From the NCBI RefSeq assembly GCF_017377795.1, contig NZ_JAFRDR010000001.1, forward strand, positions 62,001 through 126,000: DNA of 64,000 bases, in the 5' to 3' direction. Made by a program: the position numbers and the translations under genes. Of this stretch, positions 1-64,000 are shown one piece after another; the first letter of the stretch is position 1; each line of letters begins with the position of its first letter. The DNA is from Williamsia soli. GTDB taxonomy: Bacteria; Actinomycetota; Actinomycetes; Mycobacteriales; Mycobacteriaceae. A model generated the notes under the pieces. The model did no database searches, was not told the DNA's origin, and saw nothing but the letters and a program-made list of their open reading frames with translations.

Positions 1-1
1 T

Positions 2-1879
2 GCCGCCAACGCCGGTTACTACGCGGAGATCGTCGCGGAGAAGGCCATCCTGCGTCGTCTGGTCGAAGCCGGCACCCGCATAGTCCAGTTCGGCTACGCC
101 GGAGCCGACGGTCAAGATGTCGCCGAGGTCGTCGACCGCGCGCAGGCCGAGGTCTACGAGGTCACCGAACGCCGGACCGCAGAAGATTATGTTGCACTCG
201 AAGAGCTGCTGCAGCCGACGATGGACGAAATCGACTCCATCGCCTCCCGTGGTGGCCTGTCCCTCGGTGTGCCGACGGGTTTCCACGATCTCGACGAACT
301 CACCAACGGTCTGCACGCAGGTCAGATGATCATCGTGGCCGCGAGGCCTGGTGTTGGAAAAGCCTTGGCGCTCGGCACGCCGCTGGCCACGCCATCGGGA
401 TGGACCACCATGGGGCAGGTGCAGGTCGGCGATCACCTCATCGGCGCCGACGGCAAGCCCACGCGCGTCGTTGCTGCTACCGGGGTGATGGCGGATCGGC
501 CTTGCTATGAGGTCGAGTTCTCTGATGGTTCAGTGATCGTCGCCGATGAGCAGCACCAGTGGTTGGTGGACTCAACGGTGTCGACCACCGCCGAGATCGC
601 AGCGGCGTTGGCCGCAGGCCAAGCACCGACTGTCGCCAACGTCGACCCGGTGGAGCTGCCCTTCGCCGACTTGGATGTCGACGCCTACGCGGTAGGCGCT
701 TGGGTCGGTTCGCGCGGAACCCTGGAGTTCGCGGCGCCGGATGTTGCCATGCGTGTCGACGGCGTCGCCGCTGTGGATTCTCTCAACGCACTTGATATCG
801 ATCATCTTTCGGCCGACTACCTGCGAGGGTCAGCAGCGCAACGTCTGGATTTGTTGGCCGGTCTGTTAGATGTTGCCGGCGAGGTCGCCGAATCGGGCGC
901 AGTCGAGTTCCGGGGGCCTGCCGCCTTGGCGATGCAGGTTCGCGACCTCGTGTCGGGGCTGGGCTATTCCGTCGACATGCGGTCTGAGGCGACGTCAGTC
1001 ACTTTTGAAACCGACGACAAGGTCTTCTTTGCCGCGCAGAAAGCGTTGCTACACAAAGAACGTTCAAGAAGTGTTCGGCGTGCTCGAACGATCGTCGACG
1101 TACGCCCCATCGCCAGCGTTCCCGTGCGGTGCGTCCAGGTCGACAACGTCGACCACATGTACCTCGCTGGTGAGTCGATGATCCCGACCCACAACTCCAC
1201 GCTCGCCATGGACTTCTTGCGCTCATGCTCGATCAAGCACCACATGACCAGCGCCATGTTCTCCTTGGAAATGAGCAAAACCGAGATCGTGATGCGGTTG
1301 CTCTCGGCCGAAGCGAAGATCAAGCTCGGCGACATGCGGTCGGGCAAGATGAGTGACGACGATTGGACACGACTCGCGCGCCGGATGGGTGAGATCTCTG
1401 AGGCGCCGCTGTTCATCGATGACTCGCCCAACCTGACGATGATGGAAATCCGTGCCAAGGCACGGCGTTTGAAGCAAAAGCATGACCTCAAGCTGGTGGT
1501 CATCGACTACATGCAGCTGATGTCGTCGGGCAAGAAGGTCGAATCTCGCCAGCAGGAAGTCTCGGAGTTCTCCCGAAGCATCAAGCTCCTCGCGAAGGAG
1601 CTCGAAGTTCCGGTGGTCGCGATCAGCCAGCTGAACCGTGGCCCGGAACAGCGAACTGACAAGCGCCCCATGATTTCTGACCTTCGCGAGTCGGGATCGC
1701 TGGAACAAGATGCCGATATGGTCATCCTCTTGCACCGCCCTGACGCGTTCGAGCGTGACGACCCACGTGCGGGTGAAGCCGATATCATTCTGGGCAAGCA
1801 CCGTAACGGTCCGACAGCGACGATTACTGTTGCGCACCAACTGCATTTGAGCCGGTTCGTGGATATGGCGCGAGGGTAG
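2..1879 (+). CDS. dnaB: replicative DNA helicase DnaB, 5'-truncated, intein-interrupted
   Basis: Replicative hexameric helicase that unwinds DNA ahead of the fork. The frame is open from base 2, so the gene begins before the window; 625 codons are visible, 347 of them extein. The RecA-like core is clear: Walker A begins ARPGVGK, is interrupted by an intein, and resumes with STLAMDF. Later come the Walker B segment LVVIDYMQLM, the sensor motif AISQLNRGPEQR and the DLRESGSLEQDADM stretch typical of DnaB. The internal ATG at 221 is not the start, because the upstream residues match the linker and N-terminal region of DnaB. The identification is secure; only the 5' end is missing. Confidence 0.97.
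   Translation, partial: AANAGYYAEIVAEKAILRRLVEAGTRIVQFGYAGADGQDVAEVVDRAQAEVYEVTERRTAEDYVALEELLQPTMDEIDSIASRGGLSLGVPTGFHDLDELTNGLHAGQMIIVAARPGVGKALALGTPLATPSGWTTMGQVQVGDHLIGADGKPTRVVAATGVMADRPCYEVEFSDGSVIVADEQHQWLVDSTVSTTAEIAAALAAGQAPTVANVDPVELPFADLDVDAYAVGAWVGSRGTLEFAAPDVAMRVDGVAAVDSLNALDIDHLSADYLRGSAAQRLDLLAGLLDVAGEVAESGAVEFRGPAALAMQVRDLVSGLGYSVDMRSEATSVTFETDDKVFFAAQKALLHKERSRSVRRARTIVDVRPIASVPVRCVQVDNVDHMYLAGESMIPTHNSTLAMDFLRSCSIKHHMTSAMFSLEMSKTEIVMRLLSAEAKIKLGDMRSGKMSDDDWTRLARRMGEISEAPLFIDDSPNLTMMEIRAKARRLKQKHDLKLVVIDYMQLMSSGKKVESRQQEVSEFSRSIKLLAKELEVPVVAISQLNRGPEQRTDKRPMISDLRESGSLEQDADMVILLHRPDAFERDDPRAGEADIILGKHRNGPTATITVAHQLHLSRFVDMARG
362..1195 (+). other. class 3 intein in the DnaB P-loop, degenerate homing endonuclease
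   Basis: A self-splicing protein insert of 278 residues between GVGK and STLAMDF, in the Walker A loop. It begins with Ala instead of Cys or Ser and ends Thr-His-Asn before the +1 Ser. The three non-contiguous residues that define class 3 inteins are present: Trp67 in block B (DEQHQWLV), Cys257 in block F (VPVRCVQV) and Thr276 in block G. Splicing therefore probably starts from the block F Cys. The middle holds two LAGLIDADG-like motifs, VGAWVGSRG (111-119) and LAGLLDVAG (165-173). Both lack the acidic residue normally at position eight, so the endonuclease is probably dead. Boundaries come from the extein junctions and are firm. Confidence 0.93.
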
Positions 1880-2114
1880 ACCGTGATTTGCTAGATATAC
1901 ACCAGGTCTGTCGTGGGCAGGGTTTTGCGCCTCTGGTGAGAAGCTCTGCGCGCAGTAGTTGATGCTGGCCACGCTGTGCACTCTTCAAGATGCAGTGAGT
2001 GAAGACACTGGTGACCTGCGCCCCTAGTGCGTCGCTGCATCAAAGCCAGTGCATGGCCTTGTCGGGACTTTGTTCTCGTGCCGCGCAATTGACGGAACTT
2101 CGATGGCGTCGAGT

Positions 2115-2654
2115 TCATGGCCCAGTTACGCGTAAGGCCATTTCGGTCACGCGGCGCAGCTGCTGTTCATCGGCGCCATCGCGGGCATAGGACGACAAGC
2201 CGACGAGCAGAACATGCGCGAACGCCGCAAGCGTCTCCGCGTCGGGGACGGCCTCGCCGTCCGCAGTCACTTCTCGCAACCGGGCGGCTGTGATCTCACG
2301 GTTCTGGGTGCGGTTCACGCTCAACCCGGGTTCGGTGTTGACCAGGCATCCACGCGGATGCGCCGCGCTCGGATACTCCTCCGACGCGCGGTCGAACATC
2401 GCTTTGAGCACCTCGCGTGCATTCGTCCCGTCGAGCCCGGCGGTGGTCACCGACTCCGGACTGGCTTCGTAACGCGCTACTGCCTCCTCGAACAGTGTTC
2501 GCTTGTCCACGAACGCCGCGTACAGACTCGGCGCCGATATTTCGAGCTCCCGCGTGAGGTCGCTGATCGAGGTCTGCTCGTACCCGCGCTCCCAGAACAG
2601 GCGCATGGCCTTATCCAGGGCGGCGTCTCGATCGAAGCTTCGTGGTCGGCCCAT
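2115..2654 (-). CDS. TetR-family transcriptional regulator
   Basis: A 179-residue one-component repressor. The N-terminal helix-turn-helix covers roughly residues 8-55, with the pattern DAALDKAMRLFWERGYEQTS followed by an SAPSLYAAF recognition helix. The C-terminal two thirds are helical and should bind an unknown ligand. It is divergent from a SnoaL-like gene 98 bp away. That gap holds two near-identical copies of a 20 bp element, the likely operator for both genes. The family assignment is clear and the ligand unknown. Confidence 0.93.
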   Translation of the reverse strand: MGRPRSFDRDAALDKAMRLFWERGYEQTSISDLTRELEISAPSLYAAFVDKRTLFEEAVARYEASPESVTTAGLDGTNAREVLKAMFDRASEEYPSAAHPRGCLVNTEPGLSVNRTQNREITAARLREVTADGEAVPDAETLAAFAHVLLVGLSSYARDGADEQQLRRVTEMALRVTGP

Positions 2655-2662
2655 CCTTCGAT

Positions 2663-2721
2663 TGTATAACGATCACTACAGATGTGATACCGTTCTGTAT
2701 CGACCACTACAGAAGTGTCGC
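2663..2721. promoter_or_regulatory. tandem operator-like repeats between TetR and SnoaL-like genes
   Basis: Two related 20 bp elements, GATCACTACAGATGTGATAC (2671-2690) and GACCACTACAGAAGTGTCGC (2702-2721), lie 31 bp apart on the same strand. Each is an imperfect inverted repeat around CACTACAG. Each is also preceded by TGTAT, so TGTA...TACA half-sites recur at 2663 and 2696. The spacing of about three helical turns and the position between divergent genes suggest a TetR operator. No binding data are implied. Confidence 0.6.
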
Positions 2722-2752
2722 TACGCCACCAATGGCTCCAGAAAGGGCATTC

Positions 2753-3157
2753 ATGAACACCACCGCAGAGACCACCACCGCGTTCCTGCAGCGCCTCGGC
2801 GCACAGGACGCCGAAGGTCTGGGCGAGCTCTTCGCCGACGAGATCGACTGGTTCGTGCCGGGCAACCCGGATCTCACCCCGTGGGCGGGCAAGCGGACCC
2901 GCAACAGCGAAGTACCGGAGTATTTTCGATCGCTCTGGGCTGCAGTCGAACCCGGTAAGAGCGTCGTCTCAGTCGAGACCATCATCGTGGACGGCGAGAA
3001 CGCAGTCATCTTTGCCGTCTTCGACCATGTCGCAGTTCCCACCGGCCGACCCTTCCACACCGATGTCGCCCTGCGGCTGACCGTGGCGGACGGAAAGATC
3101 ACGCGTATGCACCTTTTCGAGGACACCGCTGCGACAGCTGCGGCGTACGCGGCCTGA
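2753..3157 (+). CDS. SnoaL-like / nuclear transport factor 2-fold protein
   Basis: A 134-residue single-domain protein of the NTF2-like superfamily, which includes small hydrolases, isomerases and ligand-binding proteins. The N-terminal helix (TTAFLQRLGAQDAEGLGELF), the Asp-Trp after the first strand (DEIDWFVPG) and the alternating C-terminal strands are typical. I chose the ATG at 2753 because GAAAGGG lies about seven bases upstream; the open frame extends further up but through the operator region. It is divergent from the TetR gene that probably controls it. Its substrate cannot be read from sequence. Confidence 0.85.
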   Translation: MNTTAETTTAFLQRLGAQDAEGLGELFADEIDWFVPGNPDLTPWAGKRTRNSEVPEYFRSLWAAVEPGKSVVSVETIIVDGENAVIFAVFDHVAVPTGRPFHTDVALRLTVADGKITRMHLFEDTAATAAAYAA

Positions 3158-3257
3158 GTTCTACGGCCGTTCACCGCTGTTTCGACCGCTAGCGGGCTGC
3201 TCGGCACGTCCGTGCCTTCGACAGCGACTACGCGTTTCGAGGTGGCCAGCTGAACCG

Positions 3258-4754
3258 TCACGGCGCCACCGGGCGAGGACTGTGCTCGTTGTCGACAGGC
3301 TCGGCTGCCGGTGCGAAACGCATTTCGCTGTCTTCGAGTTTGCTGCGACGATAGAGGAGAGCGTCGCGAAACCAGTCGCCGTGAAACCTCCAGGGCGAGT
3401 GAGCAGTTTGGCGCGGAAGCAGGTGGCGGGATCGCTGGATGTAGCCCGACGTCAAATCCACGTAGGGGAGTGTCGGGGCACCGGGATCGGTCGGGATCGG
3501 GGTGCAGCTCGCGTGCCCGGACGTGTCCATGTAGGTCAGCAACCGGCACACATACGCCGCAACCAGGTCGCACTTCAGCGTCCAGGATGCGTTGGTGTAG
3601 CCGATCGCGAAGGACAAGTTGGGAACTCCGCTGAGCATCATGCCCTTGTAGGCGATGTGATCCGCCGGATCCACCGAGTTCCCGTCGACGGTGATGTGCG
3701 CCCCGCCCAGAATTTCTAGTCGCAGCCCGGTCGCGGTCACGATGATGTCGGCGGCGACGATCCCGTGATCAACCAGATCAACTCCCTCAGTGGTGAACTG
3801 GACGATCTGATCGGTGATCACAGATGCCTTCTCCGACCGGAGCGTGTCGAACAGGTCTCCGTCGGGTACGAAACACACCCGTTGTTCCCACGGTTCGTAT
3901 CGCGGGCTGAAGTCGCGCTCCGCGTCGCCAGAGTCTCCGATGGCACGCGCGACCCGCTTGCGTATGGCCGAGCCAACAAGTCGTGGTGCGTGTTTCGCTG
4001 CGCGGTAGGCCAGTGTGATCGAGGCGATGTTCTTCCAGCGGATGACCGGGTCAGCGATTGCGTGGGGCAGCCATCGCATCAGCAACCGCGCCACACCGTC
4101 ATCGGATGGCAGCGCCACCACATAGCTCGGTGAGCGTTGCACCATGGTCACGTGCGAGGCAGCCTTTGCCAAGGCCGGGACGAGGGTCACCGCGGTGGCA
4201 CCGCTGCCGATCACCACGACATGCTGGTCGGCGTAGTCGAGGTCGGTCGGCCAGTGCTGCGGGTGCACGATGGGTCCGGTGAAATCGTCGGCGCCGGCAA
4301 AGTCGGGTAGGTAGCCGCGCTGATGGTCGTAGTAGCCGGTGCACAGGTGCAGGAACGAACAGCTCACCTCGCTGCGATGACCGGCCGTGGTGGATTCCAG
4401 CGTGACCGTCCAGCGAGCCTGAACGGAGGACCAGGTCGCCGACAGCATCCGGGTATTCGTCCTGATGAGCTCGTCGAGACCCTCGGCGTACGCGGTGCGG
4501 CGAATGTACTGCAGAATTTCCGAGCCGGGGGCGAGTGTGCGTGAACTGCGCCAGGGCCGAAACGAGTAGCCAAGTGTCTGCATGTCCGAGTCCGAGCGGA
4601 TCCCCGGATACCGGAACGTATTCCACGTCCCGCCGATTTCCTCGCCCGCCTCGACGATCCTTATCGATTTGTGTGGGAGCCGTCGACGAATGAGCGCGGC
4701 CGCACCGATTCCGGCCAGCCCCGCGCCGACCACGAGCACGTCCACATGCTCCAT
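3258..4754 (-). CDS. EthA-like FAD-dependent Baeyer-Villiger monooxygenase
   Basis: A 498-residue flavoprotein predicted to insert oxygen into ketones using FAD and NADPH. The N-terminal dinucleotide fold (VVGAGLAGIG), the Baeyer-Villiger fingerprint FTGPIVHPQHW, and the second nucleotide motif VIGSGATAVTL are all intact. Length and sequence closely follow mycobacterial EthA (about 489 residues). I chose ATG 4754 because AGGTGGAGG lies five bases upstream and the residues MEHVDVL align with the EthA N-terminus. An upstream ATG at 4796 sits inside a perfect 18 bp palindrome that looks like an operator. The gene follows a TetR gene on the same strand, which resembles an EthR/EthA pair, although mycobacterial ethR is divergent. 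Confidence 0.93.
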   Translation of the reverse strand: MEHVDVLVVGAGLAGIGAAALIRRRLPHKSIRIVEAGEEIGGTWNTFRYPGIRSDSDMQTLGYSFRPWRSSRTLAPGSEILQYIRRTAYAEGLDELIRTNTRMLSATWSSVQARWTVTLESTTAGHRSEVSCSFLHLCTGYYDHQRGYLPDFAGADDFTGPIVHPQHWPTDLDYADQHVVVIGSGATAVTLVPALAKAASHVTMVQRSPSYVVALPSDDGVARLLMRWLPHAIADPVIRWKNIASITLAYRAAKHAPRLVGSAIRKRVARAIGDSGDAERDFSPRYEPWEQRVCFVPDGDLFDTLRSEKASVITDQIVQFTTEGVDLVDHGIVAADIIVTATGLRLEILGGAHITVDGNSVDPADHIAYKGMMLSGVPNLSFAIGYTNASWTLKCDLVAAYVCRLLTYMDTSGHASCTPIPTDPGAPTLPYVDLTSGYIQRSRHLLPRQTAHSPWRFHGDWFRDALLYRRSKLEDSEMRFAPAAEPVDNEHSPRPVAP

Positions 4755-4786
4755 CATCGCCTCCACCTGATACGCGATCGCGGCCA

Positions 4787-4849
4787 CGGTACTCATGAGT
4801 ACCGTTGATCAGCAAAGGTACTCGCGAGTACCGAAGTTCGCAAGTACTT
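4787..4849. promoter_or_regulatory. paired perfect palindromes upstream of the EthA-like gene
   Basis: CGGTACTCATGAGTACCG (4787-4804) is an 18 bp perfect palindrome. GGTACTCGCGAGTACC (4817-4832) is a 16 bp perfect palindrome, with centres 29 bp apart. A degenerate third element, TTCGCAAGTACTT, follows at about 4837-4849. The shared arms (GGTACTC/GAGTACC) strongly suggest operators for one dimeric regulator, most simply the adjacent TetR protein. They lie between that gene and the preferred start of the monooxygenase. Confidence 0.75.
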
Positions 4850-4886
4850 TCTGTGAGAAACCCGCGATCGGGGAGTGGGGTAGGAG

Positions 4887-5480
4887 TTATGGGTTGAGCG
4901 CTGCGATCACCAGATGCACCGCGATCGGCGCCAGCCCGCTGAGGTCGTCATCGCCTCGTTCTATGGCGCGCACCACCATCGCATTGATGCCCGCGACAAG
5001 CATCACTGCAAGATCCGCGCTCATCGGGCGAACACCCGCACGTCGCATCGCCTCACCGCGCGAAATTCGCAGTACGAGCTCGGCGTATCTATCGACCCCT
5101 TCCTGCTGGACCGCGACGCCGGCGGGGCCGAGGCCAGCCAGATCCCGCGACCATGCGACCGTCAGCATGGGATCGACAGCAAGAAGGTCGAAGTAGGTGG
5201 TAACGGCGATGTGGACCTGCTCGCGCCATTCATCCGCTGGATCAACCGCCTCGTCGACTGCAGCAAGTCCCACCGTGGTCACGATCCGTACCAACTCGAA
5301 GAAACACGCATTCTTGTCAGAAAAGCACTTGTAAAAAGTCGACCGCGATGTCCGGGCGGTGGCGACAATGTGTGTCACCTGCGTTGCAGGAAGGCCCCGC
5401 TCGCGAATTGACTGGGCAAGACCCAACAAGAGACGTTCTCGAGGACCGTCCGTAGATGGCTCGTACGCTGCTCTGGTCAC
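4887..5480 (-). CDS. TetR-family regulator, probable controller of the EthA-like gene
   Basis: A 197-residue TetR protein. The helix-turn-helix is at about residues 14-60 (RERLLLGLAQSIRERGLPAT, then RTSRSTFYKCFSDK). The C-terminal part is an all-helical ligand and dimer domain. It is transcribed in the same direction as, and upstream of, the Baeyer-Villiger monooxygenase. The 130 bp between them hold two perfect palindromes. By analogy with EthR it probably represses the monooxygenase and binds a hydrophobic ligand; the ligand is unknown. Confidence 0.92.
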   Translation of the reverse strand: MTRAAYEPSTDGPRERLLLGLAQSIRERGLPATQVTHIVATARTSRSTFYKCFSDKNACFFELVRIVTTVGLAAVDEAVDPADEWREQVHIAVTTYFDLLAVDPMLTVAWSRDLAGLGPAGVAVQQEGVDRYAELVLRISRGEAMRRAGVRPMSADLAVMLVAGINAMVVRAIERGDDDLSGLAPIAVHLVIAALNP

Positions 5481-5878
5481 GCCGAAGCCGATTCAAGTTT
5501 GTCCACAGCTACTCTTTCGACGGCAACAGTTGACAGGCTAGCTCACACACAAGGGACTCGTAGCGTGGTCCTGGCTGTCGGCGAGCTGACCGATCGCTTG
5601 GCGTCGGAACTCGTTCCGTGACTGGTAGCGAAACCAGATGCGCCACTGGATATTGTGAGCGCAAGATTGGGTGAGACTACGGGTTCGCTCAGCAGCCACT
5701 GCCAGGTCGGCTTTGTGCTTGGTGTCGGCGGCTCGGAGCAGACCGTCGGGCGTGACGTCAGTGACCCGCGCCGACAAACAATCTCATGTAGAGCAACGTG
5801 AGCAGTCTCGTGTATCCGCCGGTGGTTGGGGTAGGGGCCGACGACTATGTCAGCGCGCGTCGCGGTTCTGCGCCTCAC
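5481..5878. other. 398 bp with no convincing gene
   Basis: Minus-strand open frames exist here (5538-5777 and 5543-5878) but overlap in different frames, have no ribosome binding site and resemble no family I recognise. The frame at 5538-5777 has a more protein-like composition and could be a remnant. I see no tRNA, repeat or terminator. Confidence 0.5.
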
Positions 5879-6157
5879 TTAGGTGTGCTTGCCCCAGTGC
5901 CCGAGCGCGATGATCGCCTCACGCAAGGCGAGCCCGCGATCGGTCAGCGCGTAGGCCCGGGTGTTGTGCCGGAGGGGTAGACGGGTCAGTACGCCGGCCG
6001 CTTCGAGCTCGCGTAGGCGGGTCGCGAGCATGTTCGTCGGGACTCCGAGATCGCGCTGCAGGTCGCCGTAACGCTGTGGCCCGTCGAGTAGCCGCTCCAC
6101 GATGAGCAGGGCCCACCGTGCTCCGACGATGTCGAGGGCGGCGGCGAGGTCGCTCAC
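5879..6157 (-). CDS. HxlR-family winged-helix regulator
   Basis: A 92-residue winged helix-turn-helix protein. Motifs include the opening DIVGARWALLIVERLLDG, the recognition region NMLATRLRELEAAGVL and the wing LPLRHNTRAYALTDRG, all typical of HxlR/DUF24. It overlaps the upstream VOC gene by four bases (ATGA), so the two are translationally coupled and co-transcribed. It probably autoregulates through the palindrome in front of the VOC gene. Many HxlR proteins sense electrophiles through a Cys; no Cys is present here. Confidence 0.92.
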   Translation of the reverse strand: MSDLAAALDIVGARWALLIVERLLDGPQRYGDLQRDLGVPTNMLATRLRELEAAGVLTRLPLRHNTRAYALTDRGLALREAIIALGHWGKHT

Positions 6158-6567
6158 GTGGCCGGGTCGGCGTCCGGCTTCATCCAGAAGGGTGAGTAGT
6201 GGTAGCCGTCGAGGTCATCGAACTGGCGCTGGTACATGAAGGGGTAGTCGTCGGTGTCACCGATTCGCCCGCCTGCGGCGCCCGCGCGCTCGATGAGTTC
6301 GTCCACCGCTTCGCGGCTGCCCAGGTCGAATGAGACCGTGACCTTCGAAGGGGTGTGGGGTCCGCCGACCAGCTCCTCGACGCCACCGACGCTCGCGTAC
6401 ATTTCGCGGCTACCGAGCATGACGTACTGCTCGGGAGCGATCGCGAAGCAAGACACGTTGTGGTCGGACATTTCGGTGTTGAGGGTCCATCCGAGGGCGG
6501 TGTAGAAGGCTGTTGCGCGCTCGACGTTCTCGACCGGGCAGGTGATGAAGAGGCTCATGCGACCCAT
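6154..6567 (-). CDS. VOC-superfamily (glyoxalase/bleomycin-resistance-like) protein
   Basis: A 137-residue protein of the vicinal oxygen chelate fold. The first half begins SLFITCPVENVERATAFYTALGW; the second half carries DLGSREAVDELIERA and ends in a strand before YHYSPFWM. This resembles the PhnB-like branch, which may be enzymatic or ligand-binding. ATG 6567 is preferred, with ATG 6558 possible, because a 17 bp palindrome lies immediately upstream and a leaderless or short-leader message fits. A TTG further upstream (6594) would place the palindrome inside the gene. It is first of a two-gene operon with the HxlR regulator. Confidence 0.85.
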   Translation of the reverse strand: MGRMSLFITCPVENVERATAFYTALGWTLNTEMSDHNVSCFAIAPEQYVMLGSREMYASVGGVEELVGGPHTPSKVTVSFDLGSREAVDELIERAGAAGGRIGDTDDYPFMYQRQFDDLDGYHYSPFWMKPDADPAT

Positions 6568-6584
6568 ACTTGCAAAATGCAAGT
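6568..6584. promoter_or_regulatory. palindromic operator for the VOC-hxlR operon
   Basis: ACTTGCAAAATGCAAGT has perfect 7 bp arms and a 3 bp centre, and abuts the ATG at 6567. HxlR proteins typically bind short inverted repeats overlapping their own promoter, so this is the best autoregulatory site candidate. Confidence 0.65.
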
Positions 6585-6699
6585 GCGACGTCAAGACATC
6601 GGCTCGCTGTCGTGCGGTGCGATTTCAAGCGTCATCCTGCACGTGGAGGGTGGACGCTCGTGGCTTCGATCGAGGTCAACTTCGTCGCCAGAGACGAAA

Positions 6700-7117
6700 T
6701 TGAGTGCCGCACAGTATGCGGACCGACAGGTCGATGCGTACGCTCGCTTGCGTTTTATGCCCGATCCGATCGGCGACGACGATGACACCGACGACGAGCC
6801 TGATGGGCCCTCACGCGACCAGGCCAAAGTCGGAAGACTCTGCGACCTCATGCGTAAGAGCCTCCTGATGCACATTCCGAACCGGACTTACTACCTACTC
6901 CACGTACCTCTGACTGACTTCGGGCAATGGGGCGTCGGCGAAACCGGAAACAACCCTGCAGCATTCGTATGGCCAGCCGATCACGCCTGGTGTATTGCAT
7001 CGGACGTCGACCAGCACTGGGCTGGAATCGGGGCAAGTACCGACACGATCATCCGAATACTTGCAACAGAAGTTAGACATCGTCGCTGCCGACCCCGATG
7101 TTGGCGGCCCCGTCTAG
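6700..7117 (+). pseudogene. hypothetical protein gene with apparent frameshift
   Basis: A coding-like stretch of unknown function. The middle (LRFMPDPIG..., YYLLHVPLTDFGQWGVGETG, HAWCIASDVDQHWAGIGAS) is clearly protein-like. Near 7057 the frame degenerates into Arg-rich shadow sequence, while the +1 frame continues sensibly as YLQQKLDIVAADPDVGGPV and stops at 7117. Removing one A in CCGAATAC joins the two. The start is uncertain: TTG 6700 is in frame. A second possible beginning, VASIEVNFVARDE at about 6659, lies in another frame, hinting at a further frameshift near 6697. No known domain is recognised. Confidence 0.55.
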
Positions 7118-7285
7118 TACTCCAAGCAGCAAGATGTGCCCACCCGGCCCGAAGCGCCCACTCCGGGTCGACGAGGGCATCTGGCCCACGCCCTGTAACC
7201 GCCTTGGGCCCTTTGACTACTCGGACATGGCAACGCATGTGCAGCGGGACTCGCGAGGATTGTCGGTCCAACACTCCGTGCGTAT

Positions 7286-7576
7286 CTATTGTCGCTCTTC
7301 GTGTTTGACGGGCAAGACGGGTCGCTGATGGAACCACCACAATCCGGCACCCAGCAGCGGAGTCACCCACACGACGAGTAGCCATAACGGCCGCGGCCGC
7401 GCGACGATTTCCGGCGCATTGAGGACGTTGGCTGTGGCGACCATCGAGGCAGCGACCCACGCCGTTGACGCGAGAACTGCAAGAAGCACGAACGCCACGT
7501 CGATCGCCGAAGGGCCTCCGCACAAGCCGGCGTGGGTGCACTCCGAGAGTCCAGATTCTGCCAGCATGACACCCAT
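7286..7576 (-). CDS. small membrane protein with PLDc_N-like tail
   Basis: About 96 residues from ATG 7576 (ATG 7567 also possible). Two hydrophobic segments are visible: IDVAFVLLAVLASTAWVAAS and LWLLVVWVTPLLGAGLWWF. The second, Trp/Pro-rich and near the C-terminus, resembles the phospholipase D N-terminal-like membrane motif found in small actinobacterial proteins. The open frame extends upstream to 7783, but that part has poor composition. It is not evidently in an operon, and its function is unknown. Confidence 0.5.
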   Translation of the reverse strand: MGVMLAESGLSECTHAGLCGGPSAIDVAFVLLAVLASTAWVAASMVATANVLNAPEIVARPRPLWLLVVWVTPLLGAGLWWFHQRPVLPVKHEERQ

Positions 7577-7825
7577 CCCAATACCGTACCGGCCCTGGGT
7601 AGCTGCATTCGTCCCATTCCCTTGGAAAACCCAGGCTGTCAGAAGCAATGGGCCCGCTGGTAGTGGATATTGTGTATGGCTGAAGCCCGAAAGCCTATCG
7701 ATAGCAACATATTCAACACCTGTCTGGTTCAGATTATGGTTTTGAGTGGATCCGCGCCGATAAGAGCCGGGCCCGCGAAGCACGGCTCACCGCCGACGAG
7801 CGACGGGGCAAATAGGCACGTGGCG

Positions 7826-8629
7826 TTAGATGTGGTTGAGGTCAAGGCTCTGTAGCCAGGAGGCGATGAGTGATGCTGCCTGCTCCCAGTAAGTGTCGAG
7901 CATGATGCAGTGGCCGGATCCCGGTATGACATTTGATCGGGTGTTGTAGAAGTCGGCAGTGGCCCGTACGTCGTCGATGCTGACCATAGCGTCGTGTTCG
8001 GCTCCGACAACGAGGACCGGGGCGTCTGTAGGCGACGGCTTGTGCCGGATTGGGGCGCGTGATTGCGCCACCGCCAGGGCGCTCTCGTTCTGCAGCCTGG
8101 CGACAGTTCGGGTGATGGTCAGCTCCGGAGTGTCTGCGGTGAAGAAGAGCTGCCTGGCCAACGCTCGCGTCCCGAATAGATGTAGCTGTTGACCGGTGAT
8201 CGCGGCGCGCGCCGCGGCGACCGGGTGGCGTCGAACGGTACGCAATGCTGTGGATCGGGTACCTGATGGTGAATTGGACGCCAAGAGCACCATGGCGGGC
8301 ACTGGCAGGGAGTGGGCCACCCGCTGGACGATGGTTCCGCCGAGAGAATGGCCGATGAGCACTGGCCGGCGGTGAAATTTCGTCACTGTGTGGCGCACGT
8401 CGTCGGCGTAGTCATTGAGGTCGGTTCGCCACAGTGGCCGGTCGGTGTCGCTGGTGCCATGGGCTCGTAAACTCAATGCAGCGCAATCAAATCCGGCAGT
8501 GGCGAAGAAGTCCAGGAAGTGCTCCTCCCAGCACCACTGCCCCAGGCAACCGCCGTGGACAAACAGCAGCGGAGGATGATCTGTAGAGCCCATCGCTGTG
8601 CGCGTGACGACTTCGAGCGCAATAGACAT
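7826..8629 (-). CDS. alpha/beta-hydrolase fold protein
   Basis: A 267-residue hydrolase. Oxyanion-hole region LLFVHGGCLGQWCWEEHFLD, nucleophile elbow GHSLGG, acid-bearing segment VLVVGAEHDAMVS and catalytic His in GSGHCIMLD are all present in order, so it should be active. The lid lies between the nucleophile and the acid. It stands alone, with no regulator beside it. The substrate is probably a small ester, amide or lactone and cannot be assigned. Confidence 0.92.
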   Translation of the reverse strand: MSIALEVVTRTAMGSTDHPPLLFVHGGCLGQWCWEEHFLDFFATAGFDCAALSLRAHGTSDTDRPLWRTDLNDYADDVRHTVTKFHRRPVLIGHSLGGTIVQRVAHSLPVPAMVLLASNSPSGTRSTALRTVRRHPVAAARAAITGQQLHLFGTRALARQLFFTADTPELTITRTVARLQNESALAVAQSRAPIRHKPSPTDAPVLVVGAEHDAMVSIDDVRATADFYNTRSNVIPGSGHCIMLDTYWEQAASLIASWLQSLDLNHI

Positions 8630-8821
8630 CTCGAGAATGATCTAAGTCGTAGTCGGGAAGCGTTGTGGATGTGGTGGGTACCAGCAACCCGCAACCGTGA
8701 CTGCGGTTGCCAGTGAAGTGCCCCAGACAATTTGGGTCCACCGCGGCGACAACTCAGATTCGCTCGAAGCGTCGGTGTGCATGCCTTCACAGTCGCACGG
8801 CACGGAGGTAACCGCCCTTGG

Positions 8822-9904
8822 TTACTTACGGTTGCCGGAGTCTGGTGTGGTGCCGAATGGCGTATGGGTTCGACGGTCTGCGCGTTGACGTTGTCGTGCG
8901 CCGTACGCTGCTGCTGTGACGGCGTCGTCGTCTTCCATCCCCGATCCCAAGGCGCCGCCCAGGGTGGATACCGCAGCCACCAGCCACGTCATTGTCGCCA
9001 GGGTTGCAAAGTCAAAGGGCTGTCCGGTGTTGTCGGTGACCATCTGTGGCGGCAGGGTCCACCATGCGGTGAACAGCAGTAGTAGGTAGACCCCGGCGTG
9101 AAAAACGATGACCCCGATGGTGAGGGTGAGGACGGTGGATGCGTTGTAGAGGACGGCGCGTTCCCGGTCACTAGCGCCGTGGGGGCGTTCCCACAACTTG
9201 TGTTCGATGATGAGCCAAGCGATCAGCGCCACGCTGGCCAAAACCGTTACCGCCGTCAGGCGCCAAGGACCCATCGTTGTCGAGAGCTGCCACATGGTCG
9301 GGTAGGCCAGACTCACCGCTCCGGTGGCAAAAGCAGCCATCATCACTTTCGACATCCCGGTGACGACATTCCAGGGCCGGTTCGCATACACCATTCCGCC
9401 GAGTAGTCGCAGCCTCGAAAGAGCTGAGGGTGCAAGATACCGAACCCTACTGCCGTCCTCGGACCGTGTCAGTCGGCCCTCGGGGTGGTTGTCCTGACTC
9501 GAGGGGTGGACGACTTCGGCCACTGCGGCCTGGGTCAAGGCTCGTACGCGGCGGTCAACGGCGATGCCACCGAGGCCGGGTACCGATATGACTGCGAATC
9601 GGTCGGGCACGCTGATGTCTGCGATGACTGGTGTCGTGCCGTCGTCACGTCGCGGTAAGTCCGTGAGGTAGAGGACCATGTCCTCCGTGCGACTTGCCGG
9701 GTCGATGAGGTCGACAATCTCATCCATGGACGCATCATCGTCCAACGGGTACGCATCGCTGTGCACAGTTACGTCCCACTGGACGCCATCCGAGCCTGCC
9801 TCATCGGACTCGTTACGCAAGGCGTCGGCCACGTGTTCGGCGATACCGGCTGGTGCGCCAGTATCGGTGACAAACAATAGTGTCTGTACTTCCCCCGTTG
9901 ACAT
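8822..9904 (-). CDS. uncharacterised actinobacterial membrane protein
   Basis: About 360 residues. The N-terminal half is soluble and alternates strands and helices (TLLFVTDTGAPAGIAEHVAD, DMVLYLTDLPRR, FAVISVPGLGG). The C-terminal half has four transmembrane segments, for example MSKVMMAAFATGAVSLAYP, LTAVTVLASVALIAWLII and LTLTIGVIVFHAGVYLLLL, followed by a charged tail. ATG 9904 is chosen; a TTG at 9937 is possible. A soluble nucleotide-like fold joined to a membrane bundle suggests a signalling or transport-associated role, but I know no defined function. Confidence 0.75.
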   Translation of the reverse strand: MSTGEVQTLLFVTDTGAPAGIAEHVADALRNESDEAGSDGVQWDVTVHSDAYPLDDDASMDEIVDLIDPASRTEDMVLYLTDLPRRDDGTTPVIADISVPDRFAVISVPGLGGIAVDRRVRALTQAAVAEVVHPSSQDNHPEGRLTRSEDGSRVRYLAPSALSRLRLLGGMVYANRPWNVVTGMSKVMMAAFATGAVSLAYPTMWQLSTTMGPWRLTAVTVLASVALIAWLIIEHKLWERPHGASDRERAVLYNASTVLTLTIGVIVFHAGVYLLLLFTAWWTLPPQMVTDNTGQPFDFATLATMTWLVAAVSTLGGALGSGMEDDDAVTAAAYGARQRQRADRRTHTPFGTTPDSGNRK

Positions 9905-10132
9905 AAACGCGTGAATACCCGCTCTGCCTCGACTCAAACCTCCCGCCTCCGCTCAAACCTTGCGCATCGTCCCGAAGCCACTGCAACATGTTCTGCGACC
10001 GGCAAAAGTACCTAGGATAACGAAATACTCTGGAACGAAGGTCGTTTCGACTCTGGGTACCAGGGCCCAGCCCCGCCAGCCTTGGTGCCCCAAGGTCTGG
10101 CGGTACGTGCAGCTGCCCGGAGCCGGTCTCGT

Positions 10133-10921
10133 ATGTTTACTGCTATGCCTTCTATAGACGCGCTGGGTCGATCGATCCATTACCTCGACGAGGGAAGCGG
10201 TCCTGCTGTCCTCTTCGCGCACGGATTCTTCATGGACGCAACAATGTTCGCGCCGCAGATGACCGCATTTCGAGATACCCACAGAGTGATCAGCTGGGAC
10301 CTGCGCGGGCACGGTGAGTCGGCCGCGGATCGTGCCCCGTTCACGTACTGGGATCAGGCGGCGGACGGGTTCGCCCTGATGGATGCGCTCGATATCGACT
10401 CGGCAGACGTCGTCGGGATGTCGCAGGGCGGCTACGTCGCGCTGCGGATGGCGCTGGCCGAACCATCGCGAGTAAACCGTCTTGGTCTCATCGACACCCA
10501 AGCGGTGGCCGCTTCGGCCGAAGAGAAGGCGGGCTACGGGGCGTTGTTCGAGCAGTGGCTCGCGCACGGTCCGACCGACGAACTGGCGCTGCCCTTGGCG
10601 CAGCAGATCGTGGGTGAGCCCGAGCTCGTTCAGGAGTGGGTCGGGCGCTGGCGGCGGCGCGACCCAGAGCTGATCAGGTATGCCGCCGACTGCATCCTGA
10701 ACCGCGACGACATCACCGCTCGCCTCGGCGACATCACGTGTCCCGCCGCCATCATCCACGGGTCGGCGGATCAGGCAATCCCGGTGTCCGAAGCCGAGCG
10801 CCTGCACACTGACATTTCTGGCGAATCGACGTTGACCATCATCGATGGAGCCCCGCATGCGGCGAGTCTGACGCATCCTGTCGAAGCGAATACCGCTATT
10901 GCCGAGCTGCTTTCCCGGTGA
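10133..10921 (+). CDS. alpha/beta-hydrolase fold protein
   Basis: About 262 residues. Motifs in order are VLFAHGFFMDATMF (oxyanion region), SWDLRGHGES, nucleophile elbow GMSQGGY, acid region IIHGSADQAIP and His in DGAPHAASL. The set is complete and consistent with an active esterase or lactonase-like enzyme. The start is uncertain: ATG 10133 has GGAG ten bases upstream, and ATG 10145 is also possible. The gene is convergent with, and overlaps by 26 bases, the MmyB-type regulator. Confidence 0.9.
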   Translation: MFTAMPSIDALGRSIHYLDEGSGPAVLFAHGFFMDATMFAPQMTAFRDTHRVISWDLRGHGESAADRAPFTYWDQAADGFALMDALDIDSADVVGMSQGGYVALRMALAEPSRVNRLGLIDTQAVAASAEEKAGYGALFEQWLAHGPTDELALPLAQQIVGEPELVQEWVGRWRRRDPELIRYAADCILNRDDITARLGDITCPAAIIHGSADQAIPVSEAERLHTDISGESTLTIIDGAPHAASLTHPVEANTAIAELLSR

Positions 10922-11633
10922 TGCCGAGGTACAGCTGCAGGTGGAGTCGGGTGGGGTCGGGCCACACTTGAGCGGTCAACGTCAGGTCGACGTCATGGTC
11001 GAGGTCTCGGACCAGCATCTGAGACGACTGGCGCCCCTCGAAGACCTCCTGGTCGCTCCAGAACGCGCGGAACTGTTCGCTGACGAAACACTGCGCCAGC
11101 ACCTCGTCGTATTCCCCGGGATACATGACCATGAGATGGCGCAGCCAGCCGATCGTCAGCCGTGCTTCGGCCTCCCATTCGAGCATGATGCGATGGGAGT
11201 CGGGTACGAGAAAGAACCAACAGAGGACGTTTCCCACTGTCTCGAGCCCGCGGTAGATCCGGTAGTAGTCGGTATTGGCATGCAGAACATTCCATTTCGA
11301 GTCGAGTATCGCCGCCAGATGCGGTGACAGCATGTCGACGTAGTCGATGTCGTCCTGGGTGATGCCGCCTGGCGGGATCTTGGGCGTTGCCGGCGAGAGC
11401 CCAGCAAGTCTGTAGAGGTGTCGAGTGTCTGTCGGGTTCAGTTGCAGTGCCTGGGACAGCTGATCCAAAACGTCCTTCGAAGGACGCTTCTGTTGCCCCT
11501 GTTCGATATGCGAGACATAAGTGTTGCTATAGCCGGTGATACGCGCGAGGTCGGACTGTGTGAGAGAAAGGGCCCGCCGGCGTTGGGCGACAAAGGTTCC
11601 CAATTGCGGGAGGTCTGTATTCTCGCGGCCCAA
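10896..11633 (-). CDS. XRE-family regulator with MmyB-like ligand-binding domain
   Basis: A 245-residue regulator. An N-terminal helix-turn-helix (residues 9-67; LSLTQSDLARITGYSNTYVS) is followed by an MmyB-like domain (about 85-240) containing HLAAILDSKWNVLHANTDYY and WEAEARLTIGWLRHL. Such proteins are one-component regulators often paired with redox or lipid enzymes. The start is TTG at 11633, supported by AGGTGGGG seven bases upstream; no ATG or GTG lies near. Two overlapping palindromes just upstream suggest autoregulation. The convergent hydrolase overlaps its 3' end. Confidence 0.9.
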   Translation of the reverse strand: MGRENTDLPQLGTFVAQRRRALSLTQSDLARITGYSNTYVSHIEQGQQKRPSKDVLDQLSQALQLNPTDTRHLYRLAGLSPATPKIPPGGITQDDIDYVDMLSPHLAAILDSKWNVLHANTDYYRIYRGLETVGNVLCWFFLVPDSHRIMLEWEAEARLTIGWLRHLMVMYPGEYDEVLAQCFVSEQFRAFWSDQEVFEGRQSSQMLVRDLDHDVDLTLTAQVWPDPTRLHLQLYLGITGKAARQ

Positions 11634-11647
11634 CAGACTGCCCCACC

Positions 11648-11681
11648 TATCACTTTGAGTGATACCACTGATAATGGTATC
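11648..11681. promoter_or_regulatory. two overlapping inverted repeats upstream of the MmyB-type regulator
   Basis: TATCACTTTGAGTGATA (11648-11664) has perfect 7 bp arms with a 3 bp centre. GATACCACTGATAATGGTATC (11661-11681) has perfect 7 bp arms with a 7 bp centre. The two share GATA. They begin 15 bp upstream of the TTG start and are probably operators. Confidence 0.55.
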
Positions 11682-11791
11682 GCGAGATCGTTGACGGACG
11701 GTTTACTGACTACCACACTCGAGACCAGGGGAAGCAAGAAGAGGTTGAACCGTCATTACTGAATCTGGCGATGACAAAGGGGGATCCGTCG

Positions 11792-12016
11792 ATGGGGGTC
11801 AAGGCAGACTGGGCCGTCGGTTATCCGGACGGGGGCATCGTCGAGTTCGGCTGCAACGAAGCCGCCGCAAAAGCCACGTTTGACATGCAGCGCTCGGCAA
11901 CCTGGACAACGACGGGGGAGTCCGTCCGCCCACGCTTACTCGCCAGGACAGATCGCCGCGGTCCGTACCGAGAGGTCGAGTACGACGCCGCATTGGCGCG
12001 AAGCGCGCAGTCTTAG
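11792..12016 (+). CDS. hypothetical small protein
   Basis: About 74 residues beginning MGVKADWAVGYPDGGIVEFG and ending in an Ala/Ser tail. ATG 11792 is preferred because GGGGG lies eight bases upstream; ATG 11771 is possible. The composition is protein-like, with several aromatic residues in the first half, but there is no signal peptide, membrane segment or recognised domain. It stands apart from its neighbours. Confidence 0.5.
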   Translation: MGVKADWAVGYPDGGIVEFGCNEAAAKATFDMQRSATWTTTGESVRPRLLARTDRRGPYREVEYDAALARSAQS

Positions 12017-12070
12017 ACGAGCGCCATTCGTCCAGAAGCTCTATCCGCGTCCCGCCGACGACGTCAAGTC

Positions 12071-12394
12071 TTACGAACCATTGTCGTGGCCGCGTGCGGA
12101 CTCCGGGCGGGGATACGCGCTGCGGTATTGAGACCGACGCAACCGCGCCATCCGGCTGGCCAAGTCCGGATCGTCGGTCTCATGCCGGTTCGAGATGATG
12201 ACTGCGACGGTGATGGACGCGAAGACAACGGCGACCACCACTCCGATGACTGCACCCAGCGCAGAACCGCCCGCCCAGAAGAAGAGAGCAAGCGCTACGC
12301 CCGCGAAGGTCGCCAGACCGCTCAGGAAGCCCACCCATCCCTTGGCTCGCAGGCGGATGATTCTGCGGCGCCGTCCGATAGCGTCTCCCGGCAT
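12071..12394 (-). CDS. small two-TM membrane protein
   Basis: About 107 residues. A basic N-terminus (RRRRIIRLRAKG) precedes two adjacent hydrophobic stretches, GFLSGLATFAGVALALFFW and ALGAVIGVVVAVVFASITVA. A charged C-terminal tail follows. ATG 12394 is chosen from AAGGGAC upstream; the open frame continues beyond it without coding character. The arrangement suggests a membrane hairpin with a cytoplasmic tail. The function is unknown. Confidence 0.65.
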   Translation of the reverse strand: MPGDAIGRRRRIIRLRAKGWVGFLSGLATFAGVALALFFWAGGSALGAVIGVVVAVVFASITVAVIISNRHETDDPDLASRMARLRRSQYRSAYPRPESARGHDNGS

Positions 12395-12662
12395 GTGATG
12401 TCCCTTCGATTGCGGATCGAGCGCGTCCGCCAGACCAGCTAGGCCGAACGCACGTCCTGAATGCAGCCTTGCCGGGCTGTCGAGAGTTGAATACCCATCG
12501 CCGGAACGGTTAAACGATCGACAACGTGACGCTAGGTCCATGTCGATGCGTCGCTCGACATCTGCGTGGCGGGACAGAGCGAAAAATGCCTCGCGCTCTC
12601 GTTACGGCGACTGTTAGCGTGGCGCTCCGCCCTATAGACCGACCTGAGCAAGGAATGAACAC

Positions 12663-12782
12663 ATGACCGCGATGACTGCCGCCACGGACGCCCTGCGTCC
12701 ACATCCGCGTCAACTATTCAGTCAGCTCACAAAGGTCTCATCATGTCTTCATCTTCGAGAGAATTCGCTTCTGCTCACCTGA
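12663..12782 (+). CDS. possible leader ORF overlapping rsgA
   Basis: A 39-codon frame starting ATG 12663 with AAGGA upstream. It crosses the rsgA start codon at 12743 in a different frame and ends at TGA 12780-12782. The peptide begins MTAMTAATDALRPHPRQLF. It could be a translated leader that couples or tunes rsgA translation, or chance. Codon use alone does not decide. Confidence 0.25.
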   Translation: MTAMTAATDALRPHPRQLFSQLTKVSSCLHLRENSLLLT

Positions 12783-13825
12783 TCGACCACGGTTGGAATG
12801 ATCGGGTGGCGCACATGTTCGCGCCCTTGACCGGCGCAAGCAGGGTTCCAGGGCGCGTTGTCTGCGTCTACCGAGGTCACTGCGACGTCGCTACCCCGGC
12901 CGGCACCGTTCGCGCGAGCACCCGGCCTCTGACCGGTGCCGATCCGATGTCGGCGGTGTGCACCGGTGACTGGGCGGTGGTCGAAACACCTCCTTCCCCG
13001 AGGTTGGTCGCGCTGCTGCCCCGCAGTAGTGCCCTCGTCCGTTCCACCGCGGATCGGACTTCCCGGCAACAGGTGCTGGCTGCCAACGTGGACACCGTCG
13101 TCATCACGGTGTCGGCCGCGACACCTGCCAGAAGGGCTCGGATCGAACGCCTGCTCGCCGTGGCCTGGGACAGCGGCGCCACGCCTGTCGTCGCGGTGAC
13201 CAAAGCCGACCTGTGCGAGGACGTGCTGGCATTCTCGGCTGACGTTTCGGCCGCAGCGGTGGGCGTTGATGTCGTCGTCACGAGCGCGACCACGACGGAG
13301 GGGCTCGATGCCCTGACATCGACGCTCGACGGCACTGCTGTGCTGATCGGACCGTCCGGCGCAGGCAAGTCGACGCTCGCGAACGCTTTGCTGGGTGAGG
13401 ACGCGCTCGCCACGGGGCCAGTACGTTCCGCGGACGGCAAGGGGAGGCACACGACCGTGCATCGTGAGCTGCGTCCGATGCCCGGAGGCGGGGTGCTCAT
13501 CGACACCCCTGGGCTGAGGGCGTTGGGTGTCGCGGATGTCGGCGCCGCGCTCGAGAACGTTTTCCGCGATATCGACCAACTCGCGAGGCAATGTGGTTTT
13601 CGCGATTGCACTCATCGCACGGAACCAGGTTGCGCGGTCGGTGATGCAGTCGCTGCTGGGCGGCTCGCTGCGGATCGGCTGGAGCGCTACTGCAAAATGA
13701 AACGGGAAAGCGACTGGGAGGCATCGCGTTCAGACCTCCGGGCGAGCAAGGAACGCAAGCGCCGTGACAAGGCGATCGCCAGGGACCAGCGGGCCATGTA
13801 CCGGTTCCGCGACCGACACCGCTGA
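12743..13825 (+). CDS. rsgA: ribosome small subunit-dependent GTPase RsgA
   Basis: A 360-residue circularly permuted GTPase that acts in late 30S maturation. An N-terminal OB-fold segment is followed by the GTPase domain in permuted order: TKAD (G4) comes before the P-loop GPSGAGKST, then the G2-like GKGRHTT and DTPGL (G3). The C-terminal zinc-binding pattern CGFRDCTHRTEPGC is intact. The final 30 residues are strongly basic, fitting rRNA contact. Start ATG 12743 lies just after a small leader frame. A nested inverted repeat begins at the base after the stop codon. Confidence 0.95.
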   Translation: MSSSSREFASAHLIDHGWNDRVAHMFAPLTGASRVPGRVVCVYRGHCDVATPAGTVRASTRPLTGADPMSAVCTGDWAVVETPPSPRLVALLPRSSALVRSTADRTSRQQVLAANVDTVVITVSAATPARRARIERLLAVAWDSGATPVVAVTKADLCEDVLAFSADVSAAAVGVDVVVTSATTTEGLDALTSTLDGTAVLIGPSGAGKSTLANALLGEDALATGPVRSADGKGRHTTVHRELRPMPGGGVLIDTPGLRALGVADVGAALENVFRDIDQLARQCGFRDCTHRTEPGCAVGDAVAAGRLAADRLERYCKMKRESDWEASRSDLRASKERKRRDKAIARDQRAMYRFRDRHR

Positions 13826-13900
13826 CCCTGAAAACCGGCACATAGCGGCGCTCCGAGGGGAATGCTCCCTCGGAGCCCACCTATACGTCGGTTTTCAGGG
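13826..13900. repeat. nested perfect inverted repeat after rsgA
   Basis: The outer arms CCCTGAAAACCG (13826-13837) and CGGTTTTCAGGG (13889-13900) are perfect 12 bp complements. The inner arms GCTCCGAGGG (13850-13859) and CCCTCGGAGC (13867-13876) are perfect 10 bp complements. ATAG and CTAT between them can also pair. The whole 75 bp folds as one long hairpin. No T-run follows, so it is not a standard intrinsic terminator. It may be an mRNA structure, a REP-like element or the leader of the next gene. Confidence 0.8.
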
Positions 13901-13997
13901 CGAAACATTCCTGTGGTCACCCGGGAACTTTCTGCTCTGCGGGGTGCTCTTACCTACAACAACCGAGAACGACCACCACCGAGCAAAGGAACACATC

Positions 13998-14213
13998 ATG
14001 AGCGTCGAAAACTACGACACCAACGCAGACGGCTACATCGACACCGTCCTGACCGACACCAACGGTGACGGCTGGGCCGACGTCGAAGAGTACGACACGA
14101 ACTTCGACGGCTGGACCGACACCGTCATGACCGACGTCGACTACGACGGCTGGAGCGACGTCACCGAATACGACACCGACTACGACGGCTACTTCGACAC
14201 CGTCGCCGCCTGA
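13998..14213 (+). CDS. 71-residue protein of five 13-residue calcium-loop-like repeats
   Basis: After six residues the protein consists entirely of five repeats of exactly 13 residues: units start at Asp7, 20, 33, 46 and 59, each of form D-x-[ND]-x-D-G-[YW]-x-D. The last four positions alternate: T-V-x-x in units 1, 3 and 5, V-x-E-Y in units 2 and 4. The acidic loop matches calcium-binding loops of EF-hand, dockerin or thrombospondin type 3 repeats. There is no signal peptide, so it should be cytoplasmic. Start ATG 13998 has AAAGGA upstream. It leads a five-gene plus-strand group. Metal binding is inferred. Confidence 0.85.
   Translation: MSVENYDTNADGYIDTVLTDTNGDGWADVEEYDTNFDGWTDTVMTDVDYDGWSDVTEYDTDYDGYFDTVAA
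14016..14210 (+). repeat. five tandem 39 bp coding repeats
   Basis: The repeats encode the 13-residue units of the small acidic protein. Recurrent words include CGACGGCT and GACACCG. The units diverge at third positions, so they look selected at the protein level rather than freshly duplicated. Confidence 0.8.
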
Positions 14214-14318
14214 GCCATCTCCGCCCCTGACGCCCACTGATCGCCCTGGCGATCGGTGGGCGTTGTGGTGCGTGGGGACCACTTGCCAGATCCTAATTAC
14301 TCATTTAGAGTAAAAGGC

Positions 14319-15245
14319 ATGAACACATGGCAAGCGGCGGAGGCGGTGGATCTGATCACCGCGGCCCGCAGTGCATTTGACGTCTTCGGGCCAGATTCTT
14401 CGACACCGGCAGGCAAGCGCGCCGGCCGACGGCTTCACCGCGCACTGATTGCTGCTGTACATCCAGACCGCGCAGTGGCCGCAGGCCTCGACCGTGCAGT
14501 CGCCGCCCAAGCGACCGCGGACCTGAATCGGCTCTACGACGCATGGGTGACAGTCGGCTCCAACGTTCAAGGCCCACATGTTGTCGGCCCTCGGAACGTC
14601 TTCGCGTTGAGGGAGCGCCTATGGGCCACACCTGCGACTGTCGCTTACGGCACCGAGGATCCGCTGGTACGTGTCGAGATCACGAGGGGCGCCGGGGTCA
14701 GCGCCCAGCCGCTCGGGTTCTTACGCGACGCGCTTGCGGCCCAACGGATGGATGCGTTCGTGCCCGAGGTTCTCGAGTCGGCGATCACCGACGGCCATCA
14801 GTGGATGGCCTACCGGTTACCGGCAGGCATGCGATCCCTGCGTGACGTGCACGCCGCCTACCCCGCAGGCCTCGACGGACGCGACTGGGCCTGGATGGCC
14901 CGCCGCATTCTGATGACTTTGGCTGCGGCCAATCGCACCCACGGTGCTCTGACGCTCGACACGGTGCTGATTCATCCCGACGAACATGGCGTGATGCTGA
15001 CCGGATGGGGGCCGGCGGGTCGTGGCTGCCACCTCGACGGGGCCGCAGTTGCTGACCTGTTCGCGATCATGCTGAATATTAAAGCTGCCCAGCAGGTCTC
15101 GTTCGCGAGGGCGTCCGAGCGGATCTCGCCGTCGAGGCAACTGCACGAATACGACCTGCTCTTGCAACGGCTATACGGAGAACGTCGATTCCGGCGTTTC
15201 ACGCTCGCCGACCAGACCACAGCGACATCCACCGGGATGCGCTGA
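14319..15245 (+). CDS. J-domain protein fused to a pseudokinase
   Basis: A 308-residue protein. Residues 1-77 resemble a J-domain, with the diagnostic HPD at 48-50 inside ALIAAVHPDRA and the helix ADLNRLYDAW. Residues about 100-260 resemble a protein-kinase fold: HGALTLDTVLI aligns with the catalytic loop and MLTGWG with the DFG loop. The catalytic Asp, the metal-binding Asn and the DFG Asp are all replaced, so it should not phosphorylate. It may recruit an Hsp70 or act as a scaffold. ATG 14319 follows the repeat protein by 105 bp and is 19 bp before the vWA gene. The domain calls come from motifs only. Confidence 0.7.
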   Translation: MNTWQAAEAVDLITAARSAFDVFGPDSSTPAGKRAGRRLHRALIAAVHPDRAVAAGLDRAVAAQATADLNRLYDAWVTVGSNVQGPHVVGPRNVFALRERLWATPATVAYGTEDPLVRVEITRGAGVSAQPLGFLRDALAAQRMDAFVPEVLESAITDGHQWMAYRLPAGMRSLRDVHAAYPAGLDGRDWAWMARRILMTLAAANRTHGALTLDTVLIHPDEHGVMLTGWGPAGRGCHLDGAAVADLFAIMLNIKAAQQVSFARASERISPSRQLHEYDLLLQRLYGERRFRRFTLADQTTATSTGMR

Positions 15246-15264
15246 ACGATAAAGGAGTATCACC

Positions 15265-16224
15265 ATGGGTGGAGGATATTGGGACACCAGCGCCTACCAG
15301 GCGGCCGCAGCGTCGCGCCGGACCGCCGGGGTCGACGACTTCGGTTACTCGGCGACCATGCGGAATGTCCCCCGTAACAAGCGCAAAGCCGCGCCGGCCC
15401 TCGACGTGTTCGGAGCCCGAACCCGCGAGGCCCGCGATTCGGACGAGCACCCGAACTCGACCCCGATCGTCGTGCTGTTCGACGTCACCGGATCGATGGG
15501 ACGCGTACCGATCACCGTGCAGCGGCGCCTTGCCGACCTGCTCGGGATGCTCACCAGGGGCGGATATGTCCAAGACCCGCAGATCATGATCGGCGCGATC
15601 GGTGACGACCAATTCGATTCTGTGCCATTGCAAATGGGACAGTTCGAATCCGACAACAGGATCGACGAGCAACTTCGCGACATCTACCTCGAGGGTGGCG
15701 GCGGGGGTGACAAGCGAGAAGGTTACGCGCTTGCCGCGTACTTCCTGAACACCCGTGCACAGACCGATGCCTGGGACAAACGCGGCAAGAAAGGATACGT
15801 CTTCATCATCGGTGATGAGATGAACAAGCAGATCCTGTTCGCGGAGTCGGTGCGCCGCTTCATCGGCGACGATTCCACCGAGAACATCGACGTCGAGCAG
15901 GTGTATCGCAGGCTGCAGGAGAGGTGGAATGTCTACTACGTCTTGCCGAACCTGACCAGCTACTACAACGATCCGGAGGTAGAAGCTCACTGGCAGGCCC
16001 TTGTCGGCGAGCGGTTTCTCAAGCTCGACAACCCGGACGGAGTTGCCGATCTGATCGCATTGACCATCGGCATCGTCGAGGACGCGATCTCACTCGAGGA
16101 GGGATTGGCGGATCTGCAGAGAGCAGGGGCGCCCACGGCCCCGGCCGTCGGCACCGCGCTTGCCCGGATACGCACCGGCACAGCCGTTGTCACCGACGGT
16201 GGCCGACTGCCGGCGGATCTGTGA
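15265..16224 (+). CDS. vWA-domain protein
   Basis: A 319-residue protein with a von Willebrand factor A fold, normally a metal-dependent protein-binding module. The MIDAS start DVTGSM is at 73-78 after VVLF. Further elements are a loop with GAIGDDQFDS, a glycine-rich EGGGGGDKREGY segment and VFIIGDEMN. AAGGAG precedes ATG 15265. The stop overlaps the start of the PurA paralogue (ATGA), so the two are translationally coupled. vWA proteins often work with J-domain, kinase or AAA partners in assembly or conflict systems. No partner ATPase is present here. Confidence 0.85.
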   Translation: MGGGYWDTSAYQAAAASRRTAGVDDFGYSATMRNVPRNKRKAAPALDVFGARTREARDSDEHPNSTPIVVLFDVTGSMGRVPITVQRRLADLLGMLTRGGYVQDPQIMIGAIGDDQFDSVPLQMGQFESDNRIDEQLRDIYLEGGGGGDKREGYALAAYFLNTRAQTDAWDKRGKKGYVFIIGDEMNKQILFAESVRRFIGDDSTENIDVEQVYRRLQERWNVYYVLPNLTSYYNDPEVEAHWQALVGERFLKLDNPDGVADLIALTIGIVEDAISLEEGLADLQRAGAPTAPAVGTALARIRTGTAVVTDGGRLPADL

Positions 16225-17612
16225 TGGACGCAGCAGCGGACGCTCCCGCCGGGGAAGGTCTTCTTCCCGGGCGGGCCGCCGGCGCACCGATCATCGTCGT
16301 CGGACTCGGTTACGGCGATGAGGCCAAGGGGGCAACGGTGGACTACCTGGCGTCGCAGATCCCTGACACCGCCGCGGTGGTGCGCTGGTCCGGTGGAGCC
16401 CAGGCCGCACACAATGTGTGGCACGGCCCGCGCCACCACACATTCCGGCAGTTCGGCTCGGCGTCGCTGCTGGACGTCCGGACGATCCTACGGGCCCCGA
16501 TGATGGTGAACCCGCTCAACCTTGCTATCGAGGCGAGCGAACTCGAAGCGCTCGGAATTGTTGACTCACTCGGTTTGATCACGGCCGACGCCCGCGCCTT
16601 GGTGACCACGCCCATACATGTCGCGATGAATCGAGCACGAGAGATCCTGCGTGGCAACGCACGTCACGGATCGACAGGGGAAGGTATCGGTGAGACCACG
16701 GCGTACGCGCTCGCAGTGGCAGGGCGGGCTCGTGCCGGTTCGATGATCGGCAACTTCGAGGTTCTTGTCGATGCTCCCGGGGGACCGGCACCGACGCTGG
16801 CCACCCTGCGAGACCGCGCTGGCACCATCCGGGCACTCGACGCACTGGCCGAGTATGCGGCGCCGCTGTTGGCTTCCGCCGGTGAGGGTGCACCGCACGA
16901 GTCGATCGAGACCATCGCCGACGCACTGTGCAGCATCGCCGACCAGATCCGCATCATCGACGACGTCGACACCGAGATCGCGGCCGCGATGGCAACGGGA
17001 ACCGTACTTTTCGAAGGAAGCCAGGGCGTCCTGCTGGACGAATGGAATGGGTTCCATCCGTTCACGACCTGGTCGACGGTCGTACCCGCCGATCTCATCG
17101 AATGGATCTCGCGGACCGGTCACAATCCCTACGTGTTGGGGTTGACCCGCTGCTACGCCACCCGTCACGGCGCAGGGCCGATGCCGACCGAGGATGCGAA
17201 CCTCCAGTTGCCCGACGTCCACAATCGCGAGGGGCGCTACCAGGGAGCCTGGCGAATCGGTCATCTCGACCTTCCTGCCCTGCGCTACGCCGCTGCGATC
17301 ACCGGCCAGATCGACGGTGTGGCGGTCTCACACCTCGATGTGCTGGGGACCGCTGACCTGCAGGTGGCCGATGCCTGGCGCGGTGATCCGCAACCGCTGA
17401 CGCCGTTGCATACAGCAGACACTGCAGTGCTTGAAGAGCTGACCGCACTCGCCTCCGAGGCCCGGCCCGACTACCGTCCACTACCGGTGGGTGTCGACGC
17501 TGTCACCGACCTGATCGCGGGAGCAACGGGGGCTCCTGTGGTCGTCACCGCCGCAGGTCCACGTCGTACCGACAGGAGCTTCATTGTCCAACGCCCCTCT
17601 CTCAGGGCCTGA
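16224..17612 (+). CDS. adenylosuccinate synthetase (PurA) paralogue
   Basis: A 462-residue PurA-family protein. Canonical PurA joins IMP and aspartate using GTP. Here GLGYGDEAKGATVDYLA matches the P-loop GDEGKG region and keeps the catalytic Asp. SGGAQAAHN keeps the catalytic His but alters the usual NNAGH. GSTGEGIGE replaces GTTGRGIGP, losing an Arg. EGSQGVLLDEWNGFHPF, TRCYATRHGAGPMPTE and the C-terminal GPRR are family-like. TKLD is changed to SHLD. The nucleotide or amino substrate may therefore differ from IMP/Asp. Its place among J-domain, vWA and NrtR-like genes argues against housekeeping purine synthesis. Confidence 0.85.
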   Translation: MDAAADAPAGEGLLPGRAAGAPIIVVGLGYGDEAKGATVDYLASQIPDTAAVVRWSGGAQAAHNVWHGPRHHTFRQFGSASLLDVRTILRAPMMVNPLNLAIEASELEALGIVDSLGLITADARALVTTPIHVAMNRAREILRGNARHGSTGEGIGETTAYALAVAGRARAGSMIGNFEVLVDAPGGPAPTLATLRDRAGTIRALDALAEYAAPLLASAGEGAPHESIETIADALCSIADQIRIIDDVDTEIAAAMATGTVLFEGSQGVLLDEWNGFHPFTTWSTVVPADLIEWISRTGHNPYVLGLTRCYATRHGAGPMPTEDANLQLPDVHNREGRYQGAWRIGHLDLPALRYAAAITGQIDGVAVSHLDVLGTADLQVADAWRGDPQPLTPLHTADTAVLEELTALASEARPDYRPLPVGVDAVTDLIAGATGAPVVVTAAGPRRTDRSFIVQRPSLRA

Positions 17613-18237
17613 TAGCAGCTACCTGAGCATCGTCTGCGTCGACGTGGTCGCACTCACCTACGACCGCAGCGCTCGGCGGGTGCTGATCGGGACACATCGT
17701 CGGGAGATCGCTCCCTTCCGCGGCAGGCAGGCGCTCCCCGGAGTCGTGGTGCACAGCGGTGAACGACTTCGAGACGCCGCAGGCCGGGCGCTGATCAAAC
17801 TCGGGATCACCGCGCCGCCGCCTGCGCTCGGACAGCTGCGTACGTTCGACGAGCCGTCCCGTGACCCGCGGGGTCCGTCGCTCTCGATCGCGATGTGGGC
17901 GGCGTTGCCCGATCACACTGTGTTGCCGCAGCAGCCGGCGTTGTGGGCGCCGATCGACGCGGCACCCGCGTTGGTGTTCGACCACAACGAGATGGTCAGC
18001 GACGCGCGCGCAATTCTTGCGGAAAAGCTCTGGCGCGATATCGAATTCACCCGCAATCTCACCGGAGTCGAGTTCACCGCAACCGATGCGGTCGCGATCA
18101 CCGAACAACTCAGCGGAAAACCACCGCATCGCGCAAATCTCAACCGGGATCTCGCACACCTGGTCGACCTGGTGGAAGCGGGCACCGCACCCGGGACCGG
18201 TGGAAGGCCGCCGAAGCTGTGGAGGTGGGAGGCCTGA
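17584..18237 (+). CDS. NrtR-like Nudix-fold/winged-helix protein with degenerate Nudix box
   Basis: A 217-residue protein. The N-terminal Nudix fold spans about residues 12-135. Its Nudix box (PGVVVHSGERLRDAAGRALI) lacks the catalytic REXXEE glutamates, so hydrolysis is unlikely. The C-terminal winged helix (about 145-217) ends with GTGGRPPKLWRWEA, matching the NrtR signature G-RP-x-L-x-R. NrtR proteins sense ADP-ribose-type nucleotides and regulate NAD genes. The start is TTG at 17584, with GGAG six bases upstream, overlapping the PurA paralogue by 29 bases. It is the likely nucleotide-responsive regulator or sensor of this gene group. Confidence 0.8.
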   Translation: MSNAPLSGPDSSYLSIVCVDVVALTYDRSARRVLIGTHRREIAPFRGRQALPGVVVHSGERLRDAAGRALIKLGITAPPPALGQLRTFDEPSRDPRGPSLSIAMWAALPDHTVLPQQPALWAPIDAAPALVFDHNEMVSDARAILAEKLWRDIEFTRNLTGVEFTATDAVAITEQLSGKPPHRANLNRDLAHLVDLVEAGTAPGTGGRPPKLWRWEA

Positions 18238-18247
18238 CGGCCTGACC

Positions 18248-19729
18248 TCAGATGTGTGCGACCTGCCGCCGCGCTGACCGTCGGTTGACGATTACCCGGT
18301 AGGTCCGCTGCAGGATGGTGGTGCGGGCGGTCTCGGGATCCATGAAATCGTTCTCGGCCAGCGGGCTGTCCTCGCCGTCGATGACGTCGTGGTCGAACTC
18401 CACGAGCGTCTTTCCCTCGCCGCAATGCAATTCGACTGCAGCGATGAGCGAGGACGTCTTGTCGAGGGTGCGCTGGAACTCGTCGGGAGCGATGTCCAGG
18501 TGCTCGCCGAGCAACCGGTTGCGTACGCCTCTGATGGCGGATCGCTGGTCGTCGCCGTTCACCGTTCCGGGTCGTACCTCGACTGCGAGATCGCATTCAC
18601 TGTCGAAGCCGAGCGACCGGTTGTTGAGATTCGAAGAACCCACACGCAACAACTCGTCGTCCATGACCAGGATCTTCGCGTGGACGTAGATGGGTTCGCC
18701 GCTCTTCGTGACGGGATGGTATGCGCTGAAGCGGTTTTCGGTGTCGGCCTGCCACAGCATCTTCAGCAGGGTGTGGCGGGCACCATCCATCGTCGCCTGC
18801 TCGAGCCAGCCATCGGCATGCCGCGGGAGGACCAAAACGATCTCGGGCCCCTGCGGTTCCCGCAGCCTCCCTGCGATGGCTTCGGCGAGCGTTCTCGATG
18901 CGAGATACTGGCTTTCGATGTAGAGGTACTTCTTCGCGCCGGCGATGGCCGCCAGGTACAGCGCCTCGACTTCTCGAACTTCTTCGCGCCCTGGGATTGT
19001 GGGCAGTGTTCTGGCGATCGCCACATCCACGGACCGCATCGTCGGCTCGAGCTCTCGCGGCCAGTGGTCCGCCAGGCCCTCGGTGATCGGTTCGAGCACC
19101 TGCCCGGTGGCCGCCTTCCACCGATCGCGCGCCATTTCTCCCACCGCTCGTGCGGCCGCGCCGTCGACCGCGGTGGTGGCATCGTGCCACGGTCCGTAAG
19201 ACCGGCCGTTGGGTTTCGTACGGTAACCGTTTCGGTCGTTGTGGTCGGATGTGTCCCACCGGTCGACGGTCATGTCGATGCCACCGCAGAAGGCGATCTG
19301 ATCGTCGATGACCAGGATCTTCTGATGGTGCGCAGCGCCGACAGGGTGCGCGGTGTCGATTTCGAAATGTAGTTTGCGGTCGGTCAGCCAGTTCTCCACG
19401 AAGATCGGCGCCATGCCGCGAGTGACCGCGGCGAACGCGCCGAGGCTCCACTTGAGCAGGTGGATCTCGAGATCCGGGTTCTGTTCCGGCAGCCACTTGA
19501 GGAAGTTTCCGAGCCGATTGGGTCCATCGAGGGTCTTATCGGCCGGCTCGAGTTTGATCCTGGTGTCGAAATCCCAGCCGATCAGGATGATTCTGCGGCG
19601 TGCCTGCAGCATTGCGGCCTTGGCGTGCCGGAAGTAGTCAGCGGCGTCGACGATCACGGTCAGGCGGTCGGCTTCGGCGATCTGCCAACAGGTGTCGCCG
19701 GGCACCAGCACGGCTCGTTCATCGCTCAC
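18248..19729 (-). CDS. phospholipase D superfamily protein
   Basis: A 493-residue protein with two HKD motifs: AHHQKILVIDD with the following GGIDMT, and YVHAKILVMDDELLRVGSSN. This makes a complete intramolecular active site for phosphatidyl transfer or hydrolysis. There is no signal peptide or membrane anchor. The C-terminal segment after the second HKD is typical of long cytosolic PLD-like proteins in actinobacteria. GTG 19729 is the start. It is convergent with the five-gene group and ends 10 bp from it. Cardiolipin synthase activity is possible but not shown. Confidence 0.92.
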   Translation of the reverse strand: MSDERAVLVPGDTCWQIAEADRLTVIVDAADYFRHAKAAMLQARRRIILIGWDFDTRIKLEPADKTLDGPNRLGNFLKWLPEQNPDLEIHLLKWSLGAFAAVTRGMAPIFVENWLTDRKLHFEIDTAHPVGAAHHQKILVIDDQIAFCGGIDMTVDRWDTSDHNDRNGYRTKPNGRSYGPWHDATTAVDGAAARAVGEMARDRWKAATGQVLEPITEGLADHWPRELEPTMRSVDVAIARTLPTIPGREEVREVEALYLAAIAGAKKYLYIESQYLASRTLAEAIAGRLREPQGPEIVLVLPRHADGWLEQATMDGARHTLLKMLWQADTENRFSAYHPVTKSGEPIYVHAKILVMDDELLRVGSSNLNNRSLGFDSECDLAVEVRPGTVNGDDQRSAIRGVRNRLLGEHLDIAPDEFQRTLDKTSSLIAAVELHCGEGKTLVEFDHDVIDGEDSPLAENDFMDPETARTTILQRTYRVIVNRRSARRQVAHI

Positions 19730-19914
19730 GGGTCACTCGATTTCCTTCGGCGCGGCTGATTCGGTCGATATCTGACAGTCGCGCATCACAACAAGATGGG
19801 TCACCCGGTACTCCGTGTGCCACATACAGAGTAGAGAGGGTGCGATGCCGCGACCAGATGGGCGTCGGGATTCGACCCGATCGGCCCTGTGGTCGCGCTG
19901 CGCTGCGGTTCCTC

Positions 19915-20693
19915 TCAGCGGTCGGCGAGGGTGAGCGACGCGCGCATCTGACTGAACCGGAACAGTGCCGGTTCGCCGACCTGATCCTGGTAACGCTCGA
20001 TGACGTCGTCGACAAACGATCCGACGTCAGTTCCTGGGAGGCGGTTGGTCCAGTCCGTGGCGCCGACGGCAAACCACTGCGAAAAGGCCTCGATAGAGTC
20101 GAACTGCCACTGCAGATTCTGGACCTCCAGAGCGGAGACCGCGAACCCCGCCGTTGCTGCGAACTCCCGGAAACGGTCGGGTTCGACGTGAAGTACGGCG
20201 GGTCGTAGTCGGAGAAATGCTCGCGCCAGCGCGGACCCGTCGCCACGTCCGTCGCGACGTCTTCGATACTGCGCTGGTCGGTGGCGCAGACCATCTGGAT
20301 GACCGCCCGGCCGCCGTTGTCGAGACCACGGGCGATCCCCTGCAGTGCAGCCGTCTGATCGCGCACCCAGTGCAGCGCGTTGAAGGACACCGCGATGTCG
20401 AAGTCGTGGTCGAACGGGAGCGCCAGGGCGTCGTCGACGTGGAATTGCACCCGGAGTTGTTCGGCAGGCACCCGGGTCAGGGCTTTGTCGATCATGCGTC
20501 GGGACGCGTCGACCCCCACCACGGACCCCTCCGGCAATCGCTCCGCCAACTGCATGGTGATGAACCCGTCACCGCATCCGACGTCGAGGAGGCGCTCATC
20601 GCCGGCCAGTTCGAGGCCACGAATGGAGACCTCGGCAACCATGCGCTGCAAGGCGCTGACGTCGGAGTATCGATCGCCATCCCAGTCGACCAC
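19915..20693 (-). pseudogene. class I SAM methyltransferase, frameshifted
   Basis: A trans-aconitate-methyltransferase-like protein of about 259 residues. The N-terminal frame has LLDVGCGDGFITMQLAERLP and the motif II region DFDIAVSFNALHWV. After YDPPYFTS it turns into Ser/Arg shadow sequence. The adjacent frame continues properly (EPDRFREFAATAGFAV, LQWQFDSIEAFSQWFAVGAT, RFSQMRASLTLADR) to a stop at 19915. Adding one G at about 20189 restores a full gene. GTG 20693 is the start, with AAGGAGG five bases upstream. It may be a sequencing indel rather than true decay. Confidence 0.85.
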
Positions 20694-20790
20694 GCGGTCC
20701 TCCTTCACAAGCCCCCGTTGTGTGGACAATTGTGCCGCACGGGCTACGGATTGCTATTTTGAAAACACACGTATTCAGATAGGAGTCGCA

Positions 20791-21645
20791 ATGGGGGAGA
20801 GCACTCGGCGGATGTCGCGAGCTGAGATGGACGAGATCGACAGCAGCTTCTTTGCTTCGTCGTTGCTGTCCATGGGACGTTCGATGAGCACGGCGAACGT
20901 GATCATGCAATTGGCCAATCCGGCCGTCGGGTACGGCGTGGCCCGGAGCACGGTGGAAAACGGCCGCCTCGACAAACACCCGGTGAAGCGAGCGCGCACG
21001 ACCGGGTCCTATCTCGCGGTGGCCGTGTTCGGCAATGCAGACGACCGCAGGCGCTTCCGGCAGGCGGTCAACCGTCAGCACGTGCAAGTGCGGTCCGACA
21101 GCGACAGCCCGGTGTCGTATGACGCGATGGACGTCGACCTTCAGCTCTGGGTCGCTGCCTGCCTGTACATCGGGTGGGAAGACATCTACGAACGTGTCCG
21201 CGGGCCGTTGACCGGGCAGGATCGTGAGACGTTCTATCAGCAGGGCAAGGTTTGCGGTTCCACTTTGCAGATGCCCGCCGAGAGCTGGCCGCGGGATCGT
21301 GATGCGTTCGGTCAGTACTGGGATGAGCAGTCGAAGCTGATCTCGATCAGTGATGAGGTGCGCGAGTTCCTCCTCGGCATCGCCAACTTCGACTACGCCC
21401 ACCCGGCCATCAAGCGGCGATATGGACCGGTGAAATACCGGCGAACCATCGGTTATCTGCCGCAACCGTTTCGGGAGGCGATGAGGGTTTCCTGGACAGA
21501 GGAGGACCAGCAGTGGTTCGACGGCTATGTCGCCGGCCTCGTCGCACGGGAGCGCACAAAGCCGCTGTGGCTTTCGCAGCTGGGTTTTCGCCTGCTCTTG
21601 TGGGACGTCCGGGTGCGCTGCCGCCTGGGTCGCCCACTCGTCTGA
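20791..21645 (+). CDS. oxygenase MpaB-like / DUF2236 protein
   Basis: A 284-residue helical protein of the DUF2236 family, which includes haem proteins such as latex-clearing protein and MpaB. Seen here are LANPAVGYGVARSTVENGRL, RTTGSYLAVAVFGNADDRRR, VNRQHVQV (His of the conserved core) and DLQLWVAACLYIGWEDIYER. AGGAG precedes ATG 20791. It is divergent from the methyltransferase by 97 bp with an AT-rich stretch (TGCTATTTTGAAAACACACG) likely to hold a promoter. Its substrate is unknown. Confidence 0.88.
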   Translation: MGESTRRMSRAEMDEIDSSFFASSLLSMGRSMSTANVIMQLANPAVGYGVARSTVENGRLDKHPVKRARTTGSYLAVAVFGNADDRRRFRQAVNRQHVQVRSDSDSPVSYDAMDVDLQLWVAACLYIGWEDIYERVRGPLTGQDRETFYQQGKVCGSTLQMPAESWPRDRDAFGQYWDEQSKLISISDEVREFLLGIANFDYAHPAIKRRYGPVKYRRTIGYLPQPFREAMRVSWTEEDQQWFDGYVAGLVARERTKPLWLSQLGFRLLLWDVRVRCRLGRPLV

Positions 21646-21742
21646 GGGCTCGGTTCGCCTATGCCTGCCCACGATCGATCCCATCCGGATGGCGTTCTGC
21701 CACGAACTCCTATGAGATGCAACCGGAGAAGGGGCGGCGAGG

Positions 21743-22009
21743 ATGGCTACCAGCGTGAAGGCGTCACAGGGCAACATGCGGCAGCGCGCCGCCGACGAGG
21801 TGCGCGTGCGGGTTCCCAGCGACCGCCCGACGAGCGGCGACAAGTTCATCGAGTTGGTCAATCCCGACGGCACCGTGACCTCGATCTGCCAGCGCGCAGA
21901 CGGAACCATCGAGGTTCACACGGCGGCGATGGCACTGTCGGGACACGCAGTAGGGGTACCGCTTGCGGGATCCGCTGCGCCCGTCACCAGCAAGGACGTA
22001 GCGCGCTAG
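21743..22009 (+). CDS. hypothetical 88-residue protein
   Basis: A small soluble protein starting MATSVKASQGNMRQRAADEV, with a central FIELVNPDGTVTSICQRADG that looks like a beta hairpin pair. GGGGCGGCGAGG lies directly before the ATG. No known domain, signal or membrane segment is recognised. It stands between the MpaB-like gene and a TetR gene in the same direction. Confidence 0.6.
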   Translation: MATSVKASQGNMRQRAADEVRVRVPSDRPTSGDKFIELVNPDGTVTSICQRADGTIEVHTAAMALSGHAVGVPLAGSAAPVTSKDVAR

Positions 22010-22086
22010 ACCGGCGAACCGTCGTCTGTCGACGGCTTCGGCGATCTGGGCTCTGCCCGAGCATAGGTTGACTTATTCTGAGTCGC

Positions 22087-22728
22087 ATGGGCACGTTCGC
22101 AGACACCCGCATCTATGGCGGCCAGTCGATGGCTGTGCGACGCGCCGAACGTCGGGCCAAGTTCATCGAAGCGGGGCTGACGGTCTTCGGCGGCAAGGGG
22201 TACGCGAACAGTTCTGTTGCCGACATCTGCGCGGAGGCAGGTTTGGCGCGCAGTCAGTTCTATTCGGAGTTCGGTAGTCGGGAAGATCTGTTGCTAGGCG
22301 TCTATGACGCCGTCCAAAATGATTCCCAGGCGGCTGTTGTCGCAGCGCTCGAACGCGAGGGCGCCGACGCCGAGAGGGCTCTGCTGACCGCTGCCGCGAT
22401 GGCAGCCCTGGTTCGCTCCGTGGGCGACGACCCGCGGCGGGCCAGGATCGTCTTCGTCGAGATGATCGGCGTCAGCTCCCGTGTTGAAAAGCATCGCGCG
22501 AACCGCCGAGCGTTGTGGGCGGAGTTCATCGCAGCGACGATCGCCGAGCGTTCGGACGGAGATTTCACCCCGCCGGGTGGATACAAGTTGGCCACCACGG
22601 CCTTTCTCGGAGCTCTCACCGAATTGGTGCACGCATGGAGCACCAGCGACCCACGGCCGCCGATCGATGATCTCATCGCGGTGATCACTGCCGTTCTCAA
22701 CGCGCTGGTGCGGCAGCCGGCCCCCTAG
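22087..22728 (+). CDS. TetR-family transcriptional regulator
   Basis: A 213-residue TetR regulator. The helix-turn-helix (residues about 18-65) includes RAKFIEAGLTVFGGKGYANS and ARSQFYSEFGSREDLL. The C-terminal domain is helical, including TAAAMAALVRSVGDDPRRAR. ATG 22087 is preceded at 22069 by a short inverted repeat GACT-N7-AGTC that may be its own site. No obvious target gene lies beside it except the small hypothetical upstream. Confidence 0.92.
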   Translation: MGTFADTRIYGGQSMAVRRAERRAKFIEAGLTVFGGKGYANSSVADICAEAGLARSQFYSEFGSREDLLLGVYDAVQNDSQAAVVAALEREGADAERALLTAAAMAALVRSVGDDPRRARIVFVEMIGVSSRVEKHRANRRALWAEFIAATIAERSDGDFTPPGGYKLATTAFLGALTELVHAWSTSDPRPPIDDLIAVITAVLNALVRQPAP

Positions 22729-22745
22729 TCGGGGCACAGAGTGGA

Positions 22746-23252
22746 TCAGGGCGCTACGAACCCGCCGCCGCCGGGAAGTGATGGCTGCCCGGCGTTGGGG
22801 TATGCCCAGGAGCCGGTGATCGACACGGTGAAAGCAACAGGGCCAGAACCGGTGTGCACGGTCTGATGGGTTGGTGCCGGGTCGAGGAAGTAAGGGCACG
22901 GCTTCACGACGCTGGTGCCGCGGTCGCCGGTGCGAACATTGACGTAATTGATCCGGACGAGCGAACCCCCGACTGTGGTCGCACAGGTCTCAGGACTGGC
23001 AGACGTGGAGAAGGTCGTCTTGCCCGGTGCGGCCGACGCGGCGTTCACCGAGGCCAGGTGCGGGCCAGGTATCACCAGCCCGCTGACTTTGACTCCGATG
23101 GCAGGTATCTGGAGTACCGATACCGGTGCCGCGGTAAGGGTCGGACCGACGGGCGCTGCTGACGCCGCGGGTGCTCCGGACACGGTGAATGCGCAGGCCG
23201 CCAGCAGGCTCACTGCTACTGCACTGAACTGTCGCGAGAACTTCATCTTCAC
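22746..23252 (-). CDS. secreted hypothetical protein
   Basis: A 168-residue exported protein. A classical signal peptide occupies residues 1-32: basic MKMKFSR, a hydrophobic core SAVAVSLLAACAFTVSG and a predicted cut after ASA. The mature part is Gly/Pro/Ala-rich, with two Cys (SPETCATT and KPCPYF) that may form a disulfide, and ends in a Gly-rich tail. No enzyme motif is visible. It is probably a cell-envelope or secreted beta-rich protein. Confidence 0.75.
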   Translation of the reverse strand: MKMKFSRQFSAVAVSLLAACAFTVSGAPAASAAPVGPTLTAAPVSVLQIPAIGVKVSGLVIPGPHLASVNAASAAPGKTTFSTSASPETCATTVGGSLVRINYVNVRTGDRGTSVVKPCPYFLDPAPTHQTVHTGSGPVAFTVSITGSWAYPNAGQPSLPGGGGFVAP

Positions 23253-23406
23253 TCCCCGGTTTGTTGACGACGAACCTTTACCTACCTATCGCAGCTTCCG
23301 GCGGCCCGTTAGCCGAACGTCTTTCCTGTCTTGCCCTCAAACGTCATTCGGCCGAAAGGAGTGCGGCGTAGTTTGAGGCCCGGAGGAGTCGACGACAGGA
23401 GATCCG

Positions 23407-23880
23407 ATGCGGTCCATCATCACAACCGGTATCGGTACGGCAACGGCGGCAGGGGTTGGCGCTCTTGCGTCGCGGGATGCGGACTCGCGCTGGTACCGGC
23501 GGTTGTCGAAACCGCCGTTCCAGCCACCCGCAGTCGCCTTCCCGATTGTGTGGACGGCGCTCTACGCCGACATCGCGATCAGCTCGGCCGTCGCGATCGA
23601 CACCTTGAACGACGAGATGCGGCATATCGACGCAGCGGCGTTCGAGCGCGCGCTTGCAGTCAATCTCGTTCTCAACGGCGCGTGGACGTGGGTGTTCTTT
23701 CGAGCGCACCGCACCGGTGCCGCCGTGATCACCGCTGCCGCCCTCACCGTCAGTGGCGTGGACCTGGTCCGCCGGGCCGTGCCGGCATCGCCGCCTGCCG
23801 CGGCAGCGCTGGTGCCCTATGCCGCATGGAGTGCGTTCGCGACAGCGTTGTCGACCGAGATCTGGCGCCGCAACCGCTGA
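23407..23880 (+). CDS. tspO: TspO/MBR family protein
   Basis: A 157-residue five-helix membrane protein of the translocator protein family, which binds porphyrins and related ligands. Signature elements are WYRRLSKPPFQPPAVAFPIV after the first helix, WTALY in helix 2 and LVLNGAWTWVFF in helix 3. It stands alone; downstream is a convergent DUF6777-like gene. In other bacteria TspO links to tetrapyrrole breakdown or stress. The identification is firm and its role here unknown. Confidence 0.92.
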   Translation: MRSIITTGIGTATAAGVGALASRDADSRWYRRLSKPPFQPPAVAFPIVWTALYADIAISSAVAIDTLNDEMRHIDAAAFERALAVNLVLNGAWTWVFFRAHRTGAAVITAAALTVSGVDLVRRAVPASPPAAAALVPYAAWSAFATALSTEIWRRNR

Positions 23881-23886
23881 CCCGCG

Positions 23887-25500
23887 TCATCCTGCGGCGG
23901 GCGACGATGTGGTTGTCGTGGTGGTGGTTTCGGTCGGCGCCGGCTCTGCGGTGACCGTGGGCTCGGGCGCCGCGGTGGGCGTTTGGGCCGTCGGCGGCGG
24001 TGCGACCGTGGTGGTCGGCGTCGTCGCCCACGTCGCAGAGGTCACCGCGACCGACTGCGGTCCGCTCGCCCCGATCAGCGACACCGTCCAGACACCCGCC
24101 GAGTCCGTCGCAGAGGCGACCGCCGAGGTCTGCAGGTTCGACGACAACACGGTGCGGGTCAATCCGTCCGTGCAGCTCAATACCACCGGCGAAGCGCTGG
24201 GGTCATCTGCCGTGCAGGTCACTACGGCACCGGCGCCGCTGAACGACAGGCTCGAGATGACATCGCCACTGCCCACGAACTGGGTGGGTGACGGCGGTGC
24301 GGGCGCGGCAGGGGGCGCGCTGAACGGAGCTTCGGGTGCTGCGGGCGCCGGCGCGGCAGCCGAGCTGGAGGCGCCTGGAGCCGGCGGCACCACCGCGGGA
24401 GATTCGACCGTGGTGCCGGCAGATGCCTGCGAGGTCGACTCCGACGGTCCCGCCGCGGTGTCGGTCGCCGACGATTCCGTCGTGCCGGGGGACTCCTGCG
24501 CCTGGCGCAGGACGTTCTCGGCCGGCTGACCGTCTGCTTGCACGCCATTTGCGTCCTGCAGGACCGGGTCGTCGGTGGTGAACGGGACGTTCAACTGCGC
24601 CGGCGTGGGAAGCGTGCCTGCCATCGGCGGGAGCCCGGTGGTGTCGAGGATGCCGCCTGCGGTGCGCAGGAACGGTACGAGGGTGTTGAGGTCGATGAGT
24701 GTCAACTGCTGCGGGGCAACAGCTTCCGGTCCGGCCACCACAGTGGTGGTGTTGTTGATGACGGTGGTGTGGTGGTTGTGGTAGTTCACGGACACCACTT
24801 CACGGGTCGCGTATCCGGGCCAGGGGGCGTTCACGGTTCGGTAGCCCGCCAACGGGGTGCTTGCCGGTGGTGCGAGCGGATTTCCGCACGAGCACTGCAC
24901 CCGTGGAACGCCATAGGCGTCGATGAGCACGGGGGTGCCGGCTTGCAGCACCGACTGATAAGGCGTCGCACCGCGTGAGGAGTAGGTGTGGTTGGTGACC
25001 CTGGTGTCGTTGCCGAGGACGACTGGGGTGAGGGTGTCCAGGTAGTAGGGGATCTGATCGACGGTGATGCCGAAGACCCCGGCCCACACCCTCGCCGTGG
25101 CGGGATTGCTCAGCAGATGGTTGGCCAAAGCTGCCGTGTCGCAGGGGGGTTCGTTCGAACTGGCGTAGAGACCGGGCGCGGTACCGTCGACGACCTGCCC
25201 GAGCGGCGTGGCACTGCCTCTGACGACGACGTTGCGCACGGCTGGGTCGAGCGGGCGGTTCGTCAGCGCCACCGTCGGTGAAAACGGTGCATTGCTGACA
25301 CTGCTCGCCGATTCGAGTACCAGTTCGGGGGCCGGGGTTGCCTGGGTCTTGCCCGCCCCGGTGAACATCATCACCGAGGCGACGCCCAGGACGCTGAGCA
25401 ACAGGGCGGCGACCACCGCGAGGACGAGGACGATGGTCCGGTTGCTCTTCGGAGTCGGCGGGATCGGGTGCGTCGGATACGTGCCGTACGGATAGCTCAT
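23887..25500 (-). CDS. DUF6777-like membrane-anchored protein with Pro/Ala/Thr-rich tail
   Basis: About 537 residues. After a short cytosolic Pro/Tyr-rich start (MSYPYGTYPTHPIPPTPKS), one transmembrane helix (TIVLVLAVVAALLLSVLGVA) anchors a large external part. The DUF6777-like segment contains DGTAPGLYASS, CDTAALANHLLSNPATARVW, YYLDTLTPVVLGNDTRVTNH and a Cys pair VQCSCGNPL. A long Ala/Pro/Ser/Thr low-complexity region follows, then a small beta domain and a Thr-rich end. ATG 25500 has GAGG upstream; a longer start at 25539 is less likely. The domain's function is not known. Confidence 0.8.
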   Translation of the reverse strand: MSYPYGTYPTHPIPPTPKSNRTIVLVLAVVAALLLSVLGVASVMMFTGAGKTQATPAPELVLESASSVSNAPFSPTVALTNRPLDPAVRNVVVRGSATPLGQVVDGTAPGLYASSNEPPCDTAALANHLLSNPATARVWAGVFGITVDQIPYYLDTLTPVVLGNDTRVTNHTYSSRGATPYQSVLQAGTPVLIDAYGVPRVQCSCGNPLAPPASTPLAGYRTVNAPWPGYATREVVSVNYHNHHTTVINNTTTVVAGPEAVAPQQLTLIDLNTLVPFLRTAGGILDTTGLPPMAGTLPTPAQLNVPFTTDDPVLQDANGVQADGQPAENVLRQAQESPGTTESSATDTAAGPSESTSQASAGTTVESPAVVPPAPGASSSAAAPAPAAPEAPFSAPPAAPAPPSPTQFVGSGDVISSLSFSGAGAVVTCTADDPSASPVVLSCTDGLTRTVLSSNLQTSAVASATDSAGVWTVSLIGASGPQSVAVTSATWATTPTTTVAPPPTAQTPTAAPEPTVTAEPAPTETTTTTTTSSPAAG

Positions 25501-25604
25501 GCGAGACCTCACAGGTTTTGGCGACCCACCCAGCGGCACGGCCTTCTGCTTGATTCTCTGATGTGGCGGCCGAAAGGTTTCACCTGTGCCGCAAGTTCAT
25601 ATGT

Positions 25605-26231
25605 TCAGGTGACGACCAACCGCGCGATGTCGGTGGCCTGCTGTTGCATCGGAACCTGCAAGGTCGTGGGGCCCTCGATCTCGATGGCGATCAGGGCCTC
25701 GTCGACGCAGATGGTCAGCTGCCCCTCGGCATCGGTCGAGTTCTCGAAGTCCTGGGTTTGCCACCAGGCCGATTCCCCCAGATCGTCGACCGGAATGACC
25801 GGGTACAGATGGTCGGAGGGTTCGACGCAGTGGACCATCCCGTCATCGAATTGTTCTGCGAACGACAGGTTCAGGTCTACTTCCACCTCCCCGTCGGAGG
25901 ATTCGAAACTGCACCCGACGGTCTTGTAGTTGAAGTCGTCGATGGTGCTGACTCCGCCGCTGGACTCCGTCGGCAGTTCGAAGTCGATGGAGAATATCGA
26001 GCCGAGGTCGTCATCTGTCAGGCCGGCGCAGTCGTCGCGCAGATCCGTGGCCGATGTGGCCGACGGGGTGGTGGCCGACACGGCTTCGGTCGTCGAAATC
26101 GGAGCCTGCGCGGACGAAGTCGTCGTGGACCTGCTTTCGTCCGACGAGCCCGCACCGCCGTCGGAGCAGCCGGCCAACACCGTCGTACCCAGCGCCGCCG
26201 CACAGAAGACTGTCGCCACTGCTCGTCGCAT
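25605..26231 (-). CDS. DUF3558-type lipoprotein
   Basis: A 208-residue lipoprotein. The signal peptide MRRAVATVFCAAALGTTVLA ends in lipobox LAGC, so Cys21 should be lipidated. A Ser/Thr linker is followed by a domain with DDCAGLTDDDLGSIF and GCSFESSDGEVEVDLNLSF, like the DUF3558 lipoproteins common in mycolata. ATG 26231 with GGGATGG upstream is the start; upstream frame is non-coding in character. Confidence 0.82.
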   Translation of the reverse strand: MRRAVATVFCAAALGTTVLAGCSDGGAGSSDESRSTTTSSAQAPISTTEAVSATTPSATSATDLRDDCAGLTDDDLGSIFSIDFELPTESSGGVSTIDDFNYKTVGCSFESSDGEVEVDLNLSFAEQFDDGMVHCVEPSDHLYPVIPVDDLGESAWWQTQDFENSTDAEGQLTICVDEALIAIEIEGPTTLQVPMQQQATDIARLVVT

Positions 26232-26358
26232 GATCCATCCCTGCTGTTCCGGGCCGCATCGGTCGGCCGTCGGAAACGAGAGTAGGACCAAGACGGTCAC
26301 TCCGGAACCGAAAATGTAGGGAGGTCCGGTGATCGCACGACGTGCAGTCGGCGACCGA

Positions 26359-26860
26359 TCATCGCGGAGTGTGGCGCAGGTGCCGACTGACATCACCGAA
26401 AAGGTCGATGGTGACCTGTCGGTCGGCGAACCTCCAGTGCCCATCCACGTAATCGAACCGGTCGGCGTAGCGTCCGGCGACGATGGTCTGCAGGGGCAAG
26501 TCCGACAGCGCCTGAAGAACCGTGAAATACGAACGGGCTGTTGCGATACCGGATTCCTCATCGATGTCGATGAGCAGGTTCGTCGTCACATGATTGGTCT
26601 TCCGGGGTGCCGTCGGCGTACGTGACCACGGTCTTTTCGAACATCTCCTGGAGGGCCTCTGCCCCGTTCGCCGACCCGCCGCCACCGCCGAACGTCGCGT
26701 GTTCCAGCAGCCTCCCGACACCGGCGAAGTCTCCGGCGTCGACCAGTTCGGCGTAAATGGCGATCAGATTCTGGATGGCCCGATCGCTCGATGTGAATCG
26801 TCTGTTCTCGGACTCGGCAAACACGGCAGCGGGCTCCTCACGGTTGGCGACGAAGCCCAT
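26359..26860 (-). pseudogene. SnoaL-like (NTF2-fold) protein gene, frameshifted
   Basis: The N-terminal frame (26860 downwards) encodes AIQNLIAIYAELVDAGDFAG and ALQEMFEKTVVTYADGTP, typical of the SnoaL-like fold. The other frame carries on at once as RKTNHVTTNLLIDIDEESG and ends VTIDLFGDVSRHLRHTPR at 26359. Restoring one C in the CCCC run at 26603-26606 fuses them into a complete protein of about 166 residues. It may be a sequencing deletion or a recent loss. It is followed by the convergent lipoprotein spacing region. Confidence 0.8.
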
Positions 26861-26902
26861 CGTGCCCTGCTGGGTGCGATCGAGGTGCGTGATCGGCCGT
26901 GC

Positions 26903-27904
26903 TCAGCGCTCGCTGTCCAGCGCCGCCATGTGTTCTTCCGGATACCGGGAACCGGCCGCAGCACCGGCAGGAACCGCAGCCTCTATGGTCGCCAACTCGT
27001 CCGGGGAGAGCCGGATGTCCACGCTGCGAAACGATTCCTCGAGTCGGGCCACCCGGCGGGTGCCGATCAGCGGCACGATGTCGTCGCCCTGGGCCAGCAC
27101 CCATGCGATCGCCAACTGCGCGACGGTGACGTCGCGCTGGGCCGCGATCCGGGCCAGCGGCTCGACCAGGGTCAGGTTCCTGGTCAAGTTCTCACCCTGG
27201 AACCGCGGGCTGTGCGAACGGAAGTCGGTCGGCTCGAGCTGGGTGTCCGAGGTGATGGCGTTGCCCAGCAGGCCCCGGGAGAGAACGCCGTAGGCGGTGA
27301 TGCCTATGCCGAGCTCGCGCGCGACAGAGCGGATCTCGTCCTCGATCCCTCTCGAGATCAGCGAGTACTCGATCTGCAGGTCGGCGATCGGGTGCACCGC
27401 GGCGGCGCGGCGGATGGTGTCGCTGCCGACCTCCGAGAGTCCGATGTGTCGAACGTATCCGGCGTCGACCAGTTCGGCGATGGCTCCGACGGTGTCCTCG
27501 ATCGGAACGGTGGGGTCGAGACGGCCGGGTCGATAGATGTCGATGTGGTCGACGCCGAGTCTGGTCAGGGTGTAGTTGAGGAAGTTCTTCACCGCAGCCG
27601 GCCGGGTGTCGAAGCCGACCCAGTTGCCACCGGGGGCGATCATGCCACCGAACTTGACGCTGAGTTGGACGTCGTCGCGGTTGCGGTCACGGAGCGCTCG
27701 CCCGATCAGGAGCTCATTGTGACCCATGCCGTAGAAGTCGCCGGTGTCGATGAGGGTGACTCCCGCGTCGATGGCGGCGTGGATGGTTGCGATCGATTCT
27801 TTGTCGTCGGCAGCTCCGTACGAGCCGGACATGCCCATCGCCCCCAATCCGACGCGAGAGACCGAGGGACCTGTTTTTCCGAGTGTTGCCTGTTGAATGC
27901 TCAT
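26903..27904 (-). CDS. aldo/keto reductase
   Basis: A 333-residue NADPH-dependent (beta/alpha)8 reductase. The catalytic tetrad region is visible: DTGDFYGMG (Asp and Tyr), SVKFG (Lys) and a conserved position before HIDIYRPGRLDP. The C-terminal coenzyme site has VPLIGTRRVARLEE. It acts on carbonyl compounds of unknown identity. It is divergent from an XRE regulator 113 bp away, which may control it. Confidence 0.94.
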   Translation of the reverse strand: MSIQQATLGKTGPSVSRVGLGAMGMSGSYGAADDKESIATIHAAIDAGVTLIDTGDFYGMGHNELLIGRALRDRNRDDVQLSVKFGGMIAPGGNWVGFDTRPAAVKNFLNYTLTRLGVDHIDIYRPGRLDPTVPIEDTVGAIAELVDAGYVRHIGLSEVGSDTIRRAAAVHPIADLQIEYSLISRGIEDEIRSVARELGIGITAYGVLSRGLLGNAITSDTQLEPTDFRSHSPRFQGENLTRNLTLVEPLARIAAQRDVTVAQLAIAWVLAQGDDIVPLIGTRRVARLEESFRSVDIRLSPDELATIEAAVPAGAAAGSRYPEEHMAALDSER

Positions 27905-28017
27905 GCACAGAGACTGCAGCGGATGTGGAGTCGGTGGCAGAGACCGGTCATCGGGGGATCGCCGGTCCCTGGATGGTGAGCTGGGGACGGTGCACAGTGG
28001 ACGGGGTGAGCAACCGA

Positions 28018-28875
28018 ATGGACCGCGCCGAACTGGCCGACTTCCTGCGCCGCCGTCGCGCGGCCCTGGTCCCGCGTGATGTGGGACTGCCCGAAGGTAT
28101 CCGCAGGCGCACGCCAGGGCTACGCCGCGACGAGGTCGCGTCGCTGGCGGGAATGTCCACCGACTACTACACCCGTCTCGAACAGTCTCGCGGTCCTCAT
28201 CCGTCGACGCAGATCGTCGCGTCGATGGCCCGTGCGCTGCGCCTCACCGACGACGAACGTGACCACCTGTATCTGCTGAGCGGCCACGCGCCGCCACCGC
28301 GCATCGGCGGGGACTCCCACGTCGGGCCCGGGCTGCTGCATCTGCTCGACAAACTCGACGACATCCCCGCCTGCGTGGTCTCCGATCTCGGCGAAACGCT
28401 TGCCCAGAACCGGATGAACGTGCTGCTGGTCGGCGACCAATCGACGGTGACCGGACTCGACCGGTTCCACACCTGGCGCTGGTTCACCGATCCTGAAACC
28501 CGGACCCGGTTCAATTCCGAGGACTGGACTCGAATGAGTCGCAAGCATGTGAGCGACCTACGGGCCATAGCGGCCAAACGCGGCGGCGACGTCGTGGTGG
28601 CAGAACTGGTCGGCGCGCTGCAATCGGTGAGCGACGAGTTCGTCGGACTGTGGTCTGAGCACCACGTGGCCACCAGGACCAGCGCGCTCAAGAGGTTCAT
28701 CCATCCGGAGGTCGGCGAGATCGCCTTGCTCTGCGAAACACTGGTCACCCAGAAGGAAGATCAGCACCTGCTCGTCTACTTTCCGCAACCCGGCACGGAG
28801 GCGAGAGAGCGACTCGATCTGCTCGGAGTCATCGGGACCCAGGTCCTCGGAGATGGTGAGCACCTGACCAACTAG
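28018..28875 (+). CDS. XRE-family regulator with MmyB-like ligand-binding domain
   Basis: A 285-residue regulator. The helix-turn-helix lies at about residues 6-78 (LRRDEVASLAGMSTDYYTRL, then EQSRGPHPSTQIVASMARAL). The MmyB-like domain follows (CVVSDLGETLAQNRMNVLLV, FIHPEVGEIALLCETL). ATG 28018 with GGGGTGAG seven bases upstream is preferred; GTG 28006 is possible. Such regulators usually sit divergent to the oxidoreductase they control, as with the aldo/keto reductase here. Confidence 0.92.
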   Translation: MDRAELADFLRRRRAALVPRDVGLPEGIRRRTPGLRRDEVASLAGMSTDYYTRLEQSRGPHPSTQIVASMARALRLTDDERDHLYLLSGHAPPPRIGGDSHVGPGLLHLLDKLDDIPACVVSDLGETLAQNRMNVLLVGDQSTVTGLDRFHTWRWFTDPETRTRFNSEDWTRMSRKHVSDLRAIAAKRGGDVVVAELVGALQSVSDEFVGLWSEHHVATRTSALKRFIHPEVGEIALLCETLVTQKEDQHLLVYFPQPGTEARERLDLLGVIGTQVLGDGEHLTN

Positions 28876-28936
28876 ATCTGGCGGGTTCGTCGCATTTCTT
28901 CAAGCCACGGCATCGGTGTCGTGCGACACTCAGGTC

Positions 28937-29524
28937 ATGACAACCACAACAGTTGACCTGCTCCGACCGGTATTGGCCGATCTCGCAGTCGTGGTCGAGA
29001 ACTCCGGCGGGCACGAGAGCGCACCGACCCCGTGTACCGAACTCGATGTGGCACAGCTGCGTAACCACATCGCGGGGTGGCTGACCACGTTCGCCTCCGG
29101 ATTCGCCGATCCCGAAGGACGGGCCGAGGCCGCCGGCGCCGACGTGCCACCGGCGGCCGCAGACGCCGCTGCGGCGATCCGCTCCGCTGCGGACCGCCTC
29201 GACACCGCCGTGAGATCCGGAGCCGACCAGCGACCGCTGTACCTCGGTGAGAGTCCGATGCCCGGTGAGATGGCGATGTCGATGATCCTGTGGGAGTACA
29301 TCGTTCACGGCTGGGATCTGGCGGTGGCGACCGGTCAGGAGTGGGACCCGGCCCCTGAGGCGGCCGCGGTATCCGCGGAGTTCGCGCCGACCATGCTGAC
29401 CGACGACTACCAGGGCCCGGGCAAGACCTTCGGCCCGCGAGTGGAGACATCGGCCGACGCCACTGACCTCGACACCTTGCTGGGACTGTCCGGCCGTGAT
29501 CCGCACTGGAGCGCCCCCGCCTGA
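28937..29524 (+). CDS. TIGR03086 / DinB-like metal-binding fold protein
   Basis: A 195-residue four-helix protein of the mycothiol-dependent maleylpyruvate isomerase / DinB-like superfamily. PTPCTELDVAQLRNHIAGWL holds the first His position and EYIVHGWDLAVATGQ the typical second. Members are thought to be thiol-dependent enzymes. ATG 28937 is chosen from the family pattern (VDLLRPVLADLAVVVE). It is monocistronic or precedes the small membrane gene. Confidence 0.88.
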   Translation: MTTTTVDLLRPVLADLAVVVENSGGHESAPTPCTELDVAQLRNHIAGWLTTFASGFADPEGRAEAAGADVPPAAADAAAAIRSAADRLDTAVRSGADQRPLYLGESPMPGEMAMSMILWEYIVHGWDLAVATGQEWDPAPEAAAVSAEFAPTMLTDDYQGPGKTFGPRVETSADATDLDTLLGLSGRDPHWSAPA

Positions 29525-29564
29525 CCGTAACCGCCCGAATCTGCTTCGGCGGTAGAGTCGGCGT

Positions 29565-29861
29565 GTGACCGAAACCTTCACCGCACCTGTTGTCGCCGCC
29601 GGACTCATCGGCGGATTCGCTGCCGCCAGATACAGCGGCCGTCGCGAACTCGGTGGGGTCGTACTCGCCGCCGCGGGCGCCTGGTGCACGACCGAATGGT
29701 TCAAGGCCAAGGGGCCGGTCGTGGCCGGTTCGCTCCTCGGCGGCTATCTCGTCGCCTTCGGCGCTTCGCATCCGCTGACCAAGAAGATCGGCGCCTGGCC
29801 CGCAGTGTTCGCGGTGACCACCGCGGCCGCCGGTGCGGCATACGCGGTCGCCGACCACTGA
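29565..29861 (+). CDS. small membrane protein
   Basis: 98 residues starting at GTG 29565. Three hydrophobic stretches can be seen: VVAAGLIGGFAAARYSG, GGVVLAAAGAWCTTEWF and AVFAVTTAAAGAAYAVA. There is no catalytic motif. It lies 36 bp before the histidine kinase gene in the same direction and may be co-transcribed with it. The family is known in actinobacteria only as hypothetical. Confidence 0.7.
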   Translation: MTETFTAPVVAAGLIGGFAAARYSGRRELGGVVLAAAGAWCTTEWFKAKGPVVAGSLLGGYLVAFGASHPLTKKIGAWPAVFAVTTAAAGAAYAVADH

Positions 29862-29897
29862 TCCACCACCGTCCGATGCCGACGTGAGCGACCACTG

Positions 29898-31103
29898 ATG
29901 TCCGGGCTCGCGCTCACCATTGGTCTGCTCGCGGTGCTGCTCGTGGTGGTGGCGGCCGTCGCCCTGCGGGTCCGCACTCGGCCGACCCTGACGACGCCGG
30001 CCGAACGGGCGGTCCATGCGACGCTGCACACCGCTTCGATGGCGGCCCGTCCATTACGGCGTGGACTGGACGCGGACTCCGCGGCCGAGGCGGCGCCTCA
30101 CCTGCGTGGGCTCACCGCAGCCGATGCTCTCGGTCTTGCCGACGCGAACGGCGTCGTCCTCGCTTGGACCGGTCCACACGGGCGTCTGAGCACGCACTTC
30201 GCCGACGCTGCGGTCCGCGCCTCCGAAGAGGGTCGGCGAATCCTCATCAAGGCCGACCAACTCGACGAACCCGGCGTCCGGGCGCTGGTGGTGCAGCCAC
30301 TCCTGCCGGGTGAGTCCGGATCGGTGGGGGTGATGGGCGTGGTGACCCGCACCCAACCGGGGCCAGGAATGCTGTCGGCGATCGCCGAGGTGGCGCGTTA
30401 CGCGGGCAATCAGATCGAGCTCGCCGAACTGGACGCGTCGCGGGCCCGGCTCGACCGCGCCGAGGTCCGCGCCCTCCGCGCACAGATCAGCCCGCATTTC
30501 ATCTACAACGCACTCGGAACCGTTGCGTCGTTCGTGCGCACCGATCCCGAACAAGCCCGTGAACTGATCCTCGAGTTCGCCGACTTCACCCGGTACTCAT
30601 TCCGTGCGGCAGGGGAGTACACGGTGCTCGCCGACGAATTGCGCAACATCGATCGCTACCTGACGCTCGAACGCGCCCGGTTCGGCGGCTCGCTCGAGGT
30701 CCGGCTCCAGGTGGCGCCCGAGGTACTCAACGTGGTGTTGCCGTTCCTGGCCCTCCAGCCTTTGGTGGAAAATGCTGTGCGCCATGGTATTTCAAGCAAG
30801 CCCGACGGTGGAACGGTGACCATCGTTGCCGCGGACGAGGGTACCGATTGCGTGATCAGCGTCGAAGACGACGGTATCGGGATGGACCCCGACCTCCTGC
30901 GGTCCGGCGATCTCGACGCCATCATCTCGGGCGTGAGCGGTCACGGCGCCGGCGAGAGCGCTCACGTGGGGCTGGCCAACGTCGACGACAGACTGCGCGC
31001 GGCGTTCGGGAACGACTACGGGTTGGTGGTGGAGACGGCACCCGGGGCCGGCACCAAGGTCAGCATGAGGGTGCCGAAGTTCCGTCCCGGTGTGGCGGTG
31101 TGA
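29898..31103 (+). CDS. LytS-type sensor histidine kinase
   Basis: A 401-residue kinase with a single N-terminal membrane helix (4-24), a GAF-like sensor region (about 60-170) and a His_kinase/HATPase module. The phosphoacceptor is His200 in QISPHFIYNAL. The N box is LQPLVENAVRHGIS, the G1 box VEDDGIGMD and the G2 region GHGAGESAHVGLANV. It phosphorylates a LytTR-class regulator, found 980 bp downstream beyond an antiparallel pseudogene. The neighbouring symporters suggest sensing of a small carboxylate such as acetate or pyruvate. Confidence 0.94.
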   Translation: MSGLALTIGLLAVLLVVVAAVALRVRTRPTLTTPAERAVHATLHTASMAARPLRRGLDADSAAEAAPHLRGLTAADALGLADANGVVLAWTGPHGRLSTHFADAAVRASEEGRRILIKADQLDEPGVRALVVQPLLPGESGSVGVMGVVTRTQPGPGMLSAIAEVARYAGNQIELAELDASRARLDRAEVRALRAQISPHFIYNALGTVASFVRTDPEQARELILEFADFTRYSFRAAGEYTVLADELRNIDRYLTLERARFGGSLEVRLQVAPEVLNVVLPFLALQPLVENAVRHGISSKPDGGTVTIVAADEGTDCVISVEDDGIGMDPDLLRSGDLDAIISGVSGHGAGESAHVGLANVDDRLRAAFGNDYGLVVETAPGAGTKVSMRVPKFRPGVAV

Positions 31104-31112
31104 CTGCGGTCG

Positions 31113-31960
31113 TCATCGCGGGGAGACAGTGGCGTTGTCGGCCACGAATCTGCGAACCAGGACTTTCTGGATCTTGCCGCTGGGCGTGCGGGGAAACTCC
31201 TGGACACCGTGGATCTCCTCGTCAATCGTCCCGATGTCACCGGTGCGGTACCAGCCCTCGCTGTCGAAAACGGTGTCGGTCAAGACATCGTCGGTGTAGC
31301 CGATGAACAGATCTGGTCCGCGGGAGAGGATCTCGCCATCGTCGGCGAGCGCGATCTCGACACCTGCGAGGGCGCGACCGCGGGGTGAAGCCGGGATGTT
31401 CGAGCAGGCTCGTCACGAAGAACGGTGCCCCTCCGCCGACCTTCACACCGCGCTCCTCCATGAGCGCTATCACGCGCTCCGGATCCCAGATGTCGATGAG
31501 ATGCACCCGGATGCCCACTCATCACCGGCAGCAGCAGTGCGCTGACCATCCCGATGAAGTGGCCGACAGGTGCTCCGGTGATCTGTGGATGGCTGTCGGC
31601 AGGGTGTCGTGAACCGAGTTGTCGCGTCTCGAATCCCAGGGTGCGATGGCTGTGCACCACGCCTTTGGCTGCGGTCGTGGTCCCGGATGTGAAGGCGATC
31701 AGGGCAGGGTCGGAGGGATCGATCGGCACCGTGTCGGTGAAGGGGTCCGACGCCTCGGGCTCGGAGTCCGCCAGCCAATCGGCGTGCTGCCGTTCCACCA
31801 CGGCGAAGGTGCCCGGCCACGGCCGGGTTGCCGAGTGCACCTCGAAGGTGATGTCGCCGTGCTCTGCCAAACCGCTGCTCAACAGGTCTCCGATGGTGTC
31901 ATCGGTCCACCAACCACTCTTCACGTAGTGCGCTGCGAGGTGGTCGGGGGTGAGACGCAT
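31113..31960 (-). pseudogene. acyl-CoA ligase remnant with several deletions and frameshifts
   Basis: Fragments of an AMP-forming acyl-CoA synthetase in the correct order: an N-terminal start (MRLTPDHLAAHYVKSGWW), the A3 loop LIAFTSGTTTAAKGVVHSH, HFIGMVSALLLPVMSG, then in another frame IRVHLIDIWDPERVIALMEE, then in a third frame EIALADDGEILSRGPDLF, GWYRTGDIG and the C-terminal FPRTPSGKIQKVLVRRF. Large internal segments are missing, including the region between about residues 50 and 150 of a normal enzyme and most of the C-terminal hinge domain. About 280 codons remain of roughly 540. It is a true pseudogene, antiparallel between the kinase and its regulator. Confidence 0.9.
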
Positions 31961-32072
31961 GCAGACACTCCCATTCAATCATTGTTAACATTGACAGGAT
32001 AGAATTGTTGCACGCCATCTCTTGCGGCGGCGCCGAGTACGCCATCGCACTTCGACGTGTTCGACGTGGCAC

Positions 32073-32084
32073 TATAGATACGTT
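32073..32084 (+). promoter_or_regulatory. -10-like element for the LytTR regulator, probable leaderless start
   Basis: TATAGAT (32073-32079) ends five bases before the GTG at 32085, with TTCGAC at 32051 as a weak -35. The spacing places transcription start at or next to the GTG, so the mRNA is probably leaderless, which is common in actinobacteria. Confidence 0.45.
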
Positions 32085-32897
32085 GTGACGCAGAACTCAT
32101 CGCCGCCGAACCGGCACGGACCGCTGACGGTGCTGGCTGTCGACGATGAGGCACCCGCCCTCGACGAGTTGGCCTATCTGCTCGGTAACGAAGAGGCTGT
32201 CGGCGAGGTGGTGACGGCTGCGGACGCCACAACTGCCCTGCGGGTGATCAAAGATCGGCCCGACACGATCGACGCGGTGTTCCTCGACATCAACATGCCC
32301 GGCCTCGACGGTCTCGAACTGGCCGGGGTGCTGGCTGCGTTCGCCAATCCGCCCGCCGTGGTGTTCGTGACCGCGCACGACGATCGCGCGGTCCGGGCGT
32401 TCGACCTCGGCGCCGTTGACTACCTGCTCAAACCACTTCGAGCACAACGGCTCTCCGAATCAGTGCGAAGGGTGGTCGAACTTCGAGAGCAGCGTGACGT
32501 GTCGACCACCCCGCCAGGTCCCACCGCGGAAGCCGATTCCGATGAGGTGATCGCCGTCGAGATGGGTGGTGCCACCACTCTCGTCCAACGCTCGGCGGTG
32601 TTGTGGGTCGAAGCAGAGGGCGACTACTCCAGACTGCACACCGAGACCGGCTCCCACCTGGTCCGAATACCTATCTCGACTCTCGAAAACCGATGGGAGA
32701 AAGCGGGATTCCTCCGGGTGCACCGCTCCTACCTGGTGTTGCTGCGACGGGTCACCGGGATTCGCACCGTCGGATCGGGGACCGTGGTCTGTCTCGGTCC
32801 CGGCCAGGACGGTGCCCCCGTCGAACTCCCGGTCAGTCGGCGGCATACGCGCGAACTCAAAGACCGTCTGGTTCGAAGCTCCAAGCAGGGTCGATGA
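32085..32897 (+). CDS. LytTR-family response regulator
   Basis: A 270-residue regulator. The receiver domain (about 14-135) has the acidic pair AVDDE, phosphoacceptor Asp68 in VFLDINMPGLDG, and Lys in DYLLKPL. The LytTR DNA-binding domain (about 160-262) shows VLWVEAEGDYSRLHT and FLRVHRSYLV. GTG 32085 is the start. Its stop overlaps the next gene (ATGA), so it is coupled to a symporter group. It is almost surely the partner of the LytS-type kinase and regulates the downstream symporters. Confidence 0.94.
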   Translation: MTQNSSPPNRHGPLTVLAVDDEAPALDELAYLLGNEEAVGEVVTAADATTALRVIKDRPDTIDAVFLDINMPGLDGLELAGVLAAFANPPAVVFVTAHDDRAVRAFDLGAVDYLLKPLRAQRLSESVRRVVELREQRDVSTTPPGPTAEADSDEVIAVEMGGATTLVQRSAVLWVEAEGDYSRLHTETGSHLVRIPISTLENRWEKAGFLRVHRSYLVLLRRVTGIRTVGSGTVVCLGPGQDGAPVELPVSRRHTRELKDRLVRSSKQGR

Positions 32898-33268
32898 CCT
32901 CCCCGGCCGGCGCCCCGCGGCCCCGCGAACGCGTGGTGCTCGCCAAGCGTCGCGGGGCTCGAAAAGTCCGCTCACGGGTAGAGGTGCAAGAGCACACGGA
33001 GGTCGGCGATGCCCTGATCCGCGGTCTGATGCGAGCTCAGCTCGGACTGGCCTTACGGCTGGGTGGCCTGACCCTGCTGGTGCTGGGAGCGATCCCGTTG
33101 CTGGCGGCCATCTTCCCCGAGCTCTCGGACGTGACGGTGTTCGGTGTCAGACTTCCGTGGCTGGTGCTCGGTGCGGGGGTCTACCCGATGTTGCTGGCCG
33201 TGTGCTGGCTCTACAACCGGCTGGCGGACCGCAACGAACACGAGTTCGCCGACCTGGTCGACGACTGA
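32894..33268 (+). CDS. small two-TM membrane protein preceding a symporter
   Basis: A 124-residue protein. A basic N-terminus (PRERVVLAKRRGARKVRSRV) is followed by two helices, LRLGGLTLLVLGAIPLLAAI and LPWLVLGAGVYPMLLAVCWL, and a short acidic tail. The layout parallels DUF485 partners of acetate-type symporters, though the sequence is divergent. It overlaps the response regulator gene by four bases and lies 13 bp before the symporter, so it is probably an accessory subunit. Confidence 0.75.
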   Translation: MTSPAGAPRPRERVVLAKRRGARKVRSRVEVQEHTEVGDALIRGLMRAQLGLALRLGGLTLLVLGAIPLLAAIFPELSDVTVFGVRLPWLVLGAGVYPMLLAVCWLYNRLADRNEHEFADLVDD

Positions 33269-33281
33269 CGCAACCCTGAAG

Positions 33282-35063
33282 ATGCAGACGATATCCGGCC
33301 AGTCGGTGCCACTGCCGACATTGATCGCGCTGATCGCCGCTGCGGTCGCAACGGTCGCGATCGGAACCTATGGGGTTCGGCTGGCGCGCACCACCTCTGA
33401 CTTCCTGGTCGCTTCCCGTAGCGTGGGGTCGAACTGGAATGCCGCAGCGATCTCGGGCGAGTACCTGTCGGCGGCTTCATTTCTCGGGGTCGCCGGACTC
33501 ATCGCGAAGTACGGTGCCGACGCGCTGTGGTATCCGATCGGGTTCACCGCCGGCTACGTCGGACTGCTGCTGTTCGTCGCCGCACCGCTGCGCAGATCCG
33601 GTGCCTATACGGTTCCCGACTTCGCGGAGTTCAGGTTGGGCTCCAAGCGACTTCGCAAACTCGCCACCGGAGTGGTGGTGCTGATCTGCATCCTCTATCT
33701 CGTCCCCCAGCTCCAAGGCGCGGGCTTGACCCTCAACATCCTGCTGGGCGTGCCCGCGTGGGTTGGGGCGGTGGTGGTCGGGGTGATCGTGATCGCCAAT
33801 GTCGTCGGTGGCGGCATGCGATCGATCACCTTTGTCCAGGCGTTCCAGTACTGGCTCAAGCTGACCGCGATCGCGGTACCCGCACTGGTGCTCGCCGTCC
33901 ACTTCTACGGAGATGATCAGAAATTGGGTTCGGACGCACCCCCGACGGTGGCCGAACAGACCACAGTCGACGTCACCACGGACGTCGTCGTGCGGGTCTC
34001 GGGCGACCTGGTGGTGACCGCGGTCGGACAGATCGATGGTGTCGAGGTCGGGGGGCCGGTGCGCCTGGACCCCGGCGACCATGAGATCAGCGGGGGTACG
34101 TCGCTGGAGCTGGCCGCGGGTTCTTCGGTGCCCGTGGTCGCCGGCGCGCCCGCCACCCACGACGAATGGGCCGCGCCCGGATGGGGTTTCGGCGGCGACC
34201 ATCCGATGTATCAGGTGTATTCGCTGATCATCGGGATCTTCCTCGGCACGATGGGGCTGCCGCACGTGCTGGTGCGGTTCTATACGAACCCCGACGGCCG
34301 GGCCGCCAGGGCGACGTCGCTGGCCGTGGTCGGCCTGCTGGCAGTCTTCTATCTCTTCCCCACCCTGCTCGGTGCCTTTGCCCGGCTGTGGGTTCCGCAG
34401 CTTCTGATCACCGGTGCGTCCGACGCCGCGGTGCTGCTCCTGCCGGGGACCGTGGTGTCCGGCATAGGTGGACAACTGTTGGCGGCGCTGGTGGCCGCCG
34501 GTGCGATCGCCGCCTTCCTCGCCACGTCGTCGGGCTTACTCGTCAGCGTCGCCGGCGTTCTGAGCACCGACGTCCTGCGCGGACGAGTCCGCGACTTCAG
34601 GATCGCGTCGCTGCTCGCAGGCATCGTGCCGCTGTTGCTGGCGGTCGCGGTCACCTCCATCGATCTGTCCCGCACTGTCGGCCTGGTGTTCGCCGTTGCC
34701 GCCTCCACCCTGTGCCCGCTGCTGGTCCTCGGGATCTGGTGGCGGGGACTGACTGCGACCGGCGCCGCGGCCGGACTGATCGTCGGCGGTGTCGTTGCCG
34801 GCGGGGCGGCGCTGGCGACGTCCGTGGGTGGCTTCTCCGACAACCTCCTCGGCGGTTGGCCTGCGGCGCTGGCGGGTTATCCGGCTGCGGTGAGTGTGCC
34901 GTTGGCCTTCGCGACGATGCTGGTCGTCAGCAAGTTCACGGCGGCGCAGATCCCGTCCGACGTCGGTCGTGTGTTGACCCGACTACACGCGCCGGAAGGC
35001 CTCGGCCTGGGCAAGGACCGCGAGGCGAACCTGAATCCGGGGGAGCGACCGCACGCGGAGTGA
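33282..35063 (+). CDS. sodium:solute symporter family transporter
   Basis: A 593-residue SSS transporter with about 13 transmembrane helices. Motifs such as SEYLSAASF-like GEYLSAASFLGVAGL and GLPHVLVRFYTNP match the ActP/MctC branch for acetate and other monocarboxylates. An unusual hydrophilic, beta-rich insert of about 95 residues (roughly 209-305; VDVTTDVVVRVSGDL, VRLDPGDHEISGGTSLELAA) lies on an outer loop. ATG 33282 is chosen. It is co-transcribed with the LytTR regulator and the small membrane protein. Confidence 0.92.
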   Translation: MQTISGQSVPLPTLIALIAAAVATVAIGTYGVRLARTTSDFLVASRSVGSNWNAAAISGEYLSAASFLGVAGLIAKYGADALWYPIGFTAGYVGLLLFVAAPLRRSGAYTVPDFAEFRLGSKRLRKLATGVVVLICILYLVPQLQGAGLTLNILLGVPAWVGAVVVGVIVIANVVGGGMRSITFVQAFQYWLKLTAIAVPALVLAVHFYGDDQKLGSDAPPTVAEQTTVDVTTDVVVRVSGDLVVTAVGQIDGVEVGGPVRLDPGDHEISGGTSLELAAGSSVPVVAGAPATHDEWAAPGWGFGGDHPMYQVYSLIIGIFLGTMGLPHVLVRFYTNPDGRAARATSLAVVGLLAVFYLFPTLLGAFARLWVPQLLITGASDAAVLLLPGTVVSGIGGQLLAALVAAGAIAAFLATSSGLLVSVAGVLSTDVLRGRVRDFRIASLLAGIVPLLLAVAVTSIDLSRTVGLVFAVAASTLCPLLVLGIWWRGLTATGAAAGLIVGGVVAGGAALATSVGGFSDNLLGGWPAALAGYPAAVSVPLAFATMLVVSKFTAAQIPSDVGRVLTRLHAPEGLGLGKDREANLNPGERPHAE

Positions 35064-35204
35064 GTGCCGTTCGTCGCAGATTTCCGACCGTTCACCGCAT
35101 AGATCGACAGCTCGCCGTGTGAGCGCCGCCACACCATTCTGTTGTGACCCAGACCTCACTAATGTTCGAACGAGTTCTCCATCCCTTCACACCAGGAGTC
35201 TCCC

Positions 35205-35567
35205 GTGACCACATCAGACCTGAGCCCGGAGGCGTCGCCCGGACGACCTGCCCCGGACGCGCAGGCGTTCATCGACATGCAGGCCAGTCCGGAATTCCAG
35301 GACCTGCGCCGTCGACTCCGCGTCTTCGTGTTCCCGCTCACGGCGTTCTTCCTCGCCTGGTACATGCTCTACGTGCTCGTCGCCACGTACGCGCACGAGT
35401 TCATGGCCACCAAGGTGTGGGGCAACATCAACATCGGCATCATCTTCGGACTCGGCCAATTCGTGTCCACGTTCATCATCACCGCCGTCTATGTGCGGTT
35501 CGCCAACCGTGATCTCGATCCCCGCGCGGCCGCCATTCGTGACGAGCTGGAAGGCCCGCTCAAATGA
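35205..35567 (+). CDS. DUF485 membrane protein
   Basis: A 120-residue two-helix protein, typical of the small partners of acetate permeases. Seen are SPEFQDLRRRLRVFVFPLTA, a first helix FFLAWYMLYVLVATYA, and NIGIIFGLGQFVSTFIITAV as the second, then YVRFANRDLDPRAAAIRDE. GTG 35205 is the start. It overlaps the following symporter by four bases (ATGA). Confidence 0.93.
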   Translation: MTTSDLSPEASPGRPAPDAQAFIDMQASPEFQDLRRRLRVFVFPLTAFFLAWYMLYVLVATYAHEFMATKVWGNINIGIIFGLGQFVSTFIITAVYVRFANRDLDPRAAAIRDELEGPLK

Positions 35568-37198
35568 CCACACTCGCCGCGGACGCCGCATCGGTAGGCA
35601 ACCCCGCCCTCAACATCGCGATCTTCGTCGCGTTCGTCGTCATCACGATGACGATCGTGATCCGCGCCAGCAAGACCACCAAGAAGGCCTCCGACTTCTA
35701 CACCGGTGGCGGACAGTTCTCCGGACCGCAGAACGGTTTCGCGATCGCCGGTGACTATCTCTCGGCGGCATCGTTCCTCGGTATCGCGGGCGCCATCGCC
35801 GTGTACGGCTACGACGGCTTCCTCTACTCGGTCGGCTTCCTGGTCGCCTGGCTGGTGGCATTGCTGCTAGTCGCCGAATTGCTGCGTAACACCGGCAGAT
35901 TCACGATGGCCGACGTGCTGAGCTTCCGGCTTCAGGAGCGTCCGGTTCGCATGGCGGCCGCACTGTCGACCCTCACGGTCTCGCTGTTCTACCTGCTCGC
36001 CCAGATGGCCGGTGCCGGTGGACTCGTCGCGCTGCTGCTCAACATCGACGGCAAGTTCGGCCAAGGCGTCGTTGTCGCCGTGGTCGGTGTGCTGATGATC
36101 GCCTACGTGCTCATCGGTGGCATGAAGGGCACGACATATGTGCAGATGGTCAAGGCCGTGCTGCTCATCGCCGGTGCCGGCGTCATGTTCGTCCTGGTGC
36201 TCTTCGCCGTGAAGGGCAACTTCTCGCAGCTGATCGCCGACGCCCAGGCCACCGTCAGTGGTTCGGCGAGCGAGGCGGTCGCGAATCGCGACATCGCCGC
36301 GCCCGGTGCGAAATATGGGATCAGCGACATGTCGAAGCTCGACTTCATCTCGCTCGGCATCGCCCTGGTCCTCGGTACCGCGGGTCTGCCCCACGTCCTG
36401 ATGCGCTTCTACACGGTTCCCACCGCCAAGGAAGCTCGTCGCTCGGTCACCTGGGCCATCGCCCTCATCGGCGCGTTCTACCTGTTCACCCTGGTTCTCG
36501 GCTATGGCGCAGCGAAGTCGGTCGGCCCGGACAAGATCCTCGCGGCGCCCGGTAAGGAGAACTCGGCGGCCCCACTGTTGGCCTTCGAGCTCGGCGGGAC
36601 GATCTTCCTGGCGGTGATTTCGGCGGTCGCGTTCGCAACGATTCTCGCCGTCGTCGCCGGCCTGGCGATCACCGCGTCGGCGTCGTTCGCACACGACATC
36701 TACGCCAGCGTCATCAAGCGCGGCAACGCCACCGAGGAACAGCAGGTGCGGGTCTCCCGGATCACGGTGGTTGTCATCGGCGTCATCTCGATCGTGCTCG
36801 GTATCGCGGCCATGGGTCAGAACATCGCGTTCCTGGTGGCGCTGGCCTTCGCGGTCGCCGCCTCGGCCAACCTGCCGACGCTCCTGTTCTCGCTGTTCTG
36901 GAAGCGCTTCAACACCACCGGCGCGCTCTTCAGCATCTACGGCGGCCTGCTCACCTGCATCGGTCTGATCGTGATCTCGCCGGCCGTGTCGGGTAAGCCG
37001 ACATCGATGTTCCCGGACGCCAACTTCGACTTCTTCCCGATGTCGAACCCGGGCATCGTCTCGATCCCGGCGGGCTTCATCCTCGCGATCATCGGCACCT
37101 ACGTCGGTGGCCGTCGCAAGGAGAACGCGGCCAAGCAAGCCGAGATGGAGGTCCGCAGCCTGACGGGTGTAGGAGTCGAAAAAGCAGTAAGTCACTGA
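35564..37198 (+). CDS. cation:monocarboxylate (acetate-type) symporter
   Basis: A 544-residue SSS transporter of the ActP/MctC type with about 13 helices. Core motifs are AGDYLSAASFLGIAGAIA, GTAGLPHVLMRFYTVPTAKE and ASFAHDIYASVIKRGN. It is translationally coupled to the DUF485 gene and ends 21 bp before a strong terminator. Acetate, pyruvate or propionate are the likely substrates by family; which one cannot be told here. It is a second symporter of the same branch within 3 kb, but lacks the outer-loop insert. Confidence 0.94.
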   Translation: MTTLAADAASVGNPALNIAIFVAFVVITMTIVIRASKTTKKASDFYTGGGQFSGPQNGFAIAGDYLSAASFLGIAGAIAVYGYDGFLYSVGFLVAWLVALLLVAELLRNTGRFTMADVLSFRLQERPVRMAAALSTLTVSLFYLLAQMAGAGGLVALLLNIDGKFGQGVVVAVVGVLMIAYVLIGGMKGTTYVQMVKAVLLIAGAGVMFVLVLFAVKGNFSQLIADAQATVSGSASEAVANRDIAAPGAKYGISDMSKLDFISLGIALVLGTAGLPHVLMRFYTVPTAKEARRSVTWAIALIGAFYLFTLVLGYGAAKSVGPDKILAAPGKENSAAPLLAFELGGTIFLAVISAVAFATILAVVAGLAITASASFAHDIYASVIKRGNATEEQQVRVSRITVVVIGVISIVLGIAAMGQNIAFLVALAFAVAASANLPTLLFSLFWKRFNTTGALFSIYGGLLTCIGLIVISPAVSGKPTSMFPDANFDFFPMSNPGIVSIPAGFILAIIGTYVGGRRKENAAKQAEMEVRSLTGVGVEKAVSH

Positions 37199-37219
37199 GT
37201 TATTTACTCGCTCCACCGG

Positions 37220-37261
37220 CACCGACCCCAGCATTCCGTCAATGCTGGGGTCGGTGTTTTT
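37220..37261 (+). terminator. intrinsic terminator after the symporter operon
   Basis: CACCGACCCCAGCATT pairs perfectly over 16 bp with AATGCTGGGGTCGGTG across a five-base loop, followed by TTTTT at 37257-37261. It is a textbook rho-independent terminator for the plus-strand operon. Confidence 0.95.
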
Positions 37262-37382
37262 CGGAGGACGTGGCCGCGGTTGTTCTGGACTGCCGACGAA
37301 CGAGCGCCAGCGAGGTGAGGAGAAGGGAAGAACGACCGCCTGATGGCCACATCCGACAAAGCGAGCGGAGCGAGCAGATAGC

Positions 37383-38168
37383 TCAAGCGAGTAGGCGCCA
37401 CAAGCCGATGATGCCGACGATCACGATCACCGCGCGTAGTGCGGTGGGGGAGAGTGTGCGGCCGTACTTGGCGCCGATCACGCCTCCGGCCAGGGAGCCG
37501 ATCGCGATGAGGCCGGCGGCGGCCCAATTGATGCGGTCGAAGGCGACCACGGTGTACGCCACCGCGGCAACAACGTTGACGATCAGCGACAGCAAGTTCT
37601 TGGCCGCGTTCAGGCGCTGGATCTTGTCGTTGACGATGACGCCCATCGCGCCCATCAGCAGGATGCCCTGCGCGGCGGTGAAGTACCCGCCGTAGATGCC
37701 GACGAGGAACGTCGAGCCCGTCAACAGCCCGGTCCGGGTCGGGCTCAGGAAAGTGTCGTGGACATCGTCAGGGTCCGCGGTCATTCGGGACGCCGTCCAC
37801 CGCTGGATCCGAGGCTGCAAGATGACCAGTACGAGTGCGAGAACCAAGAGCACCGGAACGATCGTCTCGAAGGCCTTTTCCGGGAGGTGCAGCAGAAGCC
37901 AGCTACCGATGATCGCACCGACCAACGACGCCGGGATCTGCCACTTCAACCGTGGCCACTGTCCGGCCAGCTCGCGTCGGTAGCCCCAGGTCCCGGAGAC
38001 GCCGCCCGCGACGAGACCGACGGCGTTGGTCATGGTGGCGGTGACGGGAGGGAAGCCGAACGCGATCAAGGTGGGGAAGGTGATCAGGGTGCCGCTTCCG
38101 ACCACGGCGTTGATGGCCCCGGCACCGACACCGGCGAACAGGATCGCCACCACTTCCCAGATCGACAT
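37383..38168 (-). CDS. TSUP-family (TauE/SafE) membrane transporter
   Basis: A 261-residue protein with about eight helices. Repeated signature halves are visible: GAINAVVGSGTLITFPTLIA and VGIYGGYFTAAQGILLMGAM. Family members export or import sulfite, sulfoacetate and related anions. ATG 38168 is chosen; the frame extends upstream with Arg-rich non-coding character. It is divergent from the next gene by 65 bp. Confidence 0.92.
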   Translation of the reverse strand: MSIWEVVAILFAGVGAGAINAVVGSGTLITFPTLIAFGFPPVTATMTNAVGLVAGGVSGTWGYRRELAGQWPRLKWQIPASLVGAIIGSWLLLHLPEKAFETIVPVLLVLALVLVILQPRIQRWTASRMTADPDDVHDTFLSPTRTGLLTGSTFLVGIYGGYFTAAQGILLMGAMGVIVNDKIQRLNAAKNLLSLIVNVVAAVAYTVVAFDRINWAAAGLIAIGSLAGGVIGAKYGRTLSPTALRAVIVIVGIIGLWRLLA

Positions 38169-38233
38169 TGGTATACCGTGCCACGCTCGGTTTGCGACGC
38201 ACCAATCGCCTGACTGGGCTTCACTGGTCAGTG

Positions 38234-38911
38234 ATGAGTTACGACGTCTCGGTGACCGACGACAATCTGTCGGCTCGGCCGCAGGAATATCCCGGTCGGC
38301 TTGTGCCCGGTCCCGGGTTGCTGCACGAGGGCCGGTTCTCGACCGCACTCGGCGTGGACGATCTGACTGACGTCCTTCGCCGCCACGGGCTCGCCGATCT
38401 CGCCGGACGTACGGCGGTACTCGCGATCGGGTCCAATGCCTGTGCCGCGGTTGTCCTCCGAAAACTGGAGTCGGTGGGTGTCGACGCCACGGTGCCGTTC
38501 CTCTCGGGTAGCGCGCCCGGTGTATCGGTCGGGCACAGCGGACACCGCAGCGTCGCGGGGTACATCCCAGCTGCGCCGTACGCCACGGTCGACACCCGGA
38601 ACACCTTCATCATCAACATGTTCTCCGGCCAGCAACTCGCGGCCATCGATGAGACCGAGCCCAACTATCGGCGCATCACCGTCGAGTGTGACCTGGCTGG
38701 ACGAGGTTCGGCCGAACTCTACGTGTCCCGGTGGGGTGTGATCGCGCCGCCGGGCGGGCCGGTCCTGTCCTTGATGTCGCAAACAACACTGTGTCGCCGG
38801 CTGAGCGATCAGTGCCGGGGCTTCCAAGAGGCTCAGGCAGACGTCAACACCCGAACCGTCGCTGACCTCCTCATCGAGCGGGGCTGGGCGCGGGACCCCG
38901 GTCTGGGGTGA
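38234..38911 (+). CDS. hypothetical protein, possibly gamma-glutamylcyclotransferase-like
   Basis: A 225-residue soluble protein. AVLAIGSNACAAVVLRKL resembles the Y-G-S-N loop of the gamma-glutamylcyclotransferase fold, and AIDETEPNYRRITVECDLAG resembles its Glu-containing strand. The remaining sequence, including GVSVGHSGHRSVAGYIPAAP, is not diagnostic. ATG 38234 (MSYDVSVTDDN) is chosen. The fold suggestion is an inference from two short matches and may be wrong. Confidence 0.65.
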   Translation: MSYDVSVTDDNLSARPQEYPGRLVPGPGLLHEGRFSTALGVDDLTDVLRRHGLADLAGRTAVLAIGSNACAAVVLRKLESVGVDATVPFLSGSAPGVSVGHSGHRSVAGYIPAAPYATVDTRNTFIINMFSGQQLAAIDETEPNYRRITVECDLAGRGSAELYVSRWGVIAPPGGPVLSLMSQTTLCRRLSDQCRGFQEAQADVNTRTVADLLIERGWARDPGLG

Positions 38912-38970
38912 ACTAACCTCGCGGGTGTTGACAACTCTCGCCCGTCGGATCGGAACAGGAGGTGATCGGT

Positions 38971-39495
38971 GTGGCTTGGCTGATCGTCGTTGCCGCTGTG
39001 GCGTTCGCGGTGCTGACACTGCTCGGCTTTCTCTGGTTCGCCTACGACTCGAACAAAAGAGTGCGTAGGTTCGCCAACTCGACCGATCTGGTGCCGGGTA
39101 AACCGGGTCGTGCGCCGGTGGAGTGGAAGAAATCGCCGGAACCGGAAGCCCTGCTCCATCGCCGAATCCGTTATGCGATGGGTCTGGTCTACGAGAATCC
39201 GTCCCTGCGCAATGACGATGAACTGCGGGCCGCCCGGGAGCGCCTGGACGATGCGGTGTTCGTGCTCGACGACGAGCTGATCGCGGCCGCGGCCGCGCCC
39301 GATCGGGATGACGACGACTTCCGACGGATCGGCTGGGCCGTGCGCTGGCTGGAACTACTGCCCGGCGAGTTGTACTACGCGCCGAAAGCGGAAGCGCTGG
39401 TCAAGATCGATGCCGCCATCGCGAATCTGCGCGACCCCGCAGAGCCTCCGCCTGTCGAACCCGAGAACCCGGACGATCCGGACGAAGAGGCCTGA
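38971..39495 (+). CDS. membrane-anchored hypothetical protein
   Basis: About 174 residues. One N-terminal transmembrane helix (AWLIVVAAVAFAVLTLLGFL) is followed by a cytosolic, charged domain containing LLHRRIRYAMGLVYENPSLR and RLDDAVFVLDDELIAAAAAP, then an acidic Pro/Glu tail. GTG 38971 is preferred because AGGAGG is eight bases upstream; GTG 38962 overlaps that ribosome site. The function is unknown. Confidence 0.75.
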   Translation: MAWLIVVAAVAFAVLTLLGFLWFAYDSNKRVRRFANSTDLVPGKPGRAPVEWKKSPEPEALLHRRIRYAMGLVYENPSLRNDDELRAARERLDDAVFVLDDELIAAAAAPDRDDDDFRRIGWAVRWLELLPGELYYAPKAEALVKIDAAIANLRDPAEPPPVEPENPDDPDEEA

Positions 39496-39508
39496 TCCGA
39501 GTCAGGGG

Positions 39509-40618
39509 TCAGCTCCGCGCGGCAAGCGGGGCGACGACTTCGGCGATTGCGAGACACGAAGTGAGCCCGGGAGACTCGAACCCGAACAGATTGATCAGGC
39601 CGTCGATGCCGTGCTCGGATGGGCCCTGGATCAGGAAGTCGGCATTGGGTTCACCCCGGCCGGCCAGTTTGGGCCGGATGCCGGAGTAAGCCGCGCTCAG
39701 CGCATCATCGGGTAGCTGTGGCCAATACTTCCGGATCTCGGCATAGAACGCATCTGCTCTGCCTGCGTCGACGGTGTAGTCGACTGCGTCGCTCCACTCG
39801 ACATCCGGCCCGAACCGGGCCTGGCCCGCGAGGTCGAGGGTGAGGTGCACTCCTAGTCCACCGTCGGCGGGTATCGGGTAGACGAGGTGGGAAAACGGCG
39901 CGCGACCATGCGTGAGCGAGTAGTAATTCCCCTTGGCCAGTGCGCGTTTCGGTATCCGCTCGACGGGAAAGCCGTCGATCGCGTGCGCTACGCCCCAAGC
40001 GCCGAGACCTGCGCAGTTGATCAGGATGGCGCACCGGACCGGCGTTCCGTCCAGGTCGATTTCGAGCCGTCCGTCGACGATGCGGCCGGATGTCACCGGT
40101 GTACGAAGGACAGTGGTGGTCCCTGCGTCACCGGCGTCGCGGTGCAGAGCCGACATCAGCCCGTGGCTGTCGACGATTCCCGTCGAAGGCGACAGAAGTG
40201 CCTCCACCGCAGCAAGTTCCGGCTCGAGAGCGGTGAGTTCGACGGCACCGACCCGGCGCAGGTCGAGCACACCGTTCGCGGCGGCCTGTGCCTTGATCTC
40301 GGTGAGCCTCGACACCTGCTCCGGATCGGTGGCGACGATGAGCTTTCCGAGTCTGCGATGCGCGATGCCGCGGTCGGCGCAGTAGCGATAGAGCATCTCG
40401 CGACCGCGCACGCACAGGCGGGCCTTCATACTTCCGGTGGGATAGTAGATTCCGGCATGAATCACTTCTGAGTTGCGGGAACTGGTCTGCGTTCCGATCG
40501 CGCCTTCTGCATCGACGATGATCACTTCCCGACCGGCGAGAGCGAGTTCTCTGGCCACCGCCAGACCGATCACACCGGCACCGACCACCAGGCAGTCAAT
40601 TGTCTCGGCCACTGGCAC
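39509..40618 (-). CDS. LhgO-like FAD-dependent 2-hydroxy-acid oxidase
   Basis: A 369-residue DAO-fold flavoprotein. [19 protein letters not shown] is the FAD-binding loop; [15 protein letters not shown] and [15 protein letters not shown] match L-2-hydroxyglutarate oxidase. It should oxidise a 2-hydroxy acid and pass electrons to the quinone pool or oxygen. It is divergent from the truncated hydrolase. Other DAO-family substrates cannot be excluded. Confidence 0.9.
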
Positions 40619-40755
40619 TCACCTCCGCGTCTCGTCTGGTCGTGCGACATCGGTGTGGTATCGCCCTGGAGAGGTTACGTCGCGACCGGGTAAGCCCTCA
40701 CCGCAACCGCGATATCGCTATCGTCGTGGCAACCAGGATCGAAGGTAGGTGAAGC

Positions 40756-41505
40756 GTGGGCATCGAGCGGATGTTGACGGTGAGCGGTGTGGATCTATGC
40801 GCGGAGTCCTTCGGCGATCACCATCACCCCGCTCTGCTACTCATCGGCGGCGCCGGATGTTCCATGGACTACTGGGAGGCCGACTTCTGCGATGAACTCG
40901 CAGCAGCCGGTCGTCACGTCATCCGATACGACTTCCGCGACACCGGCCGGTCGGTGAACTATCCGCCGGGAGCGCCGACCTACACCTCGCGTGACCTGAT
41001 CGATGACGCCATCGGGTTGCTCGATGCCCTCGACATCGACGCGGGGCACGTGGTGGGGATCTCCATGGGCGGTGCCCTCGCTCAGCTCCTGTCATTGACG
41101 CACCCTTCGCGAGTTGCGACGCTGACGTTGTTGTCGACCACTGCGATCGGCCCGGTCGATGCCGATCTGCCAGGACCGAACAAGGCCCTCAGCAGGCATT
41201 TCGCTGATCCGCCGCCGGAGCCGGACTGGGGAGATACGGCGGCGGTGACCGATTACCTCGTGGACGACCTCCGTGCCTACGCGGGTCAGCTCGCTGCGAA
41301 CACCGCTGCTGTACGAGAGCTGGTGCAGGGAATGGTTGTGCGTACCAAAAACATCGAGTCCAGCGTGAAGAACCATTCGATGCTGCCGGATGCCGAAGCT
41401 CCGTCGGATCTGCGTATGTCAGCGATTTCAGCGCCGACGTTGGTCATGCACGGCACCGCCGATCCGCTGCTCCCCATTGAACACACGGAGTCCCACGGTC
41501 TCTAG
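40756..41505 (+). pseudogene. alpha/beta-hydrolase lacking its C-terminus
   Basis: 249 residues. Oxyanion region LLIGGAGCSMDYWEADFCDE, nucleophile elbow GISMGGA and the acid region LVMHGTADPLLP are present. The protein then stops at EHTESHGL, about 40 residues short, so the catalytic His and last helix are missing. The stop lies 18 bp from the end of the siderophore operon. It looks truncated by a rearrangement at the edge of that cluster. Confidence 0.8.
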
Positions 41506-41522
41506 CGACTGTGCTCTGGGTG

Positions 41523-42830
41523 TCAGACTGCCGCTCGCGGAGTCGTCGATGCACGGACTCGCACATCCCATCGGTCGCGAGCGATCGACTTCGCGATCTC
41601 ACCAGCACGAACAGCGCTGTTGGACAGCAGCGATGACGAGATGCCGTGCGTGTGTTCGGTCCCTCCTTGCAGGAATACGCCGCCGGGGAGGGCTGTCTTC
41701 GTGACCAGGCGGTAGTCGCGAGCGACCTGAGCGCCGTGGGCGTCGAACGCGATGCTGTCGGTGAGATCACCGAGGATGACGCGCAGGTTCATCGGGTTGA
41801 AGCCCGTCGCGCACACCACGGCGCCGCAGATGATGTCCTCGGTCAGGCCGGACGGTTCGTGGCGCACGGTCACGACCACCTCGTCTGCGCGTTCGACGAC
41901 TGCGACGACCTGCGACGCGCCGTGTACGAAGAGTCGGCGCTGCCCGCGGACCCGTTCGTCGTACTCGCGCGCGTACAGCTCTTCGATGAGCGGCAGGTCG
42001 ACGGCCGAGTAATTGGTACCCCGGTGGTATCTCATGAGCTGCTGCCGAAATTCCGGTGTAGCCGAGTGGAAGTCGTCGACGGCGCCGGGGTCGAAGATCC
42101 GGTTGGCGTACGGGCTGTCGTCGGCCGGACTGTAGCCGTACTTGGCGAAGACCGCGTGGATGTGTGAATCCTGATGGTGGGTGTGCAGGTACTCCACCAC
42201 TTCGGCGGCGCTCTGGCCGGCGCCGATCACCAGGAAGCTCGTAGGAGTGGGATCCGGGAGTTCGGACAGATGTGCCAGCAGTTGATGATTGTGGAAAACC
42301 CGCTTCGATGCGGCCACGCCGTGAGGCATCTTCGCCGCCAGCCCCGCTGCGACCACTATGTTGCGGGCGTGCACCACGCCGGCATGCCGTCCCTCCACCC
42401 GGACTGCGAATGTGTCGCCCGTGCTGTCGATGGAGACCACCCGGCTTCCGTACGAGACGTCGGCGTCGACACCGCGGGCCGCCCACTCGAGGTAGTCGTG
42501 AAACTCGTGGCGCGTGGGGAAAAATGTCTGGAAATTGACGAACTCGGTGAGTCGGTTCACCTCGGACAAGTAGTTCAGGAACGTGTAGCGGCTGCGTACA
42601 TTGCGCTGCGTCGCCAGGTCTTTGAGGAACGACACCTGCATGGTGGTGCGGGGCAGCAGCATCCCCGGATGCCAACCGAACTGCTCTTTTGTCTCGACGA
42701 ATCGCGAAGTGAGCTGTTGCTCCGCAGGCAGTTCGGCGTTGAGCTCTTCCAGCGCTATCGCGAGGGCAAGATTCGACGGGCCGAACCCGACGCCGAGGAT
42801 GTCGACGACCTCCGTGTTGTGGTCATTCAT
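41523..42830 (-). CDS. L-ornithine/L-lysine N-monooxygenase (siderophore)
   Basis: A 435-residue flavin N-hydroxylase of the SidA/PvdA/IucD family, making N-hydroxy-ornithine (or lysine) for hydroxamate siderophores with FAD, NADPH and oxygen. Motifs: FAD loop GVGFGPSNLALAI, substrate segment HPGMLLPRTTMQVSFLKDL, NADPH loop VIGAGQSAAEV and the C-terminal ATGFNP. ATG 42830 is chosen: AAGGAAAGG lies nine bases upstream, whereas the ATG at 42839 abuts it. It is the last gene of the NRPS operon and overlaps the ABC gene by eight bases. The formyltransferase partner favours ornithine. Confidence 0.95.
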   Translation of the reverse strand: MNDHNTEVVDILGVGFGPSNLALAIALEELNAELPAEQQLTSRFVETKEQFGWHPGMLLPRTTMQVSFLKDLATQRNVRSRYTFLNYLSEVNRLTEFVNFQTFFPTRHEFHDYLEWAARGVDADVSYGSRVVSIDSTGDTFAVRVEGRHAGVVHARNIVVAAGLAAKMPHGVAASKRVFHNHQLLAHLSELPDPTPTSFLVIGAGQSAAEVVEYLHTHHQDSHIHAVFAKYGYSPADDSPYANRIFDPGAVDDFHSATPEFRQQLMRYHRGTNYSAVDLPLIEELYAREYDERVRGQRRLFVHGASQVVAVVERADEVVVTVRHEPSGLTEDIICGAVVCATGFNPMNLRVILGDLTDSIAFDAHGAQVARDYRLVTKTALPGGVFLQGGTEHTHGISSSLLSNSAVRAGEIAKSIARDRWDVRVRASTTPRAAV

Positions 42831-44625
42831 GGTCCGCATCCTTTCCTTGTCCGTGGATGTTCCACGCGGTCCACAACTGGGCGAAGGGGCCCGGCGTGGC
42901 GAGTAGTTCTGCTGGTGTTCCCTGCTGGACCAGTACTCCGCGGTCCATGACGACCACGCGGTCACATGCGACCGCCTGGCTCAGTCGGTGGGCGACGATC
43001 AGGGTGGTACGTCCTGCGGTGGCAGCCGCAGCCGAACGATCGAGGTCCCGGGCGCCGAGGCTGCCGGCCTCCGCGGTGGCCTCGTCCAGTACCGCAATCG
43101 GTGGGTCGATCAGCATGAGCCGGGCGAGCGCGAGTTGCTGTGCCTGGGCATCGGTGAGTTGATGACCGCCTTCTCCGACGACGGTGTCCAGGCCCTGTGG
43201 CAGCTTCTCGGCCCAGTCGAGCGCGCCGACTCCGGCGAGTGCCGATCGGATGTCGTCGGGTTTCGCCGCCGGTTTCGCCAGTTGCAGGTCCTCGCTGACG
43301 GTGCCTGCGAACACGTGCACCTCCTGGCTCAGCACGACGACGTGTTGGCGAATGGTGTGATAGGGCAAGGCATGTAGATCGACTCCGCCGATGGTGGCGG
43401 ACCCCGAGGTCGGGGCATACGTGCCGGCAGCGATGGCCGCGAGGGTGGACTTGCCCGCCCCGCTCGGACCGACGAGCGCCACAGACGTCCCGGGTTCGAT
43501 CCGGAGGTTCACCCCCCGCAGTACGGGACGCTCGGCCGCGTACTCGAAGTGCACATCGCGGAGTTCGAGAGCGCTGTCGGCCGGTACTGTTCCGCGTCCT
43601 CCTGCGTCTGCCTCATGCGTGGTGTCGGCCTGGGCGACGCCGACGAGTCTGGTCAGGCCGGCTGCTGCCAACTGCAGATCGGCGAAGCTGTACAGGATCA
43701 TTCCGATCGGGTTGAACAGTCGGTGGAAGAGCAGTGCTGCGGCGGTGGTCGCTCCCACGGTGACCGCGCCGTCCTCGACGAGGATGAAACCGACCACCAG
43801 AATCGCTGTGAGGCCGATGAACTCGGCCCTGTTGACGCGCCCCACCAATCGTGTGAACAGGGTGAAGGCCGAGATGGAGATGTCGCGGGCGGTCGCCGAT
43901 GCTGCGTCGACCCGCGCGATCTCCCGCTCCTCGATTCCGTAGGCGTGTACGGTCCGCGCACCGACAATCCTCTCGACGAGCACCTGGGAACGCTCGGCGA
44001 CTGCTCGGCGTTCGGCGCTGTAGCGGGGTGTCGAGCGTGGCAGGTACCAGTGCAGCGCCAGGCCGTACAGGGGGATCGCGATGGCGCCCGCCAACCCGAG
44101 CCGCCAGTCGAGACCGGCCATCGTGATGATGCTGACGACGGTGAGAACCGCGGAGATCACGACCGTCGGCAGGACCGTCGAGACCGCTTTGCTCACCGCA
44201 GCAACATCATTGCTCACCCGGGAGAGCAGGTCGCCCCGGCCGGCGTCCTCCATGGTGTCCGCGGGCAACCTCAACGCGGTTCGGATGACCGACTCCCGCA
44301 GGTGCGCCAGTAGGTCGGACCCGAGCGCGGCGATGACGTACATCGAGAACCCGGTGGCCAGTCCGCCCAGCAGGGCGGCGGTGGCGGCGACCGCGGTGAT
44401 CGGCAGCAGGACCGAGAGCCTGCCTTCGCCCGCCACCTCGTCGACCAGGATCCCGAGGACGAGCGCAGGCGCGACCGCAGCGATCCCGGCGATCAGTGAG
44501 GCCACTGCTATCCGCGTCAGGGCGGGCCTGCGTTGAGCCAGTGCAACGGCCAACCAGTGGCGCGTCGTCGCACCGCTTGCCACCGGGAGCGCCGTGTTGC
44601 CTGTCGGGTCGGGCGCGAGCGTCAT
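42823..44625 (-). CDS. ABC half-exporter with degenerate signature motif
   Basis: A 600-residue fused membrane-ATPase subunit: six helices in about residues 30-330, then the nucleotide-binding domain. Walker A GPSGAGKST (386-394), Walker B AVLDE (511-515) and the H-loop VAHRL (His546) are intact. The signature is LTDAQ (490-494) instead of LSGGQ. It is one half of a heterodimeric exporter with the next gene, whose signature is intact but whose Walker motifs are lost. It probably exports the siderophore. Start and stop overlap both neighbours. Confidence 0.93.
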   Translation of the reverse strand: MTLAPDPTGNTALPVASGATTRHWLAVALAQRRPALTRIAVASLIAGIAAVAPALVLGILVDEVAGEGRLSVLLPITAVAATAALLGGLATGFSMYVIAALGSDLLAHLRESVIRTALRLPADTMEDAGRGDLLSRVSNDVAAVSKAVSTVLPTVVISAVLTVVSIITMAGLDWRLGLAGAIAIPLYGLALHWYLPRSTPRYSAERRAVAERSQVLVERIVGARTVHAYGIEEREIARVDAASATARDISISAFTLFTRLVGRVNRAEFIGLTAILVVGFILVEDGAVTVGATTAAALLFHRLFNPIGMILYSFADLQLAAAGLTRLVGVAQADTTHEADAGGRGTVPADSALELRDVHFEYAAERPVLRGVNLRIEPGTSVALVGPSGAGKSTLAAIAAGTYAPTSGSATIGGVDLHALPYHTIRQHVVVLSQEVHVFAGTVSEDLQLAKPAAKPDDIRSALAGVGALDWAEKLPQGLDTVVGEGGHQLTDAQAQQLALARLMLIDPPIAVLDEATAEAGSLGARDLDRSAAAATAGRTTLIVAHRLSQAVACDRVVVMDRGVLVQQGTPAELLATPGPFAQLWTAWNIHGQGKDADHE

Positions 44626-46331
44626 CGGAGCACCGCCTCGCGGTATCGGAGGTCGGCCGTGGCGAGATCGGCATGGGTACCTTCGCCGCGCACCCTGCCG
44701 CCGTCGACGAAGATCACGCGGTCGGTGGAGGCCAGCAGGGCAGGACTGCTCGTGATGACGATCGTGGTGCGATCGGATCGGCCTTCATGGCGCTGTCGAT
44801 AGAGTTCGGTTGCCACCGTTCGTTCGGTGACGGAGTCGACCGAGGTCGTCGGATCATGAAGTACGAGAACCGAACTGTCCGAGGTCAGCGCCCGGGCCAG
44901 CGCGACCCGCTGGCGCTGACCTCCGGACAGGGACTGCCCGCGGTCGGAGATCATCCGGCCGATCCCGTCCGGATGGGAGTCGATGAGGTCGGCAGCCGCG
45001 ACGGCCCGCAGGGCAGCTGCCGCGTCCGACTGGGCCGCGGCAGGCGCGCCCGTTGTGACGTTGTGCAGCAGGGAACCACTGAACAGGTCCGTCACGTGTG
45101 GTTGCACCAGCAGTGCCCGGGGGAGCTCGGTCAGATCGGCTGCGGCCGCAGGTATGTCGGAGACCCACACCTCACCGCGGGTGGGCGTGGCCTGTCCCGC
45201 GAGCAGGTCGATGATGTTCGTACCGTCGACAGGGTCGACGACCACCACACCCAGACAATCGCCGGGTTTGGCGACCAGACTGAGTCCGTGCAGCGATGCA
45301 TACTCGACATCCCGGAACTCCACGCCGTGCGGTCCGGGACCGAGCCGCGAGACGCCGGCCGGTTTGATGAAGTCTGCGTCGGCGATCAACGCCAGACGTT
45401 CGGCAGAGGCGCGGGCAGTTGCTGCCTTGCCCGGTAGGAGCGAGAGCATGGCGAGCGGTTCCAAGAAGAACTGAGCCAGCCCCAGCACGGTGATCAGTTC
45501 GCCGATGCTGATGCGGCCTTCGAGCGCGTACCACCCCCCTCCGGCTGCGACCGCCACCGCCAGGATCGCGCTCACCCCGATAGCCGCGCCCATGAACGCT
45601 CCTTGGCCGGCGGCAGTCCGGCGCATGGCCGTCAGTGCGTGTCGGCTCGCGCTGGTGTACCGCTGTGCTGCGGCATCTTCGGCGCCCAGACCGCGCAGTG
45701 GTCGCAGTCCGGCGATCAGATCGGTCGCAGCGCCCGTCGCTGTGGCGATGCGGGTCTGCTGGGTGAGGGTCTGACGGGTGAGCAGGGGAGCGGTGAGCTG
45801 CAGAAGAGCCAGTACGAGCGGTACCCCGAACAGCACCGCGAGACCAAGCGGCACGTCGATGACCAACAGGGCCACCGCGCACACGGCGAGCGCGGCCAGA
45901 GCGCCGAGTGCTTGTGGTAGGTAACGCAACAGCGCGGCGGTCTCATCGGCGTCGGTGCCTGTGACGGCCAGCAGTTCGCCGCTTCGGAGATCGGTCCGCA
46001 ATCTCCGCGGACCGAGTATCCGCCGCACTGCGTCCATGCGCAGCCGATGCGCCTGATGCAGTGCTGCCCTCATTCCGAGGCGGGCGCCGAGGCGGTAGCA
46101 GATCGTCAGTGCCAGGAAGACCCCGCCGAGCACACCGATCCACAGTGCCAGGGCTCCGAGGTCGCCACCATCGACGGCCTGGTCGACGATGACGCCGATC
46201 AAGATGGGCACCGCGACCTCGCACATCTGATGTAGGCACAGCAGTACCGAACCGGCCGCGAGTGTTCCACGCCGATCACGCAGGCTCTGCCGGATGATCA
46301 TCCAGCCGGTGGTCGAGTGTCGCGACGTCAT
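44622..46331 (-). CDS. ABC half-exporter with lost Walker A and catalytic residues
   Basis: A 569-residue membrane-ATPase subunit. The helices lie in about residues 20-300. The P-loop position reads [12 protein letters not shown] (361-372), lacking GK[ST]. Walker B ends HDP instead of DE (492-494), and the H-loop reads ITSSP without His (526-530). The signature LSGGQRQR (468-475) is perfect. Thus it supplies only the signature to the shared site with the 600-residue partner. ATG 46331 overlaps the NRPS stop (ATGA). Confidence 0.92.
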
Positions 46332-49300
46332 TCGCCGGCCTCGACGGTGCTGGCCGAGCGCGATTCCTGCTCGAGATGTCCGGCGATGATGGGACCGGCC
46401 GAACGCAGCGCACCGGGGCTGCACATCTGCCAATGTGTGACCGGTAACGGGTGCTGGGTGCCGCCTGCGACATGGGGAGCCCAGGAGTCGAACGCTGCCG
46501 TCGAGCCGGGATCATCCGCGTCCGCGGAGAAGAAGAGCAGGTCTCCGCCGAATGTTCCCGGAACATGTGTGTGGAGCAACGCTGCGTGGTGCTCGGCTGC
46601 GGCGATCAGGCGCTCCACCTGCGGTTGTCGCAGTCCCGGCGGCATGTCCTCGATCTCGGCGAGCACGTCGGCTATGGAATCGGTGGTCAGGTGACTGAGG
46701 TGATCTGCACCGACATCGCCGAGGCCGAGTGCGCCGAGGATGTCTGCGGCGCGCAGTCCGGCGTCTTCGGTGAGCGAGGCGGGAACCGCGCTGCTGTCGA
46801 GGATGATCAGTGACCCCACCTCGGCGCCCGCACGCTCGAGCTGTACCGCCATGGCGTGCGCGATGACGCCACCCAACGACCAGCCGAGTAGGTGGTACGG
46901 CCCTTCAGGGGCAATGCGGCGAATCTCCCGGATATAGCGATCCGCCGTGGCCGCAATCGAGTCGGCTAGAGGCTCCTCGGTGTGCAATCCGGGTACCTGG
47001 AGGCCGTAGACCGGTCGGTCGTCGTGGAGGTGGCGGACGAGACCGGCGTAGCTCCACGACAGGCCGAGAATCGGATGGATGCAGAACAGTGGTGTCGCCG
47101 TGCCGGTCTCGCGGATCGGGAGTACGACGTCCAGTGCGGAATCGGCAGCCACCGGATCGAAGGTGTCGATACGTCGGGCCAGCGCGAGCACGGTCGGATC
47201 AGAGAGGAACCACTGCAGTGGAATCGGGCGACCCAGCTGTTCGCGGATGGTTCCGAGCACCCCGATCGCGGTGAGCGAATTGCCACCAAGCGCGAAGAAA
47301 TCATCGTGGACACTGACTGTCTCGAGACCCAAGGAGTCGGCGAACGCGGCAGCCACGATGACTTCCGTCTCGGTGGCGGGCGGGCGATGGGTCGACCCCG
47401 AAACGAAATCGGGTTGCGGGAGCGCCTTCTCGTCGAGCTTCCCGGTTGGGGTGAACGGAAGGGAGTCGGTTGCCATGATCACGCCGGGCAGCATGTGCCG
47501 TGGCAAGAACTCGGCCGCGAACTCCGAGATCTCACCGGTCGGTGATCCGCCGTGTGCGGGCGCGACAACGTAGGAGACGAGCACGACCTGTCCACCTGGA
47601 CCGGGCCGGGCAATGGTCACGGCGCGATCGACGTGGGGATGTCGCGTGAGGACCGCGTCGATCTCACCCAGTTCGATCCGATGTCCGCGGATCTTGACCT
47701 GATTGTCGGATCGTCCGTGATAACGCAACTCACCGTCGGGCATCCTCGTGACGAGGTCGCCGGTCCGGTACATCCGCGCACCGCCGCCGGCAAAGGGGTT
47801 GGCCGTGAATCGATCTGCGGTGAGCGCTGGTCTGCCGTGGTAGCCGCGGGCGAGCGCTGGGCCCGCCAGGTACAGCTCGCCGGTCACCCCTGCGGGTACC
47901 GGGCGAAGGCGTGAATCGAGAATCAAGAGTTCGAATCCGTGGACCGGTCGTCCGATGGTCACCGCGTGCCCGGCATGCAGCTCGGAGACCGTGGCGATGT
48001 CGGTCGCCTCGGTGGGGCCGTAGCCGTTGCGCATCTGCCGTCCCGGTGCCCAGCGATCGACCAGCTCGGCGGAGACCGATTCGCCGCCGACGCCGAGAAC
48101 CAGCAGGCCGGGCAGGTCGACCGGATCGAGCATGCCGAGCATGGTCGGGGTGATCAGGGCGTGGGTGACACCGTGATTGCCGATGAGATCAGCGAGTTCG
48201 CCAGGTGTCAGATCGGGCGGGGACACGACCAACGTGGCCGCGGCTGACAGGGCAGAGATCTGTTCTCCGACAGCCATGTCGAAACTCGGTGACGTGTTGT
48301 GCAGGACGCGTGCCGTGCTGTGCACACGGTAACTGTGCAGACGTTCCGCGGCGAGATTGGCCAGCCCCTGGTGGGTGACGACGACACCCTTGGGCGTACC
48401 GGTCGAACCGGAGGTGTAGATCATGTAGGCAGGGTGGCGAAGATCCGTCTGGTGGTGGCACGGGGACTGGGCGGGAGTGTTGAACGTCGTCTGCGGAAGA
48501 TCGTCGAGAACAATCCATGTCACCGAGTCCGGCAGGTGTGCTCGGCGATCGCGAGTGGTGATGCCCAGTGCCGCCCCGCAATCGGAGAGCATGTGGGCGA
48601 TGCGATCAGCGGGATAGTGCGGATCGACCGGGACGAACGCCGCACCGGTCTTCGCGACCGCCCACACCGCGCGTACCGAATCCAGCGAACGGGGCAGGGC
48701 GACGGCGACGAACGTCTCGGGGCGGGCCCCGCGGTCGATGAGCAGACGGGCGAGACCAGCTGTCCACTCGTCGATGTCGCGGTAGCTGTACTCGCGGTCC
48801 CGCCAGAGGACCGCGGTTCCCGCTGGGTTCGCATCCACCGCCGTTGCGATGAGCTCCGCCAGGGTGGACGGTGGCACCGCGCTCGGGCCGCGCATCGGAA
48901 CGAGTTCGGCGTATTCGCGCTCCGACAGCAGCTGCAACTGTCCGGTCGGCGATTCGGGTTCCTCTGCGACAGCCTGCAGGACTCGTAGCAGCCTCTCGGA
49001 CAGCGCTTCGATGCTTCCACGGGTGAAGGCATTCTCGTGAAAGGTCAGGCGCAGGGCCAGTTCCGGGCCAGGATTCGCGGTCAGGGACAACGGATAGTGG
49101 GTGGCCTCGGTGCCGTCAACGCCTGTGATGCGCATGCCATCGATGGAACCGGCCGCCGCGATCGCGTCCGCGTCGAGTGGGTACGACTCGAAGACGGTCA
49201 GGGTGTCGAAGACGGAACCGGGACCGGCGGCGGCCTGTACATCGACCAGGCCGAGGTAGTGGTGCTCGAGAAGCCGGGTCTGCTCGGCCTGTTGTCGTTG

Positions 49301-52300
49301 CAGCAGGGCCGAAAGCGGTTCGTCGGCGTTGATCTCGACCCGGACCGGAACGGTGTTGATGCACAGTCCGACCATGGCCTCGACGCCGTCGAGATCCGCA
49401 GGTCGCCCCGAGACGGTGGCACCGAAGACGACATCGTGCGAATCGACCTGCTGCGCGATGACGATCGCCCAGGCGGTCTGGACGATGGTGTTGAGGGTGA
49501 CGCCGAATCGGGCTGCGACCGCGCTCAGTTGGGACGTCCTGACCTCATCGACGACACCGGTCACAGAGTCGATCTGTCCGGTCGCGGTGTGGTTTTCGAC
49601 CAACAAGGTGGGCTGGTCGCACCCGCGGAACGCATCGGCCCATGCTGCCCGTGAGAGGTCGTGATCCTGTCTGTGTACCCAGAGCAGGAAATCGCGGTAC
49701 GACGGGGCGGGCGGAAGAGCCGTGGCGTCGGCGCGTGTCGCATAGAGCACCAACAGGTCTCGGAACAGCAGCGGCATCGACCAGCCGTCGACGTTGATGT
49801 GATGGAGGGTCACCACGAGCTGCCACCGGTCGAGCTGGGTTCTGATGAGGGCGAACCGCAGCAGCGGAGGGCGCTCAAGGCTGAACCGTTGGGCGAGTTC
49901 GCTGCGGCGCACGGCATCGACGGCACGGCTGGTCTCGTCGAGGTCCAGATCGCTCACGTCTACTTCTTGCCAGTCGGGTTCGAGATGGTCGACCACGATC
50001 TGCATGGCTGCACCGCCGCCGCTTGTGACGAACGCGGTCCGGAGATTCTGGTATCGCCCGACCAGGGCAAGTGCTGCAGCCCGCAGACGCGCGCCGTCGA
50101 CCACACCTTCGAGGTCGAGCACGGTCTGCGACACGTAGACATCGCGGACGGGCGTCAACTGAGCGTGGAAGGCAAGACCCTGCTGCAGCGGAGACAACGG
50201 CCAGACGTCGGACATGTCGGGGTAGCGCTGCAGCCAGCGGTCGAGGTCGGCCTGGGGGACCTGGAACGGATGAAGATCGGAGGGAGTGAGCTCTCCACCA
50301 ATGGTTCTCACGTGATCGGTGAGCACTTTCAGCGAGCTCGTCCAATACTCGGTCAAGGTACTCACGTCCGAGTGGGAGAGCACACCGCTCGCATACCCGA
50401 AGACTGCGGAGAGGACGGCGGACCCGTCCGACTCCGAGACGAGCGCGTTGATGTCGAGCGCGGCGGCCGCAGGCATGTCCCGGTCTGCATCGGGCTCGAG
50501 GATGCCGTCGGCCGCGGGCAACCAGCCGAGCTGGGCCAATTCCTCGGGAACAGTCTGTGCGCCCGTGCGTCCGAGGTAGTTGAAGCTGATCTCGGGCGGA
50601 TGAGCCATGGTGAGGGCAGCGCTCGATACCGGGTTGAGGTGGCGCAAGATCCCGAATCCGATCCCGCGCCGCGGGACGGCCCGGAGGTGTTCTTTCACCC
50701 GCTTGAGGACCGCGACCGCGGTCCGCCCGGTGAGGGTCGCGGGCAGCTCGAGTCCGCTCAGGTCGAATCGGACCGGGAAGACGCTGGTGAACCAGCCGAC
50801 GGTGCGGGACAGATCGGCGCCCGGAACCACGGACTCTTCACGGCCGTGGCCTTCGAGCTGCGCGAGCACGGACATATTCCGGTCGCCGTGCTCGGCCCGC
50901 CAGATGCACAGGGCGTGCATCAACCCGGCCAAGAGCACGTCTTCGACGTTGCTGCGGAAAGCGTTCGGTACCTCATCGATCACGGCCCGGGTGAGATCCC
51001 GGTCGAGTTCGACCGTGATCCGCTCGACACGTGCGACGGTATCGAGCCGGGGGTCGAGGTGTCGAGATCCCAGCGGGTGATCCGGCGCCGTGAGCACCGA
51101 CTCCCACCACGGCAGTTCGTCGGTGGCTTCCGGTGCGATCGCATGCTCGAGCAGGGCATGCGACCACCTGCGCAACGACGTGCCCACCGGTGCGAGTACA
51201 GGAGGCACTCCTGCCGATATGGCAGCCCACGCGGAAATCATGTCGGGCACCAGAATTCGCCACGAGACGCCGTCGACGATCAGATGATGGAGCACGACGA
51301 CGAGTCGACCGGAATGGCCGGTATCGATCCAGACGAATTGCATCATGTCGCCGGAGCGAGGGTCCAAACGGCCCAGGGCTTCTCGATATTCGGCCGATGT
51401 CGTGGTACTCGGGTCGGTGCCGGCGGGCACCTCGACATGTCTGACCAGACGGTCGACCGCGACCGAACCGGCCGGCTGAATTTCCAGGCCGGCGTCGGTG
51501 AGGACGGCCCGCAGGGCATCGTGGTGATCGATGGTCGCCGACAGGGTGGCCACGATGCCCGCTCGATCGATACCGTCCGGGAGCACGAGCACCAGACTCT
51601 GGGAAAAGCGCCCGAACCCTCCGGGTCGTTGGACCATGTCCCGCATCACCGGGGTCAGGGGCAGCGAACCGGTGCCGCCGCCCGGAAGCTCCTCCAGCCG
51701 TACGTCGTCTGCCGGATCGGTGCCGGCCACCTTGGCCAGCGCGGCGATGGTCTTGTGTTCGAACACGTCCCGAGGGGTGAAGTGCACACCTCGGGCTCGG
51801 GCGCGGGACACGAGCTGTATCGAACCGATGCTGTCGCCGCCGAGCGAGAAGAACGAATCGTCGACTCCGATCCAATCTCGTCCGAGCAGATCTGCCATCA
51901 ACTCGGCGATGGTGGTCTGAACCGCGTCCGCGGGAGCCCGGTAGGGCGTCGTAGCGGTGGCGAAGTCGGGCACGGGCAAGCGATCGTGATCGAGTTTTCC
52001 GTTGACGGTCAGCGGAAGTCGATCCACCACCACGTAGGCCTCGGGCACCATGTGCGCCGGTAGCGCAACTGCCAGGGCAGTGCGAACCGCGGCGGTGTCG
52101 ACGGCGACGTCTGGACGCGGCACCAGGTAGACCACCAGACGGTCGCCGTGGTCGGTGGCTCGTTTGAGGACCACCGCCTGCCGGACGCCGGGTAGGCGAC
52201 TCGCCGCGGATTCGATCTCGCCGAGTTCGATGCGATAACCGCGGATCTTGACCTGGTTGTCGGATCGGCCGTGGTAGCGCAGTTCGCCGGACACCCACGA

Positions 52301-55300
52301 CACGAGGTCGCCGGTCCGGTACATCCGCACGCCCGGTGCACTGAACGGACAGGCGACGAACCGCTCCGAGGTCAGCGCATGGCGACGGTGATATCCCCTC
52401 GCCAGTGCTGGGCCTGCAAGGTACAGCTCTCCGGTGACACCGACCGGGACAGGCCTCAGTCGTGCGTCGAGGACGAAGAGTTCGAAGCCGTGCACCCCCG
52501 TACCGATGGTCACCGGTCGTCCGGCTTCGAGGTGGGCCACGGTCGCGATGTCGGTTGTCTCGGTGGGGCCGTAACCATTCCGCATCTGCCGGCCGGGGGC
52601 CCATCGATCGATGAGCTCACCGGTGACAGCTTCTCCTCCGACACCGAGGACGATCAGTTCGTCGAGCCCGGTGGGATCGAGCGCTGTGAGCATCGTCGGC
52701 GTGATCAACGCATGGGTGATGTGTTCGGAGGCAAGCAGATGCGTCAATTCCTCCGGCGACAGATCCGGCGGTGAGATGACCAGTGTTGCCGCTGCCGAGA
52801 GCGCTGCGATCTGCTCGCCGATGGCCATGTCGAAGCTCGGGGAGGTGTTGTGCAAGAACCGAGCGGACGGATGCATCGTGTAGTTCAGGCGACGTTCCGC
52901 CGCGAGGTTCGCCAGGCCGCGGTGGGTCACCACAACCCCTTTCGGCGCCCCGGTCGATCCGGAGGTGTAGATCATGTACGCGGCATGATCGATGTCGACG
53001 GACACGTCGTCGGTGCTCGCCGACGCGTCACTCGCGGGCACGGGATCGTCGACGATGATCCAGTGCACCGTGCTGGGGAGGTGGGCGCGGTTGGCCGCTG
53101 TGGTGAGTCCCAGGCGAGCACCGGAATCGGCGAGCATGTGTGCGATTCGTTCCGGGGGATACGCGGGATCCACCGGCAGGAACGCGGCACCGGTCTTGAT
53201 CACCGCCCAGGTGGCGCGCACCGAGTCCAGCGAACGGGGAACAGCTATGGCGACAAAAGACTCCGGAGTGGCGCCCCGCGACAGCAGGTGCTGCGCCAGC
53301 GCGGTGGACCAGTCATCGACCTCTCGGTATGAGTGTCCGACTCCCTGCCACTGCAGCGCGACGCCGTCCGGGTTCACCTGAACTGCGGCGCCGATCAGTG
53401 CACCGAACGTCTCCGGCGGCACCGCTGTGGGGCCGAGCGCGGGGACCAGGCTTTTCGTCTCGTCGGAATCGAGGATGTCGACGTCACCGATGGGTAGCTC
53501 GGGGCGATCGGTGAGCGCGGCGAGCAAGCGCACGAAGCGGGACGCCATCGACTGCGCTGTGTGCACATCGAAAATATCGGTCGCGTAGCGCAGTTCGCAC
53601 TGCAGCGTGCCGTCGGCCTGTTCATCGATGTTCAGTGCCAGATCGAAATGGGTGGTCCCGTGTTCGAAGTCGAGGGCCCGGACGACCAGCCCGGGAAGTT
53701 GAACTGCGGTCCCTCCGTCGCTGGTGGTCACCGTGTTGGTCTGCACGCTGAGGGTCACCTGGAACACCGGCGAGAAGGACTGCGACCTCGGCACCGAGAG
53801 TTCGTCCACCAGTCGTTCGAACGGTACATCGGCGTTCGCATAGGCTGCGAGATCCGTCTCGCGCACCTGATCGACGAGGTCGCCGAAGCTGATCGCGGGA
53901 TCCAGGATCGTCCGGAGCGGCACGGTGTTGACGAACATGCCGATCAGCTCATCCAATGCCGGGTCGGAGCGGCCGGAGATCGGCGTCCCGATGACGACGT
54001 CAGCAGTGCCGCACAGGCGCGACAACAGGGCGGCGTATGCCGCATGCACAGTCATGAAGATCGTCGCGTCATGCCGTCCGGCGATCTCGTGCAGGCGACC
54101 CGTGAGATCACGATCCACCACGAAATCGACTGCGGCTCCGCGGTAGCTGACAACCGGCGGCCGGGGCCGGTCTGTCGGCAGGGAGAGGACCGCAGGTGCG
54201 CCGCTCAAGACCTGCTTCCAGTACGTGATCTGTCTGGTTCCGGCCGCGTCGGGATCGTCCGACGCCCCCAGCCACTTGTTCTGCCACACCGCATAATCCG
54301 CGTACTGAACCGGCAAGGGTGCCCAGCCAGGGGCGACTCCCCGCCTGCGTGCCTCGTAGGCGATCGCCATGTCGCGGGCGAGTGGGGCCAGCGACCCGCC
54401 GTCCGCGACGACGTGATGCATGATCACCGCGAGCACGTGGCTGTGCGCGTCGAGTCGGAACAGCCGGAGACGCAAGCTCATCGAGCTGGTGATGTCGAAT
54501 GGGGCGCCTGCCAGAGCGCCTATCGCCGACACCAGTCCGGTGCGGGAGAGTGGATGCGGGGTGAGATCGATGGTGACCTGCTCGATGGGCAACACCTGTT
54601 GCGCAGGACCAGCGTCGTCTTCCGGGAACACGGTCCGCAGAGATTCATGCCGGCCGGCGACATCGAGCAGCGCTGCTTCCAACGCCGGGGCATCCAAATC
54701 TCCGTCGAGGCCGACCACCAACGGGAGATGGTAGGCGGTGGCGGATGGATCGAAACGGTTGAGGAACCACATGCGGGTCTGCGCCGGCGAGAGAGGAATC
54801 CGTGCGGGACGGGGACCGGGGACCAGGGTGGCGCGCGCGGCCCCTGATGCCGCCGGACGTCGCGCGATCCCGCTGACCGTCGGGTTGTCGAAGATCTCGC
54901 GCACGGTGAGGCGGGTGTGCAGTTCCGCGTTCACCCGTGAGATGAGACGGGTCGCCGCAAGGGAATCACCACCGAGGTCGAAGAAGCTGTCGTCGGCGCC
55001 GACCCGGTCGAGGTCGAGCAGTTCGGCGAAGATCTGCGCGACGAGGATTTCCGCGGGTGTTGCTGGGGTCCGGAATGGGGCGGCCGATGCCAGATCCGGT
55101 TCCGGCAGGGCATTTCGATCGACCTTGCCTGCGCGGGTGGTCGGCATCCGGTCGAGCACTGTGATCACCGTCGGGACCATGTAGCCGGGAAGCGATTGCG
55201 CCACATCGGCCCTGACGAGAGCTGGTTCGACCGTCCTCCCCGGCGCGGCACAGATGTAGCCGACCAGGATCGTTTGATCTCGCCGATCCTTACGGGCGAC

Positions 55301-57970
55301 GACCACCGCTGTGCCCACGTCGGTGCGGCGGTTCAGCAGGGCTTCGATTTCGCCGAGTTCGACGCGTTGCCCGCGGACCTTGACCTGCGAATCGCTGCGG
55401 CCCAGATACTCCAACTGGCGGTCGGCTGTCCAGCGGACAATGTCGCCGGTCCGGTACATGCGGCGGCCTTCGCCGATCGGATCGGCGACGAACCGTCCGG
55501 CGGTCAATGCGGGGCGGTCGACGTATCCGCGGGCCAGGCCCGGCCCGGCGAGGTAGAGCTCACCGGGGACGCCTTCGGGCAGCGGGCGCAACCAGCGGTC
55601 GAGCACCAGAGCCCGGACACCCTGCAGGGGGGCACCGATGGTGATCGCCTCCGGGGCGTCCAGGGCCTCGGACATGCTGACGACGATGGTGGCCTCGGTC
55701 GGACCGTAGCTGTTGAAGAACCGCATGCGGGTGCCGAACCTGGCAACGAGGTCGGGTGGGCATACATCGCCGCCGACAACGATCGCCTCGAGCGACTCGA
55801 GCCCGGTGGCGTCGAGAGTGCCCAGAACGGCGGGTGCACTGACGATATGGGTGACCGCGCCGCGGCGGATCACCTCGCCCAGGTCGTCACCTCCGACCAC
55901 ATCTGCGGGTGTGATCACCAGTGTCGCACCCGCGCTGAAGGCCAAGACCATCTCGAAGATCGAGGCATCGAAACTCGGCGAACTGACACGCAGCATTCGT
56001 GACGACGACGTCACGGCCAGTTCAGGACGCGCTGCTGCCGTGAAGGTCGCCAGGCCTGTGTGCGGAACGGCAACGCCTTTGGGCACGCCGGTCGAACCGG
56101 AGGTGTAGATGATGTACGCGACGTGGTCGCTGCGCAGGCTGATCCCGCGGTCAGCGTCAGTGATGGGAGCATCGGATTCGGATTCGACAGCATCGCTGAC
56201 AGCGACCGAACCGATCTCGAACCACGGGATCGTCTGCGGCAGTGCAGCGGAGGAGTCGGTCAGGCCGATCGTCGCCGCCGAGTCGACGATCATGTGCTCC
56301 AGCCGCTCCGCCGGTAGGTGCGGGTCGAGGGGGAGATAGGTGGCCCCGGTCTTCGCGAACGCCCACAGGGCGCGAATGCCGGTGACGCCGCGCGGGAAGG
56401 CCGAGGCGACCACGGCCCCTGGAGTCGCGCCGAGACCGATCAGCCGGCGGGCGAGCCTGTTCGTGGACAGGTCCAGGTCGGCGTAGTCGATGCGAAGGTC
56501 GCCGGCGACGAGCGCAGACCGACCTGCGCTCACACCGCCCGTCAGGATGTCTGGGAGCATGATCGGCGAGAGCGCGGGGGCACCGAGAGCTGGTACCAGT
56601 GAACGTCTCTCCGCTGTGGTGAGCACATCGAAACCGAAGACCTGGGAGTCGGGAGAGGCTGCTGCGAATGTGCCCAGGAGATCGACGAACCGGCGGTGAT
56701 GATGTTCGAGGTCGGCGTCGGTGTAGGACCGCCGGTTGGCTTCGAAATCGATACGGGTGTTGCCATCGACGCTGGGATACAGGTTGACCGAGAGATCCTG
56801 AACCGGACCGGTGGACAGGATCTGGAATCGACCGGAGACCGGGCCGAGTTTCACCTCGGAGGGAAAGTTCATGATGTTGATCGCGGGCCCGTAGAAGCCG
56901 CGCGGGTCCTCGTTGCCGCCCAGGTCGCGCCGCAGATCCTCGCTACGGTATCGCTGATGTCGGAGGGCGCCGGTCAGATCGAGCTGAACCTGTTCGACCA
57001 GCTCGGCAACGGTCGTGGTCGGCGATATCTTCACCCGGATCGGGACGACGTTCGAGACCATGCCCCCGGAACGGCGCAGTACTGCGCTGGTGCGGCCGGA
57101 GACCGGGAGGCTGAGCACCACGTCGTCCGCGCCGGTCAGGTGCGATACGTACGCCCCGAGTGCTGCGATGAGCATCGGGGTCTGGAACGACTTCGTCTGC
57201 TGGGCGGCGATGTCGAGCGCGGAGGTGAGCTGCGGCGAGAGCAGGCCGCCGATCCTTCGGGGGCAGACATCCGGCGCCGCGGTTGTCGGTGACAGGCTGA
57301 CCGGGTCCGGCAGTCCCGCAGCCTTTCCCATCCAGTAGGCCCGGTCTTTGGTGAAACGCGGCGAGGAGCGGTAGGCGTCCTCTGCCGTGTTGAGCTCGGT
57401 CAGGGGTGGTACCGACGGCGGATTCGGATCGCGGCCCTCCAGCGCTGCGGTGTACAGGTCGGAGGCGCGGTTGATCAGGAGAATTGCGCCGTAGCCGTCG
57501 ATGACAATGTGGTGGATGCAGGAATACCAGTAGTAGTGCTCGTCGCCGAGACGTAGGACTGCGCCCTTGATGAGCCGGTCCCGCAGGAGGTCGATCGGTG
57601 CCGAGTAGTTCGCGACCATCCAGGCCTGCGCAGCAGCTACGGGGTCGGGCTCGTGCCGTAGGTCGATTCTCTCGAACCTGTCGGTGAGCGAGTCGTCCAC
57701 CAGTTGAAAAGGCGCACCGTCTATTTCGATCAATCTGAGCATGCCGCAGTCGATCTCGTGCATGCTGGCTCGCACCACGTCGTCGAGGAGGTCGACGTCC
57801 AGAGGCCCGTTGATCTCCGCGTAGTTGGCGATGACGATCGGGGTGTCGGGCAACAGGTGCTGGGCAAACCAGATTCCGCGCTGAGCCGCGGTCAGCGGAA
57901 AAGCGGCGCCGTCGGCTGCACTGGTCGATCGGGCGGCGGGGCTGATCTGCGATGGATCTACCGATTGCAC
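46328..57970 (-). CDS. three-module nonribosomal peptide synthetase (siderophore)
   Basis: 3,880 residues, domains C-A-T-C-A-T-E-C-A-T-TE. C1 about 25-455 (HHIVIDG 153), A1 470-960, T1 970-1040 (Ser1003); C2 1057-1500 (HHVVADG 1185), A2 1510-2000, T2 2010-2080 (Ser2047), E 2100-2560 (HHLIVDG 2228, FNYLG); C3 2590-3020 (HHINVDG 2723), A3 3028-3525, T3 3530-3600 (Ser3565), TE 3620-3865 (GWSLGG, Ser3698). Aligned to GrsA, pocket residues read DAFAVGSI for A1 and DMGTGGGD for both A2 and A3. The first C domain implies an acylated or otherwise loaded start. The second residue should be D. With N-hydroxylase and formyltransferase beside it, the product is probably a hydroxamate peptide. Confidence 0.95.
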
Positions 57971-58038
57971 GTGACGCTCTTTCGTATCTTCTCCGACCGC
58001 TTAAATCACCGGCCGGAGGCACCGTTGTACCGCCGACG

Positions 58039-58057
58039 TTAGGGAAAGCTTCGCTAA
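58039..58057. promoter_or_regulatory. IdeR/DtxR-like iron box 1
   Basis: TTAGGGAAAGCTTCGCTAA matches the 19 bp IdeR consensus TTAGGTTAGGCTAACCTAA at 13 positions, including both outer arms. It lies between the NRPS and formyltransferase genes, 69 bp from the NRPS start. Confidence 0.7.
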
Positions 58058-58063
58058 GAATAG

Positions 58064-58082
58064 TTCGGTAAGGCTAAGTTTG
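58064..58082. promoter_or_regulatory. IdeR/DtxR-like iron box 2
   Basis: TTCGGTAAGGCTAAGTTTG matches the IdeR consensus at 13 of 19 positions, with a strong GG-TAAGGCTAA core. It starts 25 bp after box 1, so two IdeR dimers could bind in tandem and repress both divergent transcripts under iron sufficiency. Confidence 0.65.
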
Positions 58083-58173
58083 CATGACGCCCATTATTCG
58101 GTCAAGCTGAGCGCGATAGATGGCTGTGGCGTTGCCGTGAGGCATCGGCCCGAACGAATGAAAAGGGCAGTTC

Positions 58174-59115
58174 ATGCGAGTTGCGACCTTCGGCTACCAA
58201 ACCTGGGGCCACAAGACCCTCGACGCGTTGATCAACTCATCCCACGACGTGGTCCTGGCGGTGACACATCCGCCGAGCGAGCACTCCTACGAGAGCATCT
58301 GGTCCGATTCTGTCGAGGATCTCGCCCGAGCCAACAACATCCCCGTTCACCTGGCGCAGCGTCCCGACAACGAACTGATCGAGCGGGTGAAGCATGCCGA
58401 ACCCGACATCATCGTCGCCAACAACTGGCGCACATGGCTGCCACGGGAGCTGTTCGACCTGCCCCCACACGGCACCCTGAACCTTCACGACTCCATGCTG
58501 CCCAAGTTCACCGGGTTCTCGCCGGTCATCTGGGCACTCATCAGCGGGGCGCCGGAAGTCGGTCTGACCGCCCACCGGATGGACGACGACCTCGACACCG
58601 GTGATGTTCTCCTGCAGCGTGCGGTGCCCATCGGCCCGACGGATACGGCAACGGATCTGGTCCGGGCGACGATCGACATCATCCCGGCGGTGCTGCTGGA
58701 ATCTCTCGATCTCATCGAGTCCGGTACCGCGGTGTGGACGCCCCAGAACCTCGCCGACCGGACGTTCTTCCACAAACGTGCGGACCGCGACAGCCAGATC
58801 GACTGGTCGTGGCCCGCCGAGGACATCGAGCGCCTGGTACGAGCTCAATCGGATCCATACCCGAACGCCTACACACACTTTGGTGATCGGCGCATCCGCA
58901 TCACCAAGGCCTCCGTGTCAGCGGGTGTGTACGGCGGTACCCCCGGCCGGGTCTTCATCCATGAAGGTGACGGCATGGTCATCGTCGCGGGTTCGGACGC
59001 GTACCGCGGCGCGAACCGGGGCCTGGTCATCGAGCGGTTGCGTACCGAAGACGGCGTCGAGCACGCGGGCAAAGACTTCTTCCCACGCGGAGGCGGCTAT
59101 CTGACCTCGGTCTGA
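58174..59115 (+). CDS. N-hydroxyornithine formyltransferase (Fmt-like)
   Basis: A 313-residue formyl-tetrahydrofolate-dependent transferase of the methionyl-tRNA formyltransferase family. The catalytic cluster is visible: NLHDSMLPKFTGFSP (Asn and His) and DDDLDTGDVLLQ (Asp). In a hydroxamate cluster such enzymes formylate N5-hydroxyornithine before or during peptide assembly. ATG 58174 begins MRVATFGYQTWGHK, with AAAAGGG upstream. It is divergent from the NRPS and shares the iron-box region. Confidence 0.93.
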   Translation: MRVATFGYQTWGHKTLDALINSSHDVVLAVTHPPSEHSYESIWSDSVEDLARANNIPVHLAQRPDNELIERVKHAEPDIIVANNWRTWLPRELFDLPPHGTLNLHDSMLPKFTGFSPVIWALISGAPEVGLTAHRMDDDLDTGDVLLQRAVPIGPTDTATDLVRATIDIIPAVLLESLDLIESGTAVWTPQNLADRTFFHKRADRDSQIDWSWPAEDIERLVRAQSDPYPNAYTHFGDRRIRITKASVSAGVYGGTPGRVFIHEGDGMVIVAGSDAYRGANRGLVIERLRTEDGVEHAGKDFFPRGGGYLTSV

Positions 59116-59214
59116 CCGGGTTGGTCCGGCCTGCTGTCTGTCTTCGCCGAAGTGTTTGCGGTTCTGCCGCAGTCGGGAAAGGATACGGAGACCGAGGAAA
59201 GGGGCCGACGGGCG

Positions 59215-60561
59215 ATGACAGCACCAGGACGACCGCATGTGGTGATCGTGGGAGGCGGGTTCGGTGGCCTGCACGCGGCCCGGCGACTCAAGAACGCCGA
59301 CGTCGAGGTGACGCTCCTGTCCCGGGGAACGAGTCACGTCTTCCAGCCGCTGCTGTATCAGTGCGCGACCGGATTGCTCTCGGAAGGATCGATCGCAAGT
59401 CCGCTGCGACACCTGCTACGTCGCCAGCAGAACACTCATGTCGCGCTCGGGGAGGCGACGTCGATCGACGCAAAGGCGAAGATTCTCACCGCCAGCCGGG
59501 TCAACGGTTCGACGTTCGATCTGAAATACGACTACCTCGTCGTTGCGGCAGGCATGCAGCAGGCCTACCACGGACATGACGAATACATCGACTGGGCGCC
59601 GGGTATGAAGACCCTCGATGACGCGCTGACGATCCGCCGGAAGTTGGTCAGCGCCTTCGAGATGGCCGAGTCCCTGCCCACCGCTGAAGAACGCAAGCCC
59701 TGGCTGACGTTCGCGGTCGCCGGTGGGGGACCGACCGGGGTCGAGTTGGCCGGGCAGATCCGCGAACTCGCGGTGCACGCCCTCACCCACGAGTTCAGGT
59801 CGATCGATCCGCGCGAGGCGAGGGTGTTGTTGTTCCACGGTGGCGACCGCGTGCTGGAGAGCTTCGACAAGAACTTGTCGAAGCGGGCATTGCGCACTCT
59901 CGAAAAGGTCGGGGTGGAGACACATCTCGGTGTCCACGTCACGGACGTGACCCCCAGGGACATCGAAACCACCGCGAAGGCCGAGCCGAAGACGAAGACT
60001 CGTTACGACACCAGGACGGTCGTCTGGACCGCCGGCGTCGAGGCGGTGCCGTTCGCCAAGGCGCTCGCAACCGAACTGGGGGTGCCGCAGGATCGGAGCG
60101 GGCGGATCGCGGTGGAAGCCGATCTGTCGGTACCGGGCCACCCGAACATCTGGGTCGTGGGCGACATGTCCTCGCGCGACAACCTGCCGGGCGTCGCCGA
60201 GGTGGCAATGCAGGGCGGACGGCATGCGGGAAAATTGATCGCTGCAGAACTCGCGTCGGGGGCGAGCACGACGCGGGCGCCTTTCAAGTATCGAGACCTG
60301 GGCAATGCCGCGTACGTCGCGCGTGGTCACGCGCTGATCCAGGCCGGACCAGTGCACTTGTCGGGGAGTCTCGGCTGGATCTCGTGGGGCGTCATCCACA
60401 TCGCGTTCCTGGCCGGCGCGCGAAATCGCGTCGGTACGTTGCTGAACTGGGGCGCGACCATGATGACCAACTCGCGACGAGAACGCGCCGTCACGTTCGG
60501 GGATTCGCGGATAGCCCGCAATCAGTACTTTAGAAATGCAGAAAAGGAAGCCAATCAGTAG
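59215..60561 (+). CDS. ndh: type II NADH dehydrogenase
   Basis: A 448-residue non-proton-pumping NADH:quinone oxidoreductase. FAD loop HVVIVGGGFGGLHAARRL, NADH loop FAVAGGGPTGVELAGQ, quinone/FAD region IWVVGDMSS with GVAEVAMQGG, and a C-terminal hydrophobic stretch SLGWISWGVIHIAFLAGARN for membrane docking. ATG 59215 is chosen after GGAAAGGGG. It follows the formyltransferase in the same direction but 100 bp away, and is probably not part of the siderophore set. Confidence 0.95.
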   Translation: MTAPGRPHVVIVGGGFGGLHAARRLKNADVEVTLLSRGTSHVFQPLLYQCATGLLSEGSIASPLRHLLRRQQNTHVALGEATSIDAKAKILTASRVNGSTFDLKYDYLVVAAGMQQAYHGHDEYIDWAPGMKTLDDALTIRRKLVSAFEMAESLPTAEERKPWLTFAVAGGGPTGVELAGQIRELAVHALTHEFRSIDPREARVLLFHGGDRVLESFDKNLSKRALRTLEKVGVETHLGVHVTDVTPRDIETTAKAEPKTKTRYDTRTVVWTAGVEAVPFAKALATELGVPQDRSGRIAVEADLSVPGHPNIWVVGDMSSRDNLPGVAEVAMQGGRHAGKLIAAELASGASTTRAPFKYRDLGNAAYVARGHALIQAGPVHLSGSLGWISWGVIHIAFLAGARNRVGTLLNWGATMMTNSRRERAVTFGDSRIARNQYFRNAEKEANQ

Positions 60562-60601
60562 GGGTACCGACGACTTCGACGTTGCGGACCGACGCGTCGC
60601 G

Positions 60602-60895
60602 TCAGGTGGCGAGCCCCAGTGAGGCGAGCATCAACGCGAACAGAAACCAGCCGGCGCCCTGCCAGATCGGCCAGCTTCCCGCTCGTTTCCATACCCGGTA
60701 CGTCTGAACCAGAGCGCCGATTCCGCCGCAGAGCAGGATCACGGTGACGCCGAACGTCCACGTGAATCCGCCTGATCCGGCTGTGCGCGCGACGACCAGC
60801 CAGATGGCGGCGACCACGACGACCGCCACGACGTACAAGGCTGCGCCCCGGAATGCAGCGGGGTCGTTCCATCGTTTCTCGACGTCGTTGGTCAT
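60602..60895 (-). CDS. small membrane protein
   Basis: 97 residues with three helices: ALYVVAVVVVAAIWLVVART, WTFGVTVILLCGGIGALVQTY and GAGWFLFALMLASLGLAT. A short cytosolic N-terminus MTNDVEKRWNDPAAFRG precedes them. It is convergent with ndh. The family is common in mycolata and uncharacterised. Confidence 0.75.
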   Translation of the reverse strand: MTNDVEKRWNDPAAFRGAALYVVAVVVVAAIWLVVARTAGSGGFTWTFGVTVILLCGGIGALVQTYRVWKRAGSWPIWQGAGWFLFALMLASLGLAT

Positions 60896-61048
60896 CAGGG
60901 TCTGGCTTTCGCGCTTCTGGTCATATCACTCTTCTCGGCCTCGGTAGATCAGTTCGGTTATGGGGTACCCGGTGAGGGTGCTCGAAAACAAACCAGCACC
61001 GGTCGGGACCGGAGACAGCAGCCTTGAGCAGGGCGTCGAGGCCACTTC

Positions 61049-62167
61049 ATGGCTGTCCTGACAACCGCACCCACCTTCGGGGTCGAAGAGGAACTGCTAC
61101 TCGTCGACGCCGAATCCGGGGCGCCGTTCATGGAGGGCACGGCTGTGCGTCACGTGGCGAACTCCCTGGGCCTGGATCTCGATCTCGAACTGACCCCGTG
61201 CCAGATCGAGACCGCCTCACCCATCCTCGATACCGCAGAGGAGTTGAACAGGTTCGTGGTCAGCAGCCGGCGGACAGCCGACCTCGCCGCGCGAGAGATG
61301 GGCGGCAGGGTGCTGGCCTGTGGGGTACCACCGGCGCCCGGTGATGCCCATCCGGTGTCTGCCAACGAACGCTATGGGCGTATCGCAGACAACTTCGGGC
61401 TGCTCGCTCGAGAACAGGGCGTGAGTGGATGTCACGTCCATGTCGCGGTTCCGGACCGCGCTCGAGCCATCGCGGTCGGCAACGGACTTCGCCCCTGGCT
61501 TCCGGTGTTGTTGGCACTCACGACGAACTCGGCGATCCACGACGGCGTCGACTCGGGCTACAGCAGTTGGCGAACGGTTCTCTGGTCGCGATGGCCCAGC
61601 GCCGGACCTCCACCACACTTCGATTCGGAGTCCGACTACGACGCCGCGGTCACCCGCCTGCTCATGGTCGGTGCAGCACTCGACAAAGGAATGATCTACT
61701 GGGACGTACGACCGTCACGGGACTATCCGACGGTCGAGGTCAGGGTCGCCGACGTGCCGGCCACCGCGTCCGAAACCGTCTTGTACGCAACCGTTGTCCG
61801 CGCATTGGTGATGACCGAACTGGCCGCGATCGAGGGGGATGGGCCTGCCCATCCGACCATTGATCGGGAGCTGTTGCGCCTCGGCAAGTGGCGCGCCGCC
61901 CGCGACGGTATCGCAGGCTCGCTGGTCGACCCTGTCGGCGGAGACATGGTTGCCGCCCGGACGGCGGTGGATGCTCTCATCGAGCATGTCTCGGACGCCC
62001 TCGATGTCCTGGACGAGGGAGCGGCTGTCCGGGACGGGGTGGCGAGCGTGTTCGCCGAGGGTAACGGAGCGGTCCAGCAGCGTCGGGTCTTCGCCGAGTC
62101 CGGGGTCCGGGCCGTCGTCGAACATGCTGCGCGGCAGACGATCGCAGCTGGGACGTGGGCTTCGTAG
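61049..62167 (+). CDS. YbdK-type carboxylate-amine ligase (glutamate-cysteine ligase family 2)
   Basis: A 372-residue GCS2-family enzyme. FGVEEELLLVD is the N-terminal active-site strand, then QIETASPILDTAEEL, GCHVHVAVPD and SRDYPTVEVRVADVPAT. The family has weak glutamate-cysteine ligase activity and its true substrate is unclear. In mycothiol-using organisms it does not imply glutathione. The upstream 150 bp contain a small hairpin (GGTGCT 60977 with AGCACC 60995) and nothing else clear. Confidence 0.92.
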   Translation: MAVLTTAPTFGVEEELLLVDAESGAPFMEGTAVRHVANSLGLDLDLELTPCQIETASPILDTAEELNRFVVSSRRTADLAAREMGGRVLACGVPPAPGDAHPVSANERYGRIADNFGLLAREQGVSGCHVHVAVPDRARAIAVGNGLRPWLPVLLALTTNSAIHDGVDSGYSSWRTVLWSRWPSAGPPPHFDSESDYDAAVTRLLMVGAALDKGMIYWDVRPSRDYPTVEVRVADVPATASETVLYATVVRALVMTELAAIEGDGPAHPTIDRELLRLGKWRAARDGIAGSLVDPVGGDMVAARTAVDALIEHVSDALDVLDEGAAVRDGVASVFAEGNGAVQQRRVFAESGVRAVVEHAARQTIAAGTWAS

Positions 62168-62190
62168 CGGGTCCGGGCCGCGGCGAGACG

Positions 62191-63183
62191 TCAGGCGGCG
62201 GTGAAGGTGCTCCGATACTCGCTGGGTGAGGTGTTCATGATGCGGGTGAAGTGATGACGGAAGGTCACGACCGAACCGAATCCGACCATTCCTGCGATGC
62301 GTTCGACCGGGAGATCTGATGTCTCGAGCAGTTCCAGGCTGGTGTCGATCCGCCGCGCGATCAACCATTTGATCGGAGTGGTCCCGGTGGCCTTGGTGAA
62401 CTGCCGCAGATAACTTCGCCTGGACAACATCGCCCGGTCTGCCAGTTCATCGAGGCTGATCGGTGAATCAATGTGTGCCAAAGCCCACTTCATACTGTCG
62501 GTGATGGCGGTGTCGTCGTCGAGGGCGGGTATCGGACTCTCGACGTACTGCGCCTGACCTCCGGAGCGGTGAGGCGCGGCCACCAGGCTCCGGGCGACAT
62601 CGTTCGCAATCTGTGGACCGTAGTCGCAGCGGACGAGATGTAGTGAAAGGTCGAGGCCGGCTGAACACCCGGCGCTCGTCAACACCGAGCCCTCGTCGAC
62701 GTAGAGCGGTCGCGGGTCGACATCGATTGCGGGATAGCGCTCTTGGAGCATCGTGGTGTAGCGCCAGTGGGTGGTTGCCCTCTTGCCGTCGAGGAGGCCG
62801 GCGGCAGCGAGGACAAACGCACCGGAACAGAACGAGACGACTCGGGCGCCGCGGTCTGCCGCCTCCCGGACGGCGTCGACGAGTCGCGGTGAGGCGGGAG
62901 CGCGGACATCCGCGATGCTCGGGATGATCACGGTGTGCGCGGCAGCAAGCGCGCTGAGGCCGTGTGGTGTGCGCAGTGTGGCGCCCCCCACGACGCGCAC
63001 CCTCTCCCTGGTCTCGGTGCACAACCGTAGCTCGTACCAGGGCTGACCGACCCCGGGCCAGAAGAGATCAGACAGTTCCGAGAGGCCGAAGATCTCCGCG
63101 GCGATTCCCATCTCGAACGCCGTCATCCCGTCGTACGCGAGAACGGCCACCTGTCGCGGCTCGGGATCATCGTTCTTGCTCAT
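62191..63183 (-). CDS. GlxA/FtrA-type transcriptional regulator
   Basis: A 330-residue regulator. The N-terminal DJ-1/PfpI-like domain (about 12-180) has VVSFCSGAFVLAAAGLLDG, where the Cys corresponds to the nucleophile elbow, and TTHWRYTTML. The C-terminal AraC-type DNA-binding domain (about 225-328) shows LDELADRAMLSRRSYLRQF and AGMVGFGSVVTFRHHFTRI. It is an activator of unknown regulon, with no target gene beside it. Confidence 0.94.
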   Translation of the reverse strand: MSKNDDPEPRQVAVLAYDGMTAFEMGIAAEIFGLSELSDLFWPGVGQPWYELRLCTETRERVRVVGGATLRTPHGLSALAAAHTVIIPSIADVRAPASPRLVDAVREAADRGARVVSFCSGAFVLAAAGLLDGKRATTHWRYTTMLQERYPAIDVDPRPLYVDEGSVLTSAGCSAGLDLSLHLVRCDYGPQIANDVARSLVAAPHRSGGQAQYVESPIPALDDDTAITDSMKWALAHIDSPISLDELADRAMLSRRSYLRQFTKATGTTPIKWLIARRIDTSLELLETSDLPVERIAGMVGFGSVVTFRHHFTRIMNTSPSEYRSTFTAA

Positions 63184-63430
63184 GTCACTATCTTAGCGAT
63201 AGTAGGCATTGGTGCCACTGTCGGACGCGTCGGCCGTACCCGATGATCAATGCATGGGTACAGAGAACCGCCAAGCGGTACAGAAGTTCTGGAGCACGAT
63301 CCGAGCGATCGCGGCAGGTGTCAGCGCAGGGAATGCGGTGCGCCACAACGTCGCGCCGGCAGCGAACTCGTCAGCAATGGCCGCCCAGCCACCGGAGCGA
63401 GGGGCAAGGCGCAGCGGATGATCAGGCGGG

Positions 63431-63865
63431 TCAGGGCTCCTGCGGCCGAGTGGGGTACTGCGACATCAACGTCCGCGCAGAGGCCTTGTCGCCGTTCATC
63501 GCAACGATCAGTTCGTCGATCGAATTGAACTGTTCCTGCTTGCGTACGAGGTGGGTGAGCTCGGCGATCGCGTTCGCGCCGTACAGATCCTCGTCGAAGT
63601 CGATGAGGTAGGCCTCGACCGTGCGTTCGCGGCCGTCGAAGGTCGGATTCTCACCGACCGAGACGAGGGCCGGCAGCCAGGTGCCCGGGTGCAGGGAACC
63701 CCGGGGCGGGTCGCCGTCCGCCAGCGAAAACCAGCCGAAGTAGACGCCGTCTTCGGGAATCCGGCTTTCGTCTTCGGCGGCGATGTTCGCGGTGGGGTAT
63801 CCCATCGGGGCCCCGCGGCCCTCGCCACGAACGATTTCACCCGCTGCGTATCCGAGAAGGTTCAC
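63431..63865 (-). CDS. standalone riboflavin kinase domain protein
   Basis: A 144-residue protein matching only the flavokinase domain of RibF: GEIVRGEGRGAPMGYPTANI (nucleotide and metal loop with the PTAN motif), VSVGENPTFDGRERTVEAY with the conserved Glu, and YLIDFDEDLYG. The FAD synthetase domain normally fused in bacteria is absent. It is GTG-initiated, overlapping the previous gene's stop (GTGA). It probably makes FMN from riboflavin and ATP; a separate bifunctional RibF may exist elsewhere. Confidence 0.9.
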   Translation of the reverse strand: MNLLGYAAGEIVRGEGRGAPMGYPTANIAAEDESRIPEDGVYFGWFSLADGDPPRGSLHPGTWLPALVSVGENPTFDGRERTVEAYLIDFDEDLYGANAIAELTHLVRKQEQFNSIDELIVAMNGDKASARTLMSQYPTRPQEP

Positions 63866-64000
63866 TCCCTGAGCGTAGCGGGACCGCGCTCTTCCGGTTC
63901 GAGACCATCGTCGTCGACGAATACCAGGTCGCCGTCATCGAGCGCGACTGCCCAGCGCCGCGGCCTGGTCTCGCGGCCTTCACCCAGGTCCACGGTCGAG
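63862..64000 (-). CDS. 3' end of an unidentified gene
   Basis: The last 45 codons of a minus-strand gene entering from the right edge. The C-terminus reads RRWAVALDDGDLVFVDDDGL then EPEERGPATLRE. It is acidic and protein-like, overlapping the riboflavin kinase gene by four bases (GTGA), so the two are probably translationally coupled. There is too little to name it. Confidence 0.75.
   Translation of the reverse strand, partial: STVDLGEGRETRPRRWAVALDDGDLVFVDDDGLEPEERGPATLRE

What the first reader, a model, noticed from the sequence alone, without database searches (positions are those of the whole stretch)
13998..18237. Candidate uncharacterised five-gene module: Ca-repeat protein, J-pseudokinase, vWA, PurA paralogue, NrtR-like Nudix
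Five plus-strand genes follow one another, with the last three overlapping or coupled. Seen: exact 13-residue repeats, HPD and dead kinase motifs, MIDAS DVTGS, a PurA fold with altered substrate motifs, and a Nudix/winged helix with a lost catalytic box. From known families: J-domains and vWA proteins assemble complexes, PurA makes adenylosuccinate, NrtR senses ADP-ribose-like nucleotides. Inference: the PurA paralogue makes or consumes a modified nucleotide, the NrtR-like protein senses it, and the vWA/J-pseudokinase/calcium-loop proteins form the responding complex. Stress response or phage defence both fit.
Basis: partly seen in the sequence, partly recalled or inferred. Interest (0 to 1): 0.85.

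Follow-up and report, generated by a model that had tools for sequence, protein, structure and literature searches.

The report
Phage-shared PurA-like/vWA operon with repressor
A four-gene bacterial operon, whose core recurs in many large phages, pairs an altered purine-making enzyme with a metal-site protein and appears to be switched by its own nucleotide-sensing repressor; what it makes is unknown.

Summary
The repeat protein is not part of it: a hairpin and promoter separate it, and paralogues occur in all 9 genomes of the genus. vWA and PurA-like genes lie together in 80 of 80 bacterial and 77 of 80 viral loci examined, and co-occur in the same 12 of 101 related genomes. Each also matches 190 mycobacterial phage records. 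The housekeeping PurA lies elsewhere. The PurA-like family keeps catalytic D13, K16, H41 and Q224 (162 of 162) but changes the presumed aspartate and ribose-phosphate sites (R303 gap, V273H: 162 of 162). A conserved 21-bp palindrome overlaps the promoter -10; its half-site differs between two gene-order groups whose Nudix boxes also differ. Best reading: a locally repressed nucleotide-chemistry module, probably activating a 6-oxopurine for a nucleophile other than aspartate, with the vWA protein as near-obligate partner. Substrate, ligand and role are unknown; repression is inferred. Phage defence is not supported. No paper on the system turned up in ten searches.

The parts
14228..14265 (+). 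17-bp stem hairpin (terminator-like, no T tract) between the repeat gene and the operon
   Evidence: strand folding of 14224-14275: -33.6 kcal/mol, z -5.1; not reported by the T-tract terminator scan
14283..14311 (+). Predicted promoter TTGCCA-17-TAGAGT; -10 ends 7 nt before the ATG, so the transcript is probably leaderless (inferred)
   Evidence: promoter scan, 2 sites found against 0.7 expected; a TANNNT at the same spacing in the 29 kinase-first loci printed, most with a TTG-type -35 by eye
14295..14315 (+). 21-bp palindromic presumed operator AATTACTC-N5-GAGTAAAA overlapping the -10 (two mismatches to the symmetrical consensus)
   Evidence: only perfect-core site in the genome
14319..15245 (+). 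J-domain pseudokinase; HPD at residues 48-50 (14460-14468)
   Evidence: phrog_3043 kinase E 5e-11
15265..16224 (+). vWA protein with MIDAS DVTGS (residues 73-77) and conserved N-terminus MGxGxW; core gene
   Evidence: (phrog_2971 E 6.6e-68)
16224..17612 (+). PurA-like enzyme: D13/K16/H41/Q224 kept, gap at R303, V273H, T301Q, N38Q (E. coli numbering); core gene; likely start in TGATG overlap with the vWA stop
17584..18237 (+). NrtR-like Nudix plus winged-helix regulator, catalytic REUxEE lost (start codon uncertain, TTG 17584 or later)

Best explanation
A four-gene operon (J-pseudokinase, vWA, PurA-like, Nudix regulator) held off by its own NrtR-like Nudix protein, which sits on a 21-bp operator covering the -10 of a probably leaderless promoter and should release when it binds a nucleotide-type ligand. 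Once expressed, the PurA-like enzyme uses an NTP to phosphorylate, and so activate, the 6-oxo group of a purine compound, as PurA does to IMP. It then lets a nucleophile other than free aspartate attack, giving an unusual 6-substituted purine. The vWA protein is its near-obligate partner, presumably positioning the acceptor or complex through its metal site. The J-pseudokinase recruits host Hsp70 to assemble or remodel that complex. Phages mostly carry the core without the regulator, as an always-available kit. Shown here: gene set, co-occurrence, residue changes, conserved palindrome. Inferred: repression, reaction, ligand, complex formation, Hsp70 recruitment.
For: PurA-like found near the vWA gene in 80/80 genome loci and 77/80 IMG/VR loci; Nudix in 78/80 and 2/80; kinase in 59/80 and 53/80 (profile E 1e-4). 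Both core genes in the same 12 of 101 related genomes. No other ORF family shared by more than 15 of 170 loci. 46 PurA-like and 26 canonical PurA rows fall on two sides of one branch (SH-aLRT 99). In 162 rows (of 165; 3 short or ambiguous ones dropped) D13, K16, H41 and Q224 are invariant, R303 is a gap and V273 is His in 162, T301 is Gln in 161, N38 is Gln in 159; canonical PurA keeps the usual residue in 26/26 at each. Palindrome: 29/31 kinase-first and 18/21 vWA-first loci reach a motif score that 0.16% and 0% of shuffled sequences reach; Nudix-first loci reach it in 1/31 but have TCTC-N5-GAGA in 21/31 against a shuffled mean of 0.04. In this genome one perfect core site, before the operon, and one single-mismatch site elsewhere; one site each in three congeners. 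HPD conserved.
Against: No activity, ligand, binding or transcript was measured. The roles of R303, R305, T301, T129, R143 and V273 in PurA are recalled; my search for a paper on them gave nothing usable. One Arg (position 306: Arg 159, Lys 3 of 162) is kept near the loop, so a changed aspartate site is possible. The kinase is absent from 21/80 genome loci even in a lax search, so it is not essential. Three of 80 viral loci (L119, L126, L150) lack PurA-like. Among eight more distant carriers, the pattern with up to one mismatch lies before the module only in G022 and G073; in five (G071, G074, G086, G093, G095) it hit only other places, and in G084 none, though a diverged left arm as seen in Amycolatopsis would escape the pattern. 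Two of 31 kinase-first, 3 of 21 vWA-first and 10 of 31 Nudix-first loci lack the motif of their group. The loci are the best 80 of 358 and 80 of 285, so biased towards near relatives.
Confidence: 0.5

Rival explanations
1. The PurA-like protein no longer makes a product; it is a nucleotide-responsive switch or scaffold (P-loop NTPase) for the vWA/J-pseudokinase complex, and the Nudix regulator reads the nucleotide pool directly.
For: Substrate-side positions T301, R303, R305, R143 and T129 are changed across the family; the partner proteins are assembly-type domains, one of them a pseudoenzyme.
Against: The residues of the phosphoryl-transfer step (D13, H41, K16, Q224) are invariant in 162/162 rows from phages and bacteria, which a mere binder would not need.
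Confidence: 0.17
2. Phage defence or another biological-conflict system.
For: Patchy distribution (4 of 9 genomes of the genus, own included; 12 of 101 relatives); plasmid copies; at least 3 (supported branches) and by fewest changes 6 switches between viral and bacterial rows; resembles in logic the Nudix-TF/vWA neighbourhoods in PMC9503650 (passages read).
Against: No PADLOC hit for any of the five proteins; no conserved partner in the flanks (flanks not scanned with PADLOC); the same core is in 190 mycobacterial phage records, Rhizobium and Vibrio phages and IMG/VR contigs; no recognisable effector in the operon.
Confidence: 0.13
3. A PurZ-like pathway that makes a modified DNA precursor.
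For: PurA homologue in phages; phrog_1211, which it matches, is annotated '2-aminooxy adenylosuccinate synthetase'; a weak PurZ model hit (30.5 bits against a cut-off of 300).
Against: D13 kept in 162/162, whereas phage PurZ has Asp replaced by Ser (PMC12884076, section 24 read); bacterial chromosomal copies with a regulator; no polymerase or dNTPase family recurs in the loci (up to about 6 kb each side).
Confidence: 0.1
4. An ordinary spare adenylosuccinate synthetase with neighbours of no mechanistic relevance.
For: PF00709 match at 200.7 bits; annotated so in several public records.
Against: The aspartate-loop positions are changed in every member examined and the clade is separate; near-perfect linkage to the vWA gene across phages, actinobacteria, alphaproteobacterial plasmids and an Anaerolineae MAG.
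Confidence: 0.06

Closest known systems
PurA, adenylosuccinate synthetase (PF00709)
   Same: Fold, P-loop region, D13/K16/H41/Q224 kept in 162/162, T239 in 160 and guanine-reading D333 in 160 of 162
   Different: N38Q, T129C/V, R143 not conserved, V273H, T300-T301 to aromatic-Gln, gap at R303, R305 to aromatic/aliphatic, K331H/C; separate clade; far under the equivalog cut-off (144 against 402 bits)
PurZ, 2-amino-adenylosuccinate synthetase of Z-DNA phages
   Same: A PurA paralogue carried by phages
   Different: Catalytic Asp kept, not Ser; different gene company; only weak PurZ model score
NrtR, ADP-ribose-responsive Nudix repressor
   Same: Nudix plus winged helix, 21-bp palindrome over the promoter (the length of known NrtR operators is recalled)
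   Different: As far as the pattern searches show, serves only its own operon; catalytic box lost in the window's group (0 of 50 keep it) but kept by strict pattern in 18 of 31 Nudix-first genome loci
ARG-domain systems with Nudix or WYL transcription factor and vWA chaperone (Iyer et al. 2022, PMC9503650; passages read)
   Same: Logic of nucleotide enzyme, Nudix sensor/regulator and vWA protein in one neighbourhood
   Different: PurA-like enzyme here; no ARG or phosphatase partner seen; core also in phages
MoxR/AAA+-vWA chaperone pairs (PMC7824862, passages read) and TerY-P vWA/kinase/phosphatase triads (recalled)
   Same: A vWA protein working with a P-loop enzyme or kinase-like partner
   Different: Partner is PurA-like, not AAA+; kinase is a J-domain pseudokinase; no phosphatase recurs

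Membership tests
PurA (adenylosuccinate synthetase) | PF00709 fold above gathering score | tested here: met
   200.7-200.8 bits against 27
PurA (adenylosuccinate synthetase) | Aspartate loop T300 T301 x R303 x R305 (its role is recalled) | tested here: not met
   26/26 canonical keep T300, T301, R303 and R305; of 46 PurA-like rows (45 of 70 thinned rows plus the window) none keeps T301 or R303, and R305 is F, W, L or M in 43, the other 3 not listed
PurA (adenylosuccinate synthetase) | Equivalog cut-off (NF002223 / TIGR00184) | tested here: not met
   144 against 402 and 123.7 against 395.55 bits
PurA (adenylosuccinate synthetase) | IMP + aspartate + GTP to adenylosuccinate | not testable with these tools
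   needs an enzyme assay
PurZ | Catalytic Asp13 replaced by Ser | tested here: not met
   Asp in 162/162; rule from PMC12884076 section 24
NrtR-type Nudix regulator | Nudix domain plus NrtR winged helix | tested here: inconclusive
   NrtR_WHD 16.8 bits against cut-off 27; NtrR model 36.8 against 400
NrtR-type Nudix regulator | Palindromic operator at the regulated promoter | tested here: inconclusive
   conserved palindrome present; binding not tested
NrtR-type Nudix regulator | Controls NAD metabolism genes | tested here: inconclusive
   one perfect site in the genome, before this operon, plus one single-mismatch hit on another contig whose neighbourhood was not examined
J-domain protein | HPD between helices II and III | tested here: met
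   H 70, P 66, D 67 of 71; predicted helices 30-47 and 59-82 flank it, with a short helix 49-54; PF00226 in 33/71, not in the window protein
Active protein kinase | Catalytic Asp of HRD | tested here: not met
   aligned position is A 52, G 10, D 2 of 71; Ala in the window protein
vWA domain | MIDAS DxSxS/T and Rossmann-like fold | tested here: met
   D73 and G76 invariant, T75 and S77 at 90% or more of 75 rows; fold
Known anti-phage defence systems | Match to a PADLOC-DB 2.0.0 model | tested here: not met
   0 hits at E up to 1 for five proteins

The most novel reading that the evidence does not exclude
The nucleophile that replaces aspartate is the exposed N-terminal glycine of the vWA partner. 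Gly is the second residue in 165 of 168 vWA loci, phage and bacterial, and MGxGxW is conserved in a stretch that the model leaves without secondary structure. After Met removal the free glycine amine would attack the 6-phosphoryl purine bound by the PurA-like enzyme and fix a nucleotide on the protein through a C6-N bond, a protein modification not known to me. The Nudix regulator would then sense the released or precursor nucleotide.
Probability: 0.06. Interest if true: 0.95.

Novelty: categorically new. Interest (0 to 1): 0.72.

Why it matters
A branch of the PurA family distinct from canonical PurA, and without PurZ's defining change, appears to be under strong constraint in both phages and bacteria. 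It is tied to a vWA family that no Pfam vWA model recognises, and in bacteria usually to a dedicated regulator. If it makes a new purine derivative, it would add a nucleotide-chemistry pathway shared by large phages and bacteria, and would change the meaning of a gene now labelled adenylosuccinate synthetase in many mycobacteriophage records. The palindrome, residue fingerprint and gene set make direct biochemical tests possible.

Tried and rejected
Repeat protein as member: rejected. Related copies occur in 9 of 9 genomes of the genus (own included), 5 of them without the module, although one copy sits upstream of the operon in all four carriers. Related repeats on Gordonia, Rhodococcus and Prescottella plasmids number 99 places in 32 records.

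Defence-island context: no PADLOC hit for the five proteins; flanking genes were not scanned with PADLOC. ORF clustering of the flanks found no shared partner; the largest cluster, an ABC-type ATPase ORF, is in 15 of 170 loci.

Regulon search for a telling second target: nothing convincing. One single-mismatch site on another contig was not followed up. In five more distant carriers the hits lie away from the module; three of them share one single-mismatch site about 41-54 kb from the module, not followed up.

Empty-site comparison: at E 1e-50 the upstream GTPase was not found in 4 of 9 genomes of the genus and the downstream PLD-type gene was found in 9 of 9; no clean empty site was shown.

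Paper searches without a description of the system. The library lacks most subscription journals. Pinkcreek (PMC9476963; one passage read) only lists the genes.

PurZ row: the two alignments place its loop differently and its branch is very long, so no claim is made about PurZ residues there or its place in the tree.

Met-Gly count: the 75 of 75 comes from rows I had picked, which left out several loci with odd called starts; I therefore rely on 165 of 168.
Full report
What is there. The window lies in a 6.07-Mb genome whose nearest named relatives of the module are actinobacteria. Four plus-strand genes form an operon: a J-domain pseudokinase (14319-15245), a vWA protein (15265-16224), a PurA paralogue (16224-17612, likely start in TGATG overlap with the preceding stop) and an NrtR-like Nudix regulator (17584-18237). 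The 71-residue repeat protein at 13998-14213 is real, but its repeats are approximate. It is set apart by a 17-bp-stem hairpin (z -5.1) and by the operon's own predicted promoter. Related copies occur in 9 of 9 genomes of the genus, including the five without the module. In the four carriers one copy does sit directly upstream and is nearly identical (98.6-100%), more so than the operon genes (74-95%). I have no explanation for that.

More than chance. A scan with a vWA alignment gave 358 relatives in genome contigs and 285 in viral contigs; the best 80 of each were kept. With profile searches at E 1e-4, PurA-like was found in 80 of 80 genome loci and 77 of 80 viral loci. Nudix was in 78 of 80 (77 on the same strand) and 2 of 80, and the kinase in 59 of 80 and 53 of 80. 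The three viral loci without PurA-like are L119, L126 and L150. In 101 related genomes, own included, PurA-like (E 1e-60) and vWA (E 1e-20) were found in the same 12, with no genome holding only one. A sample of 296 genomes across the phylum gave 2 carriers, both already among those 12. Clustering of all other ORFs in the loci found no recurrent partner. Public records show kinase-vWA-PurA on Tsukamurella, Rhodococcus, Agrobacterium and Acetobacter plasmids, the same with one extra gene before PurA in mycobacteriophage I3, and vWA-PurA in a Vibrio and a Rhizobium phage. In the phage collection 208 records hold the vWA and 225 a PurA homologue; in each set 190 are mycobacterial phages; I looked at two of these, I3 and Sauce, both Bixzunavirus. 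A 99-row thinned vWA tree needs at least 3 (supported) and by fewest changes 6 switches between viral and bacterial labels. IMG/VR labels were taken at face value.

The parts. The vWA family has no Pfam vWA hit in 75 members but a confident model (pLDDT 92.3) that matches integrin I-domains and vWF A1, with an intact MIDAS motif. Its N-terminus is strikingly fixed: G2 in 165 of 168 loci, and W, F or Y at position 6 in 75 of 75 aligned rows. Control families differ: second residues of the kinase rows are mixed. The J-pseudokinase keeps HPD and has lost the catalytic Asp; DnaJ and Pkinase models hit 33 and 23 of 71 members, though not the window protein. Three PHROG profiles, for kinase, an unnamed family (the vWA protein) and a PurA-type enzyme, match.

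The PurA paralogue. The genome has a canonical PurA (591.6 bits), so this one (200.7 bits) is additional. 46 PurA-like rows (45 of 70 thinned rows plus the window) and 26 canonical rows separate on one branch (SH-aLRT 99, quick tree; the single PurZ row is a very long branch and its place is unsure). In 162 PurA-like rows (of 165; 3 short or ambiguous ones dropped) D13, K16, H41 and Q224 are invariant; V273 is His in 162, the R303 column is a gap in 162, T301 is Gln in 161, N38 is Gln in 159, R143 is not conserved, K331 is His or Cys in 157, D333 is kept in 160. The 26 canonical rows keep the usual residue at all of these. The exact place of a gap is the aligner's choice, but both alignments put it there. 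From recalled PurA structure work, D13 and H41 run the phosphoryl transfer to O6 of IMP, T301/R303/R305 bind aspartate, and N38/T129/R143 bind the 5'-phosphate. So the activating chemistry looks intact while both the nucleophile site and the sugar-phosphate site are rebuilt. That is an inference from sequence.

Regulation. Upstream of the module I found a 21-bp palindrome, TTTNAGTC-N5-GACTNAAA or, in the window's group, TTACTC-N5-GAGTAA. In kinase-first bacterial loci 29 of 31 reach a motif score that 0.16% of shuffles reach; in vWA-first loci 18 of 21 against 0%; in Nudix-first loci 1 of 31; in viral loci 1 of 80. The groups follow the order of called ORF starts, and a few loci may be misplaced by over-long ORFs. 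In the 29 kinase-first loci the site ends two or three bases before the start codon (the script's distance is one base too large because it counts the A of the ATG) and overlaps a TANNNT -10; by eye most have a TTG-type -35. The Nudix-first loci carry another half-site, TCTC-N5-GAGA, in 21 of 31 (shuffled mean 0.04). Their Nudix box is intact by strict pattern in 18 of 31 genome loci, whereas 0 of 50 of the Nudix-last type, window included, keep it. Half-site and Nudix type thus change together, which points to the Nudix protein as the binder. In the window's genome and three congeners the only perfect core is before the operon; this genome has one further single-mismatch hit. Against this, in eight more distant carriers the one-mismatch pattern search found the site before the module in only two.

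Interpretation. Best reading (0.5): a locally repressed nucleotide-chemistry operon in which the PurA-like enzyme activates a 6-oxopurine and joins it to a nucleophile other than aspartate, with the vWA protein as near-obligate partner and the J-pseudokinase as an Hsp70 adaptor. Phages mostly carry the core without the regulator. Rivals: a switch without product (0.17), defence (0.13), a PurZ-like DNA precursor pathway (0.10), a spare PurA (0.06). The boldest reading not excluded is that the N-terminal glycine of the vWA protein is the nucleophile (0.06).

Comparison with the known. It fails tested defining features of PurA (aspartate loop, equivalog cut-offs) and PurZ (Asp13 to Ser; rule from PMC12884076, section 24). 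NrtR membership is inconclusive: the profile scores are under the cut-offs, and the conserved palindrome has not been shown to be bound. The nearest published logic I saw is the Nudix/WYL-TF plus vWA neighbourhoods with ARG domains in PMC9503650 (passages; no occurrence of 'adenylosuccinate' in its text). No paper on this system turned up in ten searches of a library without most subscription journals. 'Categorically new' refers to the system; every component belongs to a known superfamily.

Noticed in passing
13998-14213 and G000:C25:14102-14305, G000:C11:43415-43621: The 13-residue D-x-N/D-x-D-G repeat protein is a multi-copy family in all 9 genomes of the genus; the copy upstream of the module is 98.6-100% identical among carriers although neighbouring genes are 74-97% identical.
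   Followed up: partly
L200:3501-5288 (Mycobacterium phage Sauce gene 259): In some mycobacteriophages the vWA gene is about 595 codons and annotated HNH endonuclease, which suggests an intein or homing insertion inside the conserved vWA gene; not read through.
   Followed up: no
L173:3709-4787 (G002): The RsgA-like GTPase gene upstream of the module matches in two overlapping pieces in different frames in this congener, so it may be frameshifted there.
   Followed up: no
L009:788-3124 (Rhizobium phage RHph_TM3_3_6): Upstream of the vWA-PurA pair lie a dehalogenase-like hydrolase, a phosphoribosyltransferase-like gene and an NMN-adenylyltransferase/Nudix-type gene, possible nucleotide partners in this phage.
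   Followed up: no
G000:C18:192202-192218; G074:C1:4273887, G086:C3:245332, G095:C41:314261: Single-mismatch copies of the palindrome away from the module; the last three are the same sequence about 41-54 kb from the module in three genomes of one genus.
   Followed up: no
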